This document shows, piece after piece, positions 1 through 64,000 of a DNA stretch of 64,000 nt. The position numbers and the translations under genes were made by a program. This DNA comes from Gemmatimonadales bacterium (GTDB taxonomy: Bacteria; Gemmatimonadota; Gemmatimonadetes; Palauibacterales; Palauibacteraceae): positions 1 through 64,000 of the forward strand of contig VXQX01000078.1 in assembly GCA_009838765.1 (NCBI GenBank). The letters are read 5' to 3'. Position 1 is the first letter of the stretch, and every line of letters begins with the position of its first letter. The notes beneath the pieces were generated by a model. That model had not been told where the DNA came from, did no database searches, and saw nothing but the letters and a program-made list of their open reading frames with translations.

Positions 1-1
1 C

Positions 2-1102
2 GCGGCGTTCACGTTCGCCCTCACCTTCAGCGAGGAGATCGAGGGCCTGAGCTACGTTACGCTGCGCGATAGCGCGTTCGTCGTCTCGGGCGGCGACGTG
101 AAGAGGGCCCGGCGCCAGGAGCAGGGCAAGAACAAGGCCTGGACCATCACGGTCCGGCCCGACGCGGCCACCGCCACGGTGGCGATCACGCTGCCGGCGA
201 CGACCGACTGCACGGCGAGCGGCGCGATCTGCACCGCCGACAACCGCAAGCTGTCGGCGGCGGTGTCGGACACGGTCGTCCCCGCCTCTTCGTCGAGCGA
301 CATGGCCGGCGGCGACATGGCGAACGCGGATGCAGAGGAGGACGCGCTCACGCTCCTGGACGGGGTGAGCCCGGAGGCGGCCTCGGCGGCGCTGTTCGGC
401 GAGCGAACGCTGAGCGACGCCCAGCTCGACGCCCTGGACCGCCTGGGCAACCGGAACGGCCGCTACGACCTCGGCGACATGCTCTCCTGGACCGACCGGT
501 GCCGCAGCGGCGAGGCCAGCTGCGGAAGCACGCCCCGAGATGCCGGTGCCGCGTCTTCGGCCCTCCTCCCGTTCGGCGCCGCCGCGACCGCACGCCGGCT
601 GAGATCCGGGCGCACGGGACGGCGAGGTTCGCGGCGCCGCCGGGCACGGGGATCAAGGCTGGCCGTGCTCCTCGCGGCGGCCGCGGCCTGGTCGTGCGGC
701 GGCGACCTGGTGGAGCCGTCCACCGCCGGGCGGGAGCCGGGAGCCCCGGCCGCCGAGCTGCCAGCGCCGGCGGCCATCCCACGGGGTCCGGGGTTCCTGA
801 CGGTCGAATGGACGGCACCTGCCGGCCGCGCCGCCGGCGTGCTGCTCGAGCTCGATGGCCCCGGCATCACCGCGTTCGAGCCTGCCGCCGGTCTCGATCT
901 CTACCGTTCCGCAGCCCCGGGACGGCACCGAATCGTCGTGGCGGGCCCGCTCCCCGAAAACGGTCCGCTCGTCCGGTTCCGGGTGCCGGACCGCGGCCGG
1001 CTCGCCCTCTACCGGGTCCGCGTGCTGCAGGTCACGGGCGAGGACTACGCGCTCGGGGACCCGGGCGAGTACCGGGCCGTGGCCGGCCTCGGCGCGGGGT
1101 AA
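2..1102 (+). CDS. C-terminal part of a secreted Ig-like/dockerin-like repeat protein with an internal lipobox-like segment
   Basis: The reading frame is open from the left edge, so the N-terminus lies outside the window; 366 residues are visible. Residues 1-90 resemble a bacterial Ig-like repeat (SYVTLRD, VSGG and TDC...GAICT patterns) of the type seen in large surface proteins. Around residues 143-163 is a calcium-loop-like, dockerin-type motif (GNRNGRYDLGD followed by LSW). Residues 197-215 are very arginine-rich. A short alanine/leucine stretch follows and ends in Cys232, which looks like a lipoprotein signal. Residues 255-366 form a compact beta-rich domain of unknown function. The family is recognised by pattern only, and the exact role is unknown. 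The arginine-rich n-region plus lipobox in mid-protein is odd: it may be a membrane anchor, or it may mark fusion of an exported protein with a lipoprotein. Confidence 0.7.
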   Translation, partial: AAFTFALTFSEEIEGLSYVTLRDSAFVVSGGDVKRARRQEQGKNKAWTITVRPDAATATVAITLPATTDCTASGAICTADNRKLSAAVSDTVVPASSSSDMAGGDMANADAEEDALTLLDGVSPEAASAALFGERTLSDAQLDALDRLGNRNGRYDLGDMLSWTDRCRSGEASCGSTPRDAGAASSALLPFGAAATARRLRSGRTGRRGSRRRRARGSRLAVLLAAAAAWSCGGDLVEPSTAGREPGAPAAELPAPAAIPRGPGFLTVEWTAPAGRAAGVLLELDGPGITAFEPAAGLDLYRSAAPGRHRIVVAGPLPENGPLVRFRVPDRGRLALYRVRVLQVTGEDYALGDPGEYRAVAGLGAG

Positions 1103-1120
1103 GCCGCCCAGGGGATCGGC

Positions 1121-1147
1121 GAGGGGGGTCCAGTTCCGTCACCCCTC
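1121..1147. terminator. possible hairpin between convergent genes
   Basis: GAGGGG at 1121-1126 can pair with CCCCTC at 1142-1147 across a 15-base loop. It sits in the 71-base gap between two converging genes. There is no T-tract on either strand, so terminator function is only a guess. Confidence 0.25.
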
Positions 1148-1173
1148 CAATGGATCCGAACCTCGGCGGCGAG

Positions 1174-2379
1174 CTACGCGATTCGGGCGAAGCGTGCTCC
1201 GAGGCTCTGGAGGCGAGACACCGGTTCGTTGCTGAATACGAGGCGGAGTTGGTACTCGGCGTCGGGGCCGCCCCAGGCGTCCATGGGGGTAGCCGCGACA
1301 GCCGCTCGGGCCAGCAGTCGTCCCGACAGCTCGCGTGCCGTGACGCCGAGAGGCCGGGTGTCGACGAGGAGCGACCAGCCGCCGGCGGCGGGGCGAACCG
1401 GGTAGTCGCGAAGCGCGTCGAGTACCGCGTCGCGCCGCCGCTCCCACCGCCGCACGCCCGCGGCCACGTCCTCCGCTTCGTCCGCGGCGGTCAGCGCCGC
1501 CAGCGCGCCGGGCTGCCCGATCCCGACCCCCGTCACGACGTTGTAGATCCCGACCTTCGCGACGGCGGCCATGGCGGCGGACGGTCCGACGATCCAGCCT
1601 GTGCGCCAGCCGATCATGCGGTGCTCCTTGGAGACCGAGCCGACCGTAAGCGTGCGCCCCCGCATGCCCGGGAGGCTGGCCGGGTGCAGGTAGGGGCGGC
1701 CGTCGTACAGGATGCGTTCCATGGCGGCGTTGTAGAGCAGCCGCAGGTCGTGGCGCCGGCAGAGTTCCGCCACGACGGCCCAGTCGTTGGCGTCGAGCAC
1801 GCCGCCGGACGGCATCGACGGGTTCATAATGAAGAGCGCCCGGGTCCGGTCGCCGATGCACCCGGCGAGGGCGTCAAGGTCGAGGCGCCAGCCCTCCCCC
1901 GCCTCGTACCGCCAGGGCGCGAGCCGGGGGCGCGCACCCGCCAGCCGCACGCGCTGGAGCATGCCGGCGTACGTGGGGTCGGTGACGACCACTTCGTCGC
2001 CTGGGTCCACGGTGGCGAGCAGCGCGTTGAGCAGGCCCTCCGTGCCGCCCGCGGTGATCACGCACTCCCGGTCCGGGTCGTAGTCCCGCCCGGCGAGCCG
2101 GCCGACGTGCCGGGCGGCCGCCGCGCGCAGGTCGGCCCGGCCCGTGAAGGGCAGGTAGCTGTTGGCGGCCGGCGATTCGAGCGCGGTGCGGGTGGCGGCC
2201 ACGGCCGCCGCGGGCGGGCGCAGGTCGGTGTCGAGGTTCTCGAGCCGGAGGATGCCGGGATCGCTCTCCGCCGCTCGCGCCACCCCGTCGATGTCGAACC
2301 CCGGAATGCCGGCCAGCCGCCTGGGCGGCGTGGGCGCCCCGCCATCCGCGCCGCTCGCCCGCCCATCCTCCGGGCTCAC
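1174..2379 (-). CDS. PLP-dependent fold-type I aminotransferase with non-canonical active site
   Basis: A 401-residue class I/II aminotransferase, normal length for the family. The Schiff-base lysine is Lys251 in VGSVSKEHR, followed by the usual MIGWRTGW; the PLP phosphate-binding region includes GGTEGLLN near residue 111. Two expected residues differ. The NPxNPTG loop reads NPSMPSG (186-192). Where most relatives have DExY (the Asp that holds the PLP pyridine nitrogen), this protein has NAAM at 217-220. I recall other proteins with this pattern, so it is probably a distinct conserved subfamily rather than decay. The GTG start at 2379 overlaps the ligD stop as GTGA, so it is probably translated from the same transcript. 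The amino-acid substrate cannot be read from the sequence. Confidence 0.85.
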   Translation of the reverse strand: MSPEDGRASGADGGAPTPPRRLAGIPGFDIDGVARAAESDPGILRLENLDTDLRPPAAAVAATRTALESPAANSYLPFTGRADLRAAAARHVGRLAGRDYDPDRECVITAGGTEGLLNALLATVDPGDEVVVTDPTYAGMLQRVRLAGARPRLAPWRYEAGEGWRLDLDALAGCIGDRTRALFIMNPSMPSGGVLDANDWAVVAELCRRHDLRLLYNAAMERILYDGRPYLHPASLPGMRGRTLTVGSVSKEHRMIGWRTGWIVGPSAAMAAVAKVGIYNVVTGVGIGQPGALAALTAADEAEDVAAGVRRWERRRDAVLDALRDYPVRPAAGGWSLLVDTRPLGVTARELSGRLLARAAVAATPMDAWGGPDAEYQLRLVFSNEPVSRLQSLGARFARIA

Positions 2380-5015
2380 CCGCCCATCCTCCGCTGCAGG
2401 GCGTCGAGCGCCGCCATGAGGTCGGGCTCGTCGGAAAGCACGCCCAGCAGCGGATCGGTGTCCAGCTCCCGGGCCCTCGCGGGCATCGTCCGGATCGTGA
2501 AGTCCTCCATGGAAAGCCCCTCTCCCACCTCCGCCCAGGCCAGCGGCGCCGACACCGTCGCCCCGGCGCGCGGGCGGACGGAATAGGGCGCCACCACGAG
2601 CCGTCCCCGACCGTTCTGGACGTAGTCGATGTAGATCCTGCCGTCTCGTCCCGCGGGGTTCCGCACGATGGTGGCCCGCTCGGGAATCTCCGCCGCCACC
2701 GCCTTCGCGAGCAGGAGCGCGAGCGTCCGCGACTGCTCGTAGTCGAGCTGCCCGCCGAGCGGGATCATCACATGGATCCCCGACGATCCGCTCGTCTTCG
2801 GGTAGCTGGGCAGCCCGATCTCGTCGCACATGTCACCGATCGTGCGCGCGACCTCCACGACGTCCTCGAAGGGAGCGTAGACCTCGTCGCCGTCGCGCTT
2901 GTGCTTCGGATCGAGGTCGAGGAGGCACCAGTCCGGCCGGTCCAGGCTCCCGATGCGGCTGGCCCACACGTGGAGCGGGATGGCGCCGAGGTTCGCGACG
3001 AACACGAGCGTGGCCGGGTCGTCGGCGATGAAGTAGTGGATGTCGCGCTCGGACCCCTCGCTCCAGATCGCCTCCGTGCGCACCCACTCGGGCTGGAACC
3101 CCGGCGCGTTCTTCTGGAAGAAGGATTTTCCGTCGATCCCGTCCGGATACCGCGTCAGCACGAGAGGCCGGTCCTTCAGGAACTTCAGCAGCCAAGGCGC
3201 GATGTCCCGGTAGTAGGCGATCAGGTCGCCCTTCGTGTATCCCTCCTCCGGCCAGAAGACCTTGTCGAGATTCGAGAGCGGCAGCTCCTCGACGGGAGGA
3301 GGCGAAGTGTCGACCCGCACCGGATCCGCGAGCGCCGCACGCGGGTGGCGCGGAAGCCGACAGTCCGTCGGAGGTACGTGCTCTCGATTGTCGTCCCCGT
3401 CGCGGGGCCCGCTCCCGCTCTCTTCCTCCGGGAACGGGATGAGGCGCAGGAAGACGGCGTGCCGGAGCAGGCCGCCCTCGGTGACTTCCTTGTAGCGGAT
3501 TTCGGCGACGAGGCGGGGCTCGACCCAGGTGTGATCGTCGCCCGCGGGCGCCGGGGTCGCGAACGCGGGGCCATCCGACTCCAACGGGTCGAGCCGGGCC
3601 CGGAGGTCCGTCAGCGTCTTGTCGTCGAAGCCCGTCCCGACGCGGCCGACGTAGTGAAGGGCGAGGTCGTCGTCGCTCGCGGCGGCTCCCGAAGCGGAGT
3701 CGGCGGGACCGTAGGCGCCGAGGTGGAGCGCCCCGAAGCCCGTCCGCGAGCCGGCCGGACTCGTGAAGCCGACGATGACGAAGCGGGCCCGGCGGTCCGC
3801 GTGGATCTTCCGCCAGTCGGGCGAACGGCCGCCGATGTACCGGGAGTCGGCGCGCTTGGCCATGATCCCCTCGAGGCCCATCTCCTGCACCTGCCCGAAG
3901 AGCGCTTCGCCGCACCCCTCGAAGTGCTCGCTGAAGCGAATAGGGCCTGCCTCGGGTACAACGTCGCGGAGGAAGCGGCGGCGCTCGGAGAGCGGAAGAT
4001 CGCGCAGATCGCGGTCGTCGAGCGCGAGCAGGTCGAAGGCGTAGAAGCTCGCCGGCGCCTCGAACGAGGCGCGCCGGATATCGTGCGGACGCGAGAGCCG
4101 GGCGCGCTTCTGAAGGCGCCGGAAGCTGGGGTAGCCGGCCGCGTCGTGGACGACGACCTCGCCGTCGAGGACGACGCGACGGAAGGGGAGTTTGCGCAGA
4201 ACGCGCGCGATATCCGGGAACGTCGGGAGCGCGTCGTGTCCGTTCCGGGTCAGCAGGCTCCCTTCGCCCGCTACGGCCGAGGCCAGCATGCGGTAGCCGT
4301 CCAGCTTGAGTTCGAAGTGCCACGCGGGGTCGTCGAACGCGTCTTCGCGCGGCTGGGCGAGCATGAACTCCACCTCCGAAGGGTCGACCCGCCGCTCCGC
4401 CGCGCCCGCCGCCTCGAGCGCCGCGGCCACGTCGTCCCCCGGATACCACCCCGCCTCCCGCCGCGCCATCTGCTCGACGGTGAGTCCGGAGAGGATGGAA
4501 CTCTCGGGGAGCGACCCATCCTCCAGGATCGGGTGGCCCCCGCGCCGCTCGCGGATGAGGAGCCATTCCTTCCCCGTCTCTCCCTTCTCGAGCCGCACGA
4601 GCGTCCACACGCCCTTGAGCTTGTGGCCCCGCAGTTCGAACAGGAGCTCGCCCTTCTCCAGCCCCTCCTCCGGATCCTCGAGCATGAGGCAGCGGCCGAT
4701 GTCCCACACGATCATCTCGCCGCCGCCGTACTCACCCGCCGGAATCACGCCCTCGAACTCGATGTATTCGATCGGGTGGTCCTCGACGTGGACGGCGAGT
4801 TTCCTGTCCGCGGGATCGGCCGAGATCCCCTTCGGCACCGCCCACGAGACGAGGACGCCGCCGATCTCCAGGCGCAGGTCGTAGTGCAGCCGGGTCGCCG
4901 CGTGCAGCTGCACCACGAACACGCCCACGCCCGTCCCGGGCGTGCTCCCGAACGGCTCCGGAGTGCGCTCGGACGCTCGCTTCTCACGGTACTTCTCGAG
5001 TTTTTCGCGGGGCAT
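2376..5015 (-). CDS. ligD: ATP-dependent DNA ligase D (phosphoesterase-ligase-polymerase)
   Basis: An 879-residue three-domain NHEJ ligase that processes and seals double-strand breaks with Ku. The N-terminal 3'-phosphoesterase domain (about 15-170) has His38, His44 and Asp46 in the LHxxxRLHYDxR signature and the downstream SWAVPKG. The ligase domain (about 210-520) carries the adenylated Lys237 in KLDGYR. The primase-polymerase domain (about 575-860) begins at LSNLDKVFWP and has the metal-binding DLD pair near 700-702. The domain order matches Pseudomonas LigD. The start is ATG 5015, because the residues upstream of it are low-complexity and GGGAGG lies about 13 bases before it. The gene is divergent from ku, and the aminotransferase follows with a 4-base overlap. 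Confidence 0.95.
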   Translation of the reverse strand: MPREKLEKYREKRASERTPEPFGSTPGTGVGVFVVQLHAATRLHYDLRLEIGGVLVSWAVPKGISADPADRKLAVHVEDHPIEYIEFEGVIPAGEYGGGEMIVWDIGRCLMLEDPEEGLEKGELLFELRGHKLKGVWTLVRLEKGETGKEWLLIRERRGGHPILEDGSLPESSILSGLTVEQMARREAGWYPGDDVAAALEAAGAAERRVDPSEVEFMLAQPREDAFDDPAWHFELKLDGYRMLASAVAGEGSLLTRNGHDALPTFPDIARVLRKLPFRRVVLDGEVVVHDAAGYPSFRRLQKRARLSRPHDIRRASFEAPASFYAFDLLALDDRDLRDLPLSERRRFLRDVVPEAGPIRFSEHFEGCGEALFGQVQEMGLEGIMAKRADSRYIGGRSPDWRKIHADRRARFVIVGFTSPAGSRTGFGALHLGAYGPADSASGAAASDDDLALHYVGRVGTGFDDKTLTDLRARLDPLESDGPAFATPAPAGDDHTWVEPRLVAEIRYKEVTEGGLLRHAVFLRLIPFPEEESGSGPRDGDDNREHVPPTDCRLPRHPRAALADPVRVDTSPPPVEELPLSNLDKVFWPEEGYTKGDLIAYYRDIAPWLLKFLKDRPLVLTRYPDGIDGKSFFQKNAPGFQPEWVRTEAIWSEGSERDIHYFIADDPATLVFVANLGAIPLHVWASRIGSLDRPDWCLLDLDPKHKRDGDEVYAPFEDVVEVARTIGDMCDEIGLPSYPKTSGSSGIHVMIPLGGQLDYEQSRTLALLLAKAVAAEIPERATIVRNPAGRDGRIYIDYVQNGRGRLVVAPYSVRPRAGATVSAPLAWAEVGEGLSMEDFTIRTMPARARELDTDPLLGVLSDEPDLMAALDALQRRMGG

Positions 5016-5182
5016 GCTCGCGGCACCGCCTCCCGATGCTGATTTCGGTCCGCCGGCTTCGGATTGCGCGCGCTCTGTGCGACAATCCGGGCCGCAACCT
5101 ATTATTCGGCCCCCCGGTCCGGCATCACGCGGGGGACCGGGCATCGCGCCGGGCGGTTCCGGCGCGCACACGGAGGCGGAGG
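5016..5182. promoter_or_regulatory. shared divergent control region of ligD and ku
   Basis: This 167-base gap separates the two head-to-head NHEJ genes and must hold both promoters. The only AT-rich patch is CCTATTATTCG near 5098-5108. I see no convincing paired -35/-10 hexamers in either direction. Confidence 0.4.
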
Positions 5183-5989
5183 ATGTCACCTCGACCCATC
5201 GCAACGGCGACGATCTCGTTCGGGCTCGTTTCGATCCCGTGCCAGCTCTACTCGTCCGCCGAGAACTCGCAGAAAGTCCGCTTCAACTTTCTCTCGCCCG
5301 AGGGCACGCGCGTAAAGCAGCAGTACGTGGATGCGAAGACCGGAGAGCCGGTCGAGCGCCGCGACCTCATCAAGGGCTACCAGTTCGCGAAGGACCAGTA
5401 CGTGACCTTCAAGCCGGAGGAACTGAAGGCGCTGGAGGCGGAGGCGACGCAGGCGATCGAGATCGTGGAATTCGTGCCGGTGGACCAGGTCGAGCGGGCG
5501 TATATCGGGAAGACGTACTACCTCGGACCCGCGCGGGGAGGCGACAAGGCCTACGGCCTCCTCGGGGCCGCGATGAAGAAGACGGGCTGGGCAGCGCTCG
5601 CGAAGTACGCGGCGCGCGGCAAGCAGTATCTCGTCCTCGTGCGCCCGGTCGGGGACCACCTCGTGCTGGAACAACTGCACTACGCGCACGAGGTGCGAGA
5701 CATCGCCGACGTGCCGTCGGGAGAGGGCGAGGTCGCCGAGGCGGAACTCGGTCTCGCCGTACAACTGATCGAGCAGATCGCCTCGGAGAGCTTCGATCCG
5801 TCGAAGTACGAGGACGAGGTCGGGCAGCGCATGCTCGAAGCTGTCGAGCGGAAGGTCGCGGACGGAACCGAGATCACGGCGCCCGCCGAGGAGGAGACGA
5901 CGGCTCAGGTCATCGACCTCATGGCCGCGCTCCGGGCGAGCGTCGGCGGTGAGGGCGAGGCGGAGCAGAAGAAGGCTGCCGGGTCCTAG
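5183..5989 (+). CDS. ku: Ku DNA end-binding protein
   Basis: A 268-residue bacterial Ku, the homodimeric ring that loads on double-strand break ends and recruits LigD. It opens with the family-typical pattern of RPIATATISFGLVSIP, then the beta-barrel core (VRFNFL, GYQF, TYYLGP). The C-terminal tail from about residue 230 contains the usual VIDLMAALRASV helix and ends in a short charged segment. ATG 5183 is chosen because CGGAGG lies six bases upstream and because family homology begins here. It is divergent from ligD, so the pair forms a minimal NHEJ locus. Confidence 0.96.
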   Translation: MSPRPIATATISFGLVSIPCQLYSSAENSQKVRFNFLSPEGTRVKQQYVDAKTGEPVERRDLIKGYQFAKDQYVTFKPEELKALEAEATQAIEIVEFVPVDQVERAYIGKTYYLGPARGGDKAYGLLGAAMKKTGWAALAKYAARGKQYLVLVRPVGDHLVLEQLHYAHEVRDIADVPSGEGEVAEAELGLAVQLIEQIASESFDPSKYEDEVGQRMLEAVERKVADGTEITAPAEEETTAQVIDLMAALRASVGGEGEAEQKKAAGS

Positions 5990-6038
5990 CCGGCAGCGCG
6001 GGAAGGCATACTCAGAAGAGACGACCAAGGAGAATCCG

Positions 6039-8558
6039 ATGCGGGTTCGATCCGTCGCGCTGTTCGCGCTCATCCTCCTCCTGCCGGTCCTGCGAGGCTC
6101 CGGTGGACACCCGCCCGGCGCGCCGACCGTCGACGACCTTCGAGGCGGCCTTCCGGATCGGGTCGCCGCCTTCGATCGGGTGGATACGGAGACCCTGCGG
6201 GTTCCGGGGCTCGAGGCCGGGGTCGAGATCCTCAAGGACCTGTGGGGCGTCAGCCACATCTACGCGGAGACGGAGCACGATCTCTTCTTCGCGCAGGGGT
6301 ACAGCGCCGCGCGCGACCGCCTCTTCCAGTTCGAGCTCTGGCGCCGCCAGGCCACGGGTACGGTCTCCGAAATCCTGGGTCCGCGCGAACTGGAGCGGGA
6401 CCGCGGCGCGCGGCTGTTCCGCTTCCGCGGCGACCTGGAAGCGGAGTTGAACCACTATCACCCGCGCGGCGCCGACATCATCCGGGCCTTCACGGACGGG
6501 ATCAACGCGTACATCGCCGAGACGGAGCGCGACCCGGACCTGCTCCCGGTCGAGTTCGAGATGCTGGGCATCCGCCCGCAGCCGTGGACGCCCGATGTCG
6601 TCATCTCCCGCCACCAGGGCCTCCTCATGAACATCGGGCAGGAACTCGACCTCGGGATCGCCGTCGCGGCGGTGGGGGCGGAGACGGTGAAGGAGGTCTC
6701 CTACTTCCATCCCGGTGAACCGGACATCGACCTCGACCCCGCGGTCGACGGGTCGCTCCTGCGGCGCGAGATCCTCGACGTGTACCGGGCCTTCCGCGGG
6801 CCCGTCCGCTTCCAGCCCGAGGACATCGATCCCCGCTTCCGCGCCACTGCGTCCGACGCGGAGGCCTTCGCCCTGCGGACGCTCCGGGAGGAAGCCGAGG
6901 CCGAAGCGTACGAAGCGGAGCGCCTCGAGGCGGAGCGGATGGGGACGGGCAGCAACAACTGGGTGGTGGCGGGGAGCCGCACCCTGAGCGGCCACGCGAT
7001 CATGGCCAACGACCCGCACCGGGTGCAGGCGGCACCGTCGCTGCGCTATCTCGTCCACCTCGTCGGACCGGGCTGGAATGTGATCGGCGGGGGCGAGCCG
7101 GTCCTCCCCGGCATCTCGATCGGGCACAACGGGTACGGTGCGTGGGGACTCACCGTCTTCCAGACGGACGCCGAGGATCTCTACGTCTACCGCACGCACC
7201 CCGACGACCCGGACCGCTACTGGTACCGCGGCGACTGGGAGGAGATGCGGGTCATCGACGATGAGATCCCGGTCGAAGGGCGCGCGGCCGAGCGGGTCCG
7301 GCACCGGTACACGCGGCACGGACCCATCGTATACGAGGATCGGGACAACGATCTGGCCTACGCGGTGCGCGCGGGGTGGATGGAGATCGGCGGCGCGCCG
7401 TACCTCGCGAGCCTGCGCATGAACCAGGCGAAGACGTGGGAGGAGTTCCGGGACGCCTGCAACTACTCGAACATCCCCGGCGAGAACATGGTGTGGGCCG
7501 ACGTGGAGGGGAACATCGGCTGGCAGTCCGTGGGGATCGCGCCCATCCGCCGGAACTGGTCGGGTCTCGTCCCGGTACCGGGGGACGGCCGCTACGAGTG
7601 GGACGGCTACCTCGAGATCCGGCACAAGCCGCACGTGTTCAACCCCGAGAAGGGCTTCTGGTCGACGGCGAACCAGAACCTCGTTCCCCCCGGCTACGAA
7701 CACCGCGACGCCGTCGGTTGGAGCTGGAGCGACCCGTTCCGGAGCGCGCGCATCGACGAAGTCCTCGCTTCGGGGAAGCGCTTCACGATGGCGGAGATGA
7801 TGCAGCTCGCGACGGACTACGTGTCGCTCCCCGCGCGCTCGCTGGTGCCGATGCTGCGCGGCGTCGAGCTGCCCCCGGGAGCGGAGGCGGCGCGAGGCGA
7901 GCTGCTCGACTGGGACTTCGCGCTCGCTCCGGGGTCCCGCGAGGCCGCGATCTACGTGTCGTGGGAGCGTGAGCTCCAGCGACAGATGGCGCCGCTCGCC
8001 GTCCCCGCGGAAGTCCGCGGGTCGCTCGGCCGCCTTTCCATGAAGAAGATCATCGACTGGCTCGGCTCGCCGCCCGTGTGGTTCGCGCCCCTCGGAGACG
8101 GGGACCCCGTGGCCGGCCGCGACGCCTTCCTCGCCCGCACGCTGGCCGACGCCCTGGAGGGACTCGAGGACCGTTTCGGCGGCGACCCCTGGCGCTACGG
8201 CGACGTGCGCTTCAAGCACGCCCGGTTCCGGCACCCGCTGTCCGGGATCGTGAACGCCGAGATGCGGGCGCGCCTCGAGGTGGGACCGCTCCCGCGCGGC
8301 GGCAACGGCTTCACCGTGAACCAGACCGGCGGCGGGGACAATCAGACGTCGGGCCCGTCGTTCCGGATCATCGCGGAGGCGGGGGACTGGGACACGGCCG
8401 TGTTCACGAACACGCCGGGGCAGGGTGGAGATCCCGACGACCCCATGTACCGGAACCTGTTCGAGGGCTGGGCGAAGGACCGCTTCTTCCCGCTCTACTA
8501 TTCCCGCGAGCGCGTGGAAGCGTCCGTCGCCGACCGCGTGCTGCTGACGCCGAACTGA
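6039..8558 (+). CDS. penicillin acylase family amidohydrolase (Ntn hydrolase)
   Basis: An 839-residue precursor of the penicillin amidase/aculeacin acylase/AHL acylase family. It has an N-terminal signal peptide ([18 protein letters not shown]) for export. The prospective alpha chain has the family pattern [18 protein letters not shown]...RDRLFQ at about 71-96. Autocatalytic cleavage should occur before Ser305 in GSNNWVVAG, making Ser305 the N-terminal nucleophile of the beta chain. Later conserved segments include [13 protein letters not shown] and a C-terminal [13 protein letters not shown] 6039 follows AAGGAG at good spacing. The substrate (beta-lactam, acyl-homoserine lactone or another N-acyl compound) cannot be decided from sequence. 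It is probably a single-gene unit; the next gene has its own promoter. Confidence 0.92.
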
Positions 8559-8597
8559 CGCTCGTACGCCATCGAAGAACCGGTCGCGTCGCAAGGT

Positions 8598-8627
8598 TTG
8601 CAGCGGCCGCGCCGCCCCGGCTAGGTT
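8598..8627 (+). promoter_or_regulatory. candidate rpmE promoter
   Basis: TTGCAG (8598-8603) is 18 bases from TAGGTT (8622-8627), followed by ATAC. It lies 60 bases before rpmE in the only sizeable gap of the region. Hexamers were read by eye; no start site is known. Confidence 0.45.
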
Positions 8628-8686
8628 ATACGGCTGTTCCGCAGACGCCTCCGCCGGGAGGCAGACAACCAGCGCGTGGGGAAGAC

Positions 8687-8968
8687 ATGAAGGCAGGCAT
8701 ACATCCGGATTACGCACCCGCGAAGATCACCTGTGCGTGCGGCCGGGAAACGGAGACCGCCTCGACCGTGGGCGAGATCCACGTCGAGATCTGTTCGCAC
8801 TGCCACCCCTTCTTCACGGGGCGGCAGAAGCTCGTCGACACGGCGGGCCGCGTGGAGCGGTTCATCGCCAAGTACGGCGACAGGAAGGCCGGCGGCGGCG
8901 AAACGGAGAAGACGGAGGAGGAGGCGGGGGAGGATGCGGCGGAGGAGGCAGTGGGGGCGGATGCCTGA
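8687..8968 (+). CDS. rpmE: 50S ribosomal protein L31, zinc-binding type
   Basis: A 93-residue L31. It starts with the family-typical [16 protein letters not shown]. Four cysteines (16, 18, 37, 40) form the zinc site that marks the C+ type; HPFFTGRQK(L)[10 protein letters not shown] follows. The last 25 residues are a strongly acidic extension not needed for the L31 fold. ATG 8687 is the only start compatible with the conserved N-terminus. A hairpin terminator follows 38 bases downstream, so rpmE may be a single-gene transcript with some read-through into prfA, a common neighbour of rpmE. Confidence 0.96.
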
Positions 8969-9006
8969 GCCGGGGGCCTCCGGCGCTCGACACCGCATTG
9001 CAATTG

Positions 9007-9032
9007 ACGGGGTTCCTCGCGGACCCCGTTTT
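9007..9032 (+). terminator. Rho-independent terminator after rpmE
   Basis: ACGGGGTTC (9007-9015) pairs with GGACCCCGT (9021-9029), a 9-bp stem with one G-T wobble and a 5-base loop. The T-run starts at the stem's last base. It is the clearest intrinsic terminator in the window and lies 15 bases before the prfA start. Confidence 0.75.
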
Positions 9033-9046
9033 CATATGGGGAACGA

Positions 9047-10132
9047 ATGACGGACCGGGATACGCTTGAGGGTCGCCTGCGGGACGCCGCCGAGCGGTAC
9101 GAGGCGCTGGCGCGCCGGATGGCGGAGCCGGAGGTGCTGTCGAACATGGCCCTGCTGCGGGACCTGGCGCGCGAGCACTCGGCGCTGGAGCCTGTGGCGC
9201 GCGCGGCGGAGCGCCACTTCAAGCTGCTCGACGACCTGCGCCAGGCGCGGGAGGTCGCGGCGGAATCCGACGGTGAGCTGGCCGAGATGGCCGCGGCCGA
9301 GGTCGCCGAGCTGGAGGCCGGGCGCGAGGAGGCGCGGGAGGAACTCCGCCGGCTCCTGGTTCCGAAGGATCCACTGGACGACCGGCCCGCCGTGGTGGAG
9401 ATCCGCGCCGGAACGGGCGGGGACGAAGCCGCGCTCTTCGCGGCGGACCTGTACCGGATGTACGCGCGCTTCGCCCAGGAGTCCGGCTGGGACGTGGAAC
9501 TCATCAATACGAGCGAGGGAACGCTCGGAGGGCTCAAGGAGATCGTCTTCGTCGTGCGCGGTTCCGACGCCTACGGCCGCCTTCGCTACGAGTCCGGCGT
9601 CCATCGCGTCCAGCGTGTGCCCGCGACCGAGAGCCAGGGTCGGCTGCATACCTCCGCGGCGACGGTGGCCGTCCTCCCCGAGGCGGAGGAAGTCGACATC
9701 GAGGTCGACCCCGCCGACCTGAAGATCGACGTGTTCCGCTCCTCCGGCCCGGGTGGACAGTCCGTGAACACGACAGACTCCGCCGTGCGGATCACGCACG
9801 GGCCGACCGGGCTCGTCGTGTCGTGCCAGGACGAAAAGTCGCAGCACAAGAACAAGGCGCGGGCGCTCAAGGTGCTGCGGAGCCGGCTGCTCGACCGGCT
9901 CGTCGCCGAGCAGGAGGCGGCGCGGGCCCGCGAGCGGCGCACGCAGGTGGGGACGGGCGACCGCTCCATGAAGATTCGAACGTACAACTTCCCGCAGAAC
10001 CGCGTGACGGATCACCGCATCCACTTCACGAGCCACCGGCTGGAGGCGATCCTCGCCGGCGACCTGGACGAGGTCGTCGAGGCGCTGCGGCTCGCCGGGG
10101 CGGAAGAGCGGATGGCGGCGGGGGGCGGATGA
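9047..10132 (+). CDS. prfA: peptide chain release factor 1
   Basis: A 361-residue class I release factor that reads UAA and UAG. The codon-recognition motif is PAT (in RVPATESQGR), which marks RF1 rather than RF2. The GGQ loop that triggers peptidyl-tRNA hydrolysis is in SSGPGGQSVN, near residues 230-240. The C-terminal region has YNFPQNRVTDHRI as usual. ATG 9047 gives the normal N-terminus. It overlaps prmC by four bases; PrmC methylates the glutamine of this GGQ motif, so enzyme and substrate are translationally coupled. Confidence 0.97.
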   Translation: MTDRDTLEGRLRDAAERYEALARRMAEPEVLSNMALLRDLAREHSALEPVARAAERHFKLLDDLRQAREVAAESDGELAEMAAAEVAELEAGREEAREELRRLLVPKDPLDDRPAVVEIRAGTGGDEAALFAADLYRMYARFAQESGWDVELINTSEGTLGGLKEIVFVVRGSDAYGRLRYESGVHRVQRVPATESQGRLHTSAATVAVLPEAEEVDIEVDPADLKIDVFRSSGPGGQSVNTTDSAVRITHGPTGLVVSCQDEKSQHKNKARALKVLRSRLLDRLVAEQEAARARERRTQVGTGDRSMKIRTYNFPQNRVTDHRIHFTSHRLEAILAGDLDEVVEALRLAGAEERMAAGGG

Positions 10133-11040
10133 TCGATCCGCCGCCGGGCGGACAGGGACGCCGCCCGGTGGGTCCGACGCGCCGGGAGATCGTGCGGGGC
10201 GTTCGGCGCGAACTCGAACTCGCCGGCCTGGAGTCACCGCGCGTCGAGGCGGAGCGGCTCGTGGCGGCGGCACTCGCCATGTCCGTGAGCGAACTCGGCT
10301 TATCGGGTGGGGAGCGCGTCGATCCCGCCGCCGCCGCCGATGTGGCGCGGGCAGTCTCACGCCGCCTGGAGGGGCAGCCGCTCCAGCACATCGAGGGCAC
10401 GGTCGACTTTCGGCGCGTCCGCCTCGTGTCGGATGGCCGCGCCCTCATCCCGCGGCCCGAGACCGAGCAACTGCTCGACCTCGTCGCCGCATGGCGTCGC
10501 GCCCGGAGCGCGCCCGTTGACGCGCTCGACATCGGCGTCGGGTCGGGCGCCATCGCGATCGCGCTCCTCGACGAGGGCATCGCCGCACGCGTCGTCGGGC
10601 TCGACGTATCGGATGACGCGCTCGACCTTGCCCGCGAGAACGCCCGCCGCGCGAGCGCCGACGGCCTCGGACTGCGCCGCTGCCCGCCCGGCATCTGGTC
10701 CGCGCTCGAGACCGGCGAAGCCTTCGACCTCATCATCTCCAACCCGCCGTACGTGACGACTCCGGAATGGACCGACCTCGACCCCGTCGTCCGGGACCAC
10801 GAGCCCCGCGTAGCACTGGACGGGGGGGGAGACGGACTGGACGTGATTCGCACCGTCGTCTCCGGCGCCGGCACCCATCTCCGCGAAGGCGGCGCTCTCT
10901 TCCTCGAGATCGCCACCTCCCAGGCCCCCGCTGTGCTCGCACTGCTTGAGGCTGAGGCGATCCTCACGGACTGCCGCGTGCGCGTCGATCTTGCCGGCCG
11001 GCCGCGATTCGCATCGGCCCGGAAGGGACGCTCCGACTAG
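10129..11040 (+). CDS. prmC: protein-(glutamine-N5) methyltransferase, release-factor specific
   Basis: A 303-residue PrmC/HemK that uses S-adenosylmethionine to methylate the GGQ glutamine of release factors. The N-terminal helical domain is followed by a Rossmann methyltransferase domain with DIGVGSGAIAIAL (motif I) and the glutamine-binding ISNPPYV motif near residue 205. The preceding IPRPETEQLL is family-typical. The ATGA overlap with prfA supports the start. Confidence 0.96.
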   Translation: MIDPPPGGQGRRPVGPTRREIVRGVRRELELAGLESPRVEAERLVAAALAMSVSELGLSGGERVDPAAAADVARAVSRRLEGQPLQHIEGTVDFRRVRLVSDGRALIPRPETEQLLDLVAAWRRARSAPVDALDIGVGSGAIAIALLDEGIAARVVGLDVSDDALDLARENARRASADGLGLRRCPPGIWSALETGEAFDLIISNPPYVTTPEWTDLDPVVRDHEPRVALDGGGDGLDVIRTVVSGAGTHLREGGALFLEIATSQAPAVLALLEAEAILTDCRVRVDLAGRPRFASARKGRSD

Positions 11041-11222
11041 CGGTATCCCCCGGTCGATCAAGTCGCGTGGGGGTCGAAGCCGGGTTATACTCGGGCGTCG
11101 AATCGTCGGCCCGGGCCCGCGGGATGGACAGCGGAGAGGGCACGGGAGATTCGAGCCTCCGCCCGTCGCCGGCCCGACCTGCCGGCCCGGGGCGCTTCCC
11201 GATTCCGTTTCGAGCCGGAGAC

Positions 11223-11591
11223 ATGGACGAGCGAGACCGCATGCTGGAGAAGGCGCAGGAGTTGGGGCGCATCATCTCCCAGTTGCCCGAGTACGCCTAC
11301 CTGCGCGCGGCCCGCCGCGAGATCGACGAGGACCGCGACGCGACGGAACTGCTCAACCGGATGCGCGACCTGCAGAGCACGCTCATGGAAGCGGTCGGCC
11401 GCGGCGAGCGGCCGAGCGACGAGCAGGAACGGGAATTCGCCGAGCTCCAGGAGAAGGTCCAGACGAACACCCGCTACCAGGCCCTCATTTCCTCTCAGGC
11501 GAACTTCGAGAAGCTCATGGAGCGGGTGGATCGAGCGATCGGGGAGGGAGTCCGGAAGGGGGAGGAAAGCCGGATCATCCTCCCGACATGA
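11223..11591 (+). CDS. YlbF/YmcA family protein
   Basis: A 122-residue, mostly helical protein of the YlbF family (DUF964). In Bacillus, relatives are subunits of the RicAFT complex, which affects RNase Y processing and sporulation/competence phosphorelays; a role here is not established. The ATG at 11223 follows CCGGAG, and family similarity (ERDRMLEKAQELGRIIS) begins there. A 182-base gap precedes it, containing GGTTATAC at 11083-11090. The gene overlaps the phosphatidyltransferase gene by four bases. Confidence 0.8.
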   Translation: MDERDRMLEKAQELGRIISQLPEYAYLRAARREIDEDRDATELLNRMRDLQSTLMEAVGRGERPSDEQEREFAELQEKVQTNTRYQALISSQANFEKLMERVDRAIGEGVRKGEESRIILPT

Positions 11592-12244
11592 AGGCGGCCC
11601 GCGACCTGGGGGAGCGCGCGCTGCGCGCGACCTTCGAGCCGGCCATGGCGTGGCTCACGAAACGCCGCGTCCACCCCAACGTCATCAGCACGCTCGGTTT
11701 CGTCATCACCTGCAGTTCCGGCTATTTCTTTCATCAGCATCATGTGAGCACGGCCGGCTTCCTCGTCCTCCTCGGCGGCGTGTTCGACCTCTTCGACGGC
11801 ACGGTCGCGCGCCGCACGGGCCTGGCCTCGTCCTTCGGGGCCTTCTACGACTCGACGCTCGACCGGCTGTCCGAGATCGTCGTGTACCTGGGACTCCTCT
11901 CCCTGTACAACGACTACCGTCTCGAACTCGGCGACGTGGGGATGATCTACTGGATCGTTCTCGCGCTCGCCGGCTCGCTGATGATCAGCTACACCCGCGC
12001 CCGGGCCGAGGCGCTCGGCATCGCCTGCTACGTCGGGCTCATGCAGCGTCCGGAACGGGTCATCCTCATCGGCTTCGCCGCGCTCATCTTCGGCGAGACG
12101 ACCATGTTCGGGCACCAGGGCCTCGTGCTCCGCGTCGTGATCATCGTCCTCGCGATCCTCACCAACCTGACCGCCTTCCAGCGGATCTGGTGGGTGTACC
12201 GGAATACGCGGCCCGATGGCGAGCCGCCCCGCAAGTCGAACTGA
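11588..12244 (+). CDS. CDP-alcohol phosphatidyltransferase, probable phosphatidylinositol-phosphate synthase
   Basis: A 218-residue integral membrane enzyme with about six membrane segments. It has the complete family motif D-x2-DG-x2-AR-x8-G-x3-D-x3-D (from DLFDGTVARR to STLDR, about residues 61-88), which binds metal and CDP-lipid. The family joins phosphatidate from CDP-diacylglycerol to an alcohol. The neighbour immediately downstream makes inositol 3-phosphate, so inositol phosphate is the likely acceptor. This is inference from context; phosphatidylglycerophosphate synthase is the main alternative. The start overlaps the ylbF-like gene as ATGA. Confidence 0.85.
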   Translation: MKAARDLGERALRATFEPAMAWLTKRRVHPNVISTLGFVITCSSGYFFHQHHVSTAGFLVLLGGVFDLFDGTVARRTGLASSFGAFYDSTLDRLSEIVVYLGLLSLYNDYRLELGDVGMIYWIVLALAGSLMISYTRARAEALGIACYVGLMQRPERVILIGFAALIFGETTMFGHQGLVLRVVIIVLAILTNLTAFQRIWWVYRNTRPDGEPPRKSN

Positions 12245-12275
12245 GAACTGAACAGACACGGAGTGAACGGGCATC

Positions 12276-13598
12276 GTGGATTCGGATAGATCACCTGCAA
12301 CCATTGCCTCGGCCGAGGGAAAGCTCGGCGTTCTTCTCGTGGGGCTCGGAGCGGTCTCGACCACCTTCATCGCCGGCGTGGAGGCGGCGCGCCGAGGGCG
12401 GAACCGGCCCATCGGATCGCTCACGCAGATGAACACGATCCGGCTCGGGAAGCGGACGGAGAACCGCACCCCGCTCATCCGCGATTTCGTGCCGTTGGCG
12501 GAACTGGACGACCTCGTCTTCGGCGCCTGGGATCCGATCCCGGACAACGCCTACGAATCCGCCAAGGTGTGCGGCGTCCTCCGGCCCGAGGACGTCGATC
12601 CGCTGGCGGACTTCATGCGGGGCATCGAGCCGATGCCGGCCGCTTTCGACCGCGCCTACGTGAAGAAGCTCGACGGCTCGAACGTGAAGACGGGCGCGAA
12701 CAAGCGCGAACTCGCCGAGCACCTCCGCGCGGACATCCGCCGGTTCAGGGAGGAGAACGACTGCGACCGCCTCGTGATGGTGTGGGCGGCCTCGACCGAG
12801 ATCTTCATGAGGCCGAGTCCGGTGCACGACAGCCCGGCCTCCTTCGAGCGCGCCATGGAGGAGAACCACCCGGATGTCGCGCCCTCGATGCTCTACGCCT
12901 GGGCCGCGCTCATGGAGGGGGTGCCGTTCGCGAACGGGGCGCCGAATCTGACCTGCGACATCCCCGCCCTGCTCGCGCTCGCCGCCGAGCGGGGCGTGGC
13001 GATCGCGGGGAAGGACTTCAAGACGGGCCAGACGCTGATGAAGACGATCCTGGCTCCCGGCCTCAAGGCGCGCATGCTCGGCCTCAACGGCTGGTTCTCG
13101 ACGAATATCCTCGGCAACCGGGACGGCGAGGTACTCGACGACCCGGAGAGCTTCAAGACGAAGGAAGAGTCGAAGCTCGGGGCCCTCGAATATATCCTGC
13201 AGCCGGACATGTACCCGGACCTTTATGAGAACATGTATCACAAGGTCCGTATCAACTACTATCCGCCGCGCGGCGACAACAAGGAAGGCTGGGACAACCT
13301 CGACATATTCGGCTGGATGGGGTACGGCATGCAGATCAAGATCGATTTTCTGTGCCGCGACTCCATTCTGGCCGCGCCCATCGTCCTGGACCTGGCGCTC
13401 TTCCTCGACCTCGCGGCGCGCTCCGGACTGTCCGGGATCCAGGAATGGCTGTCGTTCTACTTCAAGGCGCCGCAGACGGCTCCGGACCTGTATCCGGAAC
13501 ACGACATCTTCATCCAGCACTGGAAGCTCAAGAACACGTTGCGCTGGCTGAAGGGGGAGGAGCAGATCACGCACCTCGGCGTGGAGTACTACGACTGA
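12276..13598 (+). CDS. ino1: myo-inositol-3-phosphate synthase
   Basis: A 440-residue NAD-dependent synthase that cyclises glucose 6-phosphate to inositol 3-phosphate. The N-terminal Rossmann segment is LLVGLGAVSTTFIAG. Conserved catalytic-domain stretches include NGAPNLTCDIPALLALA, IAGKDFKTGQTLMKT, LGLNGWFSTNILGNRDG and ESKLGALEYI. GTG 12276 follows CGGAG. It lies directly behind a CDP-alcohol phosphatidyltransferase, suggesting inositol phospholipid synthesis in the cytoplasmic membrane. A 12-base tandem duplication overlaps its stop codon. Confidence 0.95.
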   Translation: MDSDRSPATIASAEGKLGVLLVGLGAVSTTFIAGVEAARRGRNRPIGSLTQMNTIRLGKRTENRTPLIRDFVPLAELDDLVFGAWDPIPDNAYESAKVCGVLRPEDVDPLADFMRGIEPMPAAFDRAYVKKLDGSNVKTGANKRELAEHLRADIRRFREENDCDRLVMVWAASTEIFMRPSPVHDSPASFERAMEENHPDVAPSMLYAWAALMEGVPFANGAPNLTCDIPALLALAAERGVAIAGKDFKTGQTLMKTILAPGLKARMLGLNGWFSTNILGNRDGEVLDDPESFKTKEESKLGALEYILQPDMYPDLYENMYHKVRINYYPPRGDNKEGWDNLDIFGWMGYGMQIKIDFLCRDSILAAPIVLDLALFLDLAARSGLSGIQEWLSFYFKAPQTAPDLYPEHDIFIQHWKLKNTLRWLKGEEQITHLGVEYYD

Positions 13599-13613
13599 AT
13601 GTACGACTGAATG
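13590..13613 (+). repeat. 12-bp perfect tandem duplication at the ino1 stop / tmk start
   Basis: TACGACTGAATG occurs twice in direct succession (13590-13601 and 13602-13613). The first copy carries the ino1 stop TGA and the second carries the tmk ATG. Only the second ATG opens the tmk frame; the first gives ATG-TAC-GAC-TGA. Confidence 0.9.
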
Positions 13614-14291
13614 AAGGGGTGCTTCCTCGTATTCGAGGGGCCGGAGGGGTCGGGCAAGTCGCTCCAGATCGAGCGGCTCGCCGAACGGCTGTCCGCGGCC
13701 GGCGTGCCGCGCACGGTGACGCGGGAGCCCGGAGGCACGGCGGCGGCGGAAGCGATTCGAAGCGTGCTCCTCGACCGGCCGGAGCTGCGGCTCGACGGGA
13801 TCGCCGAACTGCTGCTCTTTTCGGCGGCCCGCCACGCCCACGTGGAGGAGGTGATCCGGCCCGCGCTGACGCGCGGCGATGTCGTCCTCTGCGACCGTTT
13901 CGAACTTTCCACGCGGGTCTACCAGGGGTGGGCGCGCGGGGTCGCCGCCGAGACGATCGAACAGGTGACCCACGCCGCGACGGGCGGTCTCCTGCCGGAA
14001 CTCTACCTCGTGCTCGACGTGCCGGTGAACGTGGGCCTGGGTCGTCAGGGGCAGGATCAGGACGACCCTGGCCAGTTGGGCTTCTTCGGGCCCGCGCCCG
14101 ACCGGATCGAGCTCGAGGAGCGGTCGTTCCGCGAGCGCGTGAGAGAGGGGTATCGGGAGTTGGCGGCGGCGGATGAGAGGATTGCGATCCTCGACGGCTC
14201 CGGGACTCCGGATCAGGTGGAAACCCGGATTCTGGTGGCCCTGCAGCAGCGGCTTCCGGGCCGCTTCCAGGCGGTGAACTTTCCTCGTTGA
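13611..14291 (+). CDS. tmk: thymidylate kinase
   Basis: A 226-residue dTMP kinase that forms dTDP for DNA synthesis. The P-loop is FEGPEGSGKS at 8-17; TREPGGT (37-43) and the CDRFELST segment (99-106, the DRx motif) are family-typical. A lid region is rich in Q/D (RQGQDQDDPGQ). The start is ATG 13611; no clear ribosome-binding site precedes it, and the site sits in a 12-base tandem duplication that separates it from the ino1 stop. Confidence 0.94.
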   Translation: MKGCFLVFEGPEGSGKSLQIERLAERLSAAGVPRTVTREPGGTAAAEAIRSVLLDRPELRLDGIAELLLFSAARHAHVEEVIRPALTRGDVVLCDRFELSTRVYQGWARGVAAETIEQVTHAATGGLLPELYLVLDVPVNVGLGRQGQDQDDPGQLGFFGPAPDRIELEERSFRERVREGYRELAAADERIAILDGSGTPDQVETRILVALQQRLPGRFQAVNFPR

Positions 14292-14376
14292 CCGTGCGGT
14301 GTGACATTGACGGTAGCGGCGGAGTGCCGCTCGAACGCGGCCCGGCATGACGCGGGGCCGCCACCACGGAGGATGC

Positions 14377-16035
14377 ATGAGAGTGCAGCGATCCTGGACG
14401 ACGGGAGTCCTGGTCGGCGCCATCGCCCTTGCGACCGGCGGCTGGCTTATCAACCAGAGCGGGGCCGCGAGCGGCGGGGAGAGTCGCCGGCTCCTGGATG
14501 AGATCCACCGCCTGATCTCCGCCCGCTTCGTTGACGAGATCCCCCCGGAGGAGTTGTACCGGATGGCGATCGACGGGATGCTCGAGAACCTGGGCGACCC
14601 GTACACGACTTTCCTCGAACCCCGCGATTCCGAGGATCTGCGTCTCACCACGACGGGCAACTACGGTGGGCTCGGCGTCCGGATCGACGTGAAGGACGGG
14701 TGGATCACGGTCGTCCAGGTGCTCCCGAGCTCGCCGGCCCTCCGCGAGGGACTCGAGGTCGGCGACCGCATCATCGAAGTCGAGGGCGAGTCCGCCGAGG
14801 GCTGGTCGGTGGACAAGGCCGTGGACACCCTTCGGGGGGAGAAGGGGGCGCCCGTCAACATCACCATCGCGAGGGTGGGCGTGGACCGGCCGCTGGCGAT
14901 TCGGATCGTGCGCGATGTCATCCAGGTGGCGCAGGCGCAGGGCTTCGTCCTGGACGGCGATATCGGCTACGTGACGCTGCGCGGCTTCAGCCGCGAGGCG
15001 AAGGAGGAACTCGTCGCGACGCTGGACCGCCTCGTCGATGAAGGGGCCGGCGGACTGATCCTCGACCTGCGACGCAACCCCGGCGGCCTGCTGCCCGCGG
15101 GGATCGACGTCACGGATCTCTTCCTGGAGCGCGGCACGCCCGTGGTCGAGACGCGTTCACGCCTGGACGAGCAGAACTACCTGTTCCGCGCCTCCTCCGA
15201 GGATCGCTACGCCGATGTTCCCATCGTGGTCGTCGTGGACGGGCTCAGCGCGAGCGCGTCCGAGATCGTGGCCGGCGCGCTCCAGGACCATGACCGCGCG
15301 GTGGTCGTGGGCACGACGACGTTCGGGAAGGGCTCCGTGCAGACGCTGTACGGGCTCTCCGGCAACAACAGCATGAAGGTCACGACCGCCCGCTGGTACA
15401 CGCCGGCGGGTCGCTCCATCACGAGGGACTTCGACCGCGAGAGCGCGCTCCGCGATCTCGCGGCAAGCGCCGTGGCGATTTCGGGCGAACCGATCGCGGC
15501 GGCGACGGAGCTGGAAGACCGGGAGGAGTTCACTACGGCGGGCGGCCGGACGGTGTACGGCGGCGGCGGGATCACGCCGGACCTTATCGTCTACCGCGAC
15601 ACGCTCTCGACCGAGGAACAGGAGCTGCGCCGCCTCGCGACGCGCTCGGGGGCGATCCCGCGGAACGTCGTTTTTCGGTGGGCCGTCGAGTACTCGAACG
15701 AGCACGATTTCAACGAAGGGTTTTCCGTCACGCAGGCCATGCGGGAAGAAGTCTGGACCGCGCTCGCGGAAGCGGGGGCCGAGGTCGAGAGGGAACTCTT
15801 CGACCAGTCGCAGACCTATGTCGATTGGCTCATCGCGGATGAGCTGGCCGGCGCGGAGTTCGGGGAGGTGCCCCAGCTCCGGAGCCGGGCCGTGCGTGAC
15901 GCCCAGATCAAGGTCGCAATGGACCTTCTGAGGGAGGCGGATTCTCCCGAAGCGCTGCTCACGGTCGCGGCGCGCGCCGCGGAGGAGCAGGGTGCGGAGG
16001 GTACGCGGAGCGACGAACCCGCCGGGGATCGTTAG
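14377..16035 (+). CDS. C-terminal processing peptidase, S41 family
   Basis: A 552-residue periplasmic/membrane-anchored serine protease. An N-terminal hydrophobic segment (about 10-25) is followed by a PDZ domain (about 85-175) and a tail-specific protease domain. The catalytic serine is in SASASEIVAG (about Ser295), with the general base lysine in FGKGSVQT (about Lys318). It has a long C-terminal extension of about 150 residues beyond GGITPD. The start is ATG 14377, four bases after CGGAGG. The family degrades or trims proteins with hydrophobic C-termini in the envelope. A plug-like lipoprotein gene follows and may be co-transcribed. Confidence 0.93.
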   Translation: MRVQRSWTTGVLVGAIALATGGWLINQSGAASGGESRRLLDEIHRLISARFVDEIPPEELYRMAIDGMLENLGDPYTTFLEPRDSEDLRLTTTGNYGGLGVRIDVKDGWITVVQVLPSSPALREGLEVGDRIIEVEGESAEGWSVDKAVDTLRGEKGAPVNITIARVGVDRPLAIRIVRDVIQVAQAQGFVLDGDIGYVTLRGFSREAKEELVATLDRLVDEGAGGLILDLRRNPGGLLPAGIDVTDLFLERGTPVVETRSRLDEQNYLFRASSEDRYADVPIVVVVDGLSASASEIVAGALQDHDRAVVVGTTTFGKGSVQTLYGLSGNNSMKVTTARWYTPAGRSITRDFDRESALRDLAASAVAISGEPIAAATELEDREEFTTAGGRTVYGGGGITPDLIVYRDTLSTEEQELRRLATRSGAIPRNVVFRWAVEYSNEHDFNEGFSVTQAMREEVWTALAEAGAEVERELFDQSQTYVDWLIADELAGAEFGEVPQLRSRAVRDAQIKVAMDLLREADSPEALLTVAARAAEEQGAEGTRSDEPAGDR

Positions 16036-16069
16036 CAGCCAGCGGCTGGAGGAAGTGAGGAGACGAGCG

Positions 16070-16531
16070 ATGAAACAGCGCACGCGACGGTCGGCCGCGA
16101 TTGCAACCACGGTGGCTCTGATGGCGGCAATGGCGTGCGCCGGCAACCCCCGCCCCGGAACGTACACCCGGCTCCTCATCACCGGGAGCGAGATCCGTGA
16201 TGACGGATACCGTTCGGCCTACGAGGCGCTTACCCATCACCGGCAACTGATCGTGCTCGAGGGTGAGATCAGTTTCCGGGGCGGAAACGACAACCCGTGG
16301 ACGCGAGACGGAAGCGGCAGGGTCCAGCCGCGGGGACGAATGTCGCAGACGTATTACGTTCCGCTCCTCGTTGTGGACGGCGACTTCAACCAGAACGATG
16401 CGGTCACCACGCTGCGGCGGATTCCGGCGGAGGAGATCGTGTCGATCCGGCTGTACCACCAGAGCATGGTCCCGCCCCGATATCGCCGGCCGGGCGCGGA
16501 GGGCGGAGTGATCGAGGTCAACACCCGCTAG
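16070..16531 (+). CDS. lipoprotein consisting of a TonB-plug-like domain
   Basis: A 153-residue protein with a basic n-region, a hydrophobic stretch and a lipobox-like ending at Cys23 (LMAAMAC). The C-terminal half reads like the plug of TonB-dependent receptors: VVDGDF...LRRIPAEEIVSIRLY, then GAEGGVIEVNTR at the very end. No beta-barrel follows, so it is a stand-alone plug-like module anchored as a lipoprotein. GAGGAG lies eight bases before ATG 16070. Function is unknown; a role in outer-membrane transport or signalling is only inferred. Confidence 0.75.
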   Translation: MKQRTRRSAAIATTVALMAAMACAGNPRPGTYTRLLITGSEIRDDGYRSAYEALTHHRQLIVLEGEISFRGGNDNPWTRDGSGRVQPRGRMSQTYYVPLLVVDGDFNQNDAVTTLRRIPAEEIVSIRLYHQSMVPPRYRRPGAEGGVIEVNTR

Positions 16532-16550
16532 ACGGCGGGTCGGTACGCGC

Positions 16551-17228
16551 CTGAACCCCCGCCTCCTCGTCTTCGGCCGCCTGCCCGAGCCGGGCCAGGT
16601 CAAGACGCGCCTCCATCCCGTACTGACCGGGGAGGGAAGCGCCGTTCTGTACGGGGCGTTCCTCGACGACGCCATGAAACTCGCGCCGGACGGAGTTGCC
16701 GTGGAGTTGTGGGTCCCCGATCGCCCCGGAGCGCTTGAGCGGCTGAGCTCCCGGTATCCGGCGGCGCGGGTCCGGCTGCAACCGGGAGGTTCGCTCGGCG
16801 ACCGGCTCGACGCGGCGTTCGCCCGCGCCTTCGCCGAGGGCGTCGATCGGGCGGTGGCGCTAGGAAGCGACCATCCGACGCTCCCGGCCGATTTCGTGGT
16901 GCGGGCGTTCGACGCGCTGGCGGATGGCCCGGTGGCCCTCGGTCCGAGCCTGGACGGCGGATACTACGCGGTCGGACTGCGCGGGTCGGCTTGGCCGCGG
17001 GCCCGCGGTCTCTTCACCGGAGCCCCCTGGTCGACGTCCGGGCTGTTCGCCTGGACGCGTGCGCGTGCCACGTCGCTGCGGCTCGATTGCACGGAGCTGC
17101 CGCCGTGGTACGATGTGGACCTTCCGGCCGATCTGGCCCGCATGGCCGGCGACTTGACCGAAGGGAGCGCGACGGCCGGAGCCTGGGCCCGGCTCGCGCC
17201 GCCGACCGTGGGAGCGGAAGGGCGATGA
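16551..17228 (+). CDS. TIGR04282/DUF2064 family glycosyltransferase-like protein
   Basis: A 225-residue protein. The N-terminus LLVFGRLPEPGQVKTRL and the later LGSDHPTLPADF and LGPSLDGGYYAVGL match the DUF2064 (nucleotide-diphospho-sugar transferase-like) family. Homology begins two to three residues after a CTG codon at 16551, and no ATG, GTG or TTG lies between the upstream stop (16509) and that point. The first ATG, at 16674, would delete the conserved N-terminus. CTG is therefore the best start, although it is rare. The stop overlaps the asparaginase ATG. The acceptor is unknown. Confidence 0.85.
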   Translation: MNPRLLVFGRLPEPGQVKTRLHPVLTGEGSAVLYGAFLDDAMKLAPDGVAVELWVPDRPGALERLSSRYPAARVRLQPGGSLGDRLDAAFARAFAEGVDRAVALGSDHPTLPADFVVRAFDALADGPVALGPSLDGGYYAVGLRGSAWPRARGLFTGAPWSTSGLFAWTRARATSLRLDCTELPPWYDVDLPADLARMAGDLTEGSATAGAWARLAPPTVGAEGR

Positions 17229-18220
17229 AACCGATCCGCGTCACGGTGGATCGGGCCGGAACGCCGGAATCGTCGCACCTCGTGTACGGCGTGGTCCACG
17301 AAGTCGGTTCCCCGGGCGGGCGCCGCGCCTTCGGCGATCCGCGTCTGATGGCCTTCTGGCGTTCGTCGATGAAGCCGCTCCAGATCCTTCCGGCGGTGAG
17401 AGACGGCCTGTTCGGGCGACTCGGGCTCGGAGCGGAGGCTCTTGCGCTGGCGTGCGCTTCGCACCATGGGACGCCGCGGCACCTGGAGGTCGTGCAGTCG
17501 GTGATCGAAGCGGCGGAGCTGGCGCCGGAGATGTTCGTCTGCGGGCCACACCGGCCGTTCGACGATGGGGCGGCCCGGGGGATGGACGAGGCCGGGCGCC
17601 TGCCGGGGCGGATCCACAACAACTGTTCGGGTCAGCACGCGGCGCTGTTGGCGCTCTGCGTCGCCCGGGGCTGGCCGTTTCAGGGATACCACGAACCGGG
17701 GCATCCGCTGCAGCGCGCGATCCGCCGCGAGCTTTCGGCGTGGCTGGGTGAAGACTGCGAGCGCCTAACCTGGGGGACGGATGGGTGCGGCCTTCCGACC
17801 CCGGCCCTTGCTCTGCGGGACATGGCGCGCGTGTTCGCGGATTTCGGCGCCTCGCCGGAGGCGGCGGTGCGATCCGTTGTGACGGCGATGACGGCGCACC
17901 CGACATTGGTGTCAGGTCCCGCGGCACTGTCGGCGAACCTGATGCGGGCGAGTTCCGGACGGATCCTCGCCAAGGAGGGGGCGGAAGGAGTCTTCTGCCT
18001 GGCGAGCGCGCAGGGGGCGTGGGGGGCGGCCTTCAAGGTGCTGGATGGGGCCACGAGGGCGCTGGGGCCGGCGGTGGTGCACGCGCTTGAGATGCTGTCG
18101 CTGCTGGCGCCGGATGAGGTAGGGCGGCTGGAGAGCTTCGCGCACCCGGTGGTGCGGAACACGTGCGGGAACGAGGTCGGGGTGCTGTCGGTGGAGGGAG
18201 AATCTTGTTCGTCGACGTAG
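17225..18220 (+). CDS. L-asparaginase, Rhizobium etli AII type (class 3)
   Basis: A 331-residue asparaginase II of the thermolabile R. etli family, unrelated to E. coli asparaginases. Both expected Ser-Lys tandems are present (Ser47-Lys50 in RSSMK; Ser79 in ASHHG with Lys250 in LAKEGAEG), as are zinc-site Cys134 (NNCSG) and Cys188 (TDGCG). The family lysine in CSGKH, reported as a zinc ligand, is Gln137 here, which is unusual. ATGA overlap with the preceding gene fixes the start. Its last 16 bases overlap obg. Confidence 0.9.
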   Translation: MKPIRVTVDRAGTPESSHLVYGVVHEVGSPGGRRAFGDPRLMAFWRSSMKPLQILPAVRDGLFGRLGLGAEALALACASHHGTPRHLEVVQSVIEAAELAPEMFVCGPHRPFDDGAARGMDEAGRLPGRIHNNCSGQHAALLALCVARGWPFQGYHEPGHPLQRAIRRELSAWLGEDCERLTWGTDGCGLPTPALALRDMARVFADFGASPEAAVRSVVTAMTAHPTLVSGPAALSANLMRASSGRILAKEGAEGVFCLASAQGAWGAAFKVLDGATRALGPAVVHALEMLSLLAPDEVGRLESFAHPVVRNTCGNEVGVLSVEGESCSST

Positions 18221-19251
18221 CGAGAATACACGTAGCCGGCGGGGCGGGCGGGGCGGGTGCCGTCGCCTTCCGGCGCGAGAAAGGTGTGCCCCGCGGGGGG
18301 CCCGCCGGCGGGCGGGGCGGAAACGGCGGCGGCGTGATCCTCGTTGCCGATCGCCGGCTCGACACGCTGCTGGACTACTCGTACCGCGAGCACTACAAGG
18401 CTGGACGCGCCGGTCACGGGGAAGGGAAGAACCGCGATGGGGCCTCGGGGGAAGATCTGCGGCTCCCCGTACCTCTCGGGACGCTCGTGCGCGATGTCGA
18501 GACGGGCGAGCGGATCGGCGAACTGCTCGAGGAGGCCGACGAACTCGTCGTGGCCCGCGGCGGCCGCGGAGGAAGGGGCAACGCGAGTTTCGCTTCGCCG
18601 ACGCGACAGACGCCGCGCGAGTGGGAACCGGGGGAATGGGGGGAGGAGCGGCACATCGAACTCGAACTCAAGCTCATTGCCGACGTGGGTCTGGTGGGGG
18701 AGCCCAACGCCGGAAAGTCGACGCTCCTCGCCCGCGTCACGGCGGCGAAGCCCCGGATCGCCGAGTATCCCTTCTCGACGCTGACGCCCAACCTCGGGGT
18801 CGTGGGCCTGAGCGGGAGCCGCTCGTTCGTGATGGCGGACATCCCGGGCATCATCGAAGGGGCGCACCAGGGACGCGGCCTGGGCACGCAGTTCCTTCGG
18901 CACATCGAACGCACGCGCACGCTAGCGCTCCTCGTCCCGGTGGACGACGAGGATCCGCAGGCGACCTACGATCTGCTGCGCGAGGAACTGCGGGCGCACG
19001 ACGCGGCGCTTGCGGGCATATCTCACTGCGTTCTCCTGACGAAGGCGGACGTGAATCCCACTGCGGCCCGACCGCCGATATCGCTCGAAGCCCCCGGGAG
19101 CTGGGGCCAGTTCACGATCTCGGCCGTGACCGGGGCCGGTCTCGATGGCGCGCTCGAGGGTCTGTGGGCACGCGTGCAGAAAGAGAAGGAGGCCGCGTCG
19201 GCCGATGCCGAAGCGGATCCGTTCGGGAACGGCGAGACGTGGCGCCCGTAA
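18205..19251 (+). CDS. obg: Obg family GTPase
   Basis: A 348-residue ribosome-assembly/stress GTPase. The glycine-rich Obg domain (1-158) holds VAGGAGGAGAVAFRREK and GGRGGNGGGV. The G domain follows with GEPNAGKST (G1), DIPGIIEGAHQGRGLG (G3) and TKAD (G4). The optional C-terminal OCT domain is absent. The start is TTG 18205, giving the normal LFVDVARIHV N-terminus, with TGGAGG eight bases upstream inside the asparaginase gene. Confidence 0.95.
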   Translation: MFVDVARIHVAGGAGGAGAVAFRREKGVPRGGPAGGRGGNGGGVILVADRRLDTLLDYSYREHYKAGRAGHGEGKNRDGASGEDLRLPVPLGTLVRDVETGERIGELLEEADELVVARGGRGGRGNASFASPTRQTPREWEPGEWGEERHIELELKLIADVGLVGEPNAGKSTLLARVTAAKPRIAEYPFSTLTPNLGVVGLSGSRSFVMADIPGIIEGAHQGRGLGTQFLRHIERTRTLALLVPVDDEDPQATYDLLREELRAHDAALAGISHCVLLTKADVNPTAARPPISLEAPGSWGQFTISAVTGAGLDGALEGLWARVQKEKEAASADAEADPFGNGETWRP

Positions 19252-19280
19252 CGGAGAGGCGTTCCGCGGAGGGGCGAGCG

Positions 19281-20426
19281 ATGGAGGCGGAACTGGCGGC
19301 GCTCGTCGTCCTGGCCCGCGTCCCCGGCATCGGGCTGCGGACCGTCCGGCGCCTGGTCGACCGCCACGGCGGGGCTTCGCAGGCGCTCATGGCGGTGCGC
19401 CGCGCCGCGCCGGACGATTTGCGCGCGCTCCGCGAAGGCGGTCGGACGCCGCCGGCGAGGAGGGGCCGGGCCCCCGGCCCGGCCGGCGAGAGCGCGGCGC
19501 GGTCGCTGCTGCGCGAAGCGCGCGCCAAGGGGATCCGCGTGGCGGGGTACACCGACTGTGGGGAAGCCGCATATCCCGCGGGGCTGCGCGATCTGCCTGA
19601 TCCGCCCCCCGTCCTCTTCAAGCGCGGCCCCGGGATCCCGGACTCCGGGCGGACGCTCGCCGTCGTGGGCACGCGGGCCGCGTCGTCCTACGGGCTGCGC
19701 ACGGCATATGCACTGGGAAAGGAACTCGGACGCTGGGGCTGGACGGTCGTCAGCGGCATGGCGCGCGGCATCGATGCGGCGGCCCACGCCGGCGCCCTCG
19801 ACGCGGGCGGGGGGACCATCGGCGTTCTCGGAACCGGAGTCGATCGCGAGTACCCGGCGGAAAACCGGGACCTCTACCGGAGAATGCAATCGCACGGCCT
19901 GCTGCTGAGCGAGTTCGAGCCGGGGGCGCCGCCGACCCGTTCCGCGTTTCCGCGGCGCAACCGGGTGATCGCCGCCCTCGCCCGCGGCGTCATCGTCGTC
20001 GAAGCGGGTGGAAAGAGCGGGGCCCTGAACACGGCGGACCATGCCCTGGACCTGGGACGCGAAGTGCTCGCGGTGCCCGGGCGGATCGATGATCCGGGCG
20101 CCGCCGGGTGCCTCCGCCTCCTGCGCCAGGGCGCCGGGCTCGTGGCCGGCGTGCGAGACGTGTTCGACGCCCTGGACTGGCTGTGCCTCGAGACGCCGCC
20201 AGGACCGGAAGACGGATCCGCCTCGCCCGTCGATGGATCCGCCGGCGACCGCCGTCTGCTCGGAGCGCTGTCGCGAGGACCCCGTTCACCGGATGAACTC
20301 GCCGTCGGTCTGGAGATGCCCGTCACGAAGGTGCTCGGCGGACTCGGACGGCTGGAACTCGAGGGGTGGGTCGAGCGCCGACCGGGAGGGAACTTCGCCG
20401 CCGTTCGGCGGCGGGGCGGCCGCTGA
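19281..20426 (+). CDS. dprA: DNA processing protein DprA
   Basis: A 381-residue DprA/Smf that loads RecA on incoming single-stranded DNA in transformation. An N-terminal helix-hairpin-helix-like region (VPGIGLRTVRRLV) is followed by the Rossmann fold with GTRAASSYG, SGMARGIDAAAH, GVLGTG and FPRRNRVIAAL. A C-terminal winged helix (about 315-380) ends the protein. ATG 19281 has GGAGG eight bases upstream; an in-frame GTG at 19239 inside obg is possible but less likely. It implies the host could be naturally competent, although no com genes are visible here. Confidence 0.94.
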   Translation: MEAELAALVVLARVPGIGLRTVRRLVDRHGGASQALMAVRRAAPDDLRALREGGRTPPARRGRAPGPAGESAARSLLREARAKGIRVAGYTDCGEAAYPAGLRDLPDPPPVLFKRGPGIPDSGRTLAVVGTRAASSYGLRTAYALGKELGRWGWTVVSGMARGIDAAAHAGALDAGGGTIGVLGTGVDREYPAENRDLYRRMQSHGLLLSEFEPGAPPTRSAFPRRNRVIAALARGVIVVEAGGKSGALNTADHALDLGREVLAVPGRIDDPGAAGCLRLLRQGAGLVAGVRDVFDALDWLCLETPPGPEDGSASPVDGSAGDRRLLGALSRGPRSPDELAVGLEMPVTKVLGGLGRLELEGWVERRPGGNFAAVRRRGGR

Positions 20427-21580
20427 TGTCCGGCAAGCGCCCACCCCGCTCCCTGTATGTGCATTTTCCCTTCTGCGCGCATCGCTGCCACTACTGCGAT
20501 TTCTCCGTCCAGCGCGCGTCGGCGCCACCGGTATCCCGCTGGCTCGCGGCGATCGAGGTCGAACTCGCCTGGTGGTTCGAGCGCAACGGGTGGGATTCGG
20601 GGGACACGCTCGATACGATCTTCGTCGGGGGCGGGACGCCTTCGCTCATGGGGTCCAGCGGGATGGACGAGCTGGCCTCGCGAATCTCCGCCTGGTTCCG
20701 AATCGACCCAGCGCACACCGAATGGACGGCTGAGGCGAATCCCGCATCCTTCGACGCACGTCTCGGGTCGAGCTGGCGGACGGCGGGCGTGAACCGGCTG
20801 AGTCTCGGCGTACAGGCTCTGGACGATGCGGTTCTGGCGTGGCTGGGCCGGCTGCACGACCGGCGACGGGCCGCGGAAGCCGTAGCGGAGGCGAAAGATG
20901 CCGGGTTCGAACGCGTCAGCGTGGACCTCATCTTCGGTCTCCCCCCGGAAGTGAGGCGGGACCTCGCGGCGGAGGTGGAAGCGGCGGCCGCGCTCGACGT
21001 ATCTCACCTGAGTCTCTATGGCCTGACCGTGGAGCCGCGCACTCCGCTGGCCGAGTGGATCCGCCTGGGCCGGGTCGGAGCGCCGGACGAGAAGCGCTAT
21101 GCGGAGGAGTACCGGCTCCTGTCGCGCGACCTGCGCGCGGCCGGGTATGAGCAGTACGAGGTGTCGAACTTCGCGCGGCCGGGAGCGCAGTGTCGCCACA
21201 ACTGGTCGTACTGGAACCGGACGTCGTATCTTGCCCTCGGCCCGTCCGCGCATGGATTCCTCCCGCCGATCCGCAGTTGGAACGTCTTTCGCTGGGACCG
21301 GTATGAACGCGCGCTGCGGGATGGTCGCGGTCCGCTCGAAGGTTGGGAGCGCGTGGGGGTGGAAGAGGAGGCGCTGGAACGGATCTGGCTGGGTCTTCGT
21401 ACGAATCGCGGACTGACGCCCGATTTCGCGCGGAAGACCTCGTCGCACGGGCTCCGCCTCGACGATTGGGCCGAGGCCGGGTGGATGGAGGAGCGGAACG
21501 GACGCTGGCGGGCGACGATCGAAGGGTGGCTGCGCCTGGATGCGATCGCCGCCGAACTCGCCGGGGCTGAGAGAGCATGA
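20426..21580 (+). CDS. hemW: HemW-like radical SAM protein
   Basis: A 384-residue member of the HemN/HemW radical SAM family. The iron-sulfur motif CAHRCHYC is at 17-24 after LYVHFPF; FVGGGTPS, RLSLGVQ and DLIFGLP are typical. Like HemW it lacks the longer N-terminal extension of true oxygen-independent coproporphyrinogen oxidase, so heme trafficking is the more likely role. The TGATG junction with dprA and the ATGA junction with hrcA support coupling; the hemW-hrcA order is common in bacteria. Confidence 0.9.
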   Translation: MSGKRPPRSLYVHFPFCAHRCHYCDFSVQRASAPPVSRWLAAIEVELAWWFERNGWDSGDTLDTIFVGGGTPSLMGSSGMDELASRISAWFRIDPAHTEWTAEANPASFDARLGSSWRTAGVNRLSLGVQALDDAVLAWLGRLHDRRRAAEAVAEAKDAGFERVSVDLIFGLPPEVRRDLAAEVEAAAALDVSHLSLYGLTVEPRTPLAEWIRLGRVGAPDEKRYAEEYRLLSRDLRAAGYEQYEVSNFARPGAQCRHNWSYWNRTSYLALGPSAHGFLPPIRSWNVFRWDRYERALRDGRGPLEGWERVGVEEEALERIWLGLRTNRGLTPDFARKTSSHGLRLDDWAEAGWMEERNGRWRATIEGWLRLDAIAAELAGAERA

Positions 21581-22620
21581 CCCTGCCAACATTGACAGAG
21601 CGCGAGCGGGCCGTCCTCGCGGCGGTCATCGACTCTTTCGTTCGCACGGCCGCCCCGGCCGGCTCGCGAAGGATCGGCAAGGAGTACGCCCTCGGCGTAT
21701 CCCCGGCGACGATCCGCAACACGATGGCGGACCTCGAGAGGAAGGGTCTGCTCTCACACCCCTACACCTCCGCGGGACGCCTTCCGACGGACCTCGCGTA
21801 CCGGTATTACGTCGATGCGCTCATGCGCTGGGGCGGCATCCGGAAGCGGGACCAGGCCAAGCTCGAACGCGAGTTGGGGGACGCGGAAGCCGGCGGCGTG
21901 GAGGATCTCATGGGCAAGGCGGCGCGCGTCCTCAGCCTCCTGACGGGGGAACTCGGCCTCGCCGTGGGTCCGACGCTCGCCACGGCCACGCTTGAGCGTC
22001 TCGAGCTCGTGCCGCTTTCGAGCGAGAAGGTGCTCCTCGTGTTCACGATCGAATCCGGCGTGGTGCGCACCGTATACGTGGACGTGACGACGCGGATACC
22101 GCGGGCGACGCTTCAGGCGGTGTCGCAGGCGCTGAACGAACGGTTGGCGGGCAGCGCGATCTCCGAGATCCAGGCGACGCTGCGCGAGCGACTGGGCGAC
22201 CTGAGTTTCGGCAACCGCGGCGCCGAGGAATTGATGAACATCTTCGTGCACAGCGGTCCGGATATCTTCGAGTGGGCCCGCCGCGAGCGCGAGATCCACC
22301 TCGGGAGCGCCGCGGCGCTGACCGAGCAGCCGGAGTTCACGACGAGCGAGCGCCTGCGCGAACTGCTCCTCCTCACGGAGCGCCGGGAGCTGCTCGCCTC
22401 CGTGCTGGGCGACCGGGGCGGCTCGGACGGTCCCCATGTGACGATCGGCGCCGAGCATGGCCAGCCGGAACTCGATGATCTGACCATCGTCACGGCCAAC
22501 TATGCCGTCGGCAGCCTGCAGGGCACGGTCGGCGTGATCGGGCCGACGCGCATGCCGTACGACAAGGTCGTCTCCATCGTCGACTGGACCTCCGACCTTC
22601 TCACGCGGCTGACGCCGTGA
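21577..22620 (+). CDS. hrcA: heat-inducible transcription repressor HrcA
   Basis: A 347-residue repressor of class I heat-shock genes. The N-terminal winged helix (SPATIRNTMADLERKGLLSH, about 42-61) is followed by the conserved TSAGRLPTDLAYRYYVD and the C-terminal GAF-like and dimerisation region ending in GVIGPTRMPYDKVVSIV. ATGA overlap with hemW. HrcA normally binds the CIRCE inverted repeat, which I do not find in this window, so its targets lie elsewhere. Confidence 0.96.
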   Translation: MTLPTLTERERAVLAAVIDSFVRTAAPAGSRRIGKEYALGVSPATIRNTMADLERKGLLSHPYTSAGRLPTDLAYRYYVDALMRWGGIRKRDQAKLERELGDAEAGGVEDLMGKAARVLSLLTGELGLAVGPTLATATLERLELVPLSSEKVLLVFTIESGVVRTVYVDVTTRIPRATLQAVSQALNERLAGSAISEIQATLRERLGDLSFGNRGAEELMNIFVHSGPDIFEWARREREIHLGSAAALTEQPEFTTSERLRELLLLTERRELLASVLGDRGGSDGPHVTIGAEHGQPELDDLTIVTANYAVGSLQGTVGVIGPTRMPYDKVVSIVDWTSDLLTRLTP

Positions 22621-23786
22621 GCGGACACCGCGACTACTACGAACTGCTCGGCGTCTCCCGCGATGCCGATGCGGACGCACTGAAGCGGGCGTACCGGCGC
22701 CTCGCCATGGAGTACCATCCGGACCGCAATTCCGCATCCGACGCGGAGGAGCGGTTCAAAGAGGTGACGGAGGCGTGGGAAGTGCTCCGGGACCCGGGCA
22801 AGCGGCAGCTGTACGACCAGTACGGCAAGGCCGGCGTGCGGCGCGGCGGTGGAGGCGAGGCGCCGTTCTCCGGATTCAACGACTTTTCCGACGCGTTCGA
22901 CGTGTTCATGCGGGAGTTCGGAGGGGGCGGCTTCGGAGGAGGCGGCTTCGGGGACCTCTTCGGAGACGCACGATCCCCCAACCAGCCGCGCCGCGGCTCC
23001 ACCCTCAAGGTCTCCGTCGCGATCACGCTGGAGGAGGCGGCGAGGGGGGCCCGGCGTTCTCTCCGCGTCTCCGCTCTCGATCGGTGCGAGCGCTGCGATG
23101 CGACGGGCGCCGAGCCCGGAAGCACGGCGTCCACGTGCGGGACGTGCCAGGGTTCCGGCGAGATCCGTATGGTCCAGCGCTCGATGCTGGGACAGTTCGT
23201 CTCCGTGCGTCCCTGCTCCGCGTGCGGCGGAGAGGGGACCTGGGTCGCGGACGAATGCCGCGACTGCCGGCGAACGGGGCGCGTGCGGGTCGACCGATCC
23301 GTGGACATCGAGATTCCCGCGGGGATTTCCTCCGACGACTACCTGAAACTGCGCGGGCGCGGGAACGTTGGGCCGCGCGGCGGGCCGGCCGGGGACCTTA
23401 TCGTGCAGGTGGAGGTCGAGCCGCACGACCGCTTCGAGCGCAGGGGCGATGATCTCGTGCTCGACCTTCCCGTCACGTTCTCCCAGGCGGCGCTGGGTGA
23501 CGAACTCGATGTGCCGACGATCCTCGGACAGGCCCGGCTCAAGGTGCCCGCGGGGATCCAGGCGGGGCAGGTCCTCAGGCTTCGCGGCCAGGGAATGCCG
23601 CGTTTGCGGGCCGGGGGCCACGGGGACCAGCTGGTGCGGGTGCACACGTGGACGCCGAGCGAGCTGTCCCGGCGCCAGCGCGACATCCTGGAGTCGCTGC
23701 GGGAGGTGGAGGATGCGCCGCCCGAGCCGCGCCGGGGCGAGGATCCGAGCTTCTGGGAGCGCGTAAAGGCGGCGTTTACGGCGTAG
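22617..23786 (+). CDS. dnaJ: chaperone DnaJ
   Basis: A 389-residue type I Hsp40 co-chaperone. J domain 1-70 with HPD in YHPDRN; a Gly/Phe-rich linker (GGGGFGGGGFGDLFGD) at about 100-117; four CxxCxxxG zinc repeats (CERC, CGTC, CSAC, CRDC) between 155 and 225; then the peptide-binding C-terminal domain. The GTG start at 22617 overlaps the hrcA stop. No grpE or dnaK is adjacent, so this is an hrcA-dnaJ pair. The last 11 bases overlap the convergent tal gene. Confidence 0.96.
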   Translation: MSGHRDYYELLGVSRDADADALKRAYRRLAMEYHPDRNSASDAEERFKEVTEAWEVLRDPGKRQLYDQYGKAGVRRGGGGEAPFSGFNDFSDAFDVFMREFGGGGFGGGGFGDLFGDARSPNQPRRGSTLKVSVAITLEEAARGARRSLRVSALDRCERCDATGAEPGSTASTCGTCQGSGEIRMVQRSMLGQFVSVRPCSACGGEGTWVADECRDCRRTGRVRVDRSVDIEIPAGISSDDYLKLRGRGNVGPRGGPAGDLIVQVEVEPHDRFERRGDDLVLDLPVTFSQAALGDELDVPTILGQARLKVPAGIQAGQVLRLRGQGMPRLRAGGHGDQLVRVHTWTPSELSRRQRDILESLREVEDAPPEPRRGEDPSFWERVKAAFTA

Positions 23787-24927
23787 CGGTCCCCGACGCG
23801 ACAGCCGTGGCGGGTTGCGACGCCATCCGGTCCGCGAGGCTCGCGAGGAGTCGGTCGAACGGGACGGCGAACTTCTCGACGCCCTCCGCCAGCAGTTGAT
23901 CCGTGACCTCGTTCAGGTCGATCCCGACAGCCGCCAGCTCCGCCATCGTGCGACGGGCCCCGTCGACGCCGTCGGTCAGCGTGCCGGCGACCCGCCCGTG
24001 ATCCCTGAAGGCGTCGATCGTCTTCTCCGGAAGGGTGTTGACCGTCATGTCGCCGATGAGCGGCTCGACGTACATCACGTCGGAATACGCGGGGTTCTTC
24101 GTGCTTGTGCTCGCCCACAGCATGCGTTGCGGACGGGCGCCGAGCCGGGCGAGACGGGCCCACCGGTCCGTAGCCAGCCGCCGCTGGAAGCCGACGTACG
24201 CGAGTTTCGCGTTGGCGACCGCCGCCTTGCCGAGCAGGGCCTCGCAGCGAGCGGCGTCGCCCTCCGGAGCGTCGGCCAGCTCCGCGAGCCTCCGGTCGGT
24301 CAGCCCGTCGATCCGGCTCACGAAGAAGCTGGCCACCGAGGCGACATCGTGGACGGACCGGCCCGCTTCGATCCGCTGCTCCAGCGCCTCCGTGTGGGCG
24401 TCCGCCACCGCCTCGTAGGCGTCGATGGAAAAGAGGAGCGTCACGTTCACGTTCACGCCCTCGAACAGCGCCTGCCGGATGGCAGGCACTCCGGCCGGCG
24501 TCCCGGGGATCTTGATGAGGACGTTGGGGCGGGCCACGTCGTCGTGGAGGCGGCGCGCCGCCCGTACCGTGCCCTCCGTATCGTTCGCCAGGTGGGGAGA
24601 CACCTCGAGGGAAACGTATCCATCGACGCCGGCCGAACTCTCCCATACGCCCCGCAGGATGTCGCACGCGCCCTGAACGTCGGCGACGGTGAGCCGGTCG
24701 TAGACTTCGTCCACGCCGAGACCCGCGTCGGCGGAGCGGGCGATGTCCTCATCGTACTGCGCGCTGCCGGTGATGGCGTTGTGGAAGATCGCGGGGTTCG
24801 AGGTAACCCCTCTCAACCCTTCGGTCTCGACCCTGCGGGCCAGCTCTCCGTCGACCAGCATCCCGCGCGTCAGGTTATCGAGCCAGTAGCTCTGGCCGTG
24901 TTCCTGGAGCTGAAGCAGCGCGCTCAT
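23776..24927 (-). CDS. tal: transaldolase
   Basis: A 383-residue transaldolase of the longer bacterial/plant type, moving a dihydroxyacetone unit between sugar phosphates. Conserved segments: GVTSNPAIF near 41-49, the Schiff-base lysine in VLIKIPGT, NVTLLFS, SFFVSRID and LWASTSTKNP. ATG 24927 follows GGAGGGGAG. It is the last gene of the minus-strand tkt-rpiB-tal unit, which supplies the non-oxidative pentose phosphate pathway. Confidence 0.96.
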   Translation of the reverse strand: MSALLQLQEHGQSYWLDNLTRGMLVDGELARRVETEGLRGVTSNPAIFHNAITGSAQYDEDIARSADAGLGVDEVYDRLTVADVQGACDILRGVWESSAGVDGYVSLEVSPHLANDTEGTVRAARRLHDDVARPNVLIKIPGTPAGVPAIRQALFEGVNVNVTLLFSIDAYEAVADAHTEALEQRIEAGRSVHDVASVASFFVSRIDGLTDRRLAELADAPEGDAARCEALLGKAAVANAKLAYVGFQRRLATDRWARLARLGARPQRMLWASTSTKNPAYSDVMYVEPLIGDMTVNTLPEKTIDAFRDHGRVAGTLTDGVDGARRTMAELAAVGIDLNEVTDQLLAEGVEKFAVPFDRLLASLADRMASQPATAVASGTATP

Positions 24928-24952
24928 CTCTCTCCCCTCCGCATCGTGTGTC

Positions 24953-25414
24953 TCAGGTGTCCGATTTCAGGTGTCGGGCCTCGATGTCCAGAACTTTTTC
25001 GAGCCGCCGTCGATGCCTCGGCTCGGCCGAAAAATCCGCGGCCAGGAATGCGTTCGTGATGGCGCGCGCGAGGGCGATGCCGATTACGCGTTCCCCCATG
25101 CAGAGGACGTTCATGTCGTCGTGATCGACCCCCTGCGTCGCCGAATACGTGTCGTGGCATACGCCCGCCCGGACTCCCGGCACCTTGTTTGCCGCGATAC
25201 AGACGCCCACGGCGGATCCGCAGATAACGATACCGCGTTCGACATCGCCGCGCGCGACCCGCTCGGCGACGGCGAAGGCGAAGTCGGGGTAGTCGACGGA
25301 GTCAGTGCCGTGCGTGCCGACGTCAACGATTTCGTGCCCCGCGTCGCGAAGCTCCGCGGCGAGGACATCCTTGTAGCTTACGCCCGCGTGATCCGCCCCG
25401 ACCGCAAGCTTCAC
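24953..25414 (-). CDS. rpiB: ribose 5-phosphate isomerase B
   Basis: A 153-residue RpiB/LacA-family isomerase interconverting ribulose and ribose 5-phosphate. It has the N-terminal GADHAG, the catalytic cysteine in [14 protein letters not shown] (Cys65) and the C-terminal [18 protein letters not shown] 25414 overlaps the tkt stop as GTGA, and tal starts 25 bases downstream. Confidence 0.95.
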
Positions 25415-27471
25415 GCCCGTCGCTCCGCCGCGAGCGCCTCCAGGGCCCGGGCGACGAGAGCCTCCGCCGTGAAGCCGAAACGGGCGAAGTTGTCCGCGGC
25501 AGATGCGGACTGGCCGAAGCGATCGATTCCGATGACGGCGCCGTCGCGCCCCACCCATTCCGTCCAACCGAGGGTGGCGCCGGCTTCAATCGCAACCCGC
25601 GGAATGCCCGGAGGAAGGACTTCGTCCCGGTAGGACGCCGGCTGAGCGCGGAAGAGTTCCCAACTCGGGAAGGAGACCACGCGCGCCGATACCCCCTCCG
25701 CCGCAAGGACTCGCGCCGCTTCGACCGCCACCTGCAGCTCCGAACCGGTCCCGAGAAGCACGACCTGCAGGGGGCCGGGCTCCGTTCCGATGACGTAGGC
25801 GCCGCGTCCCACCCCATCGCGGGCGGCGCCGGCCACGCGCTCGAGATGGGGGACTTTCTGGCGCGTGAGTACGAGAATCGTAGGCCCCGTGCGGCGCTCG
25901 ATCGCGAAGCGCCACGCCTGAACGGTCTCCTCCGGGTCCGCGGGACGCAGCACGACGACCCCGGGCATCGCCCGGAAGGAGGCGAGGTGCTCGACCGGCT
26001 GGTGCGTCGGGCCGTCGGCCCCGAGGCCGATCGAGTCGTGCGTCATCACGTAGATGTTGGGCAGCCCCATCAGGGCGGCGAGCCGCATCGACGGCCGGGC
26101 GTAGTCCGTAAAGGTGAAGAACGTCGCGATGTACGGCCGAATGGCGCCGTGGAGGACGAGTCCGTTCGCGATGGAGGCCATCGCGTGCTCCCGGATGCCC
26201 CACCGCAGATTGCGGCCCTCGGGCGCGTCCCTCGAGAAGTTCGGCGAGTCGATCAATGTGTTGTTCGAGCCCGACAGGTCGGCGCTCCCGCCGATGAGTT
26301 CGGGGAGGCGGGGCGCCAGCCCGGCCAGGATTCGGCCGGAAGCGGCCCGCGTGGCGATCGGATCTTCGTTCGGGCCGAAGCTCGGCAGGTTCTCGTCCCA
26401 CGCCGCCGGCAGCTTCGACCGGATGCGGCGTTCGAGTTCCGCGGCCAGCTCCGGGTGCTCCGCGCGGTAGCGCTCGAAGCGCTCCTCCCACGCCGCGACG
26501 AGCGCTTCGCCGCGCGCGACCTGTCGGCCCATGTGGCCTCGGACGCTGTCCGGCACGAGGAACGGAGGTTCCGCCGGCCAGCCGTACACCTCCTTGGTGA
26601 GCCGGACTTCCTCCTCGCCAAGCGGCGCGCCGTGCGCGGCGGCCGTGTCCTGCTTGTTGGGGGCGCCGTATCCGATATGCGAGCGGACGATGATGAGCGA
26701 AGGGCGGTCCGCCACGCTCCGGGCCCCCTCGATCGCCGCGTCGAGCGCCCCGAGGTCGTTTGCGTCCCCGACGGACTGCACGTGCCACCCCAGCGACTCG
26801 AATCGCCCGCGCACGTCCTCGGAAAAGGCGAGGTCGATGTCGCCGTCGATCGTGATCCTGTTGTCATCGTAGAGCCAGACGAGCTTGCCGAGGCCCAGGT
26901 GTCCGGCGAGCGACGCGGCTTCGTACGAGACGCCTTCCATGAGGTCGCCGTCGCTGCAGATGACGTACGTCCGGTGATCGATGATCGAATGGCCCGGCCG
27001 GTTGAACACCGCCGCGAGATGCGCTTCGGCGATCGCCATCCCCACGGAGTTCGCGACGCCCTGGCCGAGCGGGCCGGTCGTCGTCTCGACGCCGTCGACG
27101 TGCCCGTACTCGGGGTGGCCCGCCGTGCAGCTCCCCGCCCGCCGGAAGTTGCGGATTTCCTCCAGCGGAAGGTCGAACCCGGTGAGGTGGAGGACGGCAT
27201 ACTGGAGGATCGCGGCGTGGCCGGCGGAGAGCACGAACCGGTCCCGGTCGAACCAGGCGGGGTCTCGCGGGCTGTACCGCATGTGGCGCATCCACAGGGT
27301 GTACGCCACGGGGGCGAGCGCCATCGCGGTGCCGGGATGCCCGGATCCGGCCCGCTGGACGGCGTCCATGGCGAGCGTGCGGATTGTGTCGATGGACTGG
27401 GTTTCTACGGAAGGGGCCGCGCCCGGAGCGGCGGACCCGGAAACGGCCTGGACGGTCCCTGTCTCGTTCAA
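25411..27471 (-). CDS. tkt: transketolase
   Basis: A 686-residue thiamine-diphosphate enzyme. The N-terminal domain has AGSGHPG (41-47) and the ThDP/magnesium motif [14 protein letters not shown] as CSDGDLMEG; the middle domain has IREHAM and [10 protein letters not shown], and [17 protein letters not shown] is typical. The start is TTG 27471, with a G-rich ribosome-binding site (GAGGGGG) just upstream. It heads the pentose phosphate operon tkt-rpiB-tal. Confidence 0.96.
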
Positions 27472-27667
27472 TAGCCCCCTCGTGCGAGTTGAATCGCCCT
27501 TGGCTGGCCCAATGCCGGGAAGCCGGAGGCCGCGCGAGACAACTCGTAACGGGCGGGCCGCTTCGGCGGAGCGAACATAAGGGTTCGAGGCGCTGCCGGA
27601 AAAGGCTCCGCTGCGAAGCGCGCGAGGTTGGTGGCGATGGCCCGCCGGCGACGGATACGTTGCCCCC
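27472..27667. promoter_or_regulatory. divergent control region of tkt and rsmE
   Basis: This 196-base gap must contain promoters for the pentose phosphate operon (leftward) and the rsmE operon (rightward). It holds a 7-bp inverted repeat, CGAGTTG (near 27485) and CAACTCG (near 27539). I see no convincing hexamer pair. Confidence 0.35.
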
Positions 27668-28441
27668 GTGAGCGATCAGACGTTCTTCGCCGATGGTCTT
27701 TCGGGCCTGGAAGCCGGCGCGCGTGCCGAACTCGCGAGCGACGACGCGAGACATGTCCGTGCCGCCCGGCTCCGGCCCGGTAGCCGCCTCGCGGTCACCG
27801 ACGGCGCCGGCCGCCGTTGGGAGGCGGAACTCGTCTCGCTGGAACGCCGCCGCGCCAGTTGCCGGCTGCTCGCTCCCCTTCCGCCGGTACCCGCGCTCCC
27901 GCTCCACCTCTGGGCTCCCGTGGCGAACCGCGACCGTTCCCTGTGGCTCGTCGAGAAGGCCGTGGAGCTGGGTGCCGCCACGATCACCTGGATCGAGTGG
28001 GAGCGGTCTCGCTCCGTGGCCGACGCCGGGCGCGCCGACGGTTTTCTTCGGCGGGCGGAGGCCCGCGCCAGGGCGGCGCTGAAGCAATCGGGCCGCAGTT
28101 GGCTCCCCCGGCTGCACGGGTCCCTTCTGCCCGAGGAGGTCCTCGGACGCTACGACGGAGCCGGGTGGCTGGCCGACGCGGAAGTACGACCCTTGCTCGA
28201 CGCCGGGATCGCCCGCCGCCGGGCCGGGCGAGGTGCCGGAAATGCGCTGACCGTCGCGGTGGGGCCGGAGGGAGGCCTAACGCGCCCGGAACGGCGTCTC
28301 TGCCTGGAGGCGGGCTTCGAGCCCGTTTCGCTGGGTCCGGCGGCGTTGAGGTTCGAGACCGCTGCGGTGGTCGCCGTCGCGGTGGCGGCTGCGATGCTGG
28401 CGGACGACGAAACGGAGGCAGGCGACGAGGGGACGACATGA
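27668..28441 (+). CDS. rsmE: 16S rRNA m3U1498 methyltransferase
   Basis: A 257-residue SPOUT-class RNA methyltransferase. The C-terminal knot contains [12 protein letters not shown] and [13 protein letters not shown], the RsmE signatures; the middle segment [21 protein letters not shown] is also typical. GTG 27668 gives a normal N-terminus. It heads an rsmE-HIT-mutS2 unit and overlaps the HIT gene by four bases. Confidence 0.95.
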
Positions 28442-28773
28442 CGGACTGCGTGTTCTGCGGCATCGCCTCGGGGGCGGTCCCGGCGACGATCGTCGCCGAG
28501 GCGGACGACTGGGTGGCGTTCCGGGACCTCGAACCCCAGGCACCGGTGCATGTGCTCGTCATCCCGCGGGCACACGTGTCGAGCCTCGCGACCCTCTCGG
28601 AAGGGCCGCTCGGAACCCGACTTCTGCGCGCTTGCGCGGCCGTGGCGGACGCGGAGGGGCTGGACGGCGGGTACCGCGTCGTCACGAATGTAGGCGGCGA
28701 TGGCGGCCAGGCCGTGCCGCACCTGCACTTCCACGTGCTCGGCGGTCGCCGCATGGGCTGGCCGCCCGGGTAA
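28438..28773 (+). CDS. HIT family nucleotide-binding protein
   Basis: A 111-residue HINT-type protein, probably a purine nucleoside phosphoramidase. It has the N-terminal CVFCGIASG (a possible zinc half-site), the core ALRDLEPQAPVH-like segment, and the histidine triad PHLHFHVLGG near the C-terminus. The ATGA overlap with rsmE sets the start. The physiological substrate is unknown. Confidence 0.93.
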   Translation: MTDCVFCGIASGAVPATIVAEADDWVAFRDLEPQAPVHVLVIPRAHVSSLATLSEGPLGTRLLRACAAVADAEGLDGGYRVVTNVGGDGGQAVPHLHFHVLGGRRMGWPPG

Positions 28774-28778
28774 CCGCC

Positions 28779-31163
28779 GTGGATCATGCGCTCAGGGTAA
28801 TCGAGTTCGACCGCGTGCTGGCGGCGGTCGGCGAACGCGCCGTGTCGGAGGCGGGTCGCGCGGCGGTGCGCGGGCTGCGGCCGCTGCCGGATTCGGCATC
28901 CGCGCGACGCGCGCTCGCGGGCGTGCACGAACTCCGGGAGCTGATCGGAAGCGGCGACGGTTGGATCCTGGATCCGATTGCGCCGCTGGACGGGGCTCTC
29001 CGGCGGCTCGCGATCGAGGACGCCGCGCTGGAGCCGGCTCAATTGCTCGCGTGTGGACGGGTCATGGCGGTTGCACGCGCCGTGCGGCGACTGGAGGCGC
29101 GCCTCGACCCCGATGGCCTCCCGGCGGAGCACGTGAGCCGGTTGTGGGGCGAGGCGGCCCTCGAGAAGCGGATTGCGCGCACCTTCGACGCGACGGGCGC
29201 GGTCGCGGACGGCGCCTCCCCGGAGCTTCGGCGCATCCGCCGCGCGCTTGCGACGCGGCGCGGCCGGCTCGTCGACGAACTCACGCGCTACGCCCGCTCG
29301 CTCCCGGAACGGGTTCGCGTGCCGGACGCCTCGGTCACGGTCCGAAACGGCCGCTACTGCATCCCGGTCCGCCGCGAGGGCAAGGCGGTCGCGGGCGGTC
29401 TCGTGCACGACGCGTCGGCCAGCCGCCGGACCCTGTTCGTCGAGCCGTCACGCGCCATCGAGGCGATGAACGAGATTCGTGAACTGGAGCTCGGCGAGGC
29501 CCGCGAGGTGGACAGAATTCTGCGGGACCTTTCGACCGCCGTGCGCGCCCGCGCCCCGGAACTCGCCGACTCCCACGCCGCCCTCGTGGACCTGGACTCG
29601 TTGCGCGCCCGCGCGCTCTTCGCGGACGAGATGGACGCGGCGCCGCCGGCATTCGTCGAGCCGGGGTCCGAGGGGATCCGCGTTCGCGGCGCCCGCCATC
29701 CGCTCCTCGCGCTCGATCCCGGCGGGGCGGTCCCGTTCGACCTCGACCTCTCGGCGGACGAGCGCGTCCTTCTCGTGTCGGGCCCCAACGCGGGGGGAAA
29801 GACGGTGTTCCTCAAGACGCTCGGCCTGCTGTCCGCGCTCTCGCAGAGTGGGGTGCTGCCGCCGCTCGGTCCCGGAAGCCGGATCCCCTTCTTCCGTCGC
29901 TTTTTCGCCGTCATCGGCGATGAACAGTCGATCGAAGCGTCGCTTTCCACCTTCGGGGCGCAGGCGCGCAACCTGGCCGGGATTCTGCGCGAGGCCGGAG
30001 ACCGGGACATCGTCCTCTTCGACGAGATCGGCAGCGCCACGGATCCGGCCGAGGGGGGCGCGCTCGCGGCGGCGTCGCTGCGGCGGCTGGCTCGGCAGGC
30101 GCGTCTGACGGTGGCCACGACGCACCTCGGCGACCTCAAGCGCCTCGCCGACGAGAAGGCCGTGGCCGTGAACGCCTCGCTGGAGTTCGATGGAACGCGG
30201 CTCGAGCCGACGTACCGTCTGGTCAGGGACCAGCCGGGCCGCAGCTACGCGCTCGTCATTGCGGCGCGGCTCGGGGTCCCGGATGACGTGCTCGCCGATG
30301 CCCGCGAACGACTCGGGCCGGAGCACGTCTCGCTGGACACGCTTCTCGCCCGGCTCGAGACCGAGCGAGGCGAAGTCGAGGACCTTCGGGTCCAACTCGA
30401 GCGCCGGGCGGGAGCAACGGCCGAGCGCGAACGCGACCTCGCGTCCAGGGAGACCGCCCTGGCCGATTCGGAGCGCTCCGCCGCCCGCAGGCGGGAGGCG
30501 GAGCGGATCGCGGCGCTGCGCGAGGCGCGAGTGCGGGTGGAGGCCGCGATCTCACAGCTCGAAACCGAATTCGCCGCCGGCGATGAGATGCGCCGCAGGG
30601 AGGCGAAGCGGGCCGCACGGGGGGAAGTCGAACGGGCGCTCCGGGCGTCCTCCGGCGCGCTTCGTGCGCTGGGCGAGTCCGCGCCTCCGTCGGCGGAGCG
30701 AACCGTCGGGGTCGGCGATGCCGTGCGCTGGTCTGCGTCCGACCGGCCCGCGCGGCTCGTCGAGATTCGGGAGGACCGCGGCGTCATCGAGGTGGGCGAA
30801 CTGCGGCTGACGGTACCGCTTGGAGACCTGACGCCCCATTCTGCTCTGGCGGGCCCTTCGTCCGGATCGGCCGGGGTCCGCGAAGCCGGCGGAACGGAGC
30901 AGCGCCGGCCGGATTTCAGCATCGCCGCGGAGGTCGATCTCAGGGGCCTGCGCGTTGAGGAGGTGGAGGGGGCGCTCAACCCGGCCGTCGATGCGGCGGT
31001 GGTTGGAGACCTGCCGTGGCTCAGGATCATTCACGGAAAGGGAACGGGCGCGCTGCGGCAGAGGGTGGGGCAACTGCTCTCCGGGGACCCGCGGATCCGG
31101 CACTTCAGAGCTGGTGAATCGAACGAAGGGGGCACGGGCGTCACGGTCGTGGAATTCGAGTGA
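28779..31163 (+). CDS. mutS2: endonuclease MutS2
   Basis: A 794-residue MutS2. The MutS-like core and ATPase have Walker A GPNAGGKT near residue 335, and Walker B with LFDEIGSATDPAEG. A long charged coiled-coil region lies at about 520-640. The C-terminal Smr nuclease domain has DLRGLRVEE and IIHGKGTGALR. In other bacteria MutS2 acts on recombination intermediates or collided ribosomes. The start is GTG 28779, five bases after the HIT stop; the N-terminal DHALRVIEFDRVL fits the family. Confidence 0.95.
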   Translation: MDHALRVIEFDRVLAAVGERAVSEAGRAAVRGLRPLPDSASARRALAGVHELRELIGSGDGWILDPIAPLDGALRRLAIEDAALEPAQLLACGRVMAVARAVRRLEARLDPDGLPAEHVSRLWGEAALEKRIARTFDATGAVADGASPELRRIRRALATRRGRLVDELTRYARSLPERVRVPDASVTVRNGRYCIPVRREGKAVAGGLVHDASASRRTLFVEPSRAIEAMNEIRELELGEAREVDRILRDLSTAVRARAPELADSHAALVDLDSLRARALFADEMDAAPPAFVEPGSEGIRVRGARHPLLALDPGGAVPFDLDLSADERVLLVSGPNAGGKTVFLKTLGLLSALSQSGVLPPLGPGSRIPFFRRFFAVIGDEQSIEASLSTFGAQARNLAGILREAGDRDIVLFDEIGSATDPAEGGALAAASLRRLARQARLTVATTHLGDLKRLADEKAVAVNASLEFDGTRLEPTYRLVRDQPGRSYALVIAARLGVPDDVLADARERLGPEHVSLDTLLARLETERGEVEDLRVQLERRAGATAERERDLASRETALADSERSAARRREAERIAALREARVRVEAAISQLETEFAAGDEMRRREAKRAARGEVERALRASSGALRALGESAPPSAERTVGVGDAVRWSASDRPARLVEIREDRGVIEVGELRLTVPLGDLTPHSALAGPSSGSAGVREAGGTEQRRPDFSIAAEVDLRGLRVEEVEGALNPAVDAAVVGDLPWLRIIHGKGTGALRQRVGQLLSGDPRIRHFRAGESNEGGTGVTVVEFE

Positions 31164-31226
31164 GCGCGCGTTGCGCGCGGTGCGCGGGATGACGGGCCGT
31201 TCAGGTCCCGGTTCGGAGGCGGGATC

Positions 31227-33041
31227 GTGGTGAGCGACAGCATCGTAGAGGACATCCGCGCGCGGGCGGACATACTCGAGATCGTGGGGGAGTACGTCCA
31301 GCTCCGACGGTCCGGAAAGAGCTACCGCGGACCCTGCCCCCTGCACGGCGGAGACGGGCCGAACTTCGCCGTCGACCCGCAGCGTCAGATCTTCAAGTGC
31401 TTCGTGTGCGGGGAGGGTGGAGACGTTTTCGGCTTTCTGATGAAGCACCTCGGGTTCGACTTCCCGGAGGCGGTGCGCCACGTGGGCGCGAGGGTCGGGA
31501 TAGAGATTCCCGACCGGGAGGAGCGACGCGAGGATCCGCACGCTCCGCTGCGCGGAGTGCTCGCCTTCGCGGCCGAGTGGTTCCAGGGCCGGCTGCGTGA
31601 GCCGGCCGGCGCCGGCGCGCGGGATTATCTGCGGGGGCGCGGACTGTCGGTCGAGGAGGCGCTCGACTTCGGGCTGGGCTACGCGGACGACGAGTGGCGG
31701 GCGCTCCGCTCGGCCGCGGCCCGACACGGGATCGAGGAGCGGACGCTGCTCGACCTCGGGCTTCTCGCGACGAGCGAGAGGGCAGAGGAGCCGTACGACC
31801 GGTTTCGCGGACGTCTGATGTTCACGATCCATGACCTGCGCGACCGGCCGATCGGCTTCGGCGGCCGCATCCTCGATGCCTCCTCCGACGCGCCCAAGTA
31901 CATCAACTCGCCCGAATCCCCCGTTTTTCACAAGGGGGAAGAGCTGTACGGACTCAACCGCGCGCGGCACGCGATGCGGCGCGAGGGCCGCGCCGCGATC
32001 GCGGAAGGGTTCACCGACGTTATCGCGCTGCACCGGGCCGGCCTCGGCTTTGCCGTCGCCGGGCTGGGGACGTCGTTCACCGCGGACCAGGCGCGCCGCA
32101 TCGGCCGATACACGAAGCGGGCCTATCTGCTCTACGACAGCGACCTCGCCGGGCTGCGCGCGACGTTCAGAACCGGAGACATCCTCCTCGCCGCCGGGAT
32201 CCACCCGATGGTTGTGTCGCTCCCGTCCGGCGAAGATCCCGACTCCCTCATCCACCGGGACGGTCCGGCCGCCATCCGGCAACTCCTCGACGATGCGGTG
32301 GATCTTCTCGAGCGGAAACTCCAGATCCTTCGCCGCGAGGGATACCTCGACCGGGTGGAGGGGCGCCGACGCGCGGTGGATGGCCTGCTCAGCACCCTGA
32401 GGGCGGTCTCCGATCCGGCGCTCCGCGACATCTACGTGGACCGGGCGGTGGAAGGGCTGGGAATACGGCGCGACACGCTCGTGGATGAGATCGCGCGTCT
32501 CGCACGCTCCCGGCTTCCACGCCGTCGCCCCGCCGACGGCACGGACCGCCCCCGTCGCGGGCCTTCCCCGGCCTCGCGGACCGAGCACGATCTTCTTCTC
32601 CTTCTCGTTCGCGACCCGGCGCTCGCCCGGCAGGCCGTGCGCGTCGGACTTGCACCCGACCACATGTCCGACCCGCGGGGCCGCGAGCTGTTCGAGATCC
32701 TGTCGGCGGCAGCGGACGAGGGGGTCGATTCTCCGGACTGGACGTCGGCCTCCGCCGCGGCCGGGGAATTGGCGAAGGCGCTGCGCGAATCCGACCGGGA
32801 GCTTCCGGACGCCGCCCGGGTATTCGACGCCGTGGTGCGCCGCCTCCTCTATCGGCGGCATCGCGAACGGATCGAGGAGATCGGCCGCGCGATCGAGCTT
32901 GCGGAGCCGGAGCAGCAACGTCGATTGTTGGGTGAGAAACAGGAACTCGTGCGCGAACTTCGAGCCGCGGGCGAGTCGGGGGCGTTCATGCCGGCGGCGG
33001 AGCCGAGACGCCCCTCGGAACCGACTACGGCGCAGGGATGA
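31227..33041 (+). CDS. dnaG: DNA primase
   Basis: A 604-residue primase making RNA primers at the replication fork. The N-terminal CHC2 zinc motif is CPLH...CFVC (about 37-62). The RNA polymerase core has the EGFTDVIALH and LYDSDLAG TOPRIM acidic motifs (about 261-308). The C-terminal helicase-binding region (about 445-590) is helical. Two adjacent GTG codons (31227, 31230) follow GGAGG; the first gives the best spacing. It overlaps the next gene by four bases. Confidence 0.96.
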   Translation: MVSDSIVEDIRARADILEIVGEYVQLRRSGKSYRGPCPLHGGDGPNFAVDPQRQIFKCFVCGEGGDVFGFLMKHLGFDFPEAVRHVGARVGIEIPDREERREDPHAPLRGVLAFAAEWFQGRLREPAGAGARDYLRGRGLSVEEALDFGLGYADDEWRALRSAAARHGIEERTLLDLGLLATSERAEEPYDRFRGRLMFTIHDLRDRPIGFGGRILDASSDAPKYINSPESPVFHKGEELYGLNRARHAMRREGRAAIAEGFTDVIALHRAGLGFAVAGLGTSFTADQARRIGRYTKRAYLLYDSDLAGLRATFRTGDILLAAGIHPMVVSLPSGEDPDSLIHRDGPAAIRQLLDDAVDLLERKLQILRREGYLDRVEGRRRAVDGLLSTLRAVSDPALRDIYVDRAVEGLGIRRDTLVDEIARLARSRLPRRRPADGTDRPRRGPSPASRTEHDLLLLLVRDPALARQAVRVGLAPDHMSDPRGRELFEILSAAADEGVDSPDWTSASAAAGELAKALRESDRELPDAARVFDAVVRRLLYRRHRERIEEIGRAIELAEPEQQRRLLGEKQELVRELRAAGESGAFMPAAEPRRPSEPTTAQG

Positions 33042-33775
33042 CAGCCGGGGAGAGTATGCAAGCGAGCGATATCGTCGAGGAATTACTCACCCTTCAGGAG
33101 ATCGACCACAGGATCCTGAAGATAGAAGGCGAACTCGAGAGTCTGGGCCGGGAGGAGACCACGCTCAGGGAAACCGTGGAAACGCTGGAGTCGCAGGTCG
33201 CGCGGATCCGGGCGGACGCGGAGGCGGCGGAAGGGCGGGTGCGGCAGTTCCACCGGGCCGTGGAAGCCGGCAGGGCGACGCTCAAACGCCTCGAGGCGCG
33301 CTCCGTCGCGGTGGCGAACATGCAGCAGCATCTCGCCGTTCGGAGCGAAACGGACACGGCCCGGCGCAACCTGCGGGCGGCGGAGGATGACCAGCTCGAC
33401 GCCATGCAGGACGTGGAGACCGCGCGCGGGGCGCTTGACGCGGCGGAAGCGGAGCTGCGGGAGGCCGCTGCGCGGCTGGCGGAGCGGAGCACGGCCGCCG
33501 GGGAACTCCGGGCGACGCTGGAGGGAGATCTTCAGCACTGCGGCGACAGCCGGAGAACCCAGGAGGGCCGACTGGACCGCCGGGCGCTGCAACTGTACCG
33601 CACGGCGGGTGGAGGGGGGCGCCAGGCGGCGCTCGCCGAACTCACCGTCGATGGGGCGTGCGGCCGGTGCTATACGGCGATACCGAAGCAGATACAGGCC
33701 GAGGTCCGAGCGCGGCGGAATCTCGCTGTCTGCGAGGGTTGCGGGATCATCCTCTACCCCGGGGCTCTGGTCTGA
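33038..33775 (+). CDS. coiled-coil protein with C4 zinc ribbon (DUF164)
   Basis: A 245-residue protein. Residues 10-180 are a near-continuous coiled coil rich in Glu, Ala and Arg. The C-terminus is a zinc ribbon with two CxxC pairs (CGRC and CEGC) of the DUF164/zf-RING_7 family. Related proteins in other bacteria have been linked to secretion or nucleic acid binding, but no firm role is known. ATG 33038 overlaps the dnaG stop; ATG 33056, after GGGGAG, is an equally good start and would remove six residues. Confidence 0.85.
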   Translation: MTAGESMQASDIVEELLTLQEIDHRILKIEGELESLGREETTLRETVETLESQVARIRADAEAAEGRVRQFHRAVEAGRATLKRLEARSVAVANMQQHLAVRSETDTARRNLRAAEDDQLDAMQDVETARGALDAAEAELREAAARLAERSTAAGELRATLEGDLQHCGDSRRTQEGRLDRRALQLYRTAGGGGRQAALAELTVDGACGRCYTAIPKQIQAEVRARRNLAVCEGCGIILYPGALV

Positions 33776-33797
33776 CGCCCCCCGTCAGCCCCGTCAT

Positions 33798-34388
33798 TTG
33801 AGGCTTCGTATCATCGCGGGCGATCTGGGAGGCCGTTTCATCGACGCCCCCCGGGGAACGCGGACCCGGCCCACGGCGGAGCGGGTGCGGGAGGCTTGGT
33901 TCTCCGCGCTCGCGGGCGATCTCGAGGGCTCCCGGGTCGCCGATCTCTACGCCGGCTCAGGAGCTCTGGGATTCGAGGCGCTGTCGCGAGGTGCGGCGTA
34001 CGTCCATTTTGTCGAGTCGGATCGTCGGGCGGTGGCGCTGCTGCACCGCAATGTCGCGATGCTCGATCTCGCGAACCGATCGCGGGTAGTGCGAGACGAT
34101 GCCCTCGCCTGGGTCCGCGGTCTCCACGAACCGGACGACGGGGCGGGTCCGGGTGCGCCTCTCGACCTGGTCTTTGCGGATCCACCGTATGCTTCCACCG
34201 GCGGCGCGCGACTGGTCGAGCGCTTCCGAGCCCGTCCGTTCGCCTCGCAGCTGTGGGTTGAGCACCGTCCGGACGCCGAATTGGCGGCGGCGGCCGACTG
34301 GACGAGGGAATACGGTGACACCTGCGTCAGCCGGTTCCGGGCTCCGGCGGACGCGTCAACCCGAACACTCTCACGGGGAACCCGATGA
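33798..34388 (+). CDS. rsmD: 16S rRNA m2G966 methyltransferase
   Basis: A 196-residue RsmD. The N-terminus LRIIAGDLGGRFIDAP, then TRPTAERVREAWFSAL, motif I DLYAGSGALGFEALSRGA, and the catalytic VFADPPY near residue 126. TTG 33798 is the only start that keeps the conserved RIIAG segment, although no ribosome-binding site is obvious. It overlaps coaD as ATGA; rsmD-coaD adjacency is very common. Confidence 0.93.
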   Translation: MRLRIIAGDLGGRFIDAPRGTRTRPTAERVREAWFSALAGDLEGSRVADLYAGSGALGFEALSRGAAYVHFVESDRRAVALLHRNVAMLDLANRSRVVRDDALAWVRGLHEPDDGAGPGAPLDLVFADPPYASTGGARLVERFRARPFASQLWVEHRPDAELAAAADWTREYGDTCVSRFRAPADASTRTLSRGTR

Positions 34389-34894
34389 ACAATGCCGTCG
34401 CCGTGTACCCCGGGTCGTTCGACCCGCTGACGGTCGGGCACGAGGACATCGTGCGCCGGAGCCTGGGGGTCGTGGAGCGTCTGATCGTCGCCGTCGCGGA
34501 GACGGCCACGCAAGCCAAGTCGGGACTGTTCGAGATCGAGCAACGCGTCGATCTGATCCGCGAAGTGTTTGCGGAAGAACCGCGGATCGAGGCAACGTCC
34601 TTCTCCGGCCTGCTCGTGGATTTCGCGCGCTCCCGCAGGGCCCGGATCATCGTGCGCGGGCTGCGGGCCGTGAGCGACTTCGAGTACGAGTTTCAGATGG
34701 CGCTCATGAACCGCTCGCTCTGGCCCGAGGTCGAGGTGCTCTTCATGGCGCCCTCCACGCGTCACACGTTCCTGAGTTCCTCGCTGGTGCGCGAGGTCGG
34801 ACGCCTGGGCGGAGATGTGACCGACTTCGTGAGTCCGGTCGTGAAGGCCCGCATGGACCGTGCCTTCGGGCGCGACGCAGCAACGCACAGGTGA
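34385..34894 (+). CDS. coaD: phosphopantetheine adenylyltransferase
   Basis: A 169-residue enzyme for the penultimate step of coenzyme A synthesis. YPGSFDPLTVGH (T/HxGH nucleotide-binding motif) is at 8-19, with IVRGLR near 94 and FLSSSLVREV near 131 as expected. ATGA overlap with rsmD; its stop overlaps the pta GTG. Confidence 0.97.
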   Translation: MNNAVAVYPGSFDPLTVGHEDIVRRSLGVVERLIVAVAETATQAKSGLFEIEQRVDLIREVFAEEPRIEATSFSGLLVDFARSRRARIIVRGLRAVSDFEYEFQMALMNRSLWPEVEVLFMAPSTRHTFLSSSLVREVGRLGGDVTDFVSPVVKARMDRAFGRDAATHR

Positions 34895-35745
34895 GGCTGC
34901 CGACCCGGTCCCCCTTCATTGACCGGCTGAGGGCGCGGGCCGCCGTCCTCGAGCGGCGCATCGGCTTTCCGGAGGCGGACGAGCCCCGCACCGCGCGGGC
35001 GATTCGCCGGTTGCGCGACGAGGGGTGGGTCCGCCCCGTGGAAATCCGGGCCGGCCCGGGAGGCCTCGAGCACGCCGCGCAACGCCTCGCGGCGGGGGAA
35101 CTCGACGGGGTCGTGGCCGGCGCCGTGCACGCGACGGCCGACGTGATCCGGGCCGGGCTGCGGATCGTCGGGCTGGCCGAAGGCGTGGACACGGTCTCCG
35201 CCGCCTTCTACATGGTGTTTCCCGACCCGGGCGAGCGGGTGCTCACGCTCGCGGACGCCGCCGTCGTCCCGGCGCCGACCCCGGCCCAGATGGCTGAGAG
35301 CGCCTCGGCGGCTTGCAACGCGCACCGAGCCATTGCCGGCGAGGAGCCGGTCGTTGCGTTTCTCTCGTACTCCACCCTCGGCTCGGCCGCGGGTCCGGCG
35401 GTCGAACATGTGCGAGAGGCGCTGGATCTCTTCCGCCGCCGCCGCCCCGAAGTTGCGGCGGACGGCGAACTTCAGGCCGATGCGGCGCTTGTCCCGGAGG
35501 TCGCGGCGCTGAAAGCGCCCGGGTCTCCGGTTGCCGGCCGCGCGAACCTGCTCGTCTTCCCTGGCCTCGACGCCGCGAACATCGCGTACAAGCTGCTCGA
35601 GCGACTCGCCGGAGCGCGCGCCCTGGGGCCCGTCCTTCAGGGGCTCCGGCGACCGCTGAACGACCTCTCCCGCGGCGCGTCCGCCTCCGATATCGTGGAT
35701 GTCGCCTGCATTACGGCCCTCATGTCACCTGGGAGCGAAGGATGA
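34891..35745 (+). CDS. pta: phosphate acetyltransferase (short form)
   Basis: A 284-residue PTA/PTB-family acyltransferase lacking the regulatory N-terminal domains of long Pta. LDGVVAGAVHATADVIRAGL, SAAFYMVFP, VAFLSYSTLGSA and NLLVFPGLDAANIAYKLLERL follow the catalytic-domain pattern. It interconverts acetyl-CoA and acetyl phosphate; phosphotransbutyrylase activity is an alternative. GTG 34891 overlaps the coaD stop. No acetate kinase is in the window. Confidence 0.9.
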   Translation: MRLPTRSPFIDRLRARAAVLERRIGFPEADEPRTARAIRRLRDEGWVRPVEIRAGPGGLEHAAQRLAAGELDGVVAGAVHATADVIRAGLRIVGLAEGVDTVSAAFYMVFPDPGERVLTLADAAVVPAPTPAQMAESASAACNAHRAIAGEEPVVAFLSYSTLGSAAGPAVEHVREALDLFRRRRPEVAADGELQADAALVPEVAALKAPGSPVAGRANLLVFPGLDAANIAYKLLERLAGARALGPVLQGLRRPLNDLSRGASASDIVDVACITALMSPGSEG

Positions 35746-36074
35746 CGTTTTCGATCGAAACGCTGGGGACGAATACCCTTGTCGCCGTGGGCGGCCAGCT
35801 CACGATCAACAACCGCGGCGAATTCAAGGAGCGCGTGCTCGCGCGCCTGGCGGTCGGGGACACCGACTTCGTGATCGACTTCACCGAGGCCGACTACATC
35901 GATTCCTCCGGCCTGGGGGTGCTCGTCAGTCTCTCCAAGCACATCCGCGACGCGGGAGGGCGCTTGACGCTGGCGGGGCTGAACGAGGATCTACAGCGGC
36001 TCTTCGCCCTTACCCGACTGGACTCGCTGTTCGAGATCGCCGAGTCCCGGGCAGCCGCGCTCGGCGAATCCTGA
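35742..36074 (+). CDS. STAS-domain anti-sigma-factor antagonist
   Basis: A 110-residue SpoIIAA/RsbV-type protein. The phosphorylatable serine is in YIDSSGLGVLVSL (Ser55 or Ser56). Such proteins bind an anti-sigma kinase when unphosphorylated. The next gene encodes a protein with both an RsbW-like kinase domain and a PP2C phosphatase domain, so the likely partner is immediately downstream. ATGA overlap with pta. The sigma factor controlled is not in the window. Confidence 0.92.
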   Translation: MTFSIETLGTNTLVAVGGQLTINNRGEFKERVLARLAVGDTDFVIDFTEADYIDSSGLGVLVSLSKHIRDAGGRLTLAGLNEDLQRLFALTRLDSLFEIAESRAAALGES

Positions 36075-36092
36075 CCGGAGCTGCAGCTCCGG
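36075..36092 (+). promoter_or_regulatory. perfect 18-bp palindrome containing the ribosome-binding site of the next gene
   Basis: CCGGAGC-TGCA-GCTCCGG is a perfect palindrome directly after the STAS stop and ends two bases before ATG 36094. As RNA it can form a 7-bp stem with a TGCA loop, hiding the only GGAG. It could limit translation of the kinase-phosphatase relative to the STAS protein, or bind a regulator as DNA. Confidence 0.6.
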
Positions 36093-36093
36093 C

Positions 36094-37899
36094 ATGAAGG
36101 ACGGCGCGCCGGCCCGCATCCTGGTCCTCTCAAGCCGCCCGGACATTCTCCGGGCCGTCGCGGACGCCGCCGCCGAAATCGATCCGCCTCCCGAAGTGAG
36201 AGGGCTCTTCGGGCGTCCCCTGAACGTGCTTCCGACGGATCTCATCCTGGTCGATGTCGCCGAGCCGCGGGCGACGATGCCGTACCTGCACCGGCGCTTC
36301 GGCGCCGCGTCGGCGCTCGTGGCGCTCATCGACGGAGCATGGGTCGACCGTCTGGGCTCGGCGCTCGCAGGGGACTGGACCGACTACCTCTTCCATCCTC
36401 TGAACGCGGCCGAACTCGGGTTCGTGTGGAAGAAACACACCTCGCCCGCGGAGGCGCCCAATCTGAACCTGGATGTCGACGAGTCGGGCCGCATACGCGT
36501 CGTTTTCCCGTCGCACGTTCGCTACCAGCGCGCCGTAGTGGAGAGGGTCGTCGTGGCGTGCCGGCACCTCGCCGATCTGGATCGCGAGACGGCGTTCAGA
36601 CTCCGGGTCACGCTCGGCGAGGCCGTGGCCAACGCGATCCTCTACGGGAGTGGGGACCGTCCCGGCGCGGTCGTTCGAATTTCGGCGAAGGCGTACACGG
36701 CGGGCTTGCGCGTGAAGGTGTCGGACGAGGGGAGCGGCTTCAACCCCGAGGCCGTGCCGGACCCCGTCTCGGCGGAAGGCATCGGGCGGCCCCGGGGGCG
36801 CGGCCTCTTTCTGCTGAGGCAACTCGCCGACGGCGTGGCGTTCAACGAGACCGGCAACAGCGTCACGCTCTCGTTCCGGGGCGCGCCGGATCCGCTTGTG
36901 AGGATCGAACCTCTCCTGAGACGTTTCGCCGATGTCACGGGTCTCAGGTTTCGGCTCGACCGACTGTTCGAGGACGGCTCGCAGGTGCTGTTCGACAGCT
37001 GGGAGGACGGTGAGGACCCGGGCGGCCCGCCGGAGGTGCGGGAGACGTGGCCGCTGGGCGACGCGGGACGGCTGCGCCTTGTCCACGAGCCGGTGAGACG
37101 TGGCGATGCCGCCGCGGCGCTGCTCGCCGGCTGGATCGGGGCCGTCGCCGAGGGCGAACAGTCGCAGGAGCGGCTCCTCGCAAGACGGCTGCGCCGGGAG
37201 CGGGTGCTGGCCGAGCTGGAGATCGCCCGGGACCTGCAACTGAAACTCCTTCCGCCCCCCGAGGATTTCCGCGATCTCGGTCGGATCGCGGCCCGCTGCG
37301 ATCCGGCGCTCTCCCTGGGCGGCGACTTCTACTACCTCGTCCGGCTTGCCGACGGTTGTCTGGGGGTCATGCTCGGCGACGTGAGTTCGCATGGCCCCTC
37401 CGCCGCGCTCATCATGGCCCGCACGCTGAGCGCCGCGGTCCTGGCGACCGGCGTGGAGGCCGAACCGGCTGCCGTCCTCGACGCCATGCACGGGCAGCTC
37501 CGGGCGGCGCTCGACGCGACCGAGATGTACATGACGCTCTTCTACGGAGTCATCGACCCGGAGCGCGGGGAACTGCGCTACGCGAACGCGGGCCACCCGT
37601 ACGCGTATCTGCTCGGACCGGATGGGGTCCGCCGTCTGACCGCGCTCGATCCGCCGGTTGGCGTCGCCGCGGTCCGGTCATTCCGGCAGACACGGCTTCC
37701 GTCCGGGGGCGAAACGCTGTTGGCGTTCACCGATGGTCTAGCCGAACTGAGCGATCCCCTCGAAACGCCGGATTCCAGGGTGAGGAGGCGCATCGACCGC
37801 GGCGATCTCGATCCCGAGGTCCTCGTGGCGGCGCTCTTCGCGGACAGCGATGACGAGATGAGGCTGGACGACCGGACGGCCGTCGCGGCTTCGCTGTGA
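36094..37899 (+). CDS. fused receiver-like / RsbW-like kinase / PP2C phosphatase regulator
   Basis: A 601-residue multidomain protein. Residues 1-115 resemble a degenerate receiver (Asp54 in LILVDV). Residues 130-265 are a GHKL kinase of the RsbW/SpoIIAB type, with EAVAN (N box, 176-180), DEGSGF (G1, 211-216) and GRGLFLL (G2). A linker of about 90 residues may be sensory. Residues 355-385 are a coiled coil (ERVLAELEIARDLQLKLLPPP), and 390-600 form a SpoIIE-type PP2C domain with GGDFY (Asp411), GDVSSHG (Asp429), AFTDGL (Asp547) and LDDRT. It carries opposite activities, kinase and phosphatase, toward a STAS serine. It follows the STAS gene and overlaps rsmA as GTGA. Confidence 0.9.
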   Translation: MKDGAPARILVLSSRPDILRAVADAAAEIDPPPEVRGLFGRPLNVLPTDLILVDVAEPRATMPYLHRRFGAASALVALIDGAWVDRLGSALAGDWTDYLFHPLNAAELGFVWKKHTSPAEAPNLNLDVDESGRIRVVFPSHVRYQRAVVERVVVACRHLADLDRETAFRLRVTLGEAVANAILYGSGDRPGAVVRISAKAYTAGLRVKVSDEGSGFNPEAVPDPVSAEGIGRPRGRGLFLLRQLADGVAFNETGNSVTLSFRGAPDPLVRIEPLLRRFADVTGLRFRLDRLFEDGSQVLFDSWEDGEDPGGPPEVRETWPLGDAGRLRLVHEPVRRGDAAAALLAGWIGAVAEGEQSQERLLARRLRRERVLAELEIARDLQLKLLPPPEDFRDLGRIAARCDPALSLGGDFYYLVRLADGCLGVMLGDVSSHGPSAALIMARTLSAAVLATGVEAEPAAVLDAMHGQLRAALDATEMYMTLFYGVIDPERGELRYANAGHPYAYLLGPDGVRRLTALDPPVGVAAVRSFRQTRLPSGGETLLAFTDGLAELSDPLETPDSRVRRRIDRGDLDPEVLVAALFADSDDEMRLDDRTAVAASL

Positions 37900-38732
37900 C
37901 CTCCGGGAAGACCCGACGCCCCCGGCCGAAGCGCGCGCTCGGCCAGAACTTCCTGGTCGATCCGAACATCCAGCGCAAGATCGTGCGGGAACTGGATCCG
38001 CAGCCCGCGGACGCCGTGCTCGAGGTCGGGCCGGGGCACGGGGAACTCAGCCAGTACCTCGTCGGGCGTTGCCGTCGCCTCGTCCTCATCGAAAAGGATC
38101 GCGACCTCGCCGGCGAGCTCCGCGAGCGCTGGGGGGACCGTCGGGACGTGGATGTGGTGGAAGGCGACGCACTTCGCCTGGGACTCCCGGACTTCGTGGG
38201 GGGCGCCGCCGCGGTGCGCGTGGTGTCGAACGTCCCCTACAACATCACGTCGCCGCTCGTCTTCGCCTTTCTCGAGCTCGAGCCGGCCGCCATTCGCATC
38301 GTGCTCACGGTTCAGAGAGAAGTGGCGGAGCGGATCGTCGCGCCGCCGGGCATCAAGGCGTATGGCGCGCTCTCTGTCGGGGTGCAGGCGCTGGCGGATG
38401 CGTCGCTCGCCTTCCGCGTGAGCCGCCAGGCGTTCCGTCCCGTCCCCGCCGTCGATTCGGCGGTGGTCCGCCTGGAGCCGCGCCCGGACGCCGCCGACGT
38501 CGACCGTGCGGCGCTGAGGACGTTGACGCGCGCGTGCTTCAACCGCCGCCGCAAGCAGCTGCAGAAGACGCTGCGCACGGCTCCGGAGCTGAAGTTCGCC
38601 GGAGATGCGGGGGCGGTACTGATGCGACTTTCGATCGATCCCGCGGTGCGGCCGGAGACGCTGGATCCCCCCACCTTCGTGCGCCTGGCAGCGGCGCTTC
38701 AAGCCGGAAAGGGAGGGGGCGCGCCGCGTTGA
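37896..38732 (+). CDS. rsmA: 16S rRNA (A1518/A1519) dimethyltransferase
   Basis: A 278-residue KsgA. GQNFLVDPNIQRKIV at 16-30, motif I LEVGPGHGELSQYL, the catalytic NVPYNITSPL (about 111-120), and C-terminal NRRRKQLQKTL. It dimethylates two adenines in helix 45 late in 30S assembly. GTG 37896 overlaps the preceding stop. The rex promoter begins at its last four bases. Confidence 0.95.
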   Translation: MTSGKTRRPRPKRALGQNFLVDPNIQRKIVRELDPQPADAVLEVGPGHGELSQYLVGRCRRLVLIEKDRDLAGELRERWGDRRDVDVVEGDALRLGLPDFVGGAAAVRVVSNVPYNITSPLVFAFLELEPAAIRIVLTVQREVAERIVAPPGIKAYGALSVGVQALADASLAFRVSRQAFRPVPAVDSAVVRLEPRPDAADVDRAALRTLTRACFNRRRKQLQKTLRTAPELKFAGDAGAVLMRLSIDPAVRPETLDPPTFVRLAAALQAGKGGGAPR

Positions 38733-38757
38733 GTTGACGACGAACCGGCCCTATCTT
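38729..38757 (+). promoter_or_regulatory. rex promoter
   Basis: TTGAGT (38729-38734) and TATCTT (38752-38757) are separated by 17 bases. The -10 is preceded by GGCCC, exactly as at the eno promoter. A transcription start about seven bases downstream would fall inside the Rex operator. Confidence 0.65.
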
Positions 38758-38760
38758 GGT

Positions 38761-38778
38761 TTGTGAAACCTTTCACAA
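38761..38778. promoter_or_regulatory. Rex operator (perfect palindrome)
   Basis: TTGTGAA-ACCT-TTCACAA is a perfect 7+4+7 inverted repeat and matches the known Rex-box pattern TTGTGAAnnnnTTCACAA. It lies between the -10 element and the rex start codon, so bound Rex would block its own transcription; rising NADH would release it. Confidence 0.92.
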
Positions 38779-38786
38779 GGGCGGGC

Positions 38787-39434
38787 ATGAGCGGCAGAAT
38801 TTCCGATTCGACGGTTCGACGCCTCTCCCTGTATCTCCGCATGTTGCGCGACCTTGAGCGAGCCGGCGCGGAGTTCGTGTCCAGTTCTCAGCTTGCCGGA
38901 CCCTCGGGTGCCACCTCCGCCCAGGTCCGGAAGGACCTGAGCCACTTCGGCTCGTTCGGGAAACGCGGGCGTGGATACTCGGTCCAGGGGCTGGTGCGGG
39001 CGCTGGAGGAGATCCTCGGGCTCTCGCGCAGTTGGAGGATCGCGCTGGTGGGCGTCGGCAAGATCGGGTCCGCGCTGCTCGGGTATGGCGGATTGGCTGC
39101 GCGCGGATTCGATGTCGTCGCGGCCTTTGACGTTGACGAGGCAAAGATCGGGACCACGGCCTACGGACTCAGGATTCGTCCCATGACGGACCTCGGGCCG
39201 GTCATCGCGGAGTGCGGAGCGGAGATCGGAGTGGTCGCGACCCCGACGGAAGTGGCCGCCGAGATCGCCGCGGAACTCGAGCGCGCGGGCGTAGGCGCGA
39301 TCCTCAACTTTGCGCCGACCGAGCTCTCCGACGTGAACGGCGTACCGATTCGGACGGTGGACATCGTGCTCGAACTTGAAGGCTTGAGCTACTTGATGTC
39401 CGAGGCGAGCCGGCGAACCGGGAGCGATACGTGA
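38787..39434 (+). CDS. rex: redox-sensing transcriptional repressor Rex
   Basis: A 215-residue NADH/NAD-responsive repressor. The N-terminal winged helix (about 7-80) ends with the conserved FGxxGxGY (57-64). The Rossmann domain has GVGKIG at 89-94 and continues with AAFDVDEAKIG, and the C-terminal swapping helix follows. ATG 38787 is chosen: an in-frame GTG at 38763 lies inside the operator and would add eight atypical residues. GTGA overlap links it to the exonuclease gene, so Rex probably represses the following genes too. Confidence 0.96.
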   Translation: MSGRISDSTVRRLSLYLRMLRDLERAGAEFVSSSQLAGPSGATSAQVRKDLSHFGSFGKRGRGYSVQGLVRALEEILGLSRSWRIALVGVGKIGSALLGYGGLAARGFDVVAAFDVDEAKIGTTAYGLRIRPMTDLGPVIAECGAEIGVVATPTEVAAEIAAELERAGVGAILNFAPTELSDVNGVPIRTVDIVLELEGLSYLMSEASRRTGSDT

Positions 39435-40333
39435 CGGGCGTGCACTTCGCGCCCGACGGAGTGCTGGTGCGCGAGGCGGTGCGCCGGCTCGGGGGCCGTC
39501 CGCGCTCGTCCGTGGAACTCGCGGCCGAGGTGCTCGGAATGCCCGGATGTCCACCGGCCATGGCCCGCCGGCTCGTCGCGCAGCTGCTCGACGGGATACC
39601 CGGGGTGGCTCGTGACGGGGAGGACGGCGATGCCTGGCGCCTGGCCGGGGGAGGGGGGCGGACCGCGAAGCGGGCTGCCCGGGGGCTGCGCGACCTCCGA
39701 TACGCCGTCGTGGACGTCGAGACGAGCGGCGGCGTGGCGGGGGGGAACGGTCGGATCGTCGAAATCGCGATCGTGGATGTGGACCGTGGCGCCATCGGGG
39801 GATGCTATTCGACTCTCGTGGATGCCGGCGCGGCGATTCCGCCATGGATCACGCGCCTCACCGGCATCCGTACGGAAATGACGCACGGCGCGCCGAGTTT
39901 CTCGCAGATCTGCGACCAGGTGCGCGGGCGCCTCCGCGGCCGGGTTTTCGTCGCGCATAACGCGGCGTACGATTGGGGTTTCGTGCGCGCCGAGATGCGG
40001 CGGGCGGGGGCCGGCGTCCCGCGCGGGCCTCGCCTGTGTACGGTCCACATGGCGCGCCGACTGCTTCCGGGGCTCGAGCGTCGAGGCCTGGATTCGGTCG
40101 CTGACTACTACGGGATCGAGATTCGCGAACGTCACCGCGCGCGGGGCGACGCGGTCGCGACGGCCCGTATCCTCGTCCGGATGCTCGCGGACGCGGAGCG
40201 GCGGGGCTGGACGACGTGGCCCGCGCTCCGGGAGGCTCTCGGGCCGATTCCGACCCACGGGCGCGGCAGGCGGCGGGGCCGGCGATCCGGGCGGCAGGGA
40301 CACGTGAACGACGGCATGAGCGATGCGACATGA
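39431..40333 (+). CDS. DnaQ-like DEDDh 3'-5' exonuclease
   Basis: A 300-residue protein. Residues 1-80 form an extra N-terminal region, possibly a winged helix. The exonuclease domain has VDVETSG (Asp94, Glu96), HNAAYDWGFV (Exo II) and HRARGDAVATA (Exo III His and Asp), all catalytic residues present. It resembles PolC/DinG-type or epsilon-like exonucleases, but no polymerase is adjacent. The C-terminus is an Arg/Gly-rich basic tail, and the final MSDAT lies in a tandem repeat that runs into the thiolase start. GTG start overlaps rex. Confidence 0.88.
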   Translation: MTGVHFAPDGVLVREAVRRLGGRPRSSVELAAEVLGMPGCPPAMARRLVAQLLDGIPGVARDGEDGDAWRLAGGGGRTAKRAARGLRDLRYAVVDVETSGGVAGGNGRIVEIAIVDVDRGAIGGCYSTLVDAGAAIPPWITRLTGIRTEMTHGAPSFSQICDQVRGRLRGRVFVAHNAAYDWGFVRAEMRRAGAGVPRGPRLCTVHMARRLLPGLERRGLDSVADYYGIEIRERHRARGDAVATARILVRMLADAERRGWTTWPALREALGPIPTHGRGRRRGRRSGRQGHVNDGMSDAT

Positions 40334-40357
40334 GCGATGCAATATGAGCGATAGCGA
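40316..40357 (+). repeat. 14-bp repeat, three copies, each with an ATG in a different frame
   Basis: ATGAGCGAT begins at 40316, 40330 and 40344, a 14-base period (third copy diverges after nine bases). The first copy is in the exonuclease frame, the second opens a five-codon frame ending TGA, and the third is the thiolase start. Confidence 0.85.
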
Positions 40358-41555
40358 AAGAAGCCCGGTCATCGTTTCCGCGGCGCGGCTCCCCACGGGC
40401 CGCTTCATGGGCGGACTCTCCTCCCTCGAGGCCCCGGACCTCGGCGGTCTCGCGATCTCGGCGGCGGTCGACCGCGCCGGGGTCGACCCGGGCGAGATCG
40501 ACGACGTGATCATGGGGAACGTCGTGCAGGCAGGGGTCGGACAGGCGCCGGCTCGTCAGGCGGCGATCCGCGGCGGAGTGCCCGTGACGGTCCCGGCCGT
40601 GACCGTGAACAAGGTCTGCGGCTCCGGCCTGAAGGCCGTAATGCTGGCGGCGCAGGCGATAAAGGCCGGGGACGCCCGGGTCGTGGTCGCCGGCGGGATG
40701 GAGTCGATGTCCAATGCCCCCTATCTCCTCCGTGGACACCGGGAGGGCGTGAAGTTCGGGGACCGTTCGCTCGTCGACGGTCTCATACACGACGGCCTGT
40801 GGTGCGCCTTCGGCACCTGCCACATGGGCGGCCACGCCGAGTACACCGCCCACAAGGCGGGCGTGAGTCGCGAGGACCAGGACGCCTACGCGCTCGCCAG
40901 CCACGAGAAGGCGATCCGTGCGATCGATGCCGGGGAGTTCGCCGAGGAAGTCGTCCCTGTCCACATCGAGAACCGCAGGGGAACCGCGACGATCGAAGCG
41001 GATGAGCCGCCGCGGCGCGGCACGTCGCTCGAGGCCCTCGCAAGGCTGAGACCCGCCTTCGCCGGAGATGCGCCCCCGGAGGTGACCGAACTCAGCGTCA
41101 CGGCCGGAAACGCGCCCGGACTCAACGATGGGGGCGCGGCCACGGTCGTCGCGTCCGAGGCGTACGCCACCGCGCACGGCCTCCCGATCCTGGGGCGGAT
41201 CCGGGCCTATTCCGTCGGGGCGACCGCGCCCCGGGACCTCTTCTTCGCGCCCGTCGCCGCGGTGCGGAAGCTCATGACGCTCGATGGGACGGTCGTCGCC
41301 GACTACGGGCTCGTGGAGATGAACGAGGCGTTCGCCGTCCAGTGTCTCGCGGACGCCCGCCAACTCGGACTGGACCTCGATCGTGTCAACGTCCGCGGCG
41401 GCGCGATCGCCCTCGGCCACCCGATCGGGGCCTCGGGCGCGAAGATCCTCACGACGCTCCTCCATGCCATGCGGGACCGCGATGTCGAGAGGGGGATGGC
41501 CACCCTCTGCCTCGGCGGCGGGAACGCGGTCGCACTGAGCGTGGAGCGCCGGTGA
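40344..41555 (+). CDS. thiolase (acetyl-CoA C-acetyltransferase)
   Basis: A 403-residue type II thiolase condensing or cleaving acyl-CoAs. The nucleophilic cysteine is in [12 protein letters not shown] (about Cys92); [10 protein letters not shown] supplies the histidine, and the C-terminal CLGGGNA supplies the second cysteine. EMNEAFAVQ is typical. ATG 40344 gives the normal N-terminus; an in-frame ATG at 40323 would only add repeat-derived residues. It heads a run of thiolase, CPBP protease, hydroxyacyl-CoA dehydrogenase and acyl-CoA dehydrogenase genes. Confidence 0.94.
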
Positions 41556-42454
41556 ACGCCAAGCCTGAAGGCTGGGCCTGGGCCGGGAGGCTGACGGCAT
41601 TCGCCGGTCTCTTCATCGCCCTCGGACTCGTGCTCGGGTTCGCGGTCGCCGTCATCGCCGGTCTTCCGGGCGCCGAGGCGACGGAGGTCATCGACTGGCG
41701 GAACGTCGCGCCCGTACTGCTCGCGGCGTGCGCGGCCACCTGGCTGCTGGCCGTCGGGATCGACAGGCGCCCGCTGTCCGCGCTCGGATTGAGAGGCGGA
41801 TCTCCCGGTCTCGGGGAACTCGGCTCCGGCGTGCTGGCGGGTCTAGCGATCGTTGGCGCCGCCATCCTCGCCCTGGCCGTGCCGGGCTGGGTTTCGTGGT
41901 CCGCGTCTGCTGCATCTGTCCTCACGGGAGTGAAGGTTTCGGCCCTGCTGCTGGCGGCGGCGTTCACGGAGGAACTCCTCTTTCGAGGGTATCCCTTCCG
42001 CGTCCTTCACCTCCGATTCGGGCCCGTTCCCGCCGTCGTCGCGACATCGGTGGCGTTCGGTCTCATGCACGGCGCCAACCCGGGGGTGACGCCGCTGGCG
42101 CTGGTCAACCTGACTCTGGCCGGTGTGTTGCTCGGCGTGGCGTACTGGCGTTCCGGCAGCCTGTGGTTCGTCACGGGCCTCCACTTCGGCTGGAACTGGG
42201 TGATGGCGGCGAGCGGCCTGCCCGTGAGCGGGCTCGAGGTGTCGATCTCCGGTCTCGAAGCCGCCGTCACGGGCCCGATGCTGTGGACAGGTGGTGCCTT
42301 CGGGCCCGAGGGTGCGCTGAGCATCACGTTCGTGACCGCGGTGGGAACCGTCTGGCTGTGGCGGGTGGCGGGGTCCCGAAGCCGCGCCGGTTCCCGGTTG
42401 TCGACGACAGCGGGAAGCCCCGGCGCCGATGGGAGCCTCGATGCGCGCGGGTGA
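41552..42454 (+). CDS. CPBP family intramembrane metalloprotease
   Basis: A 300-residue membrane protein with about seven to eight hydrophobic segments. It has the ABI/CPBP motifs [13 protein letters not shown] (EExxxR), FGLMHGAN and HFGWNW, the glutamate and histidines expected at the intramembrane zinc site. The family includes CAAX-type proteases, bacteriocin self-immunity proteins and membrane-protein processing enzymes; the substrate here is unknown. GTG 41552 overlaps the thiolase stop, and its end overlaps the dehydrogenase gene by 14 bases. Confidence 0.9.
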
Positions 42455-43307
42455 GGTGTCGCGGGTCGGCGTCGTGGGTGCGGGTACGATGGGAAGCGGC
42501 ATCGCCCACGTCTTCGCCCTCGTCGGTATCGATATCCGCCTCGTGGACGTGGACCCGGAAGCGCTGGCCCGCGCGCGCGCCTCCATCGAGGGAAACCTCG
42601 CGCGCCAGGCCCTCCGGGACCGGATCTCCGCCGAAGAGGCCGCGATGGCGCTCGAGCGGATCGCGACGGAGCGCTCGCTGGCGGCGCTCGCGGACACGGA
42701 GGTCGTCGTCGAGGCCGCGAGCGAGGAACCGGCGCTCAAGTTCCGGCTGTTCGAGGAGTTGTCCGCCGTTGTGGGTCCGGAAACGCTGCTGGCGTCGAAC
42801 ACGAGTTCGATTTCGATCACCCGCATCGCCGCGCACGCCGCGGACCCGGGGCGAGTGATCGGGATGCACTTCATGAACCCGGTGCCCGTCATGCGCCTCG
42901 TCGAGGTCATCCGGGGGCTCGAGACCTCCGACGATGCGGCCGACCTCACGCTCAGCCTCTGCGCGCGGCTTTCGAAGACGGCGGTCCTGGCGAACGACTA
43001 TCCCGGCTTCGTTGCCAACCGGATCCTGATGCCGATGATCAATGAAGCCGTGTATTGCCTCATGGAGGGCGTGGCCGAGGCCGAGGCGGTGGACACCGTG
43101 ATGAAGCTCGGCATGAACCATCCCATGGGCCCGCTGGCGCTCGCCGACCTCATCGGATTGGACACGTGCCTCGCGATCATGCGCGTCCTGCACGCCGAAA
43201 TCGGCGACTCCAAGTATCGTCCCTGCCCACTGCTCGCGAAGTACGTCGCGGCCGGCAGGCTCGGCCGGAAGACGGGTCGCGGCTTCTACGACTACTCCGC
43301 GGCATGA
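42441..43307 (+). CDS. hbd: 3-hydroxybutyryl-CoA dehydrogenase
   Basis: A 288-residue NAD(P)-dependent 3-hydroxyacyl-CoA dehydrogenase, short Hbd form without a hydratase domain. The Rossmann motif [16 protein letters not shown] is at the N-terminus; [23 protein letters not shown] (catalytic His) and [19 protein letters not shown] are typical. ATG 42441 has GGGAG five bases upstream; ATG 42429 is an in-frame alternative. It acts between thiolase and a hydratase, which is not in the window. Confidence 0.94.
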
Positions 43308-44497
43308 TGACCGGCCGCCGCCCCTGGTCTGCCCTCGAACTCTCGTCCGAGGCGGAGCAGATTCTCACGCTCGCCCGCCAGTTCGCCGAAGAGCGGCTGC
43401 AGCCCACGGCGGAAGCCCGGGACGCGAACGAGGACCGCTTCGATGCCGACATCCACCGGGAACTGGGCGAACTCGGCTTCCTCGCCATGCGGGTGCCGGA
43501 ACGGTACGACGGCCTCGGGCTCGACCTCGTCACGTACCTCTACGTGCTGGAGGAACTCGCGTGGGGAGATGCGGGGGTCGCGGTCTCCGTCAGCATCCAC
43601 AACTCGCTCGCCGCCGCGATCCTGCTTCGCCACGGAAGCGAAGCACAACGCGACGAATGGCTTCCCCGGATGGCCAGCGGTGATGTGCTCGGCGCCTTTT
43701 CGCTCTCGGAGGCCGGCGCCGGCACCGACGCCGCGGCGCTTCGCACCCAGGCCACGCCCTCGGAAGGCGGCTGGATCCTCAACGGCGAGAAGATGTGGGT
43801 GACGAACGGCGCCTCCGCGGATGTGGTGCTGACCTTCGCCAGGACGGACACGGCCGAGGACCGGCGTGGATCGCGCGGCATCAGCGCCTTCCTCCTGCCG
43901 CGGGGGATGGACGGCCTGTCGGTCGGCAGGAAAGAGAGAAAGATGGGGCAGCGGGGTTCGGAGACGGTCGCCTTGTCTCTGAAGGATGTGTTCTTGCCGC
44001 AGGAGTTCATGGTAGGCGAGGCCAACCGGGGCTTCAGCTATGCGCTGGAAGGCCTCGAGGCGGGTCGGCTCGGGATCGCAGCCCAGGCCCTCGGCATCGC
44101 TTCGGCCGCGGTGGACGCGGCGTTCGAATACGCGGATGCGCGGCGCCAGTTCGGCCGCCCTCTGCGGAAGTTTCAGGGGCTGGAATTCAAGCTCGGCGAC
44201 ATGGTGACGCGGCTCGAGGCTGCCCGGGGGCTGCTCGAACGTGCGGCCGCGGCGCACACCATGGGAGACCCGCGCGCCCGCCGCCTCTCCAGCGTGGCCA
44301 AGTTGTTTGCGAGCGAGACGGCGATGACGAACGCCCGCGAGGCCGTCCAGGTGTTCGGGGGTTACGGATACTCGCGGGAATACCCCGTGGAACGCCTGTT
44401 CCGGGACGCGAAGGTCACTGAGATCTACGAGGGAGCCAACGAAATGCACCGTAGCCTGATCGCGCGACAACTCTACAGAGAGAGGGGATACGTGTGA
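43304..44497 (+). CDS. acyl-CoA dehydrogenase
   Basis: A 397-residue FAD flavoenzyme. [15 protein letters not shown] and [12 protein letters not shown] mark the central domain; the C-terminal [18 protein letters not shown] region and the catalytic glutamate in [10 protein letters not shown] are present. It is most like short/medium-chain or butyryl-CoA dehydrogenases, consistent with the Hbd and thiolase genes. ATGATG junction: the first ATG overlaps the hbd stop. GTGA overlap couples it to glyA. Confidence 0.94.
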
Positions 44498-45798
44498 GTG
44501 CGACGGCGGAACGTACAGCTATTGGCGCCCTGGACTCGCGCCCGCTCCGCGAGGTCGATCCCGCGGTCGCGGCCTCGATCGACCGGGAGCTCGAGAGACA
44601 GCGTATGGGCCTGGAGCTGATCGCGAGCGAGAACTTCGTTTCCCGGGGGGTCCTCGAGGCGACGGGCTGCGTGATGACGAACAAGTATGCGGAGGGCTAT
44701 CCCGGACGCCGCTACTACGGCGGCTGCGAGTTCGTGGACGAGGTCGAGAACCTGGCCCGCGAACGCGCGCGCCGACTGTTCGGGGCGGACCACAGCAACG
44801 TCCAGGCGCACAGCGGCTCCGGTGCGAACATGACCGCGCTCCAGGCCCTCACCGAACCCGGAGCGACGCTCCTCGGGATGGATCTCTCGCACGGGGGACA
44901 CCTGACGCACGGTTCGCCGGTCAACTTCTCGGGGCTCTGGTACCGGGTCGTCCCTTATGGCGTGCGATCTTCCGACCGGACCATCGATTACGACGCCCTC
45001 CGGGCTACGGCGCTGGAGGTGCGCCCCGCCGTCATCATCGCGGGCGCCAGCGCCTATCCGCGGCGGATCGATTTCGAGCGTTTCGCGGAGATCGCCGAGG
45101 AATGCGGCGCCCGCGTTCTCGTGGACATGGCGCACATCGCGGGCCTCGTGGCGACCGGGCACCACCCATCGCCGGTGCCGCACGCTGATGTGGTGACGAC
45201 GACGACGCACAAGACGCTGCGCGGGCCGCGGGGAGGGCTGACCCTGTGCCGCGAGGAGCACGCGAAGGCGGTCGACAAGTCCGTGTTCCCGGGACTCCAG
45301 GGCGGTCCCCTGATGCACGTGATCGCCGCAAAGGCGGTCGCGCTCGGGGAGGCGTTGCGTCCCGAGTTCGGCGAGTACTCGGATCTCGTCGTGCGAAACG
45401 CCCGCGCCCTTGGACGGCGGCTCGTCGAACATGGCTACGACCTCGTGGCCGGCGGGACGGATACCCACCTCCTCCTCGTGGATCTCCGGACGACGGAGCT
45501 CACAGGCAAGGATGCGGAGGCGCTCCTCGGTCGGGCGGGCATCACCGTCAACAAGAACACCGTGCCGTTCGAGACCCGTTCGCCCTTTGTGGCGTCCGGC
45601 ATAAGGATCGGGACGGCGGCGGTGTCGACCCGCTCCATGGGCGAGAGCGAGATGGAGAGAATCGCCGATCTCATGGACCGCGCCCTGCGCTCGGAAGGCG
45701 ATGATTCGACGCTTTCGGCGGTCGACGCCGAAGTACGGACGCTGTGCGAGGATTTTCCGCTCTACCCGGAGAATGACGGCGTTCACGGGGGGGCGTAG
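44494..45798 (+). CDS. glyA: serine hydroxymethyltransferase
   Basis: A 434-residue PLP enzyme interconverting serine and glycine with tetrahydrofolate. LIASENFVS near 42-50, [32 protein letters not shown], the PLP lysine in [14 protein letters not shown], and the C-terminal [13 protein letters not shown] 44494 overlaps the preceding stop and follows GAGAGGGG. Its metabolic link to the acyl-CoA genes is not obvious; it is simply the last gene of that run. Confidence 0.96.
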
Positions 45799-45799
45799 C

Positions 45800-45829
45800 T
45801 TGACGCCAACTTTTTCGCCCGTCTAACTT
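45800..45829 (+). promoter_or_regulatory. promoter of the Minf_1886-like operon
   Basis: TTGACG (45800-45805) and TAACTT (45824-45829) are 18 bases apart, immediately after the glyA stop. The -10 continues as TAACTTTG, which fits the TAnnTTTG form described for Bacteroidota. It precedes two small protein genes and nnr. Confidence 0.6.
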
Positions 45830-45898
45830 TGCCGTTCATGTCCTTGCAGGCGGTGCGCATGACGGCCGGGAAAGGGGCCTGGGACGAGGTGAGAAGAG

Positions 45899-46261
45899 GT
45901 GGACACAGCGGGCGTTCTGACGGGCATCAGGAGGGGCAACCCCAGGTATACGGAAGCCGCGTACCTGTTCCTGCTCTCCGCCCTCCAGCGCCGGCTGTCC
46001 AGCCTGGAACTGCCTCGTCACATCAGCGGCGCCGAAGTCGCCGACGCAGTCCGGGAACTCGCGCTGGAGCGGTTCGGCCCTTTGGCGCGGACCGTACTCG
46101 AGCACTGGGGCGTGCACGGCACGACGGACATCGGCGAGATCGTCTTCGCGCTGGTTGAATGTGGAGTGCTGATCAAACAACCCGACGATTCGCGAGAGGA
46201 CTTCGAGGGGCTCTTCAGCTTCGACGAAGCTTTTGAGGACAGCTACCCCTGGAGCGCGTAG
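45899..46261 (+). CDS. Minf_1886 family (TIGR04138) conserved protein
   Basis: A 120-residue protein that I match by pattern to TIGR04138, a family described mainly from Verrucomicrobia, Planctomycetes and relatives. Features: YTEAAYLFLLSALQ near the N-terminus, HISGAEVADAVRELALERFG, LEHWGVHGTTDIGEIVFALVECGVL, and an acidic aromatic C-terminus. No catalytic motif, signal or membrane segment is visible. GTG 45899 follows a purine-rich stretch. It is followed by a small zinc-ribbon protein. Function unknown. Confidence 0.82.
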   Translation: MDTAGVLTGIRRGNPRYTEAAYLFLLSALQRRLSSLELPRHISGAEVADAVRELALERFGPLARTVLEHWGVHGTTDIGEIVFALVECGVLIKQPDDSREDFEGLFSFDEAFEDSYPWSA

Positions 46262-46291
46262 GGGAGGAACTGGAAGGGGAGGGGTGAACGC

Positions 46292-46489
46292 GTGGCCGAT
46301 TCGGGGTCGTTCACGGAGTGCTTGAGTTGCACGAAGGGGGTCCTGCTCCCGCTTTCGGACTATGGACGCGACGGGGCGCCGATCCGGTACAAGGCTTGGG
46401 TCTGCTCGAACCCCAACTGCGGGTTCAACATCCGGATCGACAACGGTGAGATCAGCTTCGGGCGTAACGTCCAGCAATCCTACAAGTAG
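46292..46489 (+). CDS. small zinc-ribbon protein, 65 residues
   Basis: A 65-residue protein with a CxxC pair (Cys10, Cys13) and a C-x4-C pair (Cys38, Cys43), spaced as in a treble-clef or ribbon zinc fold. The segment LLPLSDYGRDGAPIRYKAWVC is well ordered and the protein has no low-complexity sequence, supporting a real gene. A strong ribosome-binding site (GGGGAGGGG) precedes GTG 46292. Function unknown; proximity suggests it works with or is co-regulated with the Minf_1886 protein. Confidence 0.78.
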   Translation: MADSGSFTECLSCTKGVLLPLSDYGRDGAPIRYKAWVCSNPNCGFNIRIDNGEISFGRNVQQSYK

Positions 46490-46495
46490 CCTCCC

Positions 46496-46524
46496 CGGCG
46501 GAGGCTCCGCTGCCGCCCGGAGCC
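46496..46524 (+). promoter_or_regulatory. two mutually exclusive hairpins before nnr, one hiding its ribosome-binding site
   Basis: Hairpin A pairs 46496-46502 with 46506-46512 (one wobble, 3-base loop). Hairpin B pairs GGCTCCG (46503-46509) with CGGAGCC (46518-46524), 8-base loop. They share bases 46506-46509, so only one can form. The GGAG used by nnr (46519-46522) is paired in B and free in A. Confidence 0.45.
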
Positions 46525-46529
46525 CCGCC

Positions 46530-48134
46530 ATGCGGGTTCCGGGCCTCCCGCCATCAGACTGGTGGCGCTGCGCCGCCCGCGAAGTGTGGCTGCCGACCGC
46601 GGCCGAGATGGCGGAGATCGACCGCGTCGCCGTCGAATCGGGAGCGATACCCGAACGCGCGCTGATCGAGAACGCCGGTCGAGCGTTGGCGCGCCACGTG
46701 CACGAACGGTTCCCGACCGGCCGCGTCTCGGTGCTGGCGGGAAGCGGCCACAACGGCGCCGACGCCCTCGTGGCGGGCCGGACCCTCTCCGCCTGGGGGC
46801 GGTCGGTCGGGTTCGTGCGGTGCGGGAGTCGAGCCCCGGATCCGAATGTCCTCGCGGGCTGGAGCCTGGCCCTCGATCCGCCGGAAGCGCTGGCTCGGGA
46901 ACTCGCCGCGGCCGATGTCGTCATCGACGGCATTCTGGGGACGGGCCTGACGGCGGCGCCCCGCCCGCCGCAGGCGGGGATGATCGAACGCGTGAACGCG
47001 GCCCGGGCCGCCGTGGTGTCGGCCGATGGCCCCAGCGGCGTGGATTTCACTACGGGCCGCGTGCCGGGCGCCGCGATTCGGGCCGACCTGACCGTCACTT
47101 TCGGGTGGCCGAAGACCGGCCTGCTGTGTTTCCCGGCGCGCGAACGCATCGGCGACCTGATTTCTGTGGAGATCGGCTTTCCGCCGCCGGAGCCGCCACC
47201 GTCCGCCCGGGCGGCGACCGCGGCCTGGGTGGCCGACCTCCTCGGAGTGCGGGCCGCGGACGGCCACAAGGGCGACTCGGGCTATCTCGCGATCGTCGGT
47301 GGAGAGCGGGGCATGGCCGGCGCCGTGGTGCTTGCCGCCCGCGCTGCGATCCGGGCCGGGGCCGGCATCGTGCGCGTCGTGAGCTCCCCGGAGAACCGGA
47401 AGATTGTGCAGACCGGCGTGCCCGAGGCCGTGTTCGTGGACTGGTCCGCGCCGGAGGCGGTGCGGTCGGCGCTGAACTGGGCCGGCGCGGTCGCCGTCGG
47501 ACCGGGCCTGGGAACGGGACCGGGGCGAGCGGAGTTGATGCGGCGCGTGTTGGAGGTCGGGTCCGTCCCGCTCGTGATCGATGCGGACGCGCTGAACCTG
47601 CTTTCGGCGGAGGCGGCCGAGGTCGGGGGGGCGCCCGGGCCGCTCGCTCCGGGCCGCTCGGTCCTCCTGACGCCGCATCCCGGTGAGATGGCGCGGTTGC
47701 TCGGCACGTCGGTCGGCGAAGTACGCGGGGATGCCACGGGCGCGGCCCGGCGGCTGGCCGCTGCGACGCGGGCGACCGTGCTGCTCAAGGGGGCCCCGAC
47801 CTGGGTGGCTCGGCCCGGGGGCGAGCTGCGCGCGACCACGCTGGTGAGTGAGGCGTTCGCGAGCGGCGGCATGGGCGACGTGCTGACGGGCGTGTGCGGC
47901 GCCTGCCTGGCGTCCGGCCTCGACCCTGCCGATGCGGCGTCCGCGGCCCTGACGCTTACGGCGCTCGCCGTTCTGCGCGGCGTGGACGAGATCGGCGGGT
48001 CCGCGGCGGACGTTCCCGACGCGCTGCCGGACGCCCGCCGGGCGCTGGGCACGGTGCGATCCGGAGTCTGGCCGGGGGTCAACCTCGCCCTTCCCGCCGT
48101 GCCGGTCGCCGCGGCCGGGGATCGGGTCGGATGA
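46530..48134 (+). CDS. nnr: bifunctional NAD(P)H-hydrate epimerase / ADP-dependent dehydratase
   Basis: A 534-residue metabolite-repair enzyme that restores damaged, hydrated NAD(P)H. The N-terminal epimerase half (about 15-215) has AEMAEIDRVAVE, VLAGSGHNGADALVAGR and VSADGPSGVD. The C-terminal ribokinase-like dehydratase half has HKGDSGYLAIVGG, VAVGPGLGTG, LTPHPGEMARLLG and FASGGMGDVLTG. The start is ATG 46530, with GGAG eight bases upstream in a predicted hairpin. ATGA overlap with thiL. Confidence 0.95.
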   Translation: MRVPGLPPSDWWRCAAREVWLPTAAEMAEIDRVAVESGAIPERALIENAGRALARHVHERFPTGRVSVLAGSGHNGADALVAGRTLSAWGRSVGFVRCGSRAPDPNVLAGWSLALDPPEALARELAAADVVIDGILGTGLTAAPRPPQAGMIERVNAARAAVVSADGPSGVDFTTGRVPGAAIRADLTVTFGWPKTGLLCFPARERIGDLISVEIGFPPPEPPPSARAATAAWVADLLGVRAADGHKGDSGYLAIVGGERGMAGAVVLAARAAIRAGAGIVRVVSSPENRKIVQTGVPEAVFVDWSAPEAVRSALNWAGAVAVGPGLGTGPGRAELMRRVLEVGSVPLVIDADALNLLSAEAAEVGGAPGPLAPGRSVLLTPHPGEMARLLGTSVGEVRGDATGAARRLAAATRATVLLKGAPTWVARPGGELRATTLVSEAFASGGMGDVLTGVCGACLASGLDPADAASAALTLTALAVLRGVDEIGGSAADVPDALPDARRALGTVRSGVWPGVNLALPAVPVAAAGDRVG

Positions 48135-49141
48135 ACTTCGCCGGTCCGGCGCTCGCGGAGGGGCCCGAAACGGCGCGCATTCGGGCCTTCCTGAACGGAG
48201 CGGGCGCGGCCGGCGGCACGGACCCGGCCGTCACCGTCACGCTGCCCGTCGGGGATGACGCGGCGGCCTTTCGTCCTCCGGATGGTGCGCAGGTCGTGGT
48301 GAGTTGCGACGCGAGCGTCGAGGGGGTCCACTTTCGCCGCGAATGGATGACGTGGGAGACGATCGGATACCGTGCGGCCGCGTCGGCGTTGAGCGACCTC
48401 GCGGCCATGGCTGCGGCGCCCGTCGGCCTCGTCGTGGCGGCGGCGCTGCCCCCGGAACTGGACGTGGAGATCGCCGCGGCCCTCGGACGCGGAGTGGGGG
48501 AGATCGCCGGCCGGGTCGGCGCGGAAGTCCTCGGCGGCGACCTGGTCGCGTCGCCGGGCCCTGCGTTTCTCGACGTCACGGTGCTCGGTTGCGCGGCGGC
48601 CCCGACGACGCGGAGCGGAGCGCGTCCCGGCGACGAGTTGTGGGTGACCGGTGAACTCGGCGCGGCGGCCGCCGCCCTGTGCGATCTGGAGCGGGGACTG
48701 GAGCCGGACCTGCGGGCCCGTCGGGCCTTCGATCGCCCGCGCCCACGGATCGACGAGATGCGGTGGCTCCGGGACCGGGTGCGGATCCATGCCGCGATCG
48801 ACCTTTCGGACGGAATCATGCGGGATGCGCGCCAGCTCGCGGTGGCTTCCGAAGTCGCTCTGGAAGTCGAGGCGGATCGCCTCCCGGCCGCCCCCGCCCT
48901 CGAGGGCTTTCGTCGGGCGCCGGCCGGGGAACGCCTCCTCCTCGCTGGCGGTGAGGACTACGAACTGCTCCTCGCCGTGCCCGCCGGAGCCATGCGGGAC
49001 GCGGAACGGGCATTCGCCGCCACGTTCGACCTCCCGCTCACGCGCATCGGGAGCGCGCGCGAAGGGGAGGGGCTGACCGTGAGCGGACGGTCGAATCCGG
49101 CGCTTCCCGCGGGCTTCGACCATTTCGAGGTCGAGCGTTGA
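48131..49141 (+). CDS. thiL: thiamine-monophosphate kinase
   Basis: A 336-residue kinase making thiamine diphosphate, the cofactor used by the transketolase encoded at 25.4-27.5 kb. GDDAAAF at about 40-46, DASVEGVHFRREWMTWETIGYRA, SDLAAMAA, GGDLVAS, AIDLSDGIMRDA and GGEDYELL are all typical of ThiL. ATGA overlap with nnr; TTGA overlap with the acyltransferase gene. Confidence 0.95.
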   Translation: MNFAGPALAEGPETARIRAFLNGAGAAGGTDPAVTVTLPVGDDAAAFRPPDGAQVVVSCDASVEGVHFRREWMTWETIGYRAAASALSDLAAMAAAPVGLVVAAALPPELDVEIAAALGRGVGEIAGRVGAEVLGGDLVASPGPAFLDVTVLGCAAAPTTRSGARPGDELWVTGELGAAAAALCDLERGLEPDLRARRAFDRPRPRIDEMRWLRDRVRIHAAIDLSDGIMRDARQLAVASEVALEVEADRLPAAPALEGFRRAPAGERLLLAGGEDYELLLAVPAGAMRDAERAFAATFDLPLTRIGSAREGEGLTVSGRSNPALPAGFDHFEVER

Positions 49142-49869
49142 CCAGGACGGCGATCTTCTACGTTACGCTCGTGCTCTCGACGATCTTCTTCGGAGCCCTG
49201 GCGGCGACGGTCTCTCTCGTCGGAGGCGGCCGGGTCTGGATGGATCGGGCCAACCGGGGCTGGGCTCGCTCCGTGCTTTCGGCCGCGGGCGTGCGCGTCA
49301 CAGTCCACGGCCTCGAGCACCTCCACCCGTCGGGGGTCCAGGTCATCGCCGCGAACCACCAGTCCTACTTCGACATCTGGGCGCTCATCGCCGGTCTCCC
49401 CGCGTCCGTACGCTTCATCGCGAAGCGGGAGCTGGGGAACATTCCGATGCTCTCGGTGGGGATGCGCTCTGCCGGACATGTGCTCATCGACCGCGACCAG
49501 CCCCGGAGCGCGAGGAAGACGCTACGGGAAGCGGGAGGCCGGATGCGGGCCGAGCAGCTGACTCTGGTGCTGTTTCCCGAAGGGACCCGGTCGCGTGACG
49601 GCCGACTTGGGCGCTTCCGGCGAGGCGCCTTTGCCCTCGCGCTGGAGACGGAGGCGCCCCTGGTCCCGGCGGCGGTCGATGGCGGCCAGCGCATCTATCC
49701 GCCCGGCGCGAAGCGCGTGAGGCGCGGCGCCATCACGGTGCGGCTGGGGCCGGCGATTCGGCTGGACGGGGCGGAGCCGGCCGACCGCCGGACGTTGATG
49801 CGCAAGACCCGCGCCGCCATCGAAGCGATGCTCCCGGGGGGAAGGTCCGGCGGCGGCGGGTCCGGGTAG
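49138..49869 (+). CDS. plsC: 1-acyl-sn-glycerol-3-phosphate acyltransferase
   Basis: A 243-residue membrane-associated acyltransferase that makes phosphatidate. One N-terminal hydrophobic segment (about 5-30) is followed by the HX4D motif NHQSYFD, then FIAKREL, the glycerophosphate-binding FPEGTRSRDG and VPAAVDGG. TTG 49138 overlaps the thiL stop. Its product feeds CdsA, encoded at 54.2 kb. Confidence 0.93.
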   Translation: MTRTAIFYVTLVLSTIFFGALAATVSLVGGGRVWMDRANRGWARSVLSAAGVRVTVHGLEHLHPSGVQVIAANHQSYFDIWALIAGLPASVRFIAKRELGNIPMLSVGMRSAGHVLIDRDQPRSARKTLREAGGRMRAEQLTLVLFPEGTRSRDGRLGRFRRGAFALALETEAPLVPAAVDGGQRIYPPGAKRVRRGAITVRLGPAIRLDGAEPADRRTLMRKTRAAIEAMLPGGRSGGGGSG

Positions 49870-51326
<1,457 letters not shown>

Positions 51327-51327
<1 letters not shown>

Positions 51328-51671
51328 TGGCGGAGGCAGCCAACCGTCGGCTCGCGCGGGGCATCACGTTCATCGCCCTGATCGGTGCGGGATACTACTG
51401 GATGGTGGGCGGGGAATACACGAGAGCCGGCCTGGCCCGGCTCGAGGAGGAGATCGAATCGCGGAGGGCGGCGAATACGGCCCGAGGGGATGAACTGGCG
51501 TCGATCCGGGCCTGGGCCGACAGTCTCGTGTCGAATTCGTGGGCGATCGAGCGCGTGGCGCGGGAACGGTACGGATTCGTCCGGCCCGACGAGATCCTGG
51601 TCCGGTTCGTCGAGTTGGGCGACCGGGAAGATCCTTCTGCTCCGCCCCCGCAAGCGAACACGCCTCCGTGA
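51327..51671 (+). CDS. FtsB/DivIC-like septum formation initiator
   Basis: A 114-residue bitopic membrane protein: short cytoplasmic N-terminus, one membrane segment (about 12-29), then a coiled coil (about 32-65) and the family-typical AIERVARERYGFVRPDEILVRF. FtsB/DivIC proteins join FtsL and DivIB/FtsQ in the divisome. The start overlaps the eno stop. Confidence 0.9.
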
Positions 51672-51745
51672 GTCTCGAATTCTCCGGCAGCCCATGGTGG
51701 AACGCCGCGTCGGCGCCGCGGACGGGCCTCTCCGGCACCGGCGGC

Positions 51746-51773
51746 TTGCCCCGCACGCCACGACGTGTAGGAT
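51746..51773 (+). promoter_or_regulatory. candidate promoter of the tRNA-thiI transcript
   Basis: TTGCCC (51746-51751) and TAGGAT (51768-51773), 16-base spacing, about 60 bases before the tRNA. It would drive both the tRNA and thiI. Confidence 0.45.
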
Positions 51774-51783
51774 TGCGGACCCA

Positions 51784-51832
51784 CTGGTGCAGAATCGCAC
51801 AATCCGCGAAGGCTCATGCAACACTGCACCAG
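51784..51832 (+). repeat. 9-bp perfect inverted repeat just upstream of the tRNA
   Basis: CTGGTGCAG (51784-51792) and CTGCACCAG (51824-51832) flank a 31-base loop and end three bases before the mature tRNA. It could form a stem in the precursor RNA next to the RNase P cleavage site. Confidence 0.6.
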
Positions 51833-51835
51833 CAC

Positions 51836-51909
51836 GGCAGGGTAGCTCAGCCTGGTAGAGCAAGGGACTCATAAGCCCTGGGTCGGGGGTTCAAATCCCC
51901 CCCCTGCCA
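51836..51909 (+). tRNA. tRNA with CAT anticodon (elongator Met most likely)
   Basis: A 74-base cloverleaf: acceptor GGCAGGG/CCCTGCC, D-stem GCTC/GAGC, anticodon loop CTCATAA, T-stem GGGGG/CCCCC with loop TTCAAAT, and discriminator A. CCA is not encoded. CAT reads AUG; an isoleucine tRNA with lysidine at C34 has the same anticodon and cannot be excluded. The anticodon stem AGGGA/GCCCT has an A-G mismatch at its loop-closing pair. U8 is present. The thiI start codon is six bases after the discriminator. Confidence 0.95.
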
Positions 51910-51915
51910 CTCGTT

Positions 51916-53403
51916 ATGGCGGCGCAACACGAACTCGGAGCGGGGCCCGTCCGGGCCCTCGTACGGTTCTCCGGCGAGCTCTCGACAAAGGCCCGCCGGA
52001 CGCGGTCGCGCTTCCAGAACCGGCTCGCGGCCAACCTGCGCGACGCGTTCGACGCCGAAGGGATCGACGCCGCGCTCGAGTGCGGCTGGAGCCGCTTCCA
52101 CGTCGAGAGCCCGGACGCGGCCTTCCTCGATCCGCTCCTGCGCACCTTCGGCGTGTCCAGTTGTTCCGTGCTGGCCGGCGAGTGCGAGGCGGACCTCGAC
52201 ACGATCGTCGCCGCGGGCACGGCCTTCTTCGCCGAAGCGGTGCGGGGCCGAAGCTACGCGGTGCGGGCGCGCCGCTCCGGCTCACACGACTTTTCCTCCT
52301 CCGACATCCAGCAGCGTCTCGGGGCGGCTCTCAACCCCGGCGCCACCGTGGACCTCGGGAACCCCGACGTCACCGTGTTCGTCGAGGTCCGTGACGAGCG
52401 TGTCTTCTTCCACGAGGACAGGGTCCGGGGTCCGTCGGGCCTGCCGCTCGGAGTGCAGGGACACGCCCTCGCCCTCATCTCCGGCGGCTTCGATTCGGCC
52501 GTCGCCGCCTGGATGGCGCTACGCCGGGGGATTCGCCTCGACTACGCTTTCTGCAACCTCGGCGGGAGCGCGTACCAGCGGATGGTCGTGGAGGTCACGA
52601 AGATCCTGGCGGATCGCTGGAGCTACGGGACGCGGCCCCGGCTGCACGTCCTCGAGTTCGGCCCGGTCGTCGAGGCGATGCGGGGGCGTGCCAGGCCCGC
52701 GTACCTTCAGGTCGTCCTCAAGCGGATGATGTATCGGGCGGCGGCGACGATCGGGGAACGGGTCGGGGCCGACGCGGTCGTCACCGGTGAGTCCGTCGGA
52801 CAGGTTTCCTCGCAGACGCTCCGGAATCTCCGCGCGATCGAGAACGCTTCCTCGCTCCCCGTACTGCGGCCCCTGCTCGGATTCCACAAGGAGGAGATCC
52901 TCGACCGGGCGCGCGAGATCGGCACCTACGACCTCTCCGCCCGCGTGCGCGAGTACTGCGACCTCGTACCGCAACGGCCGGTCACCGCGTCGTCGCCCGA
53001 GGCCGCCGAGGCGCAGGAATCGGCCGTGGGCTTCGCGGAACTCGACGAGGCGATCGCCCGCGTCGAGATACACGACGTGCGCGCCCTGCGTCCGGAATCC
53101 ATGGTCGGGGCGTCCCTGTACGTGGCCGAAGTGCCCGACGGAGCCGTCATTCTCGACACGCGGCCCCGCGACGCCTACGACGCCTGGCACTGGCCGGGGG
53201 CGGCCCTCCGCGAGCTCCAGCAACTGGAGCGCGACTTCGGCGACCTTGATCGGGACGCGACCTACGTGCTCTGCTGTGCGGAGGGCATGCGCACGGCCTA
53301 TCTGGCCGAGGTCATGCAACGCGCGGGATACGAGGCATACTCCTTCCTCGGCGGGGCGCCCCGCATGCGGCGCGTCGCGCGGGGCGGGACGGGGATCGAC
53401 TGA
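51916..53403 (+). CDS. thiI: tRNA 4-thiouridine synthase with rhodanese domain
   Basis: A 495-residue ThiI that puts sulfur on U8 of tRNA and can feed thiazole synthesis. An N-terminal ferredoxin-like part (FSGELSTKARRTR) and THUMP domain (about 60-165) are followed by the PP-loop SGGFDSAVAAW (about 190) and an AANH domain with Cys in REYCDLVPQRP. The C-terminal rhodanese domain (about 395-490) has its cysteine in YVLCCAEGMRT. ATG 51916 is essentially the only start that preserves the N-terminal motif. No ribosome-binding site fits, because the tRNA gene ends six bases before it. Confidence 0.94.
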   Translation: MAAQHELGAGPVRALVRFSGELSTKARRTRSRFQNRLAANLRDAFDAEGIDAALECGWSRFHVESPDAAFLDPLLRTFGVSSCSVLAGECEADLDTIVAAGTAFFAEAVRGRSYAVRARRSGSHDFSSSDIQQRLGAALNPGATVDLGNPDVTVFVEVRDERVFFHEDRVRGPSGLPLGVQGHALALISGGFDSAVAAWMALRRGIRLDYAFCNLGGSAYQRMVVEVTKILADRWSYGTRPRLHVLEFGPVVEAMRGRARPAYLQVVLKRMMYRAAATIGERVGADAVVTGESVGQVSSQTLRNLRAIENASSLPVLRPLLGFHKEEILDRAREIGTYDLSARVREYCDLVPQRPVTASSPEAAEAQESAVGFAELDEAIARVEIHDVRALRPESMVGASLYVAEVPDGAVILDTRPRDAYDAWHWPGAALRELQQLERDFGDLDRDATYVLCCAEGMRTAYLAEVMQRAGYEAYSFLGGAPRMRRVARGGTGID

Positions 53404-53452
53404 TCGCGACCCGTTTTGACACCCCCGCCCATGCGGAGCGAGCTTGGGCCGC

Positions 53453-54208
53453 ATGAGCGGGAACGAGCGGGGAACGACGGCGGCCCTGGAGGCCGTGCGG
53501 CAGGGCGAAGTGCCGACCCACGTCGCGGTCATCATGGACGGGAACGGCCGCTGGGCGAGACAGCGTGGCCTGCCGCGATGGGAAGGGCACCGCGCGGGCA
53601 TGACGGCGGTGCGGGAGATCATCGAAGGAGCGGCGGAGGCCGGCGTGGCGCACCTCACCCTGTACGCCTTCTCTGATGAGAACTGGTACCGGCCTTCCAT
53701 GGAGGTGGAAGCGCTGATGACGCTCCTCCAGGAGTACGTGAGGAGCCAGCGCGAAGCGCTCGTCCGGCACGGAATCCGGGTCACCGTGTTCGGCGACCGC
53801 CTGCGGCTTCCGGAGGAGGCCCGGCGGGCGATCTCGGAACTCGAGGGGTCGACGGAGGGCGGTACGGCCCTGGAGGTCCACCTCGCGATCAGCTACGGAT
53901 CGCGGGCGGAGCTCGCGGGGGTGGCGCGAACGCTCGCGCAGCGTTGCCTGGAGGGCGAGCTGGCCCCGGAGGAGATCGACGCCGAACGTTTCGGGGCCGA
54001 ACTCCTGACGAGGGACTGGCCGGATCCGGATCTCCTGATCCGCACCTCGGGCGAGCAGCGCATCTCCAACTTCCTCCTCTGGCAGCTCGCGTACGCGGAA
54101 CTCTTCGTGACGGGCGTCCTGTGGCCCGACTTCACCCGGGAGCACCTGTTCGGCGCGCTCGTCGACTACCGGCGCCGCGAGCGGAGATTCGGGCTGGTGA
54201 AGACGTGA
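53453..54208 (+). CDS. uppS: undecaprenyl diphosphate synthase (isoprenyl transferase)
   Basis: A 251-residue cis-prenyltransferase making the lipid carrier for peptidoglycan. The catalytic Asp is in VIMDGNGRWARQRG; GH(R)AGMTAVREI, YAFSDENWYRP and LLIRTSGEQRISNFLLWQLAYAE-type segments are all present. Start choice: ATG 53453, or TTG 53444, which has GGAG at better spacing and would add three residues. TTGACA at 53416-53421 is a possible -35. It heads the uppS-cdsA-dxr-rseP cluster. Confidence 0.95.
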   Translation: MSGNERGTTAALEAVRQGEVPTHVAVIMDGNGRWARQRGLPRWEGHRAGMTAVREIIEGAAEAGVAHLTLYAFSDENWYRPSMEVEALMTLLQEYVRSQREALVRHGIRVTVFGDRLRLPEEARRAISELEGSTEGGTALEVHLAISYGSRAELAGVARTLAQRCLEGELAPEEIDAERFGAELLTRDWPDPDLLIRTSGEQRISNFLLWQLAYAELFVTGVLWPDFTREHLFGALVDYRRRERRFGLVKT

Positions 54209-54224
54209 GGCCGCCGGGTCCGGC

Positions 54225-55076
54225 ATGAGCTCCAATCTTCGCAAGAGACTCGCGGTCGCCGGGGTCGGAGTCCCCCTCTGTGCGCTGTCGACCTACGCGG
54301 GAGGGATCGTCTTCGTCGCCGGGATGGGCGCGGCCGCCGCGCTCGGCTACCGGGAATTCGCCGCGATGATGCGCGGGACGGGGACACGGGTCCTCGTGCT
54401 CCCGGGTGCGGTGGCCGCGTTTCTTTTTCCGTTCGCCGTGTTCGCGGGCGGCCTCGCGGGCGGCGGATCCTATGCGGCGGGCCTGATGCTCGCCTTCCCC
54501 GCGCTCGCGCTCTCGACGGTGGGTCTCTCGGAGCGGCCGATCCGGGCCGCCGCCTGCACGACGTTCGGCGTCTTCTACGTCGGAGGCCTGCTCGCGCTGG
54601 GCGTCCCCCTGCGCGAGGGCGGACTTCTGCTCCCGCCCGGCGGCGATGCGAGCGCCGGACGGATGGCCGGCACGCTTCTCTTCTTCCTTCCGGTCGTCAT
54701 CACATGGCTTGCCGACACCGCGGCGTACCTCGGCGGACGAGCGCTCGGGAAACGCCCGCTCGCGCCGCGCGTGAGCCCCAACAAGACGGTGGCGGGAGCC
54801 GTGTGCGCGCTGCTGGCGGGCATCGCCACAGCCGTCCTCTACCCGCGATTCCTCCTCCCGGACATCTGGCCGTTGGACGTGGTGTCCACGCTGGCCTTCG
54901 GGCTGGTCGTGACGGGGCTGGCGGTCATCGGGGACCTTGCGGAGTCCGCCCTCAAGCGCGAGTGCGGCGTGAAGGACTCATCGGGTCTGCTCCCCGGACA
55001 CGGGGGCATGCTGGACCGGCTCGATTCCCTCCTGTGGGCGCTCCCGGCCGCGCTCCTCTTCCTCCTCTTCGCGTGA
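54225..55076 (+). CDS. cdsA: phosphatidate cytidylyltransferase
   Basis: A 283-residue polytopic membrane enzyme (about seven to eight segments) forming CDP-diacylglycerol. The C-terminal signature SALKRECGVKDSSGLLPGHGG matches the CDS family, with ITWLADTAAYLGGRALGK before it. It follows uppS by 16 bases. Its product is the substrate for the CDP-alcohol phosphatidyltransferase at 11.6-12.2 kb. Confidence 0.95.
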   Translation: MSSNLRKRLAVAGVGVPLCALSTYAGGIVFVAGMGAAAALGYREFAAMMRGTGTRVLVLPGAVAAFLFPFAVFAGGLAGGGSYAAGLMLAFPALALSTVGLSERPIRAAACTTFGVFYVGGLLALGVPLREGGLLLPPGGDASAGRMAGTLLFFLPVVITWLADTAAYLGGRALGKRPLAPRVSPNKTVAGAVCALLAGIATAVLYPRFLLPDIWPLDVVSTLAFGLVVTGLAVIGDLAESALKRECGVKDSSGLLPGHGGMLDRLDSLLWALPAALLFLLFA

Positions 55077-55116
55077 CGGCGGCCGGAGGCGGGCCGGGTT
55101 TGCCGGAGGTCCGAGC

Positions 55117-56283
55117 TTGAAGCACGTCGCCGTCCTCGGTGCAACGGGATCCGTCGGCGGGGGCACGCTCGAGGTGATCCGCCGCCACCCGGCGCGGTTT
55201 CGCGCCGCCGTCCTGACCGCAAACCGCCGTTGGGAGGCGCTCGACGCGCTCGCCCTCGACGGGGACCCCGATTTCGTCGTGCTCGGAACTCCGCCCCCGG
55301 AGGATTTCGCGCCGCGCTGGGCCGGAGAATGGCGCTTCGGCCCCGCCGCGCTCGCGGAGGCCGCCGGATCGTCCGGGATCGACATCGTACTCAATGCGGT
55401 CGTGGGCTTCGCCGGGCTCGACGCGACGCTGGCGGCGCTCAGCGCGGGAAAGCGGCTGGCACTTGCCAACAAGGAGTCGCTCGTGGCGGGAGGAGACCTC
55501 GTGATGCGGGCGCTGCGCCGCGGCGGCGGCGAACTCCTGCCCGTGGACAGCGAACACTCCGCGGTCCACCAGTGCCTGGCCGGGCGTCCCGTGTCGGAGG
55601 TCGCGCGGGTCACCCTCACGGCTTCCGGCGGTCCCTTCCGCGAGTGGCCGGCGTCGCGGCTCGCCACCGTGACGCCGGCCGACGCCCTGCGTCACCCAAC
55701 GTGGTCGATGGGAGCCAAGATCACGATCGACTCCGCCACGCTGGCGAACAAGGCGCTCGAAGTCATCGAGGCGCACACGTTGTTCGACCTCCCATACGAG
55801 CGCATCGAGGTCGTCGTGCACCCCACGTCGATCGTCCACTCCCTCGTCGAGTTCAGGGACGGTTCCTCGCTCGCGCAGTTGGGCCGGCCCTCCATGGAGA
55901 TTCCGATCCTGTGGGCTCTCGGCTACCCCGACCGGCTGGATGACGCGCGTCGGGAGACGGGGTTCGATCCCGTACGGGATGGTCCGCTGGAGTTCGAGCC
56001 GGTGCGGGAAGAGGATTTTCCCCTCTTCCGCGCGGGGGTCGCGGCGGGAGAGGCGGGAGGCGAGTTTCCCGTGGCTTTCAACGCGGCCAACGAGGTTGCG
56101 GTAGAGAGGTTCCTCTCCGGGGACGTCGGCTTCAGGGAACTCGCCGATGTCGTGCTTCGTACGCTGGAACGGTTCTCGTCGCGCGCCATCGAATCGGTGG
56201 AGGATGCGCGGCGCGTCGACGCCCGGGCGCGCGCCATTGCCCGCGACCCACAGGGGGAGTCCAAGTCGGGAGACGCTGAGTGA
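55117..56283 (+). CDS. dxr: 1-deoxy-D-xylulose 5-phosphate reductoisomerase
   Basis: A 388-residue NADPH enzyme, second step of the MEP isoprenoid pathway. The Rossmann motif LGATGSVGGGTLEV is at the N-terminus; LANKESLVAGG, PVDSEHSAVHQCL (metal ligands), TASGGPF, MGAKITIDSATLANKALEVIEAH and VHPTSIVHSLVEF are typical. TTG 55117 follows GGAGG. It supplies precursors for the UppS product made from the same cluster. Confidence 0.96.
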   Translation: MKHVAVLGATGSVGGGTLEVIRRHPARFRAAVLTANRRWEALDALALDGDPDFVVLGTPPPEDFAPRWAGEWRFGPAALAEAAGSSGIDIVLNAVVGFAGLDATLAALSAGKRLALANKESLVAGGDLVMRALRRGGGELLPVDSEHSAVHQCLAGRPVSEVARVTLTASGGPFREWPASRLATVTPADALRHPTWSMGAKITIDSATLANKALEVIEAHTLFDLPYERIEVVVHPTSIVHSLVEFRDGSSLAQLGRPSMEIPILWALGYPDRLDDARRETGFDPVRDGPLEFEPVREEDFPLFRAGVAAGEAGGEFPVAFNAANEVAVERFLSGDVGFRELADVVLRTLERFSSRAIESVEDARRVDARARAIARDPQGESKSGDAE

Positions 56284-57383
56284 TCGTAACGATTCTGGTA
56301 ACCATTCTTGTCCTGGGAGTGCTCATTTTCGTGCACGAGCTGGGGCATTTTGCCGCTGCGAAGAGCGTCGGGATCGACGTGCCGCGGTTTTCGATCGGCC
56401 TTGGCCCGAAGATGGTGGGGTTCCGGCGCGGTGGAACGGAGTACGTCCTCTCATGGATCCCGCTCGGCGGCTACGTGAAGATGGCGGGGATGGCGGACGA
56501 GGAAGTGACGTCGACGCTCGAGGGCGGACCCGCCCCGGAAGAAACGGCGCGTCGCAGCGTGCGGCCGGGGCCCGGGGACTTCGACGGGAAGCCGCTCTGG
56601 GCCCGCGTCTACGCCATCTCGGCCGGCGTCATCATGAACTGGCTGTTCGCGGTCGTCGCCTTCGCGGCGCTCGCGATGGGACGTGGCGTGTTCGAGCCGC
56701 GGATCGCCGAGGTCGCGCCCGGGTCACCCGCTGCGGAGGCGGGGCTGCGGAGCGACGATCTGATCCGGCGCGTGGATGGCGCCGCGGTGCACGACCCCGC
56801 GCAAGCGACGATGCGGATCGAGCGCCGTCCGGGCGAGTCGATCGACATCGTCGTCGAGCGGGGAGGAGAGCAACTCACGTTCGTCGCGACGCCCGAGGCG
56901 GTCGAGCAGTACTCGGACCTCACGGGAGAATCGAGGACGGTCGGGCGCGTCGGGATCACCATCGGCGCCGACGGAGGTCGGGCGGGTCCCATCGCGGCGC
57001 TGGGTCGCGGGTGGTCGGACGCAACCTACTGGGGCGGCGCCGTCCTTCAGTTCCTCGGGGACCTGGTCACCGGACGAAGTTCGGCCCGCGAGGTCGGCGG
57101 TCCCATCCTGATCGGGGAGATATCCGGCCGCGCCGCGCGCGCGGGGTTCTGGGAACTCCTGAGCTTCATGGCGATCATCAGCATCAATCTCGCCATCTTC
57201 AATCTGTTGCCGATCCCCGTCCTGGACGGGGGCCACCTTCTCTTTCTGGGGATCGAGGCGGTTCGGGGCCGGGCGCTCAGCGTCCAGGCGCGGATGCGGT
57301 TCACGACGGTGGGGATGGTCTTCGTCCTCGCCCTCATGGTGTGGGCCGTCGGGAACGACGTGCTGAGGGTGCTCCTCCGCTAA
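56280..57383 (+). CDS. rseP: RIP metalloprotease RseP (site-2 protease)
   Basis: A 367-residue intramembrane zinc protease. The first membrane segment holds HELGH (about 19-23), and the last third holds LLPIPVLDGGH, the second half of the active site. One PDZ domain lies between (about 135-210), against two in E. coli RseP. GTG 56280 overlaps the dxr stop. It probably cleaves an anti-sigma factor or leftover signal peptides; no anti-sigma gene is present here. It converges on the next gene with only 11 bases between stops. Confidence 0.94.
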   Translation: MIVTILVTILVLGVLIFVHELGHFAAAKSVGIDVPRFSIGLGPKMVGFRRGGTEYVLSWIPLGGYVKMAGMADEEVTSTLEGGPAPEETARRSVRPGPGDFDGKPLWARVYAISAGVIMNWLFAVVAFAALAMGRGVFEPRIAEVAPGSPAAEAGLRSDDLIRRVDGAAVHDPAQATMRIERRPGESIDIVVERGGEQLTFVATPEAVEQYSDLTGESRTVGRVGITIGADGGRAGPIAALGRGWSDATYWGGAVLQFLGDLVTGRSSAREVGGPILIGEISGRAARAGFWELLSFMAIISINLAIFNLLPIPVLDGGHLLFLGIEAVRGRALSVQARMRFTTVGMVFVLALMVWAVGNDVLRVLLR

Positions 57384-57394
57384 ACCACCGACCG

Positions 57395-58222
57395 CTACAG
57401 CAGGGAGAGCTGTTCCGCGCCGACGCGGGCCCTCGCGAGCGCACCCACGTCGTAGCGGGGGCTGGGTTCCTCCTGAGCGGCGGCGTCCAGCAGCCCATCG
57501 TATCCCGTCGGCGCCAGGCTTTCCGCGACCCTCTCGAGGGCGAGTTCCCGGTCGTTGCACTCTTGGCTCAGGTGGGCGAGCAGGATACCGCCGAGCCCGG
57601 GGTGCGCGAGTTCGCGCGCGAACTCGGCCGCGTGACGGTTGGAGAGGTGTCCGCGGCTGCCCCCGATCCGCTGCTTGACCCGCCAGGGGTACGGTGCGGC
57701 TCGGAGACGGTGTTCGTCGTGGTTCGCTTCCATGACGAGAAAGGCGCACTCCCGGAGCGCCACGCGGACCGGCATCGTCGGTCTCCCGAGGTCCGTCGCG
57801 ATTCCCACGCGCAGGCCCGTGGGCCGGTGCAGGACCGTGACGGCGACGGGCTTCGCGGCATCGTGCGCTGTGGGGGCGGCCTCGATCGCGAGGTCGCCGA
57901 CCTCGAGCCCCCTGAGCGGAAGGTCCCCGCACCGCTCCTGCCCGCGCAGCAGGGGGGCGCAGGCGCGGCGTGTCGGGGGGTTCATCGCGAGTGGCCAGCC
58001 CCAGCGGCGCGCTCCGATGCCGATGCCCGCGGCGTGATCCCGGTGCTCGTGTGTGACGACGACGAGGTCGATGGCCTCGGGCTCGACGCCGAGTTCGGCG
58101 AGGCGGCGGGCGAGCTGAACCCCGGAGAACCCCGCATCGACGAGCACGCGGGCGCGGTCGCCCTCCACGAGGAACGCGTTGCCGCGGCTGCCCGAGCCCA
58201 ATGAGGCGATGGTCAGGCTCAC
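57395..58222 (-). CDS. metallo-beta-lactamase-fold hydrolase, WalJ/YycJ-like
   Basis: A 275-residue MBL-fold protein. The N-terminus TIASLGSGSRGNAFLVE and LVDAGFS, then the metal motif THEHRDHAAG, fit the YycJ/WalJ branch. Later NHD, HLSN and LAHLSQECN segments supply further ligands. Related proteins are exonuclease-like and affect cell-wall or DNA processes; the role here is not known. GTG 58222 overlaps the stop of the GlmU-like gene. Confidence 0.88.
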   Translation of the reverse strand: MSLTIASLGSGSRGNAFLVEGDRARVLVDAGFSGVQLARRLAELGVEPEAIDLVVVTHEHRDHAAGIGIGARRWGWPLAMNPPTRRACAPLLRGQERCGDLPLRGLEVGDLAIEAAPTAHDAAKPVAVTVLHRPTGLRVGIATDLGRPTMPVRVALRECAFLVMEANHDEHRLRAAPYPWRVKQRIGGSRGHLSNRHAAEFARELAHPGLGGILLAHLSQECNDRELALERVAESLAPTGYDGLLDAAAQEEPSPRYDVGALARARVGAEQLSLL

Positions 58223-59415
58223 GGGCCGCGGGCCTCGTCCCAGACGTCGCCCAGCCAGTCCCGGAATGTCCGGGTCTCTTCGAGCCCTCGGCGCTCGGCG
58301 ACCCGGACGGCGGTGGAGAGGAAATCGCCGCGACGGTGCGGCTCCGGGCTCCGGCCTCCTCCCCACGAGAAGGGCTCCACCCACCGGGGCGGCGACTCGG
58401 GGCCGAACAGGCTGGAGCCGCCGCCGACGACCGTGCCGGTTTCGAGCCGGGTGCCCACGCCGGTCTTCACGTGGTCACCGAGCAGGCAGCCGAACTTCAG
58501 GAGTCCGGTGTCCCGCCGCGCGCCGGGCGGTCCCACCCGAACCGAGCCATAGGTGTGTTTGAGATCGCTGTTTACCGTGGCCGCGCCGAGATTGACCCAG
58601 CGACCGAGGTACGCATGTCCGAGAAACCCGTCGTGCGCCTTGTTCGAATAGCCGAGCGTCGTGACGCCGTCGACCTCGCCCCGCACGCGGGAGCGGGGTC
58701 CGCCCGAAAACCGGGAGATGTGATCGCCGAGGAGCTCCGAGCCGGCTCCGGCGTAGAGGGGTCCGCCGAGGCGGGTGCCGGCGCGGACCTGGACTCCGGG
58801 ACCCAGTTCGATCGGGCCCTCGCGCACGTCGAAGAGCACGCCGGGTTCCGCGTGCGCCCCTTCGCCGAGGCGGATCGGGGCGTTTCCGAGGCGCCAGCAG
58901 CCGCGCGGCAGCTCCGACGCCTCCGGGCCCGGCACGGCCGCCAGGTCTGCGGCGAGCTGGTCGGGTCCGGCCGACACGAGGTCCCACGGGTGCCGAAGCC
59001 AGGTCCCGGGGATCGCGCGGTCGGGTAGCCCGGGCCGGGGGCGGGGCGCGGCAAACCAGTCCGCCCGCGGCGGCTCGGCGTCGGCGCCCAGGCGGATGCC
59101 CGCGAGCCGGTCGGCGACCCAGAGGTTTGCCGGCGCGTCGTCCCACGCCGCGTCGAGCGACGGCACGGCCCGCGCGTTCCATGCGGCACAGGGCGCGGAC
59201 AGCCCGCCCGCATCCAGGCAGCGCGGCGCTCCGGGCTCCGCGAACCGGCGCAGCCAGGGGCGCGTCACGTGACCGGCCACGCGCGTTCGCGCGACCCGCT
59301 CCAGCCGCTCGCGCAGCGTCCAGCGGCCGAACAAGAGCTCGCCGCACGGTCGGGTGAGCGCGAAAGGGGCCCAGCCGTCCGCCCGCCCGTCGTCGAACAT
59401 GACCAGCGTCGTCAA
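58219..59415 (-). CDS. GlmU-like putative sugar nucleotidyltransferase (TIGR03991 type)
   Basis: A 398-residue protein. The N-terminus VMFDDGRADGWAPFALTRPCGELLFG matches the alternative bacterial GlmU family of the FCB group. The second half (about 220-370) is a left-handed beta-helix with repeated hexapeptides (GNAPIRLGEGAHAEPGV region) and GYSNKAHDGFLGHAYLG with NLGAATVNSDLKHTYG. It probably transfers uridylyl and/or acetyl groups to glucosamine 1-phosphate, but specificity is inferred. TTG 59415 overlaps the manC stop. Confidence 0.87.
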   Translation of the reverse strand: MTTLVMFDDGRADGWAPFALTRPCGELLFGRWTLRERLERVARTRVAGHVTRPWLRRFAEPGAPRCLDAGGLSAPCAAWNARAVPSLDAAWDDAPANLWVADRLAGIRLGADAEPPRADWFAAPRPRPGLPDRAIPGTWLRHPWDLVSAGPDQLAADLAAVPGPEASELPRGCWRLGNAPIRLGEGAHAEPGVLFDVREGPIELGPGVQVRAGTRLGGPLYAGAGSELLGDHISRFSGGPRSRVRGEVDGVTTLGYSNKAHDGFLGHAYLGRWVNLGAATVNSDLKHTYGSVRVGPPGARRDTGLLKFGCLLGDHVKTGVGTRLETGTVVGGGSSLFGPESPPRWVEPFSWGGGRSPEPHRRGDFLSTAVRVAERRGLEETRTFRDWLGDVWDEARGP

Positions 59416-60455
59416 CGCGGTGCTTCGGAGGAGGAATCCGTGTCGAATCGTCCCAGGCGGGCGTCGAGTCCCGCGGCCTCCTCGCGCGGCATCACGAGGA
59501 GCTCTCCGTTCGCCTCCACGATGACCAGACCCGACACTCCTATGACCGTGGCCCGGCAGGACTCGGTCCACACGACGTTGTCCGCGGCGTCGATGAGACG
59601 AGTGGCACCGACCGAAGCGTTTCCCGCTTTATCCACCTCCCGGGAGCGCAGGAGCGCGCTCCACACGCCGAGGTCGTCCCAGGCGAAGCGGGCCGCCACG
59701 GCGGCCACGCGCTCGGCTCGCTCCATCACGCAGACGTCGATCGCGACCGGCTCGGCGCGCGCGAAGAACCCCTCCGGATCGCCGCGTTCGAGAGCCGGCC
59801 AGGCTCCCGCGAGTTCGCGCGCGCAGCGCCGAGCGGCCTCGAGCAGGTCGGCGGCCCGCCACACGAAGATGCCGGAGTTCCAGAGGAAGCGTCCGGATTT
59901 CAGGTATTCCCGGGCTGTGGCGGCATCCGGCTTCTCCACGAAACGCCGCACCTCCCGTGCGCCTGACGCGGTCTCTCGCCCGGTCTCCACGTAGCCGAAG
60001 CCGGTCTCGGGGCGGTCCGGCCGCACGCCAACGCAGCACAGGTACCCGTCCCGAGCCGCCCGGAGCGCCGGACGCAGCGTCTCGGCGAGCGCCTCGGCGG
60101 GTTCGATGCGGTGGTCTGCGTGCATGGAGATCATCAGGGCGCCCGGGTGTGCCCGCTCGATTTCGGCGGCGGCCCAGACGAGAGCCGGCCCGGTTCCGCG
60201 CGCCTTCGGCTCGATGAGCGCATCGACGCCCGCCGCATCCAGGCTCGGACGCATGAGCTTCACCAGGCGTTCGGTCGCGACCACCCGGACCCGCGCGGCG
60301 CCCACCAGCGCGACGGCGCGGGCAAGCGTATCGTCGATGAGCGGGTCGGGGCCGGCGAGAGGCAGGAGCTGCTTCGGACGGGCCGGGGTCGACGCGGGCC
60401 AGAACCGGCGGCCGATCCCGCCCGCGAGGACCGCGCAGTACGCCTCGAGGTGCAC
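59412..60455 (-). CDS. manC: mannose-1-phosphate guanylyltransferase
   Basis: A 347-residue nucleotidyltransferase producing GDP-mannose, short form without the isomerase domain. AVLAGGIGRRFWPAST...RPKQLLPL at the N-terminus, then ISMHADHRI, GYVETG, FVEKPD and FLWNSGIFVW. GTG 60455 has GGGAGG eight bases upstream; longer in-frame extensions add only low-complexity residues. It heads the minus-strand trio manC / GlmU-like / WalJ-like. Confidence 0.92.
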   Translation of the reverse strand: MHLEAYCAVLAGGIGRRFWPASTPARPKQLLPLAGPDPLIDDTLARAVALVGAARVRVVATERLVKLMRPSLDAAGVDALIEPKARGTGPALVWAAAEIERAHPGALMISMHADHRIEPAEALAETLRPALRAARDGYLCCVGVRPDRPETGFGYVETGRETASGAREVRRFVEKPDAATAREYLKSGRFLWNSGIFVWRAADLLEAARRCARELAGAWPALERGDPEGFFARAEPVAIDVCVMERAERVAAVAARFAWDDLGVWSALLRSREVDKAGNASVGATRLIDAADNVVWTESCRATVIGVSGLVIVEANGELLVMPREEAAGLDARLGRFDTDSSSEAPR

Positions 60456-60649
60456 CGACAGAGCCTCCCTCCCGTCCTCCGAACCGCCCTTCGCGTGCGC
60501 CGGGATCTTCCCGCCGCGGGCCGGCCGCGACGCGGCCAAGCTACGGACGCCGAGGGTGCCGCGCCACGTTGCCGGCCCGGTCGGCCGATCCCGCTTCGCC
60601 GGGGTGTTTTTTCTTGCCCGAGTCCCCCCCGGGCGACAGTTTTCGCGCC
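60456..60649. promoter_or_regulatory. divergent region between manC and a lipoprotein gene
   Basis: A 194-base gap with genes leaving in both directions. It contains a GTTTTTTCTTG tract at 60605-60615 with no GC stem before it. I see no convincing promoter hexamers. Confidence 0.3.
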
Positions 60650-61222
60650 ATGCTCTCCCGACACCGAACCCGCCCGTCCGTCCGGCTCGGAGCGCTGATC
60701 CTCGCGCTCACGGCCACGGCCTGCGACGATCCGTTCGATGCCTTCCTCGGCGATGTTCCGCTCACGCCGACGGAGGTCACGCTGTATGACTACGTGACGG
60801 GCCGCCTCGAAGATCCTCCGGCGTTCGACATCGTACTCGCCGTGCCGGCTCGCGTGGACCAGACGCTGAACTGGGATTTCCTCTTTCGGATCCGGGCCGG
60901 GGCGCCGGAACTCGTCCCTTTCTCGGCGGTCGCGGACAGCGTCACGGACGCGGGCCTGCAGATCACCGGCGAACGCTTCGACGCCGTGCTCGAAGCTCCG
61001 GAGGAAGGGTACACCCTGAACGCGCCCGTCGCCGTGCAGCCGGGGGACGTACTCATCGCGCGCAGCCGCGTCGACCCGAACAACTTTCTCGCGTGCAGCC
61101 GCTACGCGAAGCTGCAGGTGCTCTCCATCGATCCGGACGCGGGCACGCTCGTCTTCCGCCACCTGGTGAACCCGAACTGCGGAGACGTCGTCCTGGAACC
61201 GGGAACGCACGGTTCGCTGTGA
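60650..61222 (+). CDS. putative lipoprotein of unknown function
   Basis: A 190-residue protein with a signal peptide (basic MLSRHRTRPSVRLG, hydrophobic ALILALTATA) and a lipobox cysteine at about 25, followed by Asp-Asp, which can favour retention at the inner membrane in some species. The mature part is predicted to be beta-rich: VTLYDYVTGRLEDPPAFDIVLAVPARVDQTLNWDFLFRI and a final CGDVVLEPG. No family recognised. Its start ATG 60650 opens a gene just before serS. Confidence 0.75.
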   Translation: MLSRHRTRPSVRLGALILALTATACDDPFDAFLGDVPLTPTEVTLYDYVTGRLEDPPAFDIVLAVPARVDQTLNWDFLFRIRAGAPELVPFSAVADSVTDAGLQITGERFDAVLEAPEEGYTLNAPVAVQPGDVLIARSRVDPNNFLACSRYAKLQVLSIDPDAGTLVFRHLVNPNCGDVVLEPGTHGSL

Positions 61223-61255
61223 CGCCCTGTCCGGCCGGTCCCGCCCCGCACCGAC

Positions 61256-62578
61256 ATGCTTGACCTCAGAACCCTGCGCGACGACGCCGACCTCGTCCGC
61301 GACGCCATGCGGAAGCGCGGCGACGAGCACGCCGCGCGGCTCGTGGAGGAGACGCTGCGGACGGACGAAGTCCGCCGCCGCCTGATCCGGGAAGTGGAAG
61401 TCCTCAAGGCCGAGCGGAACACGGCGTCGAAGGCGATCGGCGTCGCGAAGGGCAGGGGAGAGGACGCATCGGTGGAGATCGAGGCCATGCGACATGTCGC
61501 CGCGCGCATCCGGTCCCTCGATGCCGACCTCGCGCGCACCGAGGCGGAGTTGCGGGATCGCCTTCTGCAGATCCCGAACATCCCCGACCCCCGCGTCCCG
61601 CCCGGCGACGAAGGCGAAGGGCCGACGGTCGCGGAGTGGGGCGCCCCGCGGAGAGGCGCGGTGCCGCCGCACTGGGTGCTCGGGGCGACGCACGGCCATG
61701 CGGACCCCGGCGGGGGCGCGCTGCCGGGGGGCAGGACGCCCTCTCTGGATATCGAGCGCGGTGCGAAGATCGCGGGCTCCGGCTTTCCGCTCCTCGTCGG
61801 GGGCGGCGCGCGCCTCAGCCGCGCGCTCGTTCAGTTCATGCTGGACCTGCATGTCCGCGAGCACGGATACCTGGAGGTCCTGCCCCCTCTCGTCGTCTCG
61901 CGGGATTCGATGGTGGGGACCGGCCACATCCCCAAGTTCGAAGACGACGCCTACCGGACGGAGCCCGACGACCTCTTCCTCGTGCCCACGGCCGAGGTGC
62001 CTCTCACGAATCTGCACCGGAGTGAAATCCTCTCCGCCGGCGACCTCCCGCTCGCCTACGTCGCGCACACGCCCTGCTTTCGGCGCGAGGCCGGCGCCGC
62101 GGGCCGCGATACGCGCGGGCTCCTGCGGGTTCACCAGTTCGACAAGGTGGAAATCGTCCGCATCTGCCGGCCCGAGGACTCGAAGGAGCAACTGGAGCTC
62201 CTGACCCGCCACGCGGAGCGGGTGCTCGAGCTCCTGGAAATCCCGTACCGGCGGGTCCTGCTCCCGCTGGGAGATCTCGGATTCGCGAACGCGATTACGT
62301 ACGACCTGGAGATCTGGGCTCCCGGCGTCGAGGCATGGCTCGAGGTGTCCAGCTGTTCATCGTACGCGGATTTCCAGGCGCGGCGCGCCGACATCCGCTT
62401 CCGGCCCGAGGGCGGGGGACGCCCCTTGCACGTGCACACGCTGAACGGTTCGGCGCTGGCCCTGGCGCGGCTAATTGTGGTGTTGCTCGAGACGGGCTTC
62501 CGCGAGGGTGAGGGGATCCTGCTGCCGGAGATCCTCCACCCCTACCTCGGGTTCGAGCGGCTCGAGTCCTGCCGGTGA
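61256..62578 (+). CDS. serS: seryl-tRNA synthetase
   Basis: A 440-residue class II synthetase. An N-terminal helical arm (about 25-105) contacts the tRNA. Motif 2 is [26 protein letters not shown]-like and motif 3 is [21 protein letters not shown] (serine site) precedes them. A glycine-rich insert (around 150-160) lies between arm and core. ATG 61256 gives the standard N-terminus MLDLRTLR. It overlaps the kinase gene as GTGA. Confidence 0.97.
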
Positions 62579-63804
62579 TCCGGCTCTGGAACCGGCGGGG
62601 CGGCGCGCTTCTGCTCGCGGTGCTGTCCACGGGTGTCCTCGTCTGGTCCGCCATCTTCTCGCGTCAGCAGGCCGAGGAGCGCCGCCTCGACGCTGCGGTC
62701 CTCGGGCAGTTGATGGCGGTGAGCACGGCGGCCGCGGCGGGCAATCTCACGGTCGAGGAACAGAACGAGCTCTGGAACCAGGCCTCGCAGCAGGTGGGCG
62801 CCCAGGTCCGGCGCCTGCGGATCCCCATCGTGATCACGGACACGCTCGGCAATCCGAGCAGCTCCGCGCACCTGCCCGACGACTTCCCGCTCGGCCCGAC
62901 CGGCGACCTGGACGACCAGGCGTTGCGCGAATTCGTGGCCGAACTCGACGCACTGAGGCCGCCCTTCGAGGCGCCCGGCCTCCAGGTCCACTTCGGCGAT
63001 CCCGAATTCACGAGCCGCCTCCGTCTGATCCCCTGGCTGCAGGCGGCGTCGCTCATCGCGATCCTCGGCAGCGGCGGCTGGCTCCTCTTCCTCTCCTTCC
63101 GGAGCGAGCGCGAGCGCATCTGGTCCGCCATGGCCAGGGAGTCGGCCCATCAGATGGGGACCCCGCTCAGCTCGCTCGTCGGCTGGCTGGAGGTGCTCGA
63201 GGCCCGGCCGCGCCCCCGCGGATCGGAAGTCGGGGAGCCCGACCTCATCGACGAGATGGCGGCGGATGTGACACGCCTGCAGAAGGTCTCGCGCCGCTTC
63301 GAACTCATCGGCCACAAGCCGAAGCTCGAGCCCATGTCCGTGCGCGCCACGGTCGTCCATCTCCGACAGTACTTCGAGGCCCGTCTCCCCACGCTCTCCC
63401 GCACCGGCAAGATCGAGATCGCGGTGGAGATGGAACCCGAACCGCCGGAGGTGCTGGGCAACGCGACGCTCCTGGAGTGGGCGTTCGAGAATCTGATCAA
63501 GAACGCGATCGACGCGCTGGCCCCGGAGGGCGGCCGGATCGTGATCTCCCATCTCGGACCGAACGGCAAGCGTTCCGTGTTCCGGGTGCTCGACACCGGG
63601 CCGGGGATCCCTCCCGCGCTCCGGGACAAGATCTTCAACATCGGCGTCACGACGAAGAAGCGTGGCTGGGGCGTCGGCCTCTCCCTCGTGCGGCGCATCA
63701 TCGAAGACATGCACGATGGCTCCATCCGTCTCGAAGACACCGGGCGGGGTGCGAGCTTCCGGATCGAACTCCCGCGTCACCGTCGGGGGAAACGGGGGAC
63801 GTGA
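62575..63804 (+). CDS. membrane sensor histidine kinase
   Basis: A 409-residue kinase. Membrane segment 1 at about 10-29, a periplasmic sensor region of about 125 residues, membrane segment 2 at about 155-176. The phosphoacceptor histidine is in [13 protein letters not shown] (about His191). The ATPase domain has [10 protein letters not shown] (N box), DTGPGIP (G1) and RGWGVGLSL (G2). No response regulator is next to it, so it is an orphan in this window. Coupled by 4-base overlaps to serS and to the helicase gene. Confidence 0.92.
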
Positions 63805-64000
63805 GGAGACTCCGCCTCAACCCGGAACAGCGGGACGCCGTCGAACACGGTGACGGACCGCTGCTGGTCCTCGCCGGGGCGGGTTCCGGCAAGACGCGGG
63901 TGCTCACGGCGAGGGCGGCCCGGCTCATCGAGGAGGGGCTGGAGCCCACGCGCCTCCTCGCAGTCACCTTCACGAACAAGGCCGCCGGCGAGATGCGGGA
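63801..64000 (+). CDS. UvrD/PcrA-type helicase, N-terminal fragment
   Basis: The first 66 codons of a superfamily 1A DNA helicase run off the right edge. [27 protein letters not shown] gives the Q motif and Walker A, and [13 protein letters not shown] is motif Ia. GTG 63801 overlaps the kinase stop. Family UvrD, PcrA or Rep cannot be told apart from this part. Confidence 0.92.

Follow-up and report, generated by a model that had tools for sequence, protein, structure and literature searches.

A tRNA-Met gene ending six nucleotides before thiI in Candidatus Palauibacter: a probable bacterial version of mitochondrial tRNA punctuation

Protein genes can share transcripts with tRNA genes in bacteria, as in the Escherichia coli thrU-tyrU-glyT-thrT-tufB operon, where tRNAs and a protein gene on one transcript are parted by the tRNA maturation enzymes. 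In animal mitochondria, the tRNA butts directly onto the reading frame, and the 3' cut frees a near-leaderless mRNA that has no Shine-Dalgarno sequence; leaderless mitochondrial messages are translated (PMC9881170). Leaders of under 10 nucleotides (nt), classed as leaderless in a study of Streptomyces and E. coli, also mark the leaderless mRNAs of Actinobacteria, which are unable to use a Shine-Dalgarno sequence (PMC4681348). Here, we describe a bacterial tRNA gene and an adjoining tRNA modification gene that may combine traits of all three systems.

The window analyzed is a 64,000-nt stretch (G000:C20) of the 3.6-Mb, 96-contig assembly of a Candidatus Palauibacter (Gemmatimonadota); the Palauibacter clade that carries the junction consists of marine Gemmatimonadota. 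Downstream of eno and a divIC-like gene, a functional-looking tRNA(CAU) gene occupies positions 51836-51909 on the plus strand, with its anticodon, CAT, at 51870-51872 and a full-length match to Rfam RF00005 (66.7 bits). ARAGORN sets the bounds at 51836-51910; the final base, 51910, is one trailer base, and the true tRNA end is the discriminator A73 at 51909. By known identity features, the gene would encode an elongator tRNA-Met, and it appears to be the only one in the genome; of the two other CAU tRNAs, one resembles tRNA-Ile2 (C4-G69, C5-G68) and the other an initiator. The spacer CTCGTT (51910-51915, plus strand) is both the 3' trailer of the tRNA and the presumed leader of thiI, whose ATG follows at 51916. 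This geometry, reported in an earlier note on the same DNA, was confirmed by the Rfam match and by direct reading, and the six-base gap is exact in 13 of 17 genomes of the genus (the present genome and 12 others, with protein identities of 88 to 94%).

The thiI gene (51916-53403, plus strand, ATG start) encodes a 495-residue tRNA uracil 4-sulfurtransferase with a C-terminal rhodanese domain. Its product, which begins with the predicted residues MAAQHELGAGPV, is by its matches a genuine ThiI: it gives a full-length match of 293 bits to the NCBIfam equivalog-domain model TIGR00342 (cutoff, 264.5), contains ThiI_fer, THUMP, ThiI (PP-loop), and rhodanese domains, and matches PF02568, PF02926, and PF22025. 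The SGGFDS loop aligns with SGGIDS of solved ThiI, and cysteines are seen in EYCDLVP and, within the rhodanese domain, in CCAEGM; these may be the counterparts of E. coli C344/C456. Upstream, the thiI frame is closed by an in-frame TAG at 51856, within the tRNA gene, and ATG 51916 is the sole ATG, GTG, or TTG in that frame between the TAG and the conserved domain. Changes in the first 12 codons across the 13 genomes are mostly third-position or conservative, a pattern as in coding sequence. GTG codons at position 12 or 16, considered as alternative starts and rejected, are present in only some of the 13 genomes.

No purine-rich Shine-Dalgarno sequence was found in the 23 nt preceding the ATG, AAATCCCCCCCCTGCCACTCGTT, even with the tRNA unfolded; a ribosome-binding site is therefore missing both from the 6-nt spacer and from the tRNA arm behind it. 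The 16S gene of the host, where the anti-Shine-Dalgarno sequence would lie, is truncated at the edge of its contig. The statement of the earlier note that none exists outside the tRNA thus holds and extends to the tRNA interior covered by these 23 nt. It was likewise right that CCA is not encoded, which is true of all 46 tRNAs of the genome as well as of this one. In the folded precursor, the acceptor stem closes 6 nt before the AUG; neither this fold nor that of the trailer exceeds shuffled sequences in stability.

A route from this precursor to a short thiI message could be provided by RNase Z, which the genome encodes (346 bits, over the cutoff). In Bacillus subtilis, the enzyme processes precursors that lack CCA, and a U no more than 2 nt from the discriminator stimulates it about 200-fold (PMC10100781). 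Trailers carry U at +1 or +2 in 42 of the 46 tRNAs, the one before thiI included, and the U at +2 of the thiI spacer, which suits RNase Z, is present in 13/13 genomes. Two combinations expected of tRNA punctuation are found together: a CCA-less tRNA with RNase Z and a permissive trailer, and a tRNA 3' end only 6 nt from a start codon, with no other leader possible, in 13 genomes. Cleavage after A73 would produce a thiI message beginning 5'-CUCGUUAUGG. The 6-nt gap, the single start, and the missing Shine-Dalgarno sequence support the earlier proposal of a nearly leaderless thiI message after 3' processing. A general leaderless signal was not apparent in the sampled sequence, where TANNNT stands 5 to 8 nt before only 4 of 411 candidate starts, which were crudely called.

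We consider it probable that, in a bacterial counterpart of mitochondrial tRNA punctuation, RNase Z cuts a single tRNA-thiI transcript and so gives thiI a six-nt leader. Transcription would start at a promoter on the 5' side of the tRNA and run through the elongator tRNA-Met and thiI as one unit, probably continuing into uppS-cdsA-dxr. RNase P would make the tRNA 5' end, and RNase Z would cleave directly after A73, because CCA is not encoded. This one cut would both ready the tRNA for CCA addition and give rise to a thiI message that starts 5'-CUCGUU-AUG. Initiation at this AUG, so close to the 5' end, would resemble that on leaderless mRNAs and would proceed without a Shine-Dalgarno sequence. 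We infer the cut site and the leaderless translation of thiI from the arrangement of the genes; if both are right, ThiI output would be coupled to tRNA-Met transcription and RNase Z cleavage rather than to whether the tRNA is thiolated.

The spacer is CTCGTT in 11 of the 13 genomes and CTCTTT in the other 2, with no indels, and is thus invariant at 5/6 positions, versus 82/249 (33%) of the four-fold degenerate sites of thiI; the binomial probability of at least 5/6 invariant positions is about 0.017, with the proviso that neither sites nor genomes are independent. The 30 nt on the 5' side of the tRNA contain no invariant position. On these alignments, conservation of the six-nt junction is more than chance. 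The earlier note had looked to loss of the adjacency in close relatives as evidence against its reading; at that distance the adjacency is kept, exactly so throughout the 13-genome clade, and it is lost in some of the more distant members of the genus. Of the other four genomes, G012 has a gap of 20 nt, G004 one of about 46 nt, and G006 one of about 455 nt; G013 has no tRNA within 1.5 kb.

Farther afield, the two genes part company. In a neighboring genus (g6), the gap is 54 to 153 nt where a tRNA is present, with a terminator-like hairpin in some cases. In four genomes from other genera (G022, G020, G033, and G024), the tRNA-Met orthologue shares the strand of thiI but precedes it by 1.8 to 3.7 kb. 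Whole genes, psd and pssA, intervene in G022, where initiator and elongator tRNA-Met stand in tandem, followed by psd, pssA, and thiI (L083:952-2908). The other family of the order has a tmRNA gene immediately upstream of thiI, at the place of the Palauibacter tRNA-Met (L030, L031, L032, L034, L035, L037, and L041). The distance between tRNA-Met and thiI in other genera indicates that the tight junction is derived, most simply through loss of the intervening sequence.

Such a loss may be all that happened, with thiI merely co-transcribed, its short leader tolerated, and no regulation involved. The series of gaps across the family, from kilobases with genes between through 455, 46, and 20 to 6 nt, agrees with this account, as does the free variation in gap length outside the 13-genome clade; the 6 nt frozen without indels within that clade suggests, however, that the junction came under constraint once formed. 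We give plain compaction an even chance of being correct. It is compatible with tRNA punctuation of thiI, agreeing with it on the molecule and differing only in denying the junction a use.

The layout is not special to thiI. A tRNA-Gln(TTG) gene (L070:835-910, G000:C15) is separated by the 4 nt TCCC from the start ATG of a yyaL-type (DUF255/thioredoxin) gene; in the predicted product, the conserved domain comes straight after the first residues. This tRNA-Gln lies directly upstream of the yyaL-type gene in the same 13 genomes that have the six-nt thiI junction. In six of them (L111-L115 and L117), the start region carries a 13-nt duplication, which places the in-frame ATG 17 nt after the tRNA-Gln; the other ATG, which comes first, lies in a different frame that closes after six codons, shortly beyond the second start. 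Among the 46 tRNAs, with gene calls made partly by eye, only these two are followed within 10 nt by the start of a protein gene of assigned family. About 50 nt after tRNA-Pro(GGG) (L065:1439-1570, G000:C12), on the same strand, an apparent secreted amidohydrolase-like protein is encoded, a possible further tRNA-mRNA unit. Since the yyaL-type gene is unrelated to U8 modification, the arrangement does not depend on whether the product modifies tRNA. A stronger version of the punctuation model, in which these bacteria deliberately use tRNA 3' maturation to switch selected genes (thiI and the yyaL-type gene), so that release of a message, and hence its translation, reflects tRNA supply and the activity of RNase Z, seems to us doubtful.

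A conserved sigma-70-like box upstream of the tRNA is the candidate promoter of the tRNA-thiI unit (51746-51773, plus strand): TTGCCC (51746-51751) and TAGGAT (51768-51773), 16 nt apart. TTGCC(C/T)-16-TAGGAT precedes the tRNA in 11/13 genomes with the six-nt junction, T replacing the last C in one, and G004, with its 46-nt gap, has TTGACC-16-TAGGAT; the box is missing at L008 and L010. Because a stricter consensus scan did not report it, its candidacy rests on conservation. Between this box and the tRNA, an inverted repeat read directly from the plus strand, CTGGTGCAG / CTGCACCAG (51784-51832), lies in the presumed tRNA 5' leader and stops 3 nt before the tRNA; it is missing in most relatives, and in L012 a hairpin insertion of a different kind occupies its site. 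A scan found no terminator-like site between the tRNA and thiI. Together with the conserved upstream box, this makes co-transcription, which the earlier note asserted, the economical reading.

The unit may be longer. On the same strand downstream of thiI lie uppS, encoding undecaprenyl diphosphate synthase (53453-54208; PF01255, 261 bits), a cdsA-like cytidylyltransferase gene that is next in the presumed operon (54225-55076; PF01148, 174 bits), and dxr, encoding 1-deoxy-D-xylulose 5-phosphate reductoisomerase (55117-56283; PF08436, PF02670, and PF13288). The uppS ATG is 49 nt after thiI, with similar spacing in 13/13 genomes that have the six-nt junction, and uppS is probably in the same transcript as thiI. 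Alternatively, a promoter hidden in the tRNA gene, where tRNA constraint would mask it, could give thiI a leadered transcript carrying the 3' half of the tRNA. A weak likeness to a -10 box is seen in the anticodon arm, in CATAAG (51870-51875); this sequence is, however, fixed by tRNA function and has no matching -35 box, the scan reports no promoter within the tRNA gene, and the resulting leader would still be without a Shine-Dalgarno sequence, all of which makes such a start very unlikely.

ThiI activity strictly requires a mature 3'-ACCA end, blunt-ended tRNA giving under 0.1% s4U8 (PMC4041423), and that end is absent until the cut and CCA addition, so thiolation would come too late for ThiI to act on its own precursor. 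The feedback inferred in the earlier note, in which processing of the tRNA or its s4U8 state, set by ThiI, controls thiI translation, is thus not supported and very unlikely: the enzyme gene does adjoin one of its substrates, which carries U8 at 51843 as the note had stated, and the junction is exactly kept in 13 genomes, but ThiI would act only after release of the tRNA from thiI, tRNA-Met is a poor sensor when every U8 tRNA is a ThiI substrate, the same layout precedes the unrelated yyaL-type gene, and in relatives a terminator-like hairpin or whole genes set the tRNA and thiI apart.

If the RNase Z cut is confirmed, tRNA punctuation of thiI would mean that, in a bacterium with a genome of normal size, tRNA maturation generates the 5' ends of housekeeping messages, as it does in mitochondria. 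The translation efficiency of near-leaderless, probably 5'-monophosphate messages would become testable, and the supply of elongator tRNA-Met would be linked to expression of ThiI and perhaps also of uppS-cdsA-dxr. Our literature search, beyond whose reach most subscription journals lay, found no described bacterial case of such a junction.

Each of the known systems also differs from this locus. In the E. coli tufB operon, a leader that includes a ribosome-binding site remains between the tRNA and the protein gene, whereas the thiI leader would be 6 nt long. In the leaderless mRNAs of Actinobacteria, the 5' end is the transcription start (PMC4681348); that of thiI would come from tRNA cutting. 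In animal mitochondria, punctuation is genome-wide, whereas here it would operate at two junctions in a 3.6-Mb bacterial genome, by a cut that we infer. The tRNA-thiI junction is real, conserved, and unusual in its tightness, and it is best read as tRNA-punctuated expression, a variant of both tRNA-mRNA operons and mitochondrial punctuation.
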